IMG/VR virus record: IMGVR_UViG_3300017762_003882
Coordinates: 1-33,086 of that record
From: a virus
Direction: 5' to 3' (one strand)
DNA length: 33,086 nucleotides
The notes beneath the pieces are model-generated. The model did not search any database and was not told where the DNA came from. It worked only from the letters and a program-made list of their open reading frames with translations. Positions 1 to 33,086 of this stretch are shown here, in pieces. How positions within the stretch are numbered: position 1 is the first letter of the stretch; the number at the start of each line of letters is the position of its first letter. Both the position numbers and the translations under genes were made by a program.

Positions 1-12
1 CCGCAAAATTAC

Positions 13-54
13 GTGTATACCACAAATATTTTTATTATATTTACACTATAAATA
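13..54 (+). promoter_or_regulatory. Promoter region for the MazG-like gene
   Basis: TATATTTA lies at 36-43, the same octamer seen in five other intergenic promoters in this window. The trinucleotide exactly 20 bases upstream is GTG (13-15) rather than TTG, so the upstream element is weaker. An exact match to the T4 late-promoter octamer TATAAATA follows at 47-54, only 8 bases before the ATG. Which of the two is used cannot be decided from sequence. Confidence 0.5.
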
Positions 55-61
55 AAGCGTT

Positions 62-661
62 ATGTCACAATTTAAAGAACTTATTAAACAAGAGATTAGG
101 GAATCATTAATTCAACTACCATTCCAGGATGACCCTACAGTATGGACTGAAGAATTAGCAGATAATATTGCTTCAAAATTTGAAGGACAATATGTTCCTT
201 TTGTTTCTGAAGTAGAGGAATTCAATGTTGTAATGGGTAAGGATTGGCAAAACCGATCTACACCTACTATTGATAAAAAAGATGCCGAATTTGTTATTAA
301 CTTCATCCAGGAGGAATTAGATGAACTCCGAGAAGCAGTTGAACAAGAAAATATCCAAGAGATATTGGATGCAATTTTAGATATCACTTATGTAGGATTA
401 GGTAATGGTGCTATGGTATTTGGATTAAAAGATAAAATTTGGGAAGCATATCAAGAAGTACAAGCTTCTAATTTATCTAAAATATGTACCACATTAGAAG
501 AAGCCGAAGAAACCGTTAAAGTACGTTCTGAACAACAAGGCGAACCTTGCCATTATGAAGAAGTAGGTGAAAATTACGTAGTATATAGAACTAGTGATAA
601 AAAAGTAATGAAATCAGTTAATTATTTCCGTCCTGACTTATCAAAATTCTTTAATGTATAA
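62..661 (+). CDS. MazG-like nucleotide pyrophosphohydrolase
   Basis: Probable all-alpha NTP pyrophosphohydrolase of the MazG / phosphoribosyl-ATP pyrophosphohydrolase superfamily, which hydrolyses (d)NTPs to NMP and pyrophosphate using Mg2+ bound by acidic helices. The sequence shows an EELDE cluster at residues 84-88 and a second acidic helix, EILDAILD, at 100-107, matching the ExxE...ExxD metal-binding pattern. The segment ending in EVQASNLSK (about 132-140) is also typical of the family. The first 70 residues and the last 50 lie outside the core and are not recognised. MazG-like proteins are common in T4-type marine phages, where they are thought to alter the nucleotide pool or ppGpp. The ATG follows GCGTT without a Shine-Dalgarno, and the stop overlaps the polymerase start, so the two are probably co-translated. 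Confidence 0.75.
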   Translation: MSQFKELIKQEIRESLIQLPFQDDPTVWTEELADNIASKFEGQYVPFVSEVEEFNVVMGKDWQNRSTPTIDKKDAEFVINFIQEELDELREAVEQENIQEILDAILDITYVGLGNGAMVFGLKDKIWEAYQEVQASNLSKICTTLEEAEETVKVRSEQQGEPCHYEEVGENYVVYRTSDKKVMKSVNYFRPDLSKFFNV

Positions 662-2342
662 AAAGATATACGCCCAACCTATAGGAAAAAATAGGCATAA
701 AATCCATTTATGGACTGATGCTGGTAAAGAAGAAATAGAATGGGTTAATAAATCTTATAGAGAGTGTGATCCCGGATCTGCCACCCATACTGGGTTGAAT
801 GGTGAATCCCTAAAAATTACTTCTAAATGGGAAAGGGGAGAACCTAATCTACATTATTGGGATATGCCAGCACATCAAAAATTCCTTATAGAAAAGTATG
901 GAACTAATGATGAACCTTCAGTTACACATAGAGAAATATTTTTTGATATTGAAACCGAAATGGGAGATGCTCTTACTGAAAGTTATATAAAACGTGCTCC
1001 TAAAAAGGTAACTTCTATTGCTTGGTATGATAAACAAGTAGATGAATGGGGGATTTTAATCTTAGATGCTAAACGACAATTAGAGTATACTAAAAATGGA
1101 AATCAGGAAATAACCCCAGTACAAACAGAACAAGAATTGCTGTATAAGTTTCTTGATAAATTTAGGGAAATGGACCCTGATATCATTGTAGGGTGGAATA
1201 GTGATTACTTTGATGTACCATATCTTTACTATAGGATGTGTAATGTATTAGGTGAAGAAATGGCGGCTTACCTTTCACCTATTAACAAGGTAAGAGAAAC
1301 TCCATGGTTCAAAGATCAATACATCCAAATTATGGGGGTTGAATCTCTTGATTATATGCGTCTACATAAAAAATATAGTTGGGCTGATGAACCCTCTTAT
1401 CGTTTAGATGCTATTGGTGAAAAATATGTTGGTGTAAATAAGATTGAATACGAGGGTAATCTTGATGATTTATTCGAATCCGATATCAACAAATTTATTG
1501 AATATAACTTTCGTGATGTTGAGATTCTAAAACTATTAGATGAGAAATTAGAATACCTAGCATTAACTAGAAATCTATCTCATAAGGGTAAACATAACTA
1601 TAGCGAGGTATATGCTAACACTAAAACCCAAGACGGAGCTATTTCAGCCTATTTATTAGGACAAGGATTAATCCCACCCGCTAAAGATAAAAGCAATATT
1701 ACTAAAAAAGGATATGCCGGTGGTTTTTTATTTTGCCCTAAGGCTGGTATTTACAATTATATGTTTGATGAGGATTTAACATCACTATATCCATCAATCA
1801 TAATGACTATTAATATTGGTAAAGAAACCCTAGTAGGACGAATTATAGCTGATGATGACAGGAATAATCGTTTGGGGTTAAATGACCTTCAAGCTATGGA
1901 CCCTGAAACCGAAATACTTGTTGAAAATAATAAACGTCAGACCACTAGTATGAAGGTTAAACAGCTAATTAATCTTGTTACTGATATGGAAATGTCAATC
2001 TCGGCTAATGGGGTATTTTTCCGAACTGATAAGGAATCAGTATTATCTACTATTCTAAAAAAATGGTTTGATGAAAGGGTCAAATATAAAAAGGAAATGA
2101 AAAAAGCATATAAGTCAGGTGATTCTGAATTAGGTGCGTCATTTCATATGAAGCAGTACACCATGAAAATTCTACTAAACTCACTTTATGGTGCTACTGC
2201 ATTACCCAGCTTTAGATATGGTTCTGTTATTTTATCTGAAGCTATTACACTCTCAGGACAACGAATCATTCAGGAATCAGCTTTATGTGTAAATAAACAC
2301 ATGAATAAAGTAATTAAAGAAAAACAACCATTTGAAGTATGA
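654..2342 (+). CDS. 43: DNA polymerase family B, N-terminal fragment (gp43-like)
   Basis: This fragment holds the 3'-5' exonuclease and most of the polymerase domain of a T4 gp43-type replicative polymerase. Exonuclease motifs are intact: DIE (98-100), NSDYFD (182-187) and YNFRD (284-288). Polymerase motif A is D374-x2-SLYPS and motif B is K505-x4-NSLYG. Motif C, which supplies the second catalytic aspartate pair, is missing here and occurs in the ORF starting at 2608. The reading frame ends normally after 562 residues, just past the helix following motif B, and its stop overlaps the ATG of an unrelated 89-residue ORF (ATGA). The two fragments total 872 residues, close to the 898 of T4 gp43. 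This points to a split gene that still encodes a complete enzyme in two chains. Split gp43 genes are known in some T4-related Aeromonas phages. Confidence 0.93.
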   Translation: MYKKIYAQPIGKNRHKIHLWTDAGKEEIEWVNKSYRECDPGSATHTGLNGESLKITSKWERGEPNLHYWDMPAHQKFLIEKYGTNDEPSVTHREIFFDIETEMGDALTESYIKRAPKKVTSIAWYDKQVDEWGILILDAKRQLEYTKNGNQEITPVQTEQELLYKFLDKFREMDPDIIVGWNSDYFDVPYLYYRMCNVLGEEMAAYLSPINKVRETPWFKDQYIQIMGVESLDYMRLHKKYSWADEPSYRLDAIGEKYVGVNKIEYEGNLDDLFESDINKFIEYNFRDVEILKLLDEKLEYLALTRNLSHKGKHNYSEVYANTKTQDGAISAYLLGQGLIPPAKDKSNITKKGYAGGFLFCPKAGIYNYMFDEDLTSLYPSIIMTINIGKETLVGRIIADDDRNNRLGLNDLQAMDPETEILVENNKRQTTSMKVKQLINLVTDMEMSISANGVFFRTDKESVLSTILKKWFDERVKYKKEMKKAYKSGDSELGASFHMKQYTMKILLNSLYGATALPSFRYGSVILSEAITLSGQRIIQESALCVNKHMNKVIKEKQPFEV

Positions 2343-2608
2343 AATTAACTGGACATGCATTTAAAAAAGGTTCTATAGTTTTACTAAACGGTAGACCTAT
2401 AGATAAAAAAGAAGTTATGAAGTTAACTAAAAATTGGAGTGAAAATCTAATTAAGCAATTTAAAAACCTTCTTAAACACGGTGGGGAAATTTTATTAGAA
2501 GAAGAAAACCAACATTTTATTATAAAAACCGATGGTCCTTTATTAAATTCACAGGGAGAAAAGGACGGAGGAATATTTAAAGGTCCTTCAATAGAAGACA
2601 GATTTTAA
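2339..2608 (+). CDS. Unknown 89-residue protein inserted inside the polymerase gene
   Basis: I do not recognise this protein. It lies between the two polymerase fragments, overlapping the upstream stop as ATGA and the downstream start as TAATG, so ribosomes could pass from one cistron to the next. The sequence is lysine-rich, with a predicted helical centre (about residues 22-48) followed by a strand-like stretch (EILLEEENQHFIIK). It has no LAGLIDADG, GIY-YIG, HNH or Hint/intein signatures, so it is not an obvious homing endonuclease or intein. At 270 bases the insert is also too small for a group I intron with an endonuclease. It may be a passenger gene, the remnant of a mobile element, or a small subunit that bridges the two polymerase halves. 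The tidy overlaps suggest it is translated. Confidence 0.7.
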   Translation: MKLTGHAFKKGSIVLLNGRPIDKKEVMKLTKNWSENLIKQFKNLLKHGGEILLEEENQHFIIKTDGPLLNSQGEKDGGIFKGPSIEDRF

Positions 2609-3540
2609 TGAAAGGATTAGAAACTACACCCTGGTATATTTGTAACGAAGAGGACACTAATTATTGTGCCTATATGGATACGGACTCTGTTTATATTCAT
2701 GCTGAGCCAATGCTAAGATATCTTTATCCGGACTTTGACACTATGTCCGATGAACAAAAAGACGAAGCATTAGAAAAAATTGCTCTTAAATATCAAGATG
2801 TTATTACTAATTCATATGATACATTAGCTGAAAATTGCTTTAATGTTAAGTCTCATAGACTTGAAATGAAAACAGAATGTGTTATTCGCTCAGCTTATTT
2901 TAGAGCCACTCGTAGATATGCCCAATGGATTACTAAACAAGAAGGTATAACTAAAGAATCACTTGATGTAAAGGGATTAGAGTTTAAGAAAGCAAATTTC
3001 CCTCCTATTTTAGGTAAATTTTTTAAGAATATATTAGTTGATGTTTTAAAGGGTACCCCTAAAGATGAAATAGATGAAAGGGTAAAGGCATTCCAACAAC
3101 AAATCCTTGATGGTACTCTTCCTTTAAAGGACCTAGGTAACCCCCAATCAGTAAAAAAACTAGATAAATATGTTAGTCATGGTCCTAGAGCAGGGGAAAT
3201 GTTTTCTACACTAGAAAAGGGAGCCACTGCAGCTATTAAAGCCACTGTTGCATATAATGATTTACTTAGATTTTGGAAACTTAACACGCAATATCCTTAC
3301 ATTACTCAGGGTAGTAAAGTAAAATGGATTTATCTTAAATCTAACCCATATCAAATAGAATCATTAGCATTTATGCCAGGTGCAAATATCCCACCTAAAA
3401 TTAATGATTTCATTGAGAAATATGCTGATAGGAAAAAGATTTTTGATAGTATTCTTCTAAATAAATTAGAAGGGTTTTTTGATGATTTAGGATGGGTTCT
3501 TAACTTAAACCCATACCACCAAATGTTTTTTAATTTTTAG
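2608..3540 (+). CDS. 43: DNA polymerase family B, C-terminal fragment (gp43-like)
   Basis: C-terminal part of the gp43-type polymerase: the rest of the palm and the thumb. Motif C is YMDTDS (residues 22-27), supplying the catalytic aspartates that pair with motif A on the upstream fragment. About 20 residues before motif C have no evident counterpart in uninterrupted T4-type polymerases and were probably made by the insertion. The DVKGLEFKKAN stretch (about 121-131) is typical of the region after the palm. The last residues are hydrophobic and aromatic (HQMFFNF), resembling the C-terminal clamp-binding peptide of T4/RB69 gp43. The fragment can act only together with the 562-residue upstream chain, as neither has a full set of catalytic residues. 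The sliding clamp gene follows after 2 bases. Confidence 0.92.
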   Translation: MKGLETTPWYICNEEDTNYCAYMDTDSVYIHAEPMLRYLYPDFDTMSDEQKDEALEKIALKYQDVITNSYDTLAENCFNVKSHRLEMKTECVIRSAYFRATRRYAQWITKQEGITKESLDVKGLEFKKANFPPILGKFFKNILVDVLKGTPKDEIDERVKAFQQQILDGTLPLKDLGNPQSVKKLDKYVSHGPRAGEMFSTLEKGATAAIKATVAYNDLLRFWKLNTQYPYITQGSKVKWIYLKSNPYQIESLAFMPGANIPPKINDFIEKYADRKKIFDSILLNKLEGFFDDLGWVLNLNPYHQMFFNF

Positions 3541-3542
3541 TT

Positions 3543-4277
3543 ATGATAAAAAAAGTTGACTTACAAGCACTAATTAATAAGTATTATCTTAAAATAAATG
3601 AATCAGTTGTCTGGTCATTTAAAAATAACCAGTTAACAGTAGATTTTACTACACCTAGTAAGGATGTAATTGGAAAGGTAGTATGTAATGACATTGATTT
3701 CCAAGAAATTGATTTACCCATATTTAATACCAAAAAGATTCAATCATTAGTAGATTTATGCGAGGGTGATTTATTACTTGAGGTGGATAAAATAAACACT
3801 GTACCTACTAAATTAAAAATCTCAAATGAAAGGTTTAATACAGTTTATGCCCTAGCAGATGCTTTACTTATCCCTCGAGTAGGTAATGTTAGTGAACCCG
3901 AATATAATATTAAATTAGAATTAACATCTGAGGATATATTTTATTTAGTAAAAGCACGAGGTGCTATGTCTGAAACAGCAAATATGTTTATTGCAACAGT
4001 AAATAATCTTGATAAAGAACCTGTTTGTGAAGTTATCTATGGGGAAGATAGTGGACATGACCATAAAATTACATACCAGATTCGTGGTAAAGTAGATGAA
4101 GTGGGGGTTAAATTACCATTTGATCTAAATAAGTTTAGAGATATTTTACATGTTAATAAGGATGCCGAAGAGGGACTATTAGAAGTTAGCTCTAAGGGAT
4201 TAATGAAATTAACATTTAAAACTGAAAAAGTAGAAAGTACTTACTTTATGGTAAGGAAATCAGAAACTAATTTTTAA
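3543..4277 (+). CDS. 45: Sliding clamp (gp45-like)
   Basis: Probable gp45-type processivity clamp, which forms a trimeric ring on DNA, tethers the polymerase and, in T4, also activates late transcription. At 244 residues it is near the 228 of T4 gp45. The sequence alternates short strands and helices as in PCNA-type clamps. The stretch around residues 131-155 (SEDIFYLVKARGAMSETANMF) is the type of segment found at the start of the second clamp domain. No catalytic residues are expected. The assignment rests on the overall pattern and on its place directly downstream of the polymerase. It starts at an ATG preceded by TTAGTT, 2 bases after the polymerase stop. Confidence 0.85.
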   Translation: MIKKVDLQALINKYYLKINESVVWSFKNNQLTVDFTTPSKDVIGKVVCNDIDFQEIDLPIFNTKKIQSLVDLCEGDLLLEVDKINTVPTKLKISNERFNTVYALADALLIPRVGNVSEPEYNIKLELTSEDIFYLVKARGAMSETANMFIATVNNLDKEPVCEVIYGEDSGHDHKITYQIRGKVDEVGVKLPFDLNKFRDILHVNKDAEEGLLEVSSKGLMKLTFKTEKVESTYFMVRKSETNF

Positions 4278-4292
4278 TATATGTATCACCAT

Positions 4293-4328
4293 ACTGACCT
4301 AGGAGGCAGTCAATTGTTTTATTTTTTA
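4293..4328 (+). terminator. Possible weak terminator after the clamp gene
   Basis: ACTG(a)CC at 4293-4299 can pair with GGCAGT at 4305-4310 around a five-base loop (TAGGA), with one bulged A. A T-rich stretch follows (4311-4328), though its longest T run starts some 12 bases after the stem. It would separate the polymerase-clamp genes from hsp20. The stem is short, so leaky termination or an RNA processing signal is equally likely. Confidence 0.3.
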
Positions 4329-4805
4329 ACCGAGTAGCTTAGGCACTCACAAATTTTGTAACTATGAGTAGTACTATTTTTGAACGTAATGTTCACCCTT
4401 TTGATTTATTATTTCGAAACTTTTTCGAACCTGACCGTAATTTCTTTCCCGTAGTGGAAAGTAAAATTCCTCACCCCGTAGACATTTACGAGTCAGATTT
4501 TGGTCTACATTTTGAAGTTGCTTCCACTGGTCTCACTAAAAAAGATGTTCAAATTAACATCGAAGGAGACGTACTTCGTGTTTCTTACAATAAGGAGAAA
4601 AACGAAACAGATAATGGGTACAAGTATATTCACAGAGGAGTAGCTAAACGATCCTTTAATTTAGGATATAAAATTAGCTCTAAATTCAACCTACCGAAAT
4701 CAGCTGCTGAGATGAATGATGGATTATTAGAAATTTCAATCCCATTTGCTCAAGAAGCTAAACCCCGATCTTTAGAGATCAATTAATTGATTTGGCCTCC
4801 TAGGT
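4297..4805. repeat. 11-bp inverted repeat flanking hsp20
   Basis: ACCTAGGAGGC at 4297-4307 is exactly the reverse complement of GCCTCCTAGGT at 4795-4805. One arm lies upstream of hsp20 and the other just after its stop, both in non-coding DNA and both followed by T-rich sequence. The arms could pair in the mRNA or be a protein-binding site present twice. Chance cannot be excluded for an 11-mer. Confidence 0.5.
4364..4786 (+). CDS. Small heat shock protein, Hsp20 family
   Basis: An alpha-crystallin-type holdase that binds unfolding proteins without ATP. The alpha-crystallin domain runs from about residue 36 (HPVDIYESD) to 127, with FEVASTGLTKKDVQI (about 50-64) and the conserved G-x-L-x-I-x-IP motif seen here as DGLLEISIP (about 119-127). 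The C-terminal SLEI resembles the I-x-I tail that docks onto neighbouring subunits. The N-terminal part, with FDLLFRNFF, is hydrophobic and aromatic, as usual for oligomer assembly. Length (140) is normal. Hsp20 genes are frequent in T4-type marine phages. Here the gene begins a three-gene chaperone block with GroES and GroEL, but it is separated from them by its own spacer and a promoter. Confidence 0.93.
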   Translation: MSSTIFERNVHPFDLLFRNFFEPDRNFFPVVESKIPHPVDIYESDFGLHFEVASTGLTKKDVQINIEGDVLRVSYNKEKNETDNGYKYIHRGVAKRSFNLGYKISSKFNLPKSAAEMNDGLLEISIPFAQEAKPRSLEIN

Positions 4806-4822
4806 TATTTTTTGTATATTTA
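4791..4822 (+). promoter_or_regulatory. Promoter for groES-groEL
   Basis: TTTG at 4791-4794 and TATATTTA at 4815-4822 are separated by exactly 20 bases, the spacing found at four other sites in this window. The ATG of groES is 16 bases after the second box. The layout matches the Bacteroidota housekeeping promoter (TTTG, about 20 bases, TAnnTTTG) apart from the last base. Confidence 0.7.
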
Positions 4823-4838
4823 AATCTTAAAAAAGTTT

Positions 4839-5159
4839 ATGAAGAAGTTAGAAGCATTGTTTGATGCAGTTATTGTAAAACCAGTAGAAGAAGAAGATAC
4901 TACTTATGGTTCAATTGTAGTCCCTGATATGGGTAAAGAAAAAAACCAACATGCCGTAGTTGTTGCTATTGGTCCTGGAAAACGAACCATTAATGGAAAC
5001 CTAATTCCTACTACAGCAGAAGTTGGACAAACCGTAATTGTCCCCACTATGGGATTTACGCGCATGGAATTTGAGGGAGAGGAGTATTATGTAGGACCCG
5101 AGAACCAACTATTAGCCCGTATTACTGATGAAGATTACCAACAAAAATTACCGTTTTAA
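4839..5159 (+). CDS. groES: Co-chaperonin GroES
   Basis: Lid subunit of the chaperonin, the functional counterpart of T4 gp31. The GroES fold is visible from DAVIVKPVEEE (about residues 9-19) through the flexible mobile loop with its hydrophobic tip (YGSIVVP, 23-29), which contacts GroEL. The HAVVVAIGPG segment follows (about 38-47), and then the second half (VGQTVIVP, EEYYVGPENQLLARI). Length is 106, between E. coli GroES (97) and gp31 (111). Unlike gp31, it resembles ordinary bacterial GroES closely enough to recognise by eye. It lies 10 bases upstream of groEL, in the order of bacterial groESL operons, under the promoter at 4791-4822. Confidence 0.95.
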   Translation: MKKLEALFDAVIVKPVEEEDTTYGSIVVPDMGKEKNQHAVVVAIGPGKRTINGNLIPTTAEVGQTVIVPTMGFTRMEFEGEEYYVGPENQLLARITDEDYQQKLPF

Positions 5160-5169
5160 TTAAAAGTTT

Positions 5170-6798
5170 ATGTCAAAAATTATCAATTTAGGAACAGAAT
5201 CCAGAGAAAAACTGGTTAAAGGTATTAATACCCTAGCGGATGCCGTTGTGTCTACTTTAGGACCAAATGGACGAAATGTGGTTATTTCTAACCCAAATGA
5301 ATCCGTTAAGTCAACTAAAGATGGTGTAACTGTAGCTAAAAACATTGTATTGAAAGATCCTGTTGAAGAAACAGGTGTTCAACTTGTAAAACAAGCAGCC
5401 ATTCAAACCGCAGATTCAGCAGGTGATGGAACAACCACCTCAACCCTACTAGCGCGAGAAATGATTAATAATGGATTATCTCATATCAATCGTGGTGTTA
5501 ATGCTGTAGAAGTAAAACGAGGGATGGATTATGCAACTAAAGAAGTTGTGGGTTATCTCCATGATATCTTAACAGAAGATATTTCGTCTGAAGAACAACT
5601 TGAACAAGTTGCCACCATTTCAGCTAACAATGATCCCGAAGTAGGAAAATTAATTGCTACTGCAATTGAAAAGGTAGGACGTGATGGTGTAGTTCATATT
5701 GAAGAATCTAAATCAGGTGAAACATATCTTGAAACTGTTGAGGGTATGCAATTTGATAGAGGTTATAAATCACACTATTTCGTTACGGATAATAATACAA
5801 TGTCTTGTACATTAGATAATCCTTACATTCTAATTGCAGACCACCGTTTCACCCAAGTAAAAGAATTATTGCCTATTTTAGAAAGTGTTTCAAATACAAA
5901 CCGTTCTCTCTTAATTATTGCGGATGATATTGATAATGAAGCTCTAGCAACTCTAATTGTAAATAAAGCACGAGGTACACTAAAAGTAGCTGCTGTTAAA
6001 GCACCTGAGTTTGGAGATCGTAAAAAACTTGTTCTTGAAGATATTGCTACTCTAACAGGAGGTCAGGTATTTAATAAAGAACGAGGAATGAAACTCGAAA
6101 AATTTAGTTGGGATTGGTTTGGTGAAGCCCGTACAGTTACAATTTCTAAGGACCAAACAACATTAGTTGATGGTAAAGGAGAAGCTAAGGGGATTGAATC
6201 ACGAGTTGAAGAACTACAAAATCAAATTGATAATGCAGCTTCTCCATTTGAGCGAGAAAAACTACAAGATCGTTTAGGACGAATGATAGGGGGTGTTTCT
6301 ATTATCCATGTAGGTGGTTATAACGAAACTGAAATGAATGAAAAGAAAGATCGAGTTGACGATGCCCTAAATGCCACAAAAGCTGCACTTGAAGAAGGTA
6401 TTGTACCTGGAGGTGGCTCTGCCTTATTATATGCAAGTCAAAACACAGTTGAAAACGAAGAGAATTCAGTTGACTTCAATATTGGAGTAAATATCGTAAA
6501 ATCCGCTTGCTATGTACCCCTTAAACAAATTATGTCCAATGCAGGTTTTGAAACTAAGGATATTTACCAAACAATAAACAATCTTCTTAGTAGTGATGAT
6601 AACTGGCTAGGGTTAAACGTTTCTAAAGATGAAAATGTTAATATGAAAGAACATGGGATTATCGATCCTACTAAGGTTACAAGAACGGCTTTAGAAAATG
6701 CAACATCAGTTGCAGGGACAGTTTTATTAACAGAATGTGTTGTTGTAGAAGAGCCTGCTAAGGAAGAAGCTACACCTGGACTAAATGGTATGTTTTAA
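5170..6798 (+). CDS. groEL: Chaperonin GroEL
   Basis: Full-length 60-kDa chaperonin, 542 residues against 548 in E. coli. ATP-binding and hydrolysis residues are kept: GPNGRNV (31-37), TKDGVTVAK (49-57, with the D52 equivalent), GDGTTT (85-90) and the aspartate of VDDALNATKAALEEG (E. coli D398 region), followed by IVPGGGSALL. The apical segment KAPEFGDRKK and DIATLTGGQVF are typical. The usual GGM-rich tail is replaced by a short acidic end and NGMF. The intact active site suggests a working, probably virion-directed chaperonin rather than a relic. Complete groEL genes are rare in phages; T4 itself supplies only the co-chaperonin and uses host GroEL. The start follows AAAAGTTT, and the stop overlaps the next ATG (TAATG). 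Confidence 0.97.
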   Translation: MSKIINLGTESREKLVKGINTLADAVVSTLGPNGRNVVISNPNESVKSTKDGVTVAKNIVLKDPVEETGVQLVKQAAIQTADSAGDGTTTSTLLAREMINNGLSHINRGVNAVEVKRGMDYATKEVVGYLHDILTEDISSEEQLEQVATISANNDPEVGKLIATAIEKVGRDGVVHIEESKSGETYLETVEGMQFDRGYKSHYFVTDNNTMSCTLDNPYILIADHRFTQVKELLPILESVSNTNRSLLIIADDIDNEALATLIVNKARGTLKVAAVKAPEFGDRKKLVLEDIATLTGGQVFNKERGMKLEKFSWDWFGEARTVTISKDQTTLVDGKGEAKGIESRVEELQNQIDNAASPFEREKLQDRLGRMIGGVSIIHVGGYNETEMNEKKDRVDDALNATKAALEEGIVPGGGSALLYASQNTVENEENSVDFNIGVNIVKSACYVPLKQIMSNAGFETKDIYQTINNLLSSDDNWLGLNVSKDENVNMKEHGIIDPTKVTRTALENATSVAGTVLLTECVVVEEPAKEEATPGLNGMF

Positions 6799-7076
6799 TG
6801 GATTCACGAACTGAACAAGTTGAGACTCCTGTGTTAATTGCAACACGAATACCCCCAGGAGACAAATGGGAATTAGTTAATGATGCCTATGAAGCAGTTC
6901 ATCCATCATTAACAGATGCACTTGAAGCTTACTTCCAAGCAACAGGATTTAAGGGGGACTATAAATTAGCCCCCTTAGATTCTAAACTATATGCTTTACA
7001 TACTGAAGAAATAGAAGTTAAACAACCTGAAGAGAGAATATACGGTCTATTTGGAGAATTCAAACAGGGTATTTAG
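6798..7076 (+). CDS. Unknown 92-residue protein
   Basis: Not recognised. The start overlaps the groEL stop (TAATG), so it is probably translated from the same message, and the gp44-like gene follows after 21 bases. The product is acidic and looks globular (YEAVHPSLTDALEAYFQATGF suggests a helix near residues 31-52), without membrane segments or cysteines. It does not resemble RegA, the translational repressor found near these genes in T4. Its position between chaperonin and clamp loader gives no clear clue to function. Confidence 0.7.
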   Translation: MDSRTEQVETPVLIATRIPPGDKWELVNDAYEAVHPSLTDALEAYFQATGFKGDYKLAPLDSKLYALHTEEIEVKQPEERIYGLFGEFKQGI

Positions 7077-7097
7077 ATTCACGGTACAGAAAAAGTT

Positions 7098-8021
7098 ATG
7101 TCAAATATATTACTAAACGAGAAATATCGTCCTCAAACTTTAGATACCTTTGTTGGAAATGAAAATGTAAAATCTACTATTTCCCAATATCTAGAATCTG
7201 ATGATATCCAAAATTTCATATTTTATGGCCCTGCAGGTTCAGGTAAAACTACACTTGCTAAAATAATAGTTAAAAACCTTGATTGTGATTATCTATATAT
7301 TAACAGCAGTGATGAACGAGGTATTGAAACTATTAGAAATAAAGTTGTAGATTTTGCTAGTGTTGCCTCATTTAAATCTATTAAAGTTATTATTCTAGAT
7401 GAAGCAGATTTTTTAACAATACAGGCACAAGCATCTCTTCGGAACATTATCGAAACATTTTCCCAAACCACACGTTTTATTATGACGTGTAATTTTGTTG
7501 AGAGAATAATTGACCCACTTCAATCTAGATGTCAAGTCCTTAAGATTATTCCCCAATCCAAAAAAGAAATTGCTCAACATGTTTCTAATATTTTAGAACA
7601 GGAAAATGTTTCTTATGAGTTGGAGGATTTAGCAACTATTATCAACAAACACCATCCTGATCTTAGGAAGGTATTAAATACAATCCAATTTTCTATAAAG
7701 GATGGAAAGTTATCACCTGATAAAGACGTATTAGTTGCTACTAACTATATTAAAGAAGTACTCAAACAGTTAAAAGGTATTAAACCTAGCTTTAAAAACA
7801 TCAGACAAATTATTGCTAATTCAGGTGTAAACGATTACGAAGAATTATTTAGAGCCTTATTTGATCATGCATCTTTATATGCTCCTGGGTTAGAAGGATC
7901 TATTGCCGTTGTATTAAATGAACATTTATATCAAGCTAATTTCAGAATTGATAAAGAAATTAATGCCATGTCTGCAATAGCTAAAATCACAGAATTAAAA
8001 AAATTAAACACAATTATTTAA
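7098..8021 (+). CDS. 44: Clamp loader large subunit, AAA+ ATPase (gp44-like)
   Basis: ATPase subunit of the clamp loader, which opens the gp45 ring and places it on primer-template DNA. It begins with the RFC-box sequence NEKYRPQTLDTFVG (7-20). The Walker A motif is GPAGSGKTT (44-52), Walker B ends in DEAD (101-104), and the SRC motif with the trans-acting arginine finger is at 143-145. The C-terminal half is helical, as in the collar domain. Length (307) fits T4 gp44 (319). The family acts as a 4:1 complex with gp62, whose likely gene is two ORFs downstream. The start is preceded by GAAAAAGTT, the context common to the core genes here. Confidence 0.95.
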   Translation: MSNILLNEKYRPQTLDTFVGNENVKSTISQYLESDDIQNFIFYGPAGSGKTTLAKIIVKNLDCDYLYINSSDERGIETIRNKVVDFASVASFKSIKVIILDEADFLTIQAQASLRNIIETFSQTTRFIMTCNFVERIIDPLQSRCQVLKIIPQSKKEIAQHVSNILEQENVSYELEDLATIINKHHPDLRKVLNTIQFSIKDGKLSPDKDVLVATNYIKEVLKQLKGIKPSFKNIRQIIANSGVNDYEELFRALFDHASLYAPGLEGSIAVVLNEHLYQANFRIDKEINAMSAIAKITELKKLNTII

Positions 8022-8036
8022 CTAAACCCCAATTTT

Positions 8037-8288
8037 ATGCAAAACCCCCAAGTAGGTCAACCACAAATGAATATTGACCTTAAAAATACAGAAGCCGTTA
8101 CTAATTCCGAGGATGGAGTAGTTTTTCAACAAGGATTTATCTTACGTAAAGTATCTAAATTCGTGGCAGGTACAGATGAAGATGCCTTACTCCCAATTCC
8201 AGTATTCTTTGACCCTACAACTCAAAAAATTGTTGGACAGGCACTTCACCCGGATTTACGTGAAGAGCTAGCTGAATACTGCGTATGA
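8037..8288 (+). CDS. Unknown 83-residue protein between clamp-loader genes
   Basis: Not recognised. It lies between the gp44-like and gp62-like genes, and its last bases overlap the gp62-like start (ATGA). The N-terminal 25 residues are rich in Q and N and probably disordered. The rest (FQQGFILRKVSKFVAG, then LLPIPVFFDPTTQKIVG) looks like a small beta-rich domain. The fixed place within the clamp-loader pair suggests a replication-linked role, but that is inference from neighbours only. Confidence 0.75.
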   Translation: MQNPQVGQPQMNIDLKNTEAVTNSEDGVVFQQGFILRKVSKFVAGTDEDALLPIPVFFDPTTQKIVGQALHPDLREELAEYCV

Positions 8289-8698
8289 ACATCTGGGATT
8301 GGTTAACCCAAATTACTTATGAAAAGTCCCATCCTGATTCGTTTTCGGATCAGGATTGGGAATCTTTTAATAGCTATATGATTCACCGATTTATTTCAAT
8401 GAATCCATATTATGTAGAAGTAGCTAACCAAATCCAAACTGTTTTGCCAACTGAAAAAAAACAGATTTATACCATTTATAGGGAATTAATTCCTAAACGT
8501 AAGTTATTTCTAAAATATATTAAAAATACAGGAGATAAATTTAACAATGATTTAATGGAATTGCTATCATCTCATTATGAATGTTCTAAATCTGAAGCTA
8601 AAGAATATTTTAATATCTTAGGCAAAAAGGAAGTTAAAGACCTCCTAGGGAGAATGGGATATGAAAAAAAAGAAATTACCAAGTTATTAAAAGCTTAG
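8285..8698 (+). CDS. 62: Clamp loader small subunit (gp62-like)
   Basis: Probable non-ATPase subunit of the clamp loader. The protein is small (137 residues, T4 gp62 has 187) and almost entirely helical. It opens with MNIWDWLTQITYEK and contains a FNSYMIHRFISMNPYYVEVANQ-type segment (from about residue 28), a pattern I associate with gp62 of T4-type marine phages. It has no Walker motifs, as expected. The assignment rests mainly on size, helical character and position close to the gp44-like gene. A divergent unrelated protein remains possible. It overlaps the preceding ORF by 4 bases and ends 1 base before the nuclease gene. Confidence 0.7.
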   Translation: MNIWDWLTQITYEKSHPDSFSDQDWESFNSYMIHRFISMNPYYVEVANQIQTVLPTEKKQIYTIYRELIPKRKLFLKYIKNTGDKFNNDLMELLSSHYECSKSEAKEYFNILGKKEVKDLLGRMGYEKKEITKLLKA

Positions 8699-8699
8699 A

Positions 8700-9647
8700 A
8701 TGGCTAAGAAGAAGATACCTAGTATAATAAAAGAAATTCAAAATTTTGAATTACCTAAGATTAATTATTCTTACCAAAAGAATATTTCATACTCTCAGAC
8801 TTCTATGTACCATGAATGCCCCAAAAAATGGTCGTTAAGGTATAAGGAAGGACACAAGGTATTTTCTTCTAGCATTCACACTATTTTTGGAACTGCGTTA
8901 CATGAAGCTCTACAACATTATATGACTACAATGTTTGAAGTATCTGGAGCAGCAGCCGATAGAGAAAACACAATTGAGATATTTGAGGATTCATTTAGAG
9001 AAAACTATATAAAAGAACTTAAATCTAATAATAATAAACATTTCACCACACCAGATGAAATGAGAGAGTTTTATGAGGACGGAGTTAACATTATAGAATT
9101 TTTTAAGAAACGTAGAAAGAAATATTTTACTAAAAGAGATAAACATCTTATAGGGTGTGAGGTTCCAATCATTATCCAACCTGATAAAAAACTAAATAAC
9201 GTTATGTATATGGGTTATTTAGATTTGGTTTTATATGATGAATGGGAAGATAAATTTTACATTTATGATATTAAAACTTCCACTAGAGGATGGGGTGATT
9301 GGGCTAAAAAAGATGAAGCAAAACAATTCCAATTAATTTTATATAAGAAATTCTTTTCGGAACAATATGGAATCCCATTAGAAAAAATTGATATTGAATT
9401 TTTTATTGTTAAACGAAAAGTACCTGAATTTTCTGATTTTGCTATTTCTAGAATCCAAACTTTCATTCCAGCTTCTGGTAAGATTAAGTTAAAAAAAGCG
9501 GGTGATTTTTTAGATGAGTTTTTAAAAGGTGCATTTGATAAAAAGGGATTTAAAGATACTGTACATGTCCCAAAACCCGGAAGTGCATGTAGGTTTTGTC
9601 CTTACTCAGATAATAAAGCCTTATGTGCTTTTGGTTTAGAAAATTAA
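8700..9647 (+). CDS. PD-(D/E)XK exonuclease, Cas4/RecB-like, with a probable Fe-S cluster
   Basis: A RecB-family nuclease domain probably acting on DNA ends in phage recombination or host DNA breakdown. Active-site residues are in order: GTALH (64-68), acidic residue in GCEVP (152-156), GYLDLV with D175, DIKT (D190, K192) and the QLILY motif (211-215). One cysteine near the N-terminus (C40, in HECPKKW) and three near the C-terminus (C297, C300, C309) have the arrangement that binds a 4Fe-4S cluster in Cas4 and AddB. Length is 315. There are no CRISPR genes nearby, so a Cas4 role in adaptation is unlikely. It closes the replication block; a 57-base spacer follows. Confidence 0.9.
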   Translation: MAKKKIPSIIKEIQNFELPKINYSYQKNISYSQTSMYHECPKKWSLRYKEGHKVFSSSIHTIFGTALHEALQHYMTTMFEVSGAAADRENTIEIFEDSFRENYIKELKSNNNKHFTTPDEMREFYEDGVNIIEFFKKRRKKYFTKRDKHLIGCEVPIIIQPDKKLNNVMYMGYLDLVLYDEWEDKFYIYDIKTSTRGWGDWAKKDEAKQFQLILYKKFFSEQYGIPLEKIDIEFFIVKRKVPEFSDFAISRIQTFIPASGKIKLKKAGDFLDEFLKGAFDKKGFKDTVHVPKPGSACRFCPYSDNKALCAFGLEN

Positions 9648-9672
9648 TTTTTGATATACTTATCTATATTTA
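9631..9672 (+). promoter_or_regulatory. Possible promoter for the RHH gene and the sugar cluster
   Basis: TATATTTA occurs at 9665-9672 but lacks TTG 20 bases upstream. An alternative reading is TTG at 9631-9633, 21 bases, then TATACTTA (9655-9662, one mismatch), with its upstream box inside the end of the nuclease gene. The RHH ATG is 32 bases further on. This is the only recognisable promoter-like DNA before the long sugar block. Confidence 0.4.
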
Positions 9673-9704
9673 TACTAAAACGTTATTAATAAAAATAAAA
9701 TGCT

Positions 9705-9896
9705 ATGAGTAATCAAAAGTTAACGAGTGTTAAAATCGATGAAAACATGTGGGATGCTTTTAAAGTAGAATGCATTAAACGGAAATTCTCTTTCCAAAAA
9801 CTTGCAGAACGCAGTATCCATTTGTATCTTACAGATGAAGATTTCCGCAAACAGGTCTCTTCACATACAAATTTAGAATTTAAATCAGAGTTTTAA
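9705..9896 (+). CDS. Ribbon-helix-helix DNA-binding protein
   Basis: A 63-residue protein of the Arc/CopG type. The strand LTSVKIDENMW (6-16) is followed by two helices (AFKVECIKRKFS, then FQKLAERSIHLYL), the usual strand-helix-helix order of a dimeric operator-binding fold. The role is probably transcriptional repression. It stands first before the sugar cluster and is the only obvious regulator near it, so it could control the cluster or its own promoter; that is inference. Its length and lack of other domains fit the small phage-encoded family members. It is not paired with a toxin-like gene. Confidence 0.7.
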   Translation: MSNQKLTSVKIDENMWDAFKVECIKRKFSFQKLAERSIHLYLTDEDFRKQVSSHTNLEFKSEF

Positions 9897-9908
9897 TAAA
9901 AATATTTT

Positions 9909-11339
9909 ATGAAAGAAGGTTATATTCCTCGAGATGAGAGGAAAAAAATTCTGCTAATAGCAGATGATATTCGTACACATTCTGGAGTATCGCAAATAGC
10001 CAGAGAGTTTATAATAAATTCATGCCATCACTACAATTTTACATGTATTGGAGGTGCAGTAAAACATCCCGATAAGGGAAAAGTTTTTGATATGAAAGAA
10101 CCTATGGGTAAAGAAGCTGGCATCGAGGATGCTAATGTGATGTTATATCCTACTGATGGTTATGGTGATATCGAATTTATTCGCACACTTATAAAAAGAG
10201 AAAATCCTGATGCTATTTTCATGATTACGGATCCTAGATATTATGAATGGTTATTCCAAAATGAAATGGAATTTAGGAGAAAAATGCCTATTATTTATTT
10301 AAATATTTGGGATGATGTTCCTGCTCCTATATATAATAAAGAATTTTATGAAAGTTGTGATGCACTTTTAGGAATTTCAAAACAAACAGTTAACATCAAT
10401 AAAATGGTGTTAGGGAATAAAGCAGAGGAAAAAATAATAGAATATGTTCCCCACGGATTGAATAATGATATTTTTAAACCTTTAAATGAATCTAATAAAG
10501 AATTTAAAATTTTTAAGGATAAATTATTTGATGGGAAAAAATATGATTTTGTATTACTATTTAACTCAAGAAATATTAGACGTAAATCAATCCCAGATGC
10601 TTTATTAGCTTGGAAGGTATTTACTGATCAACTACCCCCTGAAAAAGCGAAAAAGACAGCTTTTATTTTAAAAACTGAACCCATAGAGGGCCATGGAACT
10701 GATCTCCCAGCTGTGATAGAATATTTTTTCACTGATAGCAACACTAATGTTTTTGTGTTAGGTGAAAGATTATCATCTATTGAAATGAGTTATTTATATA
10801 ATTGTGCTGATGGGACTATATTATTATCTTCAAATGAGGGTTGGGGATTAGCATTAACTGAATCTTTATTAACAGCAACCCCATTTATTGCTAATGTAAC
10901 TGGTGGGATGCAAGATCAAATGAGATTCATTGATTCTAAGGGAAATTGGTTTACACCTAATTCTGATATACCTTCAAATCACAGAGGTACTTATAAAGAA
11001 CATGGAAAATGGGTCTACCCAGTATACCCTGCTTCTATTTCTTTACAGGGTTCTCCTAAAACTCCTTACATATATGATGATAGGTGTAGTTGGGAAGAAG
11101 CTGCTGAACAGATTAAAAACTTATATCATACCACTCCTAATGAGAGAAAAGAGAGAGGATTAGCTGGAAGAGAATGGGCATTAGGAGATGAAGCAGGATT
11201 TACATCAGAGAAAATGTCTCAAAGAATGATTAAATATATCGATAAACTTTTTAATACTTGGGAACCTATTCCTAAATATCAATTTGTAAAAGATACAGAT
11301 TTTGAAAAACGAGTTTTACCACATAAATTACTTTATTAA
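9909..11339 (+). CDS. GT-B glycosyltransferase (GT4-like)
   Basis: Retaining GT-B-fold transferase, 476 residues. The N-terminal Rossmann domain starts KKILLIADDIRTHSGVSQ (about 13-30), where the small-residue loop contacts the acceptor or donor. The C-terminal domain carries NSRNIRRKSI (about 223-232) and the E-x7-E motif EGWGLALTE (about 311-319) that binds the nucleotide-sugar donor. The sugar cannot be predicted. The ATG lies 12 bases after the RHH gene, and the stop overlaps the next GT gene (TAATG), so the two transferases are a coupled pair. No signal peptide or membrane helix, so it would act in the cytoplasm. Confidence 0.88.
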   Translation: MKEGYIPRDERKKILLIADDIRTHSGVSQIAREFIINSCHHYNFTCIGGAVKHPDKGKVFDMKEPMGKEAGIEDANVMLYPTDGYGDIEFIRTLIKRENPDAIFMITDPRYYEWLFQNEMEFRRKMPIIYLNIWDDVPAPIYNKEFYESCDALLGISKQTVNINKMVLGNKAEEKIIEYVPHGLNNDIFKPLNESNKEFKIFKDKLFDGKKYDFVLLFNSRNIRRKSIPDALLAWKVFTDQLPPEKAKKTAFILKTEPIEGHGTDLPAVIEYFFTDSNTNVFVLGERLSSIEMSYLYNCADGTILLSSNEGWGLALTESLLTATPFIANVTGGMQDQMRFIDSKGNWFTPNSDIPSNHRGTYKEHGKWVYPVYPASISLQGSPKTPYIYDDRCSWEEAAEQIKNLYHTTPNERKERGLAGREWALGDEAGFTSEKMSQRMIKYIDKLFNTWEPIPKYQFVKDTDFEKRVLPHKLLY

Positions 11340-12682
11340 TGAAAAATACATTTGTTGTTAGTTGTCCAATTGACACATATTCAGGTTATGGCGCACGAAG
11401 CCGAGATTTTGTAAAATCCTTAGTTGAGTTAGATAAATATGATATTAAAGTTTTAACCCAAAGGTGGGGGCACTGTGCCTGGGGTTTTATAGATGATCAT
11501 AAAGAAGAATGGGGATTTTTACAACCCCTAATTATAAACCAAATGACTGAACAACCCGACATTTGGTGCCAAGTTACCGTACCTAATGAATTCCAAAAAG
11601 TAGGAAAATACAATATTGGGTTAACTGCTGGCATTGAAACTAATATTTGTGCCCCTCAATGGATTGAGGGTTTAAATCGGATGGATTTAAATTTAGTTTC
11701 TTCTGAGCATGCTAAAAAAGTATTTGAAACTGTTGGGTATGAACAGAAAAACCAACAAGGTCAAGTAACAGGTCAACTTAAACTCCAAAAACCTATTCAG
11801 GTATTAATGGAAGGAGCTAATTTAGATATTTACAAACCTTTACCAAAACAAGAACTACAATATACAGATTTACTTCAAGACATTAATTCCATTCCAGAAA
11901 ATTTTGCTTTTTTATTTGTAGGACATTGGATGCAGGGTGACATAGGAGAAGATAGAAAAAATGTAGGATTATTAATTAAAGCCTTCTATGAAATGTATAA
12001 AAATAAGAAAAAGGCACCTGCATTAATTTTGAAAACTGCAATCACTAATGCTTCTAATGTTGGAAGGAGGGAAATTTTGAAAAGAATAAATGCAATTCGT
12101 AACTCGGTTTCGGCCCAAAGGCTACCTAACGTATATCTACTTCATGGGGATTTTAGTAATGGGGAAATGAATGAACTTTACAACCATCCTAAAATTAAGG
12201 CGATGGTTTCTTTAACAAAAGGAGAAGGATTTGGTAGACCATTATTAGAATTTTCCTTAACTAATAAACCTGTAATAGCTTCTAATTGGTCTGGACAAAT
12301 AGATTTTTTAAACTCTGAGTATACAGCATTAGTAAATGGTTCTTTGAAACCTATACATAAATCAGCCCAAATTAAGGATTTATTAGTTGAAGGATCCCAA
12401 TGGTTTGCCCCTGATTTACAACATACATTTATGATGTTTAATGATGTTTTCACTAACTATAAAGAATGGAAGGTTAAAAGCAAAAGACAGGGTTATTATT
12501 CTCGCACTAATTTTAGTTTTGATAAAATGAAAGAGATTTTAGGAACTATTTTAGATGAAAACGTTCCACAAATTGCTCAACAGGTGGCATTAAAATTACC
12601 TAAACTAAAAAAAATAAATAATAAGCCTTCGGAACTACCTAAATTAAAATTACCTAAATTAAAAAAAGTAACTAATGGATAA
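11339..12682 (+). CDS. GT-B glycosyltransferase (GT4-like) with Lys/Leu repeat tail
   Basis: Second GT4-like transferase, 447 residues. The N-terminus has the family's small-residue loop (TYSGYGARSRDF). The middle shows LLIKAFYEMYKNKK, and the C-terminal domain has the donor-binding E-x7-E as EGFGRPLLE, followed by NKPVIASNWSGQIDFL. The last 35 residues are unusual: the unit LPKLK occurs three times in a basic, proline-spaced tail, which is not part of the catalytic fold and may bind nucleic acid, membrane or a partner. The start overlaps the preceding stop, and the end overlaps the next gene by 8 bases. Confidence 0.88.
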   Translation: MKNTFVVSCPIDTYSGYGARSRDFVKSLVELDKYDIKVLTQRWGHCAWGFIDDHKEEWGFLQPLIINQMTEQPDIWCQVTVPNEFQKVGKYNIGLTAGIETNICAPQWIEGLNRMDLNLVSSEHAKKVFETVGYEQKNQQGQVTGQLKLQKPIQVLMEGANLDIYKPLPKQELQYTDLLQDINSIPENFAFLFVGHWMQGDIGEDRKNVGLLIKAFYEMYKNKKKAPALILKTAITNASNVGRREILKRINAIRNSVSAQRLPNVYLLHGDFSNGEMNELYNHPKIKAMVSLTKGEGFGRPLLEFSLTNKPVIASNWSGQIDFLNSEYTALVNGSLKPIHKSAQIKDLLVEGSQWFAPDLQHTFMMFNDVFTNYKEWKVKSKRQGYYSRTNFSFDKMKEILGTILDENVPQIAQQVALKLPKLKKINNKPSELPKLKLPKLKKVTNG

Positions 12683-13136
12683 TCTTATTCACTGCAGTCG
12701 ATGTGAAAGCGATGCCTGTTATATTCAAGAAGTAAATGAATCTATTAAAAACTATATGTGTTATGGATGTGGTTTTCAAACTAATTCTTTAATGAAAAAG
12801 GATGAGGTTTTTTTTGAAGAACAAATGGAAACTCTTCCTAATTTATATAAAGAATTAATGGGTGAAGATGAAGAAGGAAAAATTTGGATGCCTTCTACTG
12901 TAAATATTCCTGAAAAAGGAATGGTATTTGCAAATGGTCCTAATGCATCTGCTTGGATGTGGGGAGCTGTTAAAGCTGTACCTGTAAAAGATGAAAATAG
13001 AAAAAAATACCCTATCCCAGGTAAAAAAGGAGAATATTATAAATTTAGAATGGATATGGATACCCTTAAAAATTTTGAAGAGCGTGATTATATGGAAGCT
13101 CTTGAATATATTGGGGTTTTCGAAAATCAAGAATAA
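12675..13136 (+). CDS. Zinc-ribbon protein of unknown function
   Basis: A 153-residue protein whose first 40 residues hold two CxxC knuckles (CSRC and CYGC) about 20 residues apart, a zinc ribbon. Downstream come an acidic helix (about 45-65), a W-rich stretch (NASAWMWGAVKAVPV) and an ending in EALEYIGVFE. The function is unknown to me. The ribbon suggests binding of nucleic acid or protein. It is translationally linked to the GT genes on both sides (8-base overlap upstream, TAATG downstream). It may be a phage core gene that the sugar genes surround, or part of the pathway. Confidence 0.75.
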   Translation: MDNLIHCSRCESDACYIQEVNESIKNYMCYGCGFQTNSLMKKDEVFFEEQMETLPNLYKELMGEDEEGKIWMPSTVNIPEKGMVFANGPNASAWMWGAVKAVPVKDENRKKYPIPGKKGEYYKFRMDMDTLKNFEERDYMEALEYIGVFENQE

Positions 13137-13756
13137 TGAATATAAGTTATGCTATTACAGTTTGTAATGAAAGGATTGAAATTGAAAAGTTAATTGGTTT
13201 TTTACTTCAAAATAAACAACCTGATGATGAAATTGTAGTATTATTTGATACTAATAATGGCACAAACGAGGTTGAACTATTTTTAGATACTGTATCTTCC
13301 CATATTTTATTACATAAATCCTCATTTAATTTCCATTTTGCTGATTGGAAAAATAAATTAAATTCATATTGTACTAAAGACTATATTTTTCAAATTGACG
13401 CAGATGAATTACCTGCTCAGGATTTAATTGATTCTGTACATGCTATAATCAAACAAGGTGTTGATGTGGTTCTAGTACCTAGAGAAAATACAGTTGAGGG
13501 TTTAACTGAAGAACATATTAAAAAGTGGGGATGGAGAGTAGATGAAATGAGTCGAGTTAATTGGCCTGATTATCAATGGAGATTATATCGTAATGATTCT
13601 TCAATAAAATGGATAAATAAAGTGCATGAGAAGTTGGATGGGTATAAAACATTTAGTACCTTACCACCAGAAATAGAATATGGAATGTTATTTTTACATC
13701 ACCCTAAAACTATTAGTAGACAAGAAAAACAAAATGAGTTTTACGAAAAAATTTAA
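13136..13756 (+). CDS. GT-A glycosyltransferase (GT2-like)
   Basis: A short inverting-type GT-A transferase, 206 residues. It begins ISYAITVCNE (3-12), the first strand of the family, has DDEIVVLFD (30-38), and the metal-binding DxD as D88-A-D90 in QIDADE. The later stretch WRLYRND...INKVHE resembles the C-terminal part of GT2 proteins found in phage and capsule clusters. It lacks a membrane segment. Donor and acceptor are unknown. The start overlaps the previous stop, and 3 bases separate it from the phosphatase gene. Confidence 0.82.
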   Translation: MNISYAITVCNERIEIEKLIGFLLQNKQPDDEIVVLFDTNNGTNEVELFLDTVSSHILLHKSSFNFHFADWKNKLNSYCTKDYIFQIDADELPAQDLIDSVHAIIKQGVDVVLVPRENTVEGLTEEHIKKWGWRVDEMSRVNWPDYQWRLYRNDSSIKWINKVHEKLDGYKTFSTLPPEIEYGMLFLHHPKTISRQEKQNEFYEKI

Positions 13757-13759
13757 AAT

Positions 13760-14074
13760 ATGAAAGTTTTTGTTGATATAGATGATACTATATGTTTTTA
13801 TGAGGATGGTTTGAATAAGTTTTCCCTAAAAAGGGATTATTCTGAAGCCGTTCCTAATTTAGAATATATAGCTAAAATTAATAAATTATATGATGAAGGT
13901 CATCATATAAAATATTGGACAGCTCGTGGAACTGTTACGGGATTAGATTGGTTAGAAGTTACTACTAATCAATTAAAAGAATGGGGGTGCAAATATCATG
14001 AATTGAGTGTAGGAGAAAAACCTGCATATGATTTACTAATTTGTGATAAAACTAAACGTATAGAAGAATTATGA
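13760..14074 (+). CDS. HAD-family phosphatase
   Basis: A small (104 residues) HAD-type phosphohydrolase. The nucleophile motif DxDxT is D6-I-D8-D-T10, the second motif is the T of YWTARGT (about 53-59), and the acidic motif IV is near the end (LLICDKTKR). Such short capsule-type HAD proteins remove phosphate from sugar phosphates. It overlaps by 4 bases a gene for a cytidylyltransferase-aldolase fusion. By analogy with the KDO and nonulosonic-acid pathways, where a HAD enzyme dephosphorylates the keto-acid sugar before CMP activation, it may act on the product of that aldolase. This link is inference. Confidence 0.85.
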   Translation: MKVFVDIDDTICFYEDGLNKFSLKRDYSEAVPNLEYIAKINKLYDEGHHIKYWTARGTVTGLDWLEVTTNQLKEWGCKYHELSVGEKPAYDLLICDKTKRIEEL

Positions 14075-15708
14075 AAATAGGTAAAATAACTGCTGTAATA
14101 GCAGTAAGAAAAAATTCTGAAAGGGTTAAAAATAAAAATATTAAACCTTTTAATGATACTAATCTTTTAGAGAATAAAATTAAAACTCTTCTTAGGGTAA
14201 AGAACTTAGATGATATAATCGTAAGTAGCGATTGTGAAAAAATGTTATCTTTAGCCAATTCTCTAGGAGTAAAAACTCATATTAGAGACGACTACTATGC
14301 TAGTAACGAATGCCCAGGCAGCGAAAACCTAAAATACCTAGCTCAAGAAATAGAATCAGACTATATTTTATATACCCCTGTAACTTCACCTCTAGTTAAG
14401 GCTGAAACATATGAATGGATTATCAATAAGTTTAGGAGTTTTGGAGATGAATTTGATAGTATAATTACTATTAATTATATAAAAGATTTTTTATGGTTAA
14501 ATGATAAACCTCTAAATTATAATCCCTTAAATTGTCCCCGTAGTCAAGATTTAAAATCAATCTTTAAGTTAAATTTTGGTGCTTGTTTGTTAAGTAGGGA
14601 AACTATGATAAAAAATAAGTACATAGTAGGGGATAAACCATATTGGCACGAATTAGAAAATAAAGAAGGAATTGATATAGATATTCCTTTTGATTTTAAT
14701 ATAGCTGAATTAGTATATGAAAAAAATGTAAAAGAAAAATTTACTAATAAAAAATCTATGATTTTAGATTGTACTATTAGAGACGGAGGGTTTGAAAATA
14801 ATTTTAATTTTACCGAAAAAGAGGTAAAACGTAACCTTAAAGCTAGTAGTGATATAGGTTATAATTATTTTGAGATAGGATATCTTACTGATCCTAAAAT
14901 CCTAACTAAAAAGGATGGTTTATGGAGAAATGTTCCTTTTAAGTTAATAACTAAAATTAAAAAAGAAATTAACCCTAGATGTAAAATTTCTGCTATGATA
15001 GATTGTTGGAGGTATAATATAAATGATTTACCCCCTAGCGATCAAACGGATATAGATTTAATTAGAGTTTGTAGTTACGAAGAACAAGTAGATATGGCTT
15101 TAAGTATGTGTAAAACTATAAAAAGTTTAGGTTATGAAGTATCCCTGAATATAATTTGCACTTCACACATATCTATTGATTCATTTATAGAATTAAGAAA
15201 TAAATTAATATCAGAAGATTTTTTAGATTTTTTATGTTTTGCTGACAGTTATGGTGCTTTGACCCCAGACTATGTTAAAAAAATAATGACATTATTTAGA
15301 AATATGAACCCTAATGTACTTATTGGTTTTCATGCTCATGATAATATGTCATTAAGTATGGCTAATACTATTACAGCATTAGAAAATGGTGCAGATATGG
15401 TTGATGGTACCTATACCGGCATTGGAAGGGGAGGAGGTAACTTACCCTTAGAAATTATTACTTTATATTTAAATATTTCTAAAAATTATAACTTAGATCT
15501 GAATGCTTTGTTTACATATCTAGATTTAACTACAAAGGATGAAGAGGATATAGAAAGAATTAAACAAGCTATTTGTGGCATTTTAAATGTTCATCCTTAT
15601 AGACTAAGAGATATAGCAGGAAAATCTATTTTAGAAACTTATACTGAGCTAAATAGCCTTTCTTTAAAGGATAAAGCTAGATACCCATCTAAATGGTTAA
15701 AAATATGA
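14071..15708 (+). CDS. Cytidylyltransferase fused to a DRE-TIM aldolase
   Basis: A 545-residue two-domain protein. Residues 1-225 resemble CMP-sialate/CMP-KDO synthetases: nucleotide-binding loop AVIAVRKNSERVKNKNIK-like (8-25), TPVTSPL (102-108) and an acidic pair (D202, D204) near the end of the domain. Residues 229-545 are a DRE-TIM barrel like 4-hydroxy-2-oxovalerate aldolase or homocitrate synthase, with the signature R237-D-G-G, the metal-binding HAH (421-423) and the glycine-rich IGRGGGNLPLE loop. Catalytic residues in both halves look intact. The aldolase could join pyruvate to an aldehyde and the first half could attach CMP to the acid. It overlaps the HAD phosphatase gene (ATGA) and is followed by a sialyltransferase-like protein. 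I do not know this fusion from standard pathways. Confidence 0.85.
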   Translation: MKIGKITAVIAVRKNSERVKNKNIKPFNDTNLLENKIKTLLRVKNLDDIIVSSDCEKMLSLANSLGVKTHIRDDYYASNECPGSENLKYLAQEIESDYILYTPVTSPLVKAETYEWIINKFRSFGDEFDSIITINYIKDFLWLNDKPLNYNPLNCPRSQDLKSIFKLNFGACLLSRETMIKNKYIVGDKPYWHELENKEGIDIDIPFDFNIAELVYEKNVKEKFTNKKSMILDCTIRDGGFENNFNFTEKEVKRNLKASSDIGYNYFEIGYLTDPKILTKKDGLWRNVPFKLITKIKKEINPRCKISAMIDCWRYNINDLPPSDQTDIDLIRVCSYEEQVDMALSMCKTIKSLGYEVSLNIICTSHISIDSFIELRNKLISEDFLDFLCFADSYGALTPDYVKKIMTLFRNMNPNVLIGFHAHDNMSLSMANTITALENGADMVDGTYTGIGRGGGNLPLEIITLYLNISKNYNLDLNALFTYLDLTTKDEEDIERIKQAICGILNVHPYRLRDIAGKSILETYTELNSLSLKDKARYPSKWLKI

Positions 15709-16481
15709 GAAGTGAGTTAGCTAATATAAAAAAAGATGTATGGTCTTATGAGGAAATGTATGATAGAGTAAAAGTACTTAAGGATACATTTAAGGGAGAA
15801 ACGGCCTATATTTGCACTGCAGGTCCTACTTTTAATACTTTTTCTAAATCTTTATTAAAAGAAAAATTAGAAAATGAATTAGTTATATCTATAAAACAAA
15901 CTCATGATGTTTTAGATGAATTAACTGATGTACATTTATTAAATTTTTGCAATTTAACTAAATATAATTATTCTAACTCTAATACTATAGTAGGTTGGGC
16001 TGTATGGGATAACCACCAACCCCAAGTAATTATAAATAACTTTCCTGTTGATTTTATATTAGATACTTTTAAATTAAATGATGGTACTCCTAATATTAAA
16101 AATACAATAGCTAAAACTGGGGAGTGGGAATGGTTAGATATAAATAAAAGCTTTTCTAGACCTTGGGGTCCTGGAACTATGTATGAGTTAGCTATTCCAT
16201 TAGCTTTATATATGGGCTGTTCTAAAATAGTAACTTTAGGTTGGGATTTATTTAAAAATACATTAAATGATCCTACTAAAAAGAATAGTGATTGGTGTTA
16301 TAATGATTTACAATTTCAACAAACTAAAACTGTAGGATCTACAGAAGAACTACAAATGGTTAGAGACTCTACAAAAGGATTATATGAATGGTTAAAAGAT
16401 AAAGGAGTAGAACTTATTATAATAGATCCAGATGGGGATAATCCAGCTTATCATAAAATAAAAAGACTAAAGGCATTATGA
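15705..16481 (+). CDS. DUF115/GT42-like putative glycosyltransferase
   Basis: 258 residues from this start. The start chosen overlaps the previous stop as ATGA, as at most junctions here; an ATG 12 bases upstream is also possible. The opening of the fold, ETAYICTAGPTF, is a Rossmann nucleotide-binding strand and loop. Near the C-terminus, GPGTMYELAIPLALYMGCSKI then TLGWDLF resembles the SG...A-IALGY...LSGIDFY pattern of Campylobacter-type sialyltransferases (GT42) and of the MAF/DUF115 group. Those enzymes use CMP-sugars or act on nonulosonic acids. The neighbouring CMP-transferase makes this assignment attractive. Alternatives are another Rossmann-fold kinase or pyrophosphokinase of the MptE type. 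Confidence 0.6.
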   Translation: MRSELANIKKDVWSYEEMYDRVKVLKDTFKGETAYICTAGPTFNTFSKSLLKEKLENELVISIKQTHDVLDELTDVHLLNFCNLTKYNYSNSNTIVGWAVWDNHQPQVIINNFPVDFILDTFKLNDGTPNIKNTIAKTGEWEWLDINKSFSRPWGPGTMYELAIPLALYMGCSKIVTLGWDLFKNTLNDPTKKNSDWCYNDLQFQQTKTVGSTEELQMVRDSTKGLYEWLKDKGVELIIIDPDGDNPAYHKIKRLKAL

Positions 16482-17251
16482 AAAACATAATATTTTTAGT
16501 TAATATCCAATTAGGAGAAAGAGCCAAACCCGAATTTGACTATAGTATAAATAGTTGGAAAAATTGGGCATCTAACAATAATGCTGAAGTTTTTGTTTTA
16601 ACCGAAGCTGTACATGACATAGAATACATGAAACCTAATTGGCAAAAATGGTATGTATTTGATTTATTAGATAATAATAAAATAGATTATGATAAAGTTT
16701 TAGTAGTAGATGCCGATACTATAGTTCATCCTAAATGTCCTAATTTTTTCGATTTAACTAATGAAAATGAGCTTGGTTGTGTCGTAAATGAAGGGTGTTA
16801 TGAGTGGGTAGCTCGAGATATTAATAATTGGTCTACTAACTTCTTTGATAATATGCATCTCCCCCAATGGGAGTATTTTAATAGTGGGTTTATGCTATTA
16901 TCTAAAAAACATAAACCAATTATAAAAAAATTATTAGGTTGGTATCATAATAATGTTGATCAAATTAATATAGCCCAAAACCAATTTTTAACCTCTACAG
17001 AACAAGGTCCCTTAAATTTTTTACTTAGAAAATGGGGAGTGGATATTAAATTATTGCCTAGTTGTTACAACACACAAGATTTAGCTCGTAAAGGTGCCTT
17101 AAATAAAGGATGGAAAGAATGGTCAGATGAATTTCTTTTCTTTAGAACAGGATGGGTTTACCATTTTAATGCTATACCCCCTCATATGGGTAAATGTGGG
17201 GATTGGATTAAACTAGCATATAATAGTTTATATAATGAACATAATAAATAA
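16478..17251 (+). CDS. GT-A glycosyltransferase (GT8-like)
   Basis: 257 residues. The fold starts KNIIFLVNIQLGER, with the DxD metal site D78-A-D80 in VVDADTIV. The sequence WEYFNSGFMLLSK (about 129-141) is characteristic of GT8-like and related GT-A enzymes, where the asparagine-containing FNSG loop touches the donor. Histidines in VYHFNA and HMG near the C-terminus could complete metal binding. There is no membrane segment. It overlaps the preceding gene by 4 bases and the following oxygenase gene by 17, so it belongs to one transcript with them. Confidence 0.78.
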   Translation: MKNIIFLVNIQLGERAKPEFDYSINSWKNWASNNNAEVFVLTEAVHDIEYMKPNWQKWYVFDLLDNNKIDYDKVLVVDADTIVHPKCPNFFDLTNENELGCVVNEGCYEWVARDINNWSTNFFDNMHLPQWEYFNSGFMLLSKKHKPIIKKLLGWYHNNVDQINIAQNQFLTSTEQGPLNFLLRKWGVDIKLLPSCYNTQDLARKGALNKGWKEWSDEFLFFRTGWVYHFNAIPPHMGKCGDWIKLAYNSLYNEHNK

Positions 17252-17972
17252 AAATTTAAAAGTTAAACATTTAAGTGATCCCTATCCAATTTGGATAATA
17301 GATAATTTCTTTAACGAAGACACACTTAACATTTTTAAAAAAGAATGGCCTGATTTAAGTTCACCTATATGGCATAAAGGCCATAAATTTATAGAAGGGA
17401 AGTTAAATATACTAGAACAAGGGATGAGGTCTATAAGTAAGTTAGGGGATATTCCACTAGAATCTTCTAAAATCCTTAAATATATCCATTCATTGGAATT
17501 TACTAATACTATTTCAGATTTAACAAATTCTTCTAATTTGATACCAGATGAAAGTTTTAGATGGTCAGGGTTAAGAGTTATGATGCCTGGCTCTTTTCAA
17601 GCAATTCATAGTGATGCTAGAATTAATCCTACAAATGGATTACGAAAAGAATTGACTTGTTTAGTTTATCTAAATGAGGAATATGATAAACATAACCATA
17701 CCGGACATTTTGAAGTATGGAATGACGATATGGATAAATGTGTTCACCGTATTGAACCTATTAACAATAGATTAGTTATATTTTTAAATACAGACAAATC
17801 TTACCATGGGGTGCCTGATGTGAATTTTGAGAGGAAAGCAGTTCTATGGAGTATTTTAAAAAATGAAAAGGCAGATAATCGAAGTAAAGCTTTATTTGTA
17901 TCCCGACCTAATGATTCGGATGAAATTAATAAATTAGGGCAGGAAAGAGCCTATATAAAAGATGCTATGTGA
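17235..17972 (+). CDS. 2-oxoglutarate/Fe(II) dioxygenase
   Basis: A 245-residue jelly-roll dioxygenase of the prolyl-4-hydroxylase-like group. The iron-binding facial triad is H125-S-D127 and H191 (in SYHGVP), and R200 (in ERKAVLWS) would hold 2-oxoglutarate. These enzymes hydroxylate proteins, nucleic acids or small molecules; the substrate is not predictable. They are common in T4-type marine phages. Its place inside the sugar block, overlapping the GT8-like gene, suggests that it hydroxylates a sugar, an acceptor or a side chain to be glycosylated. The last 25 residues are charged and outside the core. Confidence 0.87.
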   Translation: MNIINKNLKVKHLSDPYPIWIIDNFFNEDTLNIFKKEWPDLSSPIWHKGHKFIEGKLNILEQGMRSISKLGDIPLESSKILKYIHSLEFTNTISDLTNSSNLIPDESFRWSGLRVMMPGSFQAIHSDARINPTNGLRKELTCLVYLNEEYDKHNHTGHFEVWNDDMDKCVHRIEPINNRLVIFLNTDKSYHGVPDVNFERKAVLWSILKNEKADNRSKALFVSRPNDSDEINKLGQERAYIKDAM

Positions 17973-17973
17973 T

Positions 17974-19104
17974 ATGAAATATCCAATGTTTAAAGTCCAC
18001 ATGGACACCAAATCTGCACTTTCTAATTTACAAAAAGTACTAGATAGTGGTTTTTTAAATGAAGGAGAACAGGTTATGGAGCTAACTACTCACTTTTCTA
18101 AATATTTTGATCATAATTCAATAGTACCCCTAAATAGCTGCACATCTGCTTTAACTTTAGCTTTAAAATTGTCTAATGTAAATCCGGGTGATGAAGTTAT
18201 TTCAACTTCTATGACTTGTGTAGCTACAAATACTCCGATTAAAAATTTAGGAGCTAAAGTAGTATGGGCAGATATAGACAGTAAATCTGGAAATATTAAC
18301 CCCTCTACTATTGAAGATCTAATTACCACTAAAACAAAAGCTATTTTATGTGTAAATTGGTCAGGTATACCCTGTGAACTAGATAAATTATGGGGTATAG
18401 CTAAAAAATATAACATTAAACTTATCCAAGATGCAGCTCATTCCCTGGGAGCCATTTATAAAGGTAAACAAATCCACCATTTTGCTGATTTTACTTGTTA
18501 TAGTTTACAAGCTATAAAACATGTAACTACTGGAGATGGAGGTTTTTTAGTAGTAAATACTAACGAGTTAGATTTTAATAGGGCTAAAAAATTAAAATGG
18601 TTTGGGATAGATAGGGAGGCTACTAAGGATGAAAAAGGAGAATGGAAGGGACAAAGATGGGAGGTAGATGTGAAAGAAGCAGGATATAAATTCCATATGA
18701 ATAATATTTCAGCATCTATAGGTTTATCCCAACTCCCCCATTTAGATAATATTATAAGCAAACATATTAACAATGGTTTATATTACGAAAAATTATTTAA
18801 AAATAACCCCCACATAACACCCTTAAAATACCCAGATAATTCTATTCCATCATTTTGGGTTTATACTGTGTTGTTATCTAACCATTTAGATAGAGATAAG
18901 ATAATAACTTTATTAAATTCTGAGGGGATTAATGCTGGGTTAGTCCATGTTCCTAATCATCCTTATACATGTTTTAAGGAAAGTAAAGTAGAACTACCTC
19001 ATACACAGTATTTTAGTGAAAATCAAATTTCCCTTCCGTGTGGGTGGTGGTTATCTAAAAAAGATGTTAAATTTATAGCTGACTCATTACTTAGTAAAAT
19101 ATGA
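17974..19104 (+). CDS. PLP-dependent sugar aminotransferase (DegT/DnrJ/EryC1/StrS)
   Basis: Converts a 4-keto (or 3-keto) nucleotide sugar to the amino sugar using glutamate and PLP. Counting from an alternative ATG at 17962, the PLP lysine is K186 (SLQAIKHVTTGDGG), the ring-contacting aspartate is in IQDAAHS (about 155-161) and the phosphate site is NSCTSAL (about 58-64). Length about 376-380 is standard. The ATG at 17974, two bases after the oxygenase stop, gives a start typical of the family (KYPMFKV). Directly downstream are a formyltransferase and a 4,6-dehydratase, so the likely product is a 4-amino-6-deoxy sugar that is then formylated. Confidence 0.93.
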   Translation: MKYPMFKVHMDTKSALSNLQKVLDSGFLNEGEQVMELTTHFSKYFDHNSIVPLNSCTSALTLALKLSNVNPGDEVISTSMTCVATNTPIKNLGAKVVWADIDSKSGNINPSTIEDLITTKTKAILCVNWSGIPCELDKLWGIAKKYNIKLIQDAAHSLGAIYKGKQIHHFADFTCYSLQAIKHVTTGDGGFLVVNTNELDFNRAKKLKWFGIDREATKDEKGEWKGQRWEVDVKEAGYKFHMNNISASIGLSQLPHLDNIISKHINNGLYYEKLFKNNPHITPLKYPDNSIPSFWVYTVLLSNHLDRDKIITLLNSEGINAGLVHVPNHPYTCFKESKVELPHTQYFSENQISLPCGWWLSKKDVKFIADSLLSKI

Positions 19105-19835
19105 AAAGAATAGGCATATTAGGGAGCCGGGAATTATCTTGTAATATATTGAAGTTCATAAATAAACAAGATAATGTAGAAATTATAGGTGTAGTAGCCC
19201 CTCCTTTTAAAGGTTGGTGGAATGATAATCTTAAGGAAACAGCTTTATCTCTTAATATAAAAACACTTAATTCCATAGATGAATTAATAGAACTTAGTCC
19301 TGATTTAATATTTTCTATTAATTATTGGAAAATTATAAATAAAGATCATATTAATAGGGTTAAAGAGGGAATTATTAATATTCACCATTCTTACCTATTA
19401 AAATATAGAGGTAGATACTCAACTAGTTGGGCCATATATAATGCTAGAAAAAATAATAACTGGATACATGGTACTACTTTACATTATATTACAGAAAAAT
19501 TAGATGAAGGTCCTATTATAGCAAGTTATAAATGCAATATAGATGAGAATGATACTGCTGAGTCTTTATTTTTTAAAGTAGAAGAGTTAGCTTTACAAAT
19601 GTTTAAAGATTTTTATTTAAAAATAATAAATGGTCCTGTACTACAAACTATGAAACCAGATCCTAATTACTTAGTTTATGGTAAAGACTCTAATAATAAT
19701 TTAGAACTAAAATACGGAACACCTATTGAAGAAGTTTATGACTTTGTAAGAGCTTGGTCTTTTAAGGATAGAAATAAACCCTATTTTAGATTTAAGGATA
19801 AAAAATTAACTATAAGCATAGAAGATGAAAAATAA
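19101..19835 (+). CDS. Nucleotide-sugar N-formyltransferase
   Basis: A 244-residue enzyme of the formyltransferase family (methionyl-tRNA formyltransferase fold) that transfers formyl from N10-formyltetrahydrofolate to a sugar amine. The catalytic N-x-H and downstream aspartate are visible: N93-I-H95 in INIHHSYLLKYRG and D135 in KLDEGPII. The short length and location directly after a DegT aminotransferase (4-base overlap) favour a sugar N-formyltransferase, as for N-formylperosamine or Qui4NFo, over a tRNA enzyme. The C-terminal 50 residues (EEVYDFVRAWSF) form the small domain typical of the sugar enzymes. Confidence 0.88.
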   Translation: MKRIGILGSRELSCNILKFINKQDNVEIIGVVAPPFKGWWNDNLKETALSLNIKTLNSIDELIELSPDLIFSINYWKIINKDHINRVKEGIINIHHSYLLKYRGRYSTSWAIYNARKNNNWIHGTTLHYITEKLDEGPIIASYKCNIDENDTAESLFFKVEELALQMFKDFYLKIINGPVLQTMKPDPNYLVYGKDSNNNLELKYGTPIEEVYDFVRAWSFKDRNKPYFRFKDKKLTISIEDEK

Positions 19836-20820
19836 AAGAATATTAATATTAGGAGGTACAGGTGCTTTAGGTAGGACCCTAATAAAAAGATACCAAAAAT
19901 CTAATAATATTTTTGTTTATAGTAGGGATGAACATAAGCATGTTAATATGCAAAAAGATTCTAATTATAATAAAAGTATCAAATATATAATAGGCGATGT
20001 TAAAGATAAAGATTCTATTAGAAATAGTATAGAAGATTTTAAACCCCATATTGTTATTAATACTGCAGCTTTAAAACATGTGCCTATTTGTGAAAATAAT
20101 GCTTTTGAGTCTGTTAATGTAAATATATTAGGACATCAAAATGTTATAGATGCAGTTAAAAGAAGTAACCATAGAATAGAATCTCTTATTTTTATATCTA
20201 CAGATAAAGCTTGTAAACCAATTAACATATATGGTATGTGTAAGGCTATTTCAGAAAGACTTTATATGGATTATGCTAATAAACAATCAGATATAAAAGT
20301 TTGTCTTGTGAGATATGGTAATGTTTTAGAATCCACTGGCTCAGTTATACCTTTTTTTAAAAGTTTATTAGATAATAAATCAAAATCTTTACCTATTACT
20401 GATCCCAGAATGACTAGATTTTTGCTTACTTTAGAACAGGCTACTGATTTAATAGAATGGGCATATAATCACCCAAATTCTCATGGAAAAATAGCAATAC
20501 CTAAAATAAAATCATTTTTAATAGTAAACATAGCTAAATCTCTTATAAAAAGTTATGGTCTAGAGGATATGGTAAATTTAGAAGTAGTAGGTATTAGACC
20601 AGGTGAAAAGGTGCATGAAGATATGATTTCCCCCGAGGAATGGTTAAAAACTGAGGATGATGAAAATTATTTAATTAACCAGGATTATAAATATTTCCCT
20701 CCAGGAGAACCTTCTATTTCCTGTATAAAATCTAAAAACTCATATTCTTATAGTTCAGATAATAATGTTATGAATTTTAAAGAAACTTTTAACTTTCTAA
20801 AAAAGTATAATATTATATGA
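19825..20820 (+). CDS. Nucleotide-sugar 4,6-dehydratase, extended SDR (PseB/FlaA1-like)
   Basis: 331 residues. The NAD(P)-binding loop is GGTGALG (10-16). The catalytic set is STDKA (125-129) with Y136-x3-K140 in IYGMCK. NTAALKHVPICE (79-90) is typical of the UDP-GlcNAc 4,6-dehydratase (PseB/FlaA1/CapD) group. It would make the 4-keto-6-deoxy intermediate used by the aminotransferase upstream. The start overlaps the formyltransferase gene by 11 bases. Whether it inverts C5 (PseB-like) or not cannot be told. The C-terminal end (SSDNNVMNFKETFNFL) also fits this family. Confidence 0.9.
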   Translation: MKNKRILILGGTGALGRTLIKRYQKSNNIFVYSRDEHKHVNMQKDSNYNKSIKYIIGDVKDKDSIRNSIEDFKPHIVINTAALKHVPICENNAFESVNVNILGHQNVIDAVKRSNHRIESLIFISTDKACKPINIYGMCKAISERLYMDYANKQSDIKVCLVRYGNVLESTGSVIPFFKSLLDNKSKSLPITDPRMTRFLLTLEQATDLIEWAYNHPNSHGKIAIPKIKSFLIVNIAKSLIKSYGLEDMVNLEVVGIRPGEKVHEDMISPEEWLKTEDDENYLINQDYKYFPPGEPSISCIKSKNSYSYSSDNNVMNFKETFNFLKKYNII

Positions 20821-21749
20821 AGACAATACTAGAATCTACAGAATTTGGTTTAGATATGATTAGGGGATTACCCCAAGCTTATTATTATGCTCAACATAAC
20901 ATTCCCCATAAATGTATAGTTAAAAAGGGGTTAGAACCCTTATATAAGCTTGTATCTAATAATATTAAGGAATCGGCTGGATATGCTACATATAACCCCG
21001 AGGACTTATACCTATATGATGGTCCCAAATGGTCTAAAAAAGAATGGCTGCCCCCACCTTTAAAACAATGGTTTAAAAATAAATTAGGGTTTAATAAACC
21101 TACTGTAGTAATTAATAATAAATGTGCTTTTGATGCAAACTCTCTTAAATGTTTAGAGGCTGCTAAAAAACATAATCTTGATACTAGTCTAGGTCAAATA
21201 CTAGTCCAACCCAGAGAACAATGGGTACATAAAGGAGGTGCTCGTTCTGATATTAATTGTTCATTACATCACTATAGTCTCCCCATGTTAAGTAAATTAA
21301 TAGAATTACTATCGGATACTTACCAGATATTATATATTAGTCCCATACCTAATCAATCAGGTTTTTTAACAGATATTAGCCCCTTACCATATTTTGGTGA
21401 TTTTGATTTTATTGAAAAAAACTATCCCCAAGTATACACTATAAGGCAATTTTTAGGGAAAACAGATTTAACTGATAATTTTAATATAGCCCAATTTATG
21501 CTTATGGCTACTAGTGACAAGCATATAACAAATGTAGGTGGAAACGCAAAAGTTTCTTCGTATTTTGGGGGTGATGTTTTAATATATAGAAGTGATATTT
21601 GGTACCATAGTTCGTTTAAGGGAAAAAGAAAAATATGGGAAAGTGGGTCTTGGTTAAAAAGACTTTCTAATCCACCCTCAAATATTATATCTTATAACAC
21701 TTATAATGACATACTAAACCATATAGAAAATAATTGGATAAACACTTAA
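20817..21749 (+). CDS. Unknown protein, possibly a GT-B glycosyltransferase
   Basis: A 310-residue protein that I do not recognise with certainty. The first half has KPTVVINNKCAFD (about 94-106), a strand-loop followed by a helix. The second half has YQILYISPIPNQ and, near 236-256, SDKHITNVGGNAKVSSYFGGDVLIY, which resembles the donor-binding end of GT-B enzymes that lack the E-x7-E motif. There is no signal peptide or membrane helix. It overlaps the dehydratase stop (ATGA) and precedes a methyltransferase. It is best treated as a candidate transferase of the pathway. Confidence 0.45.
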   Translation: MKTILESTEFGLDMIRGLPQAYYYAQHNIPHKCIVKKGLEPLYKLVSNNIKESAGYATYNPEDLYLYDGPKWSKKEWLPPPLKQWFKNKLGFNKPTVVINNKCAFDANSLKCLEAAKKHNLDTSLGQILVQPREQWVHKGGARSDINCSLHHYSLPMLSKLIELLSDTYQILYISPIPNQSGFLTDISPLPYFGDFDFIEKNYPQVYTIRQFLGKTDLTDNFNIAQFMLMATSDKHITNVGGNAKVSSYFGGDVLIYRSDIWYHSSFKGKRKIWESGSWLKRLSNPPSNIISYNTYNDILNHIENNWINT

Positions 21750-21761
21750 ATTTATAATAAA

Positions 21762-22469
21762 ATGAAAAAAAATGAATTATTAAATAGCTTACAATCTTTA
21801 GGCCATAGACAACTCCCAGAACTATATAATGTTAATGATTTTGAAGTTTGGGATAAATTAGGAAAACAATTTACAGGAGATATATGGAATGATGGACAGT
21901 ATATTTGGAAAATTGAATGTTATTCTCATTTAATTAAAGATTTGCAACCCTCTGTTATATTTGAAACTGGCTTTAATGCCGGGAGGAGTGCTTGTATGTT
22001 TTTAAATCAATCTAGAAAGTATGTAAATAAACCTGTAAAATTTTACTCAAATGACATACATGAAAGATCTTTAAAAAATGTAAATTTACTCAAAGAAGAA
22101 TTTGATAATTTTGAATTTATGTTAGGAGATTCTAAAAAAGTATTATCATCATATTTAAAAGAAAATGATATAAAAATTGATTTTGCTTTAGTAGATGGGG
22201 ATCATACATACCAAGGAGCCTTATCTGATTGTCGTAGCTTCCAGCCTCATATTAATGAAGGGGGTATGATATTTGTGGATGATTGGTGGATTTCGGGTGT
22301 GGCAAGGGGGGCAATGGATGCATCCTGGGATGGTTGGACTATATTTGAATGTCCTAAATATGAAAGAGGAGCAACTATTTTCTTAAAAGATGGAGGTAGT
22401 GGTGAATTTATTAAACATGATACTGTTAGTTCTACAGAAAATTTATCTCAATTAAAAAAATATCATTAA
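21762..22469 (+). CDS. SAM-dependent methyltransferase, class I (Methyltransf_24-like)
   Basis: 235 residues with a Rossmann methyltransferase core: motif I is VIFETGFNAGRSA (about 66-78), motif II ends with the acidic residue of FYSNDIHERS, LGDSKKVLSSYL follows, and the later strand reads ALVDGDHTYQGALSD. That HTY and the downstream FVDDWW are typical of the Methyltransf_24 group and of cephalosporin-hydroxylase-like proteins found in sugar clusters. It probably O-methylates a sugar. Twelve bases separate it from the preceding gene. Confidence 0.82.
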   Translation: MKKNELLNSLQSLGHRQLPELYNVNDFEVWDKLGKQFTGDIWNDGQYIWKIECYSHLIKDLQPSVIFETGFNAGRSACMFLNQSRKYVNKPVKFYSNDIHERSLKNVNLLKEEFDNFEFMLGDSKKVLSSYLKENDIKIDFALVDGDHTYQGALSDCRSFQPHINEGGMIFVDDWWISGVARGAMDASWDGWTIFECPKYERGATIFLKDGGSGEFIKHDTVSSTENLSQLKKYH

Positions 22470-22476
22470 CAGTACT

Positions 22477-23490
22477 ATGAAATTGAAAAATAAATATGTT
22501 ATAGGTTGTCATGTAATGTTCTATGAAATAGAAATGTATAAAGAATATATAGATGGTCTTATTAATTTACTTAAAACTGTAGATAATAAAGAAAATGTAT
22601 ATGTAGATTTATGTTTTAACATATCTGAAAAGATAGAAAAAATAGACAGATCTAAAATAACACCTAAAGAATTAACTACTAGATTTTTAGAGGGAGTAGA
22701 GAGATTAAAAAAAATAGGGTTTAATAAGACTTTAAAACATCAAATCATAACACCTAAAGATGATTATTACTTCCATAGCGACTATAGAAGAGATTTAAAT
22801 TATAATTATTGCAAAAAAGTAGATTATGTAATGCATGGAGAAACAGATAGTTTTTTTCCTAGGGAAGCTTTACAAGCTTTAGAATCACTATCTACATACA
22901 CTAAGGAAAATAATATAAATAGATACACAATATGCTTTGCAGATAGAAAAATGTGGGATAGTAGTTGGGACCCTACAGTTCACCCTAAATACATAAATTA
23001 TACCTTTGAGGATGGTCCAAATAGCCACTTAAATCCTAACCAAGCTAAATCCCAAATGTCCATTGAGGAAATGAATAAAATTAATTCAGAAATAGAGGAT
23101 TTTGACTTTACATACATAAATTATCCTAAGATAGATGGGTCATGTTTTGTTTTATCATCGGATTTAATAAAGTTTGGTGTGAATGTTCCCCCTTGTTTAA
23201 TATACCATGATGACCACGGTGTAGATATTATGGCCAAAAAGCTATGTGGTGGTAATTATTTACAATTCATATGTAAAAATCTTCTAAAAGTTCATGCTCG
23301 TAGACACCCCCAAAAAAGATTATATATTTTAAATGAAAATGACCCATCACAACAATATGCTTTAGGGAAAAAAGTAGATATATTTGAAAAGTTTTTAAAA
23401 TTGTCTAATAAAAATATACAAATTTTATCTCAAGATTTACCTGATAAGTTTTTTGAATATGATGACTTTAAAAAAATAATAAATGAATAA
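22477..23490 (+). CDS. Putative GT-A glycosyltransferase
   Basis: A 337-residue protein with features of a GT-A fold but no clear family. KYVIGCHVMFYEIEMY (5-20) looks like the first strand and loop. YNYCKKVDYVMHGETDSFFP, near residues 108-127, has the acidic metal-binding position after a hydrophobic strand. DGSCFVLSSDLIKFG, later, resembles the GG(S)-FVLSRD segment of GT2 enzymes. HDDHGVDIM may be a metal or catalytic site. It could transfer an unusual sugar. The gene overlaps gmd by 8 bases. Confidence 0.6.
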   Translation: MKLKNKYVIGCHVMFYEIEMYKEYIDGLINLLKTVDNKENVYVDLCFNISEKIEKIDRSKITPKELTTRFLEGVERLKKIGFNKTLKHQIITPKDDYYFHSDYRRDLNYNYCKKVDYVMHGETDSFFPREALQALESLSTYTKENNINRYTICFADRKMWDSSWDPTVHPKYINYTFEDGPNSHLNPNQAKSQMSIEEMNKINSEIEDFDFTYINYPKIDGSCFVLSSDLIKFGVNVPPCLIYHDDHGVDIMAKKLCGGNYLQFICKNLLKVHARRHPQKRLYILNENDPSQQYALGKKVDIFEKFLKLSNKNIQILSQDLPDKFFEYDDFKKIINE

Positions 23491-24451
23491 AACAGCACTT
23501 ATAACAGGAATTAATGGAATGGATGGTAGCCATTTAGCTGATTTACTCCTTGATAAGGGGTACAAAGTTTATGGTATGGAAAGACGTTCCTCAGGAATTA
23601 ATAATGTTAACACTATCCACTTAGAAAAAAAAGTTATTTTTTTGAAAGGAGATATGACTGATCAAAATTCATTATTAAGGTGTCTTAAAGAATCAAACCC
23701 AGATGAAGTGTATAATCTGGCAGCACAATCATTTGTTGGTGAGAGTTGGAATACCCCTGAACATACTAGTAACGTTACTGGGTTAGGAGTATTAAGAGTT
23801 TTAGAAGCTATTAGAGAATTTAATCCTAATATTAAATTTTATCAAGCTAGTTCATCTGAAATGTTTGGGAGAATGGTTGAAAACCCTGCAAAAGAATCAA
23901 CCCCATTTTACCCAAGAAGCCCGTATGGTGTAGCAAAATTATATGGGCATTGGATTACTAAAAATTATAGGGAATCTTATGATATGTTTGCTTGTAGTGG
24001 TATCCTTTTTAACCATGAATCTGAAAGAAGGGGAATTGAGTTTGTAACAAGAAAGATATCTGATGGAGTAGCTAAAATTAAATTAGGTTTAACAGATCAT
24101 ATTTCTTTAGGTAATTTGGATGCTAAAAGAGATTGGGGGTATGCACCGGATTATGTTGAAGCTATGTGGCTAATGCTCCAACAAGAAACACCAGATGATT
24201 ATGTTATAGCTACAGGTGAAACATATTCCATTAGAGAATTTTTAAATATAGCTTTTCATCATGTTGGAATTTCAAATTGGGAATCCTATGTTAAACAAGA
24301 TCCTAAGTTTATGAGACCTGCTGAGGTAGATGTGTTACGTGGGGATTATAGTAAAGCTCAAAATGATTTAGGATGGAAACCTAAAACAACATTCGAACAA
24401 TTAGTTAAAATAATGGTTGATAACGATATAAAATTAATCCAAAATGTATAA
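23483..24451 (+). CDS. gmd: GDP-mannose 4,6-dehydratase
   Basis: Converts GDP-mannose to GDP-4-keto-6-deoxymannose, the precursor of GDP-fucose, GDP-rhamnose and GDP-perosamine. NADP-binding loop TGINGMDG (8-15), substrate region YNLAAQSFVGESW (77-89), catalytic SSSE (123-126) and Y148-x3-K152 in SPYGVAK are all present, as are FNHESERRG and GNLDAKRDWGYAPDYVEAMW, which are diagnostic of GMD. At 322 residues it is slightly shorter than the E. coli enzyme (373). Phage gmd genes are known from T4-type cyanophages. No fucose synthetase follows, so the keto-sugar probably goes to an aminotransferase in the same cluster. Confidence 0.95.
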   Translation: MNKTALITGINGMDGSHLADLLLDKGYKVYGMERRSSGINNVNTIHLEKKVIFLKGDMTDQNSLLRCLKESNPDEVYNLAAQSFVGESWNTPEHTSNVTGLGVLRVLEAIREFNPNIKFYQASSSEMFGRMVENPAKESTPFYPRSPYGVAKLYGHWITKNYRESYDMFACSGILFNHESERRGIEFVTRKISDGVAKIKLGLTDHISLGNLDAKRDWGYAPDYVEAMWLMLQQETPDDYVIATGETYSIREFLNIAFHHVGISNWESYVKQDPKFMRPAEVDVLRGDYSKAQNDLGWKPKTTFEQLVKIMVDNDIKLIQNV

Positions 24452-25094
24452 TATATTAGCTATAGGTGCCCATCCTGATGATATAGAATTTGGGTGTTTT
24501 GGTACTTTAAAAAAGCATGTTGATAAAGGGGATAAAGTTACTTTATTAGTAATGACCCAAAGTGATGTAAAAGATGCTCATACTGGTAGAGTAACCAGAG
24601 ATTCCAACATAAGCGTTAATGAAGCTAAAAGTGCTTCAAGTTTATTGAATGCCGAATTAATTTTAGGCCCCTTTATAGATACTAAAGTTCCTTTCAATTC
24701 AGAGTCTGTAGGATTTATAGAAAACATAATTAAAGAAAAAAATATAGATTGGGTATATACTCATTGGGCTGGGGATACCCATCAAGATCATATTAATACT
24801 TTAAATGCTACTATGGCCGCCTCACGCTTAGTAAAAAATGTACTTTGTTATGAACAAGTTCCATTACCAAGAATAACTACTACTTATCCAGTAGCTAATT
24901 ATTATGTAGATATTTCATCTACTATGGATACCAAATTAGAGGGGTGCAAATCTCATAAAAGTCAAATAGATAAATTTAAAGAACACGGGTTTGATATGAT
25001 AGAAAACGTAAAAACCCTAGCTAAGTTTAGAGGAAATCAGTGTGGTTTAGAATATGCAGAGGCATTTAATATCTTGAAAATAGTAAATGTATAA
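24444..25094 (+). CDS. PIG-L (LmbE-like) N-acetyl-sugar deacetylase
   Basis: A zinc-dependent deacetylase, 216 residues. Metal ligands are in AHPDD (9-13) and HQDH (113-116, with H113 and H116), in the order of the PIG-L/MshB family, which removes acetyl groups from GlcNAc-type sugars. The middle contains the ARxxEAxxA-like segment SVNEAKSASSLL (about 57-68). The gene overlaps gmd by 8 bases and the following DegT-like gene by 8. In the cluster it would expose an amine on a HexNAc or an amino-deoxy sugar, possibly for re-acylation by the formyltransferase. Confidence 0.9.
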   Translation: MYNILAIGAHPDDIEFGCFGTLKKHVDKGDKVTLLVMTQSDVKDAHTGRVTRDSNISVNEAKSASSLLNAELILGPFIDTKVPFNSESVGFIENIIKEKNIDWVYTHWAGDTHQDHINTLNATMAASRLVKNVLCYEQVPLPRITTTYPVANYYVDISSTMDTKLEGCKSHKSQIDKFKEHGFDMIENVKTLAKFRGNQCGLEYAEAFNILKIVNV

Positions 25095-25776
25095 AAAATA
25101 TACATACCATTCAGATTCCGGTACTAAATCACTAGTAACTGCTCTGAAGTTATTAAATTCTAAAAAGGTTATTATTCCTACTTACACATGTACCGATATT
25201 TTAAATGCTGTAAAATTAAGTAATTGTGAGTATTACATAGTAGATTGTGGGTTTGACTTGCAGGTAGATATTAGGGATGTTATAAAAAATTCTAGTAACT
25301 ATGATACTATAATTATCCCCCATATGTTTGGAATTAGAGCAGATGTGGAATCTATTAGAAAAAATACTAATCTAAGGATTATTGAAGATCTTTCTCAATG
25401 TCATGGATTAAATGGGTTAGGTAAGTATTCCGACATAGTTATTTCTTCTACTAATAAAAGTAAATGGCTAGATAAAAACGGTGGGGGGTTTATTTTTACT
25501 GATAATAAAATTGACCATGAACTACCTGTTAATTTTTCTAAATATAAAAATATTATTAAAGAAAAATTAATTAGAAGAATAGAACTAGCTAATGAGATTA
25601 AAGAATCTGGGGTTAATTTAATAGGTGAGGAAAGTGCATGGCTACGAGGTATGTATTTTACAAATCATTCTACCAGAAAACCTTATACCCCCCTTCATAA
25701 AATTGTAGGAAAATTTGAATGCCCTAAAGTAGATTATTATATTGATAAAGTTAATTGGATATCCATTATAGCATGA
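25087..25776 (+). CDS. Short DegT-like PLP protein lacking the C-terminal domain
   Basis: 229 residues that follow the first two thirds of a DegT/DnrJ aminotransferase. Seen in order: SGTKSLVTAL (11-20) for the phosphate site, the strand VIIPTYTCTD, IIEDLSQCHG for the ring aspartate, and STNKSKWLDKNGGG, where the second lysine aligns with the catalytic lysine and the GGG with the family's TGxGG. The usual small C-terminal domain (about 130 residues) is missing. It may be a truncated but active form, a second subunit, or a decaying gene. It ends with an ordinary stop that overlaps the WbqC-like ATG, so this is not a sequencing frameshift in plain sight. Confidence 0.75.
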   Translation: MYKKYTYHSDSGTKSLVTALKLLNSKKVIIPTYTCTDILNAVKLSNCEYYIVDCGFDLQVDIRDVIKNSSNYDTIIIPHMFGIRADVESIRKNTNLRIIEDLSQCHGLNGLGKYSDIVISSTNKSKWLDKNGGGFIFTDNKIDHELPVNFSKYKNIIKEKLIRRIELANEIKESGVNLIGEESAWLRGMYFTNHSTRKPYTPLHKIVGKFECPKVDYYIDKVNWISIIA

Positions 25777-26342
25777 AAGTAGCAATTCACCAACCTGAAC
25801 ACTTTCCATATTTAGGTTTTTTCCAGAAAATGGAAAAAGCCGATTTATTTATTATTTTAGATGATGTACAATTTACTAAAAATAATTTCCAGAATCGTAA
25901 TAGATTTTTAAATAAAAATAGGGTAGAAGAATGGTTTACCATAGAACTAGAGCCTAAACCTCATAAAAAACTTATAAAAGATATTAAGGTAAGTGAAAAC
26001 ACCAAATGGAGGAAAAAAATACTTTCTAAGTTAAAAACTAACTTTAAAGGTAATTTCGATGAAATATATAATGAAGAAAAACTAATTGATATTAACCTTA
26101 AAAGTATAGAATATTGTAGGAAACATCTAAATATTTCAACCCCTTTAAAGTTTAGTTCTCAATTAAATATTAATACTAAAAGTTCTCAACGTTTAGCTGA
26201 TATATGTGATTATTTTAAAGCCAATGAATATATAAGTGGTATAGGGGGAAAAGAATATTTAGATGAATCTTTATTTAATTGTAAAATTAATTATTTTATC
26301 CCTAAAATATCTAACTATTATACAACATTACAACATTTATGA
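25773..26342 (+). CDS. WbqC-like protein
   Basis: 189 residues from this start. The ATG chosen overlaps the previous stop as ATGA and begins directly with the family's hallmark MKVAIHQPEHFPYLGFFQKM. A longer reading from TTG at 25755 would add six residues unlike the family. The DLFIILDDVQFTKNNFQNRNR stretch (about 23-43) is also typical. The WbqC family occurs in O-antigen and capsule gene clusters next to DegT aminotransferases. Its biochemical activity is not established; acyl or amide transfer to the amino sugar is one idea. Here too it lies directly downstream of a DegT-like gene. Confidence 0.88.
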   Translation: MKVAIHQPEHFPYLGFFQKMEKADLFIILDDVQFTKNNFQNRNRFLNKNRVEEWFTIELEPKPHKKLIKDIKVSENTKWRKKILSKLKTNFKGNFDEIYNEEKLIDINLKSIEYCRKHLNISTPLKFSSQLNINTKSSQRLADICDYFKANEYISGIGGKEYLDESLFNCKINYFIPKISNYYTTLQHL

Positions 26343-27274
26343 AAATAGCATTTTTTACAGAAGCGGGGTATAGTGGTAAAGTACCTAGGAATAATCCTAA
26401 TATGAGAACAGACCAAGCATGGGTATGTGCACTTGATGCTACCCACTATTGTATTTTTAATTTAGAAAAAGTAAATTATAAATATGATCTAGGGATTGTT
26501 ATTATACCTAAAGAAAATAATAGGGAAAAATTAGCTTCATTGGATTATCCTTTAATTAAAAACATTAAAAATTTTTGTGATAAAGTATTTATAATGCAGG
26601 AAAGTACACAGTGGGATTGGCAAGATGAATCTTTTGCATCTATGGCATGGTTCTATAATCAACTAACGGAGGCTGATAAAATTTTATGCCATAACGACAT
26701 TGATAAAGTCTATTTTAGTGGCATATCCGGCAATGAATCGGATGTTTTACCTACTCTAATGATAGAAGATGAAATAACTAAATCAACAATTAAAGAAGAT
26801 AAAGTATTTGTAGCAGGAAACTGGACACCAGCTTATAGGGGGTTTGATGCTTGGGTTATAGGTAGTCATTTCCAGCTGCCTATGACTGGATATAAAACAG
26901 GTAAATTTAAAGAAGGAGAAGAAAATAATGGTATAAATTATTTACCCTGGATAGTTTGGAAAGATTTCGTATTTGAACTTTCTAAACATAAATATGCAGT
27001 ACAATGCTATCCAGCTTCAGCGGGTCAATTTCCCCTTAACTGTGCTTATTTAGGTGTTCCTTGTATAGGGTATAACGATATAAATACCCAAAAGAACCTA
27101 TTTCCGGATTTAAGTGTTGAAAGAGGAGATATTTTAACTGCCATAGATCTTGTTAATAAATTAAAATCGGATAATAATTTTTATGAACATTGCTCTACTA
27201 AAGCAATTTCTTTATATCAGAAAGAATATTCCGAAAAATCTTTTATTAAAAAAACTAAATTAATATTTAATTAA
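26339..27274 (+). CDS. Putative GT-B glycosyltransferase
   Basis: 311 residues. The first half is a Rossmann-like domain (MKIAFFTEAGYSGKVPRN; YDLGIVIIPKEN; KVFIMQESTQWDWQD). The second half has KVFVAGNWTPAYRGFDAWV, a donor-domain strand, and AVQCYPASAGQFPLNCAYLGVPCIG, which matches the area where GT-B enzymes hold the nucleotide-sugar. The classical E-x7-E is absent. Donor and acceptor are unknown. It overlaps the WbqC-like stop by 4 bases, and the next gene follows after 1 base. Confidence 0.65.
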   Translation: MKIAFFTEAGYSGKVPRNNPNMRTDQAWVCALDATHYCIFNLEKVNYKYDLGIVIIPKENNREKLASLDYPLIKNIKNFCDKVFIMQESTQWDWQDESFASMAWFYNQLTEADKILCHNDIDKVYFSGISGNESDVLPTLMIEDEITKSTIKEDKVFVAGNWTPAYRGFDAWVIGSHFQLPMTGYKTGKFKEGEENNGINYLPWIVWKDFVFELSKHKYAVQCYPASAGQFPLNCAYLGVPCIGYNDINTQKNLFPDLSVERGDILTAIDLVNKLKSDNNFYEHCSTKAISLYQKEYSEKSFIKKTKLIFN

Positions 27275-27275
27275 T

Positions 27276-28133
27276 ATGAAAGTGTTAGTAACAGGAGGAG
27301 CAGGGTTTGTAGGTACAAATCTTATTAAAAGATTATTAAATGGGGGATATGAAGTAGTATCCTTGGATAATTACTCAACGGGTCTAAAACAAAATGAAGT
27401 AGATGGCGCTACTTACATTGATACTGATATAAAAGATTTAGGAAATAAAGATAAGTCATACTGGAAACGTTTTAATCTAGTATACCATTTGGCAGCTATA
27501 GCTAGAATCCAACCTTCTTTTAAAAACCCAATTGATTATTTAGAAACAAATGGGGTAGCTACTATGAAGTTAGCTAAAATATGTTCTGATTCAAAAATCC
27601 CCATAATATATGCAGGGTCATCATCCCATCATTCTGGTAAATTTTCAAACCCCTATACATTTTCCAAAGATGTAGGCGAGGAAATTCTACAGTTATTTTC
27701 TAAAAACTATGGTTTAGAATATTCAATAGCTAGGTTTTATAATGTATACGGTCCTAACCAGCTATTAGAGGGTGGACACACCACATTAATAGGTAGATGG
27801 ATTAATAACCTACAAAAAGGATTACCTTGTGAAATTTATGGTGATGGAGAACAAAGAAGAGATTTCACTCATGTAAGTGATATAGTAGATGCCCTTATTA
27901 AAATTATGGAGCAACAAGCCTATAATAAAGATTTTGAATTAGGTAGAGGAAAAAACTACTCAGTAAATGAAGTAGCTAGTATGTTTAATATAGCCCCAAT
28001 TTATAAAGCTACTAAACCTGGAGAAGCGAGAAATACATTATGTGAATCCAAAGTAGCTAATAAAATTTTAGATTGGATGCCAAAAATAAATTTAGAAGAT
28101 TATGTCAAAGATTACATTCGTAATACCAAGTAG
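27276..28133 (+). CDS. NAD-dependent sugar epimerase/dehydratase, extended SDR
   Basis: 285 residues with the GGAGFVG dinucleotide loop (7-13), VVSLDNYSTG with the acidic residue that selects NAD, YHLAAIARIQPSF, the SSS element (about 116-118) and the catalytic Y-x3-K in NPYTFSK (about 126-132). ARFYNVYGPNQ and RRDFTHVSDIVDAL complete the family pattern. It is most like UDP-glucose/UDP-GlcNAc 4-epimerases, so conversion of a UDP-Glc(NAc) to UDP-Gal(NAc) is plausible; a 4,6-dehydratase role is less likely. The gene ends 32 bases inside the next one. Confidence 0.9.
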   Translation: MKVLVTGGAGFVGTNLIKRLLNGGYEVVSLDNYSTGLKQNEVDGATYIDTDIKDLGNKDKSYWKRFNLVYHLAAIARIQPSFKNPIDYLETNGVATMKLAKICSDSKIPIIYAGSSSHHSGKFSNPYTFSKDVGEEILQLFSKNYGLEYSIARFYNVYGPNQLLEGGHTTLIGRWINNLQKGLPCEIYGDGEQRRDFTHVSDIVDALIKIMEQQAYNKDFELGRGKNYSVNEVASMFNIAPIYKATKPGEARNTLCESKVANKILDWMPKINLEDYVKDYIRNTK

Positions 28134-29256
28134 AAATAATTTAGAATTTCTACAATTAGCTTATAAGTCTATTCGTAATTTAGAAACTAAACATGAAGTG
28201 TTAGTTTTAAATGATGCCAGTACTGATGGTACAACAGAATGGATTGAAGCACAAAATGATAAAGACCTAATAACATACCATAATCCAGGCCCGGAAAGAA
28301 TAGGGATTGTAGGTATGTTTGATAAAGGTATTAAAATGGCTAAAACAGATATAATTTTTGCATTCCATGCTGATATGGTTGCTTGTAAAGATTTAGATAA
28401 AAATATCCTTAAACACCTTAAACCCGGAACTGTAGTTTCAGCTACTAGAGTAGAACCACCTCTACACCCCCCAGGTCCTGAAAAGCTTACAGAAAATTTT
28501 GGAATTGAAGTAGAAGAATTTAATTTTAAAAATTGGTATGAGAGAAGTGAAGAATTAAAGCAGGATAAAACAACAGAAGGTATTTTTGCTCCTTGGTGCA
28601 TGTATAGAAAAGATTTTTTAGCTATTGGGGGGCATGATGAACTATTTGCACCTCAATCTAAAGAAGATAGTGATTTATTTAATCGTTTTATTTTAAAAGG
28701 ATATCAAGTCCTTCAATCTTGGGATGGGTTAGTTTACCATTTTACTAGTAGGGGAAGTAGATTTAATAAACATTCTGGGGGGGCAGCTGGGAAGAATTCC
28801 CAAGAGTGGATTCACACTACAACTAAAAACGGTAGAAATTTTATTCGTAAATGGGGACATTTTGTAAAACATGATAGTTTAATGAAACCTATAATCCCAC
28901 CTAAGTATGATATTGGTATTAAATTAGAAAATGCTAATGAGCAGTTATTAGAAGCGTTAGAACCTTGGTGTACCTCTATGTATACCGATATTGACTTTAG
29001 ATCATATTGTGAAAAGGAACAGCCTAATACCCAATATTCTTTATTAAGTAAAATGTATGGGGTAGAAGATGACATAACAAATGACATTATTTTAAACATA
29101 AATGGTAAATTACTTACCCAACAAGATTACCAAATAATTCAGCAATTAAGTGAAATTATCCAGGATAGTGGGGAAATAGGTGAATTTAAACTAGGTAATT
29201 TAAAAGTAACTATTACTCAAATAAAAGAATATCAGGATGAATTTATTCACCTATAA
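28102..29256 (+). CDS. GT-A glycosyltransferase (GT2-like) with C-terminal extension
   Basis: 384 residues. KITFVIPSRNNLEFL (3-17) and EVLVLNDASTDGTTEW (32-47) open a standard GT2 domain. The metal-binding position is FHADM (88-92, H-A-D instead of DxD), and GGHDELFAPQSKEDSDLFNR is the acceptor-side segment with the general base. The catalytic domain ends near residue 245. The remaining 140 residues (NGRNFIRKWGHFVKHD onwards) are an extension with unclear fold. It overlaps the epimerase gene by 32 bases and is the last gene of the sugar block. Confidence 0.88.
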   Translation: MSKITFVIPSRNNLEFLQLAYKSIRNLETKHEVLVLNDASTDGTTEWIEAQNDKDLITYHNPGPERIGIVGMFDKGIKMAKTDIIFAFHADMVACKDLDKNILKHLKPGTVVSATRVEPPLHPPGPEKLTENFGIEVEEFNFKNWYERSEELKQDKTTEGIFAPWCMYRKDFLAIGGHDELFAPQSKEDSDLFNRFILKGYQVLQSWDGLVYHFTSRGSRFNKHSGGAAGKNSQEWIHTTTKNGRNFIRKWGHFVKHDSLMKPIIPPKYDIGIKLENANEQLLEALEPWCTSMYTDIDFRSYCEKEQPNTQYSLLSKMYGVEDDITNDIILNINGKLLTQQDYQIIQQLSEIIQDSGEIGEFKLGNLKVTITQIKEYQDEFIHL

Positions 29257-29281
29257 TATTTATAATTGTAAATAGCATATT

Positions 29282-29611
29282 ATGAGAGGGAGTAAACAAA
29301 TAAAAACCAGACCTGCTACGGAAATAGAACTTACTTATGATGAAGTGGGGCTTATTCCTAATCTTTTAGAAGAAAATAGTTTTAAAGATCATATTTTGAC
29401 TGAAACCTATGATGCTATTTCTTATGCTGTTGAAAATAGTTTAGATAAAATAGATTTATTTAACATAGTTAATTTAGGTTATAATATTTCTTTAGATAAA
29501 AAATATTTTATTTCTACTTTAAATGAAATACTTAAAATGTATGAAAGGAAAGAAGATTATTTAGAATGTGCTACTGTTCAAAACTTAATTAAATTCATAA
29601 AGCATGAATGA
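29282..29611 (+). CDS. Small protein with a UVR-like motif
   Basis: A 109-residue acidic, helical protein. Near the C-terminus, YERKEDYLECATVQNLIKFIK (about 86-106) resembles the UVR motif, a helical hairpin that in UvrB/UvrC and ClpC-type adaptors binds partners. The rest is unrecognised. It has its own short spacer (25 bases) after the sugar cluster and overlaps the next gene by 8 bases. The motif suggests a protein-protein interaction role rather than DNA repair itself. Confidence 0.55.
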   Translation: MRGSKQIKTRPATEIELTYDEVGLIPNLLEENSFKDHILTETYDAISYAVENSLDKIDLFNIVNLGYNISLDKKYFISTLNEILKMYERKEDYLECATVQNLIKFIKHE

Positions 29612-30011
29612 GTACTTTAATTCCGAAGAAGAAAAAGAAAATATTAAATCTCTTTTTAATACAGTTCTAAATGCTGATGTTGATATCTACGAAAATGTAA
29701 ATGTTTATAAAAAACATTTCATATCAATTGTAACTAACCTAGAAAGAGGAGCTTTTGGAGAAAAACAATTCGAAAAAGAAAATGAACAAGATCTTTCCCC
29801 CATAGTAGATCCTTTATGGTTTTCTATAGAATTAATGTTAACCCATTTGTATGGTAATCAAGTAGGTAGTTTAATATTATGGTATGTGTTTGATAGAATA
29901 GACATTGATGATAATATACTACCTCATATAGATGAACACAATAACGCTAATTTATTTGATACCCCAGAAGATTTATGGGAATATGTTAAACTATTAATAG
30001 AAGATTATTAG
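29604..30011 (+). CDS. Unknown 135-residue acidic protein
   Basis: Not recognised. The N-terminal part is helical and charged. The centre (PLWFSIELMLTHLYGNQVGSLILWYVFDRI) is a hydrophobic, probably buried helix pair rather than a membrane segment, as it contains several polar residues. The end (LFDTPEDLWEYVKLLIEDY) is an acidic helix. The start overlaps the UVR-like gene by 8 bases. I have the impression that similar proteins occur in marine T4-type phages, but cannot name a family. Confidence 0.65.
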   Translation: MNEYFNSEEEKENIKSLFNTVLNADVDIYENVNVYKKHFISIVTNLERGAFGEKQFEKENEQDLSPIVDPLWFSIELMLTHLYGNQVGSLILWYVFDRIDIDDNILPHIDEHNNANLFDTPEDLWEYVKLLIEDY

Positions 30012-30048
30012 AGCAAAACCAATAAGTAAAGAACAATGTATTGCTGCC

Positions 30049-30636
30049 ATGGCTAAAACTAAGTCAAATAGAGCAGCGGCTCGTTATTTAAATGTTTCCT
30101 ACCAGCATTACCGAAAATATGCTAAACTTTATAAAAACGAGGAGGGAAAAACACTGCTTGAAGCCCATAAAAACCAAGCTGGTAAAGGTATTCCTAAATT
30201 TCTATCTAATAGAGGAAAATTCCCACCTATTTTAGATATTATTGAGGGTAGAACAGATCCATCATCATTTGACCCTCAAAAAATCAAAGATAGATTAGTT
30301 ACTGAGGGATATTTAGAAGAAAAATGTTATAAATGTGGGTTTAATGACAGAAGAGTTCTTGACTATAAAATGCCACTTATAATGAATTTTAAGGACGGAA
30401 ATAAAAAACATTACCGTTCTGAAAATATAGAAATGCTTTGTTACAATTGTTACTTTTTATATCATGGGGAGGTGTTTGATGAAAAAGATCTTGAACAATT
30501 TGAAGATTATGTTCCTAAATTTAAAACTACTAAAAAAGTAGAATTAGATTTAGATCCTTACCATTTAAAAAGGTTACAGGAATTAGGTTTAGGGGGAGAC
30601 GAGGAGTCAGAAGATGACCTAATATCTAGAATATGA
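30049..30636 (+). CDS. HTH protein with a degenerate HNH zinc domain
   Basis: 195 residues from the ATG. The N-terminus is a helix-turn-helix (NRAAARYLNVSYQHYRKYAK). A zinc-binding domain follows, with CYKC (about 93-96) and CYNC (about 131-134) around FKDGNKKHYRSENIEML, which has the HNH layout, but the metal-binding histidines are replaced (MNFKDGN for xxHxDGN, NCY for NCH). It is therefore probably a DNA-binding relative of homing endonucleases without cleavage activity. In-frame codons upstream (30001-30048, no ATG) read ISKEQCIAAM, which completes the first helix of the HTH. True initiation may therefore be at a non-AUG codon such as ATT at 30007, overlapping the previous stop. Confidence 0.75.
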   Translation: MAKTKSNRAAARYLNVSYQHYRKYAKLYKNEEGKTLLEAHKNQAGKGIPKFLSNRGKFPPILDIIEGRTDPSSFDPQKIKDRLVTEGYLEEKCYKCGFNDRRVLDYKMPLIMNFKDGNKKHYRSENIEMLCYNCYFLYHGEVFDEKDLEQFEDYVPKFKTTKKVELDLDPYHLKRLQELGLGGDEESEDDLISRI

Positions 30637-30788
30637 AAAATAAAAAACATAAAGAAATAAGTAAGGATTTCAAGGCAGCCAAATATAAGCACTTAGAGCA
30701 ATTAGCAACTAAAATGCTTAAAAATGATGAGAAAGCAGGCAAGCTAAAAAATAAACCCATTAATAAAGACTTCTTAGATCTTTTCTAG
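30633..30788 (+). CDS. 51-residue lysine-rich protein ending in a clamp-binding-like peptide
   Basis: A short ORF whose ATG overlaps the previous stop (ATGA). It encodes 51 residues, about a third of them lysine, predicted to be helical. The C-terminus is NKDFLDLF, an acidic-hydrophobic tail like those by which T4 gp43, gp33 and gp55 bind the sliding clamp. A small clamp-binding factor would fit a T4-type phage, where clamp contact drives late transcription. The rest of the chain does not show recognisable gp33 or gp55 sequence. The last 14 bases of the gene are copied at 31257, just after another gene. Confidence 0.6.
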   Translation: MKNKKHKEISKDFKAAKYKHLEQLATKMLKNDEKAGKLKNKPINKDFLDLF

Positions 30789-30845
30789 TAAAAACTTGAA
30801 TACCTCAGATATTATTCGTATATTTAGGTATAATAAAGGTTATGA
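30775..30845 (+). repeat. 71-bp direct repeat, copy 1 (promoter unit)
   Basis: Begins inside the end of the 51-residue gene and runs through a promoter to the ATGA of the next gene. It matches 31257-31327 at all but three of 71 positions (offset 482). Because it includes the coding end of the upstream gene, which has a function only here, this copy is probably the original. Confidence 0.93.
30796..30826 (+). promoter_or_regulatory. Promoter for the 84-residue gene
   Basis: TTG at 30796-30798 and TATATTTA at 30819-30826 are separated by exactly 20 bases. The ATG is 15 bases further on, preceded by AAAGGTT. Confidence 0.7.
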
Positions 30846-31096
30846 AGTTAAATAAAGTAAGTAAGGAAGGAGTAGATATGACTCAAGCAGGTATCTATTC
30901 AGTACATGCTAAAGAGGCTCAACAAGCAGCTGATGTTATGCAAGAAGTATTTGATACAATGTTAACAGAAGGAAAGAGTCTTTCATTAGGTGATCCTATT
31001 GTAACTCAATTCAATAGACTAATAGATGAAAAGAGATTTGAAGCTCGTAACTTATATAATAAAGCTAAAAAGATTCGTGATGAGTACTCCAAGTAA
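30842..31096 (+). CDS. Unknown 84-residue helical protein
   Basis: Not recognised. Mostly helical and rich in A, E, K and Q (HAKEAQQAADVMQEVFDTML; LIDEKRFEARNLYNKAKKIRDEY), so a coiled coil or helical bundle is likely. It has its own promoter in repeat copy 1 and overlaps the next gene by 17 bases. Together with that gene it makes a 482-base unit between the two direct repeats. Confidence 0.7.
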   Translation: MKLNKVSKEGVDMTQAGIYSVHAKEAQQAADVMQEVFDTMLTEGKSLSLGDPIVTQFNRLIDEKRFEARNLYNKAKKIRDEYSK

Positions 31097-31259
31097 TAAA
31101 TTAAAAGATCTACAAAGAGAGCTAACAGCGGCAGCTTCTGCTATGTTAAGATATCAATCACAAGGAGACTATGAGGTAGCTGGTAAGTATAAGATGAGAT
31201 GTGATAGTTTAAAAGAGAGAGTCACTAATCTAGCCGTTAAAGAAGGATATATCGTATAG
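31080..31259 (+). CDS. 59-residue protein with a UVR-like helical hairpin
   Basis: The start is the ATG at 31080, giving MSTPSNKLKD; a reading from 31026 would extend the ORF into the preceding gene without need. The product is a helical hairpin: QRELTAAASAMLRYQSQGDYEVAGKYKMRCDSL resembles a UVR motif (alternating charged residues around a small-residue turn). Translation is probably coupled to the upstream gene, which it overlaps by 17 bases. The stop TAG is the first base triplet of repeat copy 2. Confidence 0.65.
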   Translation: MSTPSNKLKDLQRELTAAASAMLRYQSQGDYEVAGKYKMRCDSLKERVTNLAVKEGYIV

Positions 31260-31327
31260 ATCTTTTCTAGTAAAAACTTGGATACCCCAGATATTGTTCG
31301 TATATTTAGGTATAATAAAGGTTATGA
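31257..31327 (+). repeat. 71-bp direct repeat, copy 2 (promoter unit)
   Basis: Second copy of the 71-bp unit. It starts with the same bases that end the 51-residue gene, although here they follow a different gene, which marks it as the duplicated copy. Three substitutions separate the copies, none in the TTG or TATATTTA boxes. Confidence 0.93.
31278..31308 (+). promoter_or_regulatory. Promoter for the 113-residue gene
   Basis: TTG at 31278-31280 and TATATTTA at 31301-31308, spacer exactly 20 bases. It is the duplicated version of the promoter at 30796-30826. The ATG follows after 15 bases. Confidence 0.7.
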
Positions 31328-31665
31328 GTAATATTAATATCAGCAAAATGAATCAGGAGGCTTTGGAGAACATCAAGCCCGATCAATTTATTTGTTTTAA
31401 GTACAAGCATCCAGTTTTAGAGAATCGCGATGCAATGTTTACCTATGAGAAATGTCTGTCACGTGATGGAGATGAATATGCTAAGGTGCATCGTTTAGGT
31501 GACTATATGCTTGTAGATTATATTAAGGATGGTATACTAAAAGTATCTATGAGTGATATGATGGCTCAACATACTACTTACCAGTTTGATCTATCCAAGA
31601 TCGAGATCCTGGGTTATACCTACAACAATGAGTCTTATAAAGGTATGGGAGTAATTGAGGCATAA
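31324..31665 (+). CDS. Unknown 113-residue protein
   Basis: Not recognised. The ATG at 31324 follows the promoter unit; a TTG start 30 bases upstream would lie within the promoter itself and is rejected. The product is a probable beta-rich single domain (DQFICFKYKHP, YMLVDYIKDGILKVSM, FDLSKIEILGYTY). Base use differs from the neighbours, with more GAG, AAG and CTG codons, as if acquired separately. The next gene begins directly after its stop; the two proteins have similar length and a similar closing segment (SKIEIL and SRIHIF) and might be distant paralogues. Confidence 0.7.
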   Translation: MSNINISKMNQEALENIKPDQFICFKYKHPVLENRDAMFTYEKCLSRDGDEYAKVHRLGDYMLVDYIKDGILKVSMSDMMAQHTTYQFDLSKIEILGYTYNNESYKGMGVIEA

Positions 31666-32016
31666 ATGAAATACGAAAAATTAGAAGAACTTAATAAAGA
31701 GGTTTACCACCAACTAATTGCTATTGGAGCAGGTGAAACGTTATATTTTGAATATGTTCGGGAATCATATGAACGACTTTACCCAATCCACAGGGCAACA
31801 TTCAGATTAGAAGGTTATTTTATAGATGGTAAATCAGTAGGTTATATAGTTGGACGTGGTTATGTTTTAGATAATAAAATGAGTGTAAGCAGAATCACCC
31901 CAACTGAAATAGAAATGTACATGTACGATATTATGGATAACAAAATTCAAGCTAGAATGGAATTAAGTAGAATCCATATATTTGAAGATCAAACTTTACC
32001 ATTAAGGTATCAATAA
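31666..32016 (+). CDS. Unknown 116-residue protein
   Basis: Not recognised. The start is the base after the previous stop. The middle has alternating strands (TLYFEYVRES, ATFRLEGYFIDGKSVGYIVGRGYVLD) and the end a helix plus strand (EIEMYMYDIMDNKIQ, MELSRIHIFED), the same order as in the preceding protein. No cysteines, signal peptide or membrane helix. It shares the transcript of the 113-residue gene. Confidence 0.68.
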   Translation: MKYEKLEELNKEVYHQLIAIGAGETLYFEYVRESYERLYPIHRATFRLEGYFIDGKSVGYIVGRGYVLDNKMSVSRITPTEIEMYMYDIMDNKIQARMELSRIHIFEDQTLPLRYQ

Positions 32017-32023
32017 AAAGGTT

Positions 32024-32212
32024 ATGGCAAGACAAGCTTCATATGGCAATGCTCCTATTACAATGACATATAAAACGTCAACTAGGAAAAATGCTAGAAT
32101 AAAAACTAAAACTTGGAAAAGCAAAAACATTGATGAAATATTATCAATGGAAAAGTGGCCAGGTGTTCCTGAAAACGCAGTTATAGTAAAAATAAGAGTA
32201 GGCAGTGTCTGA
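32024..32212 (+). CDS. Small basic protein, unknown
   Basis: A 62-residue, strongly basic protein with many K, R and T residues in the first 35 positions (TYKTSTRKNARIKTKTWKSK). A short ordered end follows (EILSMEKWPGVPENAVIVKIRVG). The start context is AAAAAGGTT before ATG, like the core genes. The composition would suit nucleic-acid binding, but no family is recognised. It overlaps the next gene by 8 bases. Confidence 0.6.
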   Translation: MARQASYGNAPITMTYKTSTRKNARIKTKTWKSKNIDEILSMEKWPGVPENAVIVKIRVGSV

Positions 32213-32516
32213 GAAAAAAGGTAATACAGGTAAGTTACATTATGACTTTAGCATCAATTTGGCTTGTTATGTCCTAAATAAGGATAGATGGGTTCATAAC
32301 ACTGAAAGAATGTTTAGGTCTTTTAATGGTAAAAGAAAGTTAGCAGGGATTATAGATGGTGAGCATCAAGAAATAGAATATAATGGTCCTGTTTACTATT
32401 ATAATACTAATGAAATAGTACCTGAATCTAAATTAGAATTAGGTATTAATTGGGGTGATAATTCTCCCCAACAAACAACTTCTCGAAGAAGTGAATTAAA
32501 GCACTTGGCTAATTAG
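32205..32516 (+). CDS. Unknown 103-residue protein, GTG start
   Basis: Not recognised. The start is GTG at 32205, 8 bases inside the preceding gene, giving MSEKKGNTGK; there is no ATG near. The protein is soluble, with an aromatic-rich middle (YNGPVYYYNTNEIV) and a polar C-terminus (SPQQTTSRRSEL). It may bind nucleic acid or be a small structural part. The downstream spacer carries a promoter. Confidence 0.6.
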   Translation: MSEKKGNTGKLHYDFSINLACYVLNKDRWVHNTERMFRSFNGKRKLAGIIDGEHQEIEYNGPVYYYNTNEIVPESKLELGINWGDNSPQQTTSRRSELKHLAN

Positions 32517-32535
32517 AAACAAGTTATTATATTTA
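32505..32535 (+). promoter_or_regulatory. Promoter for the 67-residue gene
   Basis: TTG at 32505-32507 lies inside the end of the preceding gene, and TATATTTA is at 32528-32535, spacer exactly 20 bases. Only four bases separate the second box from the ATG at 32540, so the transcript would have almost no leader. Confidence 0.65.
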
Positions 32536-32539
32536 AGAA

Positions 32540-32743
32540 ATGGAAAAACGAAAATATCGTAAATATGTTGCCCCTGAAATGTATGTAGTATTAAACCAAG
32601 ACGGAGAGGTATTTACAGGTATTAAAGGAGGAAAATTCCAATATTCAAGTAATTGGTCTGAAGCTAAACCTTTAGGAATAGATCATACTGGTTATTTATT
32701 GAGGGAAAAAGGAAATGAATTAATTAAAGAAACAGAAATATGA
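32540..32743 (+). CDS. Unknown 67-residue protein, possibly leaderless
   Basis: Not recognised. Small and probably beta-rich (EMYVVLNQDGEVFTGIKGGKFQYSSNW). The start is ATG at 32540, four bases past the TATATTTA box, so transcription would begin at or beside the start codon. It overlaps the thioredoxin gene as ATGA, so it can carry ribosomes into it. Confidence 0.65.
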   Translation: MEKRKYRKYVAPEMYVVLNQDGEVFTGIKGGKFQYSSNWSEAKPLGIDHTGYLLREKGNELIKETEI

Positions 32744-32976
32744 AATATCTTTATTTCAGTGCCTCATGGTGTGGGCCTTGTCAAACACTAAAACCCGTAA
32801 TGGAGCAAGTAAGTAAAACTATTCCAGTAACAAAAATTGACGTTGATACGGATGCTCAAACAGTCTCTGACTATGGGATTAGAAGTGTTCCTACAGTTGT
32901 ATTAGTTAAGAACGGAAGAGAAGTTAAACGCTTTTTAGGAGTACAGCCTTTAGAGACATATCTAAATCCATTATAG
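32740..32976 (+). CDS. Thioredoxin
   Basis: A short thioredoxin of 78 residues. The active site is WCGPC (10-14), with the following lysine-proline (LKPVM), the cis-proline loop GIRSVPTVVLV (about 47-57) and a final helix. Bacterial thioredoxins have about 105 residues, so the N-terminal strand and helix are missing, a trimmed form also found in phages. It would reduce ribonucleotide reductase or protein disulfides. The stop is followed by a hairpin and a new promoter. Confidence 0.93.
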   Translation: MKYLYFSASWCGPCQTLKPVMEQVSKTIPVTKIDVDTDAQTVSDYGIRSVPTVVLVKNGREVKRFLGVQPLETYLNPL

Positions 32977-32981
32977 GAGAA

Positions 32982-33006
32982 AACCAATATAAATTTGGTT
33001 ATTTTA
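32982..33006 (+). terminator. Hairpin after the thioredoxin gene
   Basis: AACCAA (32982-32987) pairs with TTGGTT (32995-33000) around a seven-base loop, followed by ATTTTAAAATTG. The right arm includes the TTTG of the next promoter, so the hairpin may terminate the thioredoxin transcript, hide or mark the promoter, or both. The stem is only six base pairs. Confidence 0.35.
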
Positions 33007-33025
33007 AAATTGTTTTGTATATTTA
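32994..33025 (+). promoter_or_regulatory. Promoter for the last gene
   Basis: TTTG at 32994-32997 and TATATTTA at 33018-33025 with a spacer of exactly 20 bases. The ATG at 33039 follows after 13 bases, preceded by GTT. Confidence 0.7.
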
Positions 33026-33038
33026 AATAAATCATGTT

Positions 33039-33086
33039 ATGAAAAAATTACTATTAGTAATCCCACTATTTTTATCTTTAAGTATA
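33039..33086 (+). CDS. Start of a secreted or membrane protein (incomplete)
   Basis: Only the first 16 residues are in the window, MKKLLLVIPLFLSLSI. Two lysines followed by a hydrophobic run make this look like a signal peptide; a lipoprotein is also possible. An ATG five bases earlier is followed by a stop after one codon and is not used. The gene has its own promoter and a short leader. The protein cannot be identified further. Confidence 0.6.
   Translation, partial: MKKLLLVIPLFLSLSI

Follow-up and report, generated by a model that had tools for sequence, protein, structure and literature searches.

Three adjoining genes in a viral genome fragment probably make up a self-contained module that produces a 2-keto-3-deoxy sugar acid derived from pyruvate, activates it with CMP and transfers it to a glycan. 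The genes lie in the 33-kb IMG/VR virus record IMGVR_UViG_3300017762_003882, whose whole length of 33,086 nucleotides is referred to here as the window. They encode a small HAD phosphatase, a fusion of a cytidylyltransferase (CMP domain) with a DRE-TIM aldolase (ALD domain), and an MptE-like transferase. This reading is based on domain content, conserved catalytic residues, co-occurrence of the genes in other genomes and shuffling of their domains; from this evidence we infer the chemical steps, their direction, the substrate and the role of the module in infection. The type of aldolase found in the module is not used in the known CMP-ulosonate routes, which depend on PEP-dependent synthases (KdsA and the NeuB family).

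Results

The window and its sugar gene run

The window has a GC content of 30.6%. Genes for T4-like replication proteins (DNA polymerase, clamp loader) and for GroEL precede a run of about 20 kb of sugar and glycosyltransferase genes; the three-gene module sits within the first third of this run. We infer from the gene content that the phage is marine. The coding sequence of the T4-like DNA polymerase is divided between two ORFs (654-2342 and 2608-3540, about 265 bases apart) that match adjoining stretches of a single PHROG profile (97-569 and 565-841). The phage GroEL falls in 4364-6798 (PHROG, 3.3e-153), preceded by Hsp20-like (4364-4786) and GroES-like (4839-5159) genes, both recognized by eye.

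The original prediction of three adjoining, overlapping genes was borne out, with all ORFs present and tight overlaps (Table 1). The likelier start of the MptE-like ORF is the ATG at 15705, in an ATGA overlap, rather than 15693. Among the scanned ORFs of this 33-kb fragment there was no NeuB-like product and no KdsA, and within this scope a canonical Kdo or sialic acid operon was set aside, neither enzyme having been seen with the module. The aminotransferase, formyltransferase and dehydratase genes at 17962-20820 may constitute a formamido-sugar pathway.

Table 1. Positions of the module and of neighbouring sugar genes in the window.
Feature	Position	Strand	Evidence or remark
GT2 glycosyltransferase	13136..13756	+	PF00535 2.2e-8; borders the module upstream, outside it
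Small capless HAD phosphatase (104 aa)	13760..14074	+	phmmer 1.1e-11 to 9iqw, 'capsule biosynthesis protein'
Fusion ORF (545 aa)	14071..15708	+	in-frame CMP-ALD fusion
CMP domain, NeuA-type, N-terminal	14071..14742	+	aa 1-224
ALD domain, DRE-TIM, 3dxi/BVU_2661 type, C-terminal	14746..15708	+	aa 226-545
MptE-like (DUF115) protein	15693..16481	+	PF01973 2.6e-7; predicted CMP-ulosonate glycosyltransferase
PseC-like DegT aminotransferase	17962-19104		TIGR03588 252.8 bits, below the 423.5 cut-off
Formyltransferase	19101-19835
PseB/CapD-like dehydratase	19825-20820		Polysacc_synt_2 3.5e-81

A cytidylyltransferase fused to an aldolase

The second gene joins a NeuA-type cytidylyltransferase in frame to an HMGL-type DRE-TIM aldolase. 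Both Pfam families scored above their cut-offs, PF02348 at 41.1 bits (cut-off 22.6; 2.2e-10; residues 8-122) and PF00682 at 85.5 bits (cut-off 29; 5.1e-24; residues 334-478), in agreement with the fusion originally proposed. The AlphaFold model shows two domains and is confident (pLDDT 88.5, pTM 0.82); compared with the PDB, one half matches 3dxi and DmpG and the other CMP-sialate and CMP-Kdn synthetases. An assembly artefact was rejected, since a fusion of the same length (545 aa) and 58% identity recurs in another phage record (L171); a fusion with the reverse domain order occurs in a further phage (L005). A 545-aa phage 'acylneuraminate cytidylyltransferase' matched in BFVD (A0A6J5PJY0, TM-score 0.32) may be another fusion.

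By sequence, the CMP domain matches the CMP-Kdn synthetase PpNeuA (3.7e-14). Its residues R13, K22, K138, D202 and D204 align with R12, K21, K142, D209 and D211 of CMP-Neu5Ac synthetase, which take part in nucleotide and metal binding; Q104 of that enzyme has a metal or substrate role (PMC2901514), and the corresponding position in the window is not Gln (TPVTSP). Elsewhere, a SIS isomerase-HAD fusion (L002:7012-8001) stands directly 5' of a CMP transferase that is close kin of that in the window.

The closest solved aldolase to the ALD domain is 3dxi, from BVU_2661 (2.8e-41). The metal ligands and active-site Arg (R237, D238, H421 and H423) align with R17, D18, H200 and H202 of DmpG and are invariant in 23/23 relatives; the catalytic His21 of DmpG is replaced by Phe241. 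Hence, the claim that catalytic residues are present in both fused domains holds for most of them and fails at the Q104 and His21 positions, and on the strength of these two changes the substrate or the acid-base chemistry is expected to differ. Like DmpG and BphI, the ALD domain has a DRE-TIM barrel with the metal ligands and the conserved Arg. Unlike them, it has the His21 change, and no acetaldehyde dehydrogenase partner is encoded in the module. A 4-hydroxy-2-oxovalerate aldolase proper (DmpG, TIGR03217) was rejected on the His21 change and on the score (96.8 bits against a cut-off of 286).

Standalone relatives of the ALD domain are found in non-glycan contexts, and for this reason pyruvate aldol chemistry in the subfamily is only putative. 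At 11 loci (L012 and ten others), mostly from Omnitrophota, a standalone ALD gene lies directly 5' of a KDPG-aldolase-like gene. In three phages (L008, L009 and L010), a DmpG-like aldolase adjoins a DmpF-like dehydrogenase and a TPP enzyme inside glycan clusters.

The phosphatase and the MptE-like protein

The HAD protein had no Pfam or NCBIfam match. It carries HAD motifs I-IV, namely DIDDT (D6, D8), T54, K87 and D96, all of them kept in a phage HAD protein (L001) with 49% identity; the first acid of motif IV, Asp in relatives, is C95.

The third gene had been described as a GT42-like transferase. By family, its sequence is MptE-like: it scores 31.0 bits against PF01973, just below the cut-off of 34.6, its homologue in L005 reaches 36.1 bits, and HHalign relates it to Bacteroidota MptE-like proteins at 97.2%. 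It is 30-32% identical to the genes adjoining the fusions in L171 and L005. No GT42 sequence-family match was obtained, nor any PDB sequence match to a glycosyltransferase. The nearest fold is the archaeal MptE/HPPK (8sd5), followed by the GT42 sialyltransferase CstII (1ro8; prob 0.99, E 2.2e-3, TM 0.44-0.46), both being distant likenesses (TM about 0.44) on a moderate-confidence model (pLDDT 67). The GT42 label therefore applies at most at the fold level. Transferases of the DUF115/MptE type are reminiscent of the Maf flagellin glycosyltransferases.

Related modules in phages

In L171, a 168.8-kb phage record, genes for a HAD protein from a different subfamily and for an MptE-like protein come after the fusion. 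This record was found with a two-row alignment of the MptE-like protein; a scan with the window protein alone gave nothing. In L005, the reverse-order fusion (ALD-CMP) is followed by an MptE-like gene, and its CMP domain is KdsB-like (2.1e-39 to CMP-Kdo synthetase). Upstream genes (two GT1, one GT2) are common to the window, L171 and L005, the GT2 bordering the module having homologues in L171 (6e-52) and L005 (1e-51), whereas the downstream clusters differ. The module thus appears to move as a unit. It also looks independent of the aminotransferase, formyltransferase and CapD-like genes of the window, because the L171 cluster as read contains no homologue of them. Among annotated phages, neither the CMP domain nor the MptE-like protein had a match, and the ALD domain had two remote ones. 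At L175:10142-11700, the L005 phage has another NeuA-like CMP gene and, after it, a KdsA/DAHPS-like gene, which was recognized by eye and lies about 8 kb from the fusion; this phage may therefore have two ulosonate-type routes.

Cellular relatives

In a sample of 297 Bacteroidota genomes, eight ALD genes were picked by reading-frame length (about 510-535 aa) and not by their neighbours. Those that were read over their whole length encode a divergent MptE-like domain in their C-terminal part, and one of these proteins (L157) matches 3dxi at 2.5e-116. This two-domain structure fits the PDB label of 3dxi, the N-terminal domain of the putative aldolase BVU_2661. All eight ALD-MptE genes (7 genomes), a small sample of related members, had both a CMP transferase and a HAD gene no more than five genes away; in a broad genome scan, only one of 76 other ALD loci had a CMP gene within five genes. 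That locus, from a Clostridia MAG (L050), encodes an ALD-MptE fusion with a NeuA-like gene 5' of it. In bacterial capsule clusters, where the original prediction suggested looking for the fusion, the same parts occur together, with the aldolase in Bacteroidota fused to the MptE-like domain and not to the CMP domain.

The cassettes are not uniform. The CMP partners are KdsB-like in two of the eight (L163 and L164), and an HpcH/HpaI aldolase is also present in three, so the role of the ALD domain may not be a simple condensation. No sugar-supply gene common to the cassettes read stood out by eye, and the aldehyde may therefore come from central metabolism. Three further Bacteroidota clusters (L165, L167 and L168) contain HpcH aldolase, CMP transferase, GAPDH-like, HAD and MptE-like genes, possibly a sister pathway without a DRE-TIM aldolase. 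In Pseudomonadota, the best matches were aldolases with no CMP match listed alongside; one ALD match near a CMP gene (G505) lies in a GC-rich region with unreliable ORF calling.

A similar association emerged from the CMP side. Among the Bacteroidota loci closest to the CMP domain, with KdsB-like ones excluded, the best eight all had an ALD or HpcH/HpaI aldolase gene, a HAD gene and an MptE-like gene in their vicinity. NeuB was near none of these eight but near 6 of the next 13 loci. In the tree, the CMP domain of the window falls on the aldolase-linked side (98/97), nearest among cellular sequences to the CMP gene of the L157 cassette (96/93), and five of the six NeuB-linked sequences fall on the opposite side. 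The separation is good but imperfect, with L191, L169 and L050 as exceptions.

Discussion

In the pathway that we propose, the ALD domain would join pyruvate to an aldehyde, probably a phosphorylated one drawn from central metabolism. The HAD enzyme is predicted to remove the phosphate from this aldol product, an ulosonate phosphate; with CTP, the CMP domain would then activate the acid for the MptE-like protein to pass on to a glycan. With the reversible aldolase fused to a CTP-driven transferase, the reaction could be drawn in the forward direction. The assignment of four roles to three genes is supported by domain shuffling and by gene neighbourhoods in two other phages, Bacteroidota and Clostridia, with the glycosyltransferase family corrected and one catalytic residue of DmpG absent. 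Against it, MptE-like genes often accompany glycan genes, and the donor sugar has been established for few of them.

The order of the proposed steps (condensation, HAD phosphatase, CMP activation) is that of the Kdo pathway (KdsA, KdsC and KdsB), with a DRE-TIM aldolase in the place of the PEP-dependent KdsA and with an MptE-like transferase. The module shares a NeuA-type CMP transferase with the nonulosonic acid pathways (NeuB/PseI/LegI with NeuA/PseF/LegF); unlike these, it has no NeuB-type synthase in view, and its CMP domain is apart from most NeuB-linked ones. A close parallel is found in BVU_2661 of Bacteroides vulgatus and in the ALD-MptE capsule proteins of Bacteroidota, which have the same aldolase subfamily, an MptE-like domain and, in the loci read, CMP transferase and HAD genes nearby; they differ in that their aldolase shares a chain with the MptE-like domain, which in the window is a separate protein next to an aldolase-CMP transferase fusion.

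We tentatively propose, as quite possible though short of an even chance, a new CMP-ulosonate route that occurs in the capsule loci of Bacteroidota and that marine T4-like phages have captured. In it, a metal-dependent DRE-TIM pyruvate aldolase would work with a HAD phosphatase, a CMP transferase dedicated to the route and an MptE-like transferase to make an acid unlike Kdo or the nonulosonic acids. A serious rival, which we regard as somewhat unlikely, is that a non-orthologous aldolase replaces the PEP-dependent KdsA or NeuB in making a known acid (Kdo, Kdn or nonulosonic), the route being new and the sugar not. The CMP domain of the window is indeed close to CMP-Kdn and CMP-sialate synthetases, and those of L005 and L164 to CMP-Kdo synthetases; however, the CMP transferases of the ALD and HpcH cassettes stand largely apart from NeuB-linked ones, the Q104 position is changed, and a second route to Kdo would be of little use to a host already making it. 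Because the CMP partners are NeuA-like at some loci and KdsB-like at others, a known acid could still be the product; the acid may, but need not, be distinct from known nonulosonic acids, as was originally claimed. These partners also suggest that different loci make different acids. Altogether, a different route is better supported than a different sugar, which is possible.

Other chemistry altogether is unlikely in our judgement: the ALD domain might use another 2-keto acid or carry out some other carbonyl reaction, with the CMP domain activating a different acid and the fusion channelling an unrelated CMP-acid. Such a view gains from the absence of His21, from the standalone relatives in unrelated contexts, including those paired with KDPG-aldolase-like genes, and from the co-occurrence of HpcH in three of the eight cassettes, but the metal ligands and Arg are invariant, and every ALD-MptE gene has a CMP transferase and a phosphatase in its vicinity. 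It is very improbable that the module belongs to a variant pseudaminic-type pathway in which the PseB/CapD-like, PseC-like and formyltransferase genes of the window supply the aldehyde. The PseC-like and PseB/CapD-like matches (Table 1) and a PseF-like score of 62.2 bits speak for it; yet both NCBIfam scores are under their cut-offs (205.7 for PseF), no homologues of those genes accompany the fusion in the L171 cluster as read, and the Pse route needs no HAD phosphatase.

No description of the fusion or of the cassette was found by title or abstract in the open-access literature, which is weak evidence of novelty as most subscription papers lie outside that search; nor was a published function found for 3dxi. 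The aldolase-based module that we favour would give a testable role to this solved structure, which has no assigned function, and would help to explain unannotated capsule genes of Bacteroidota. If true, a recurring route of this kind would mean a further class of acidic sugars at the surface, or else a new means of making known ones. Its carriage by phages suggests a use in remodelling glycans, which may be those of the host surface or of the virion itself.
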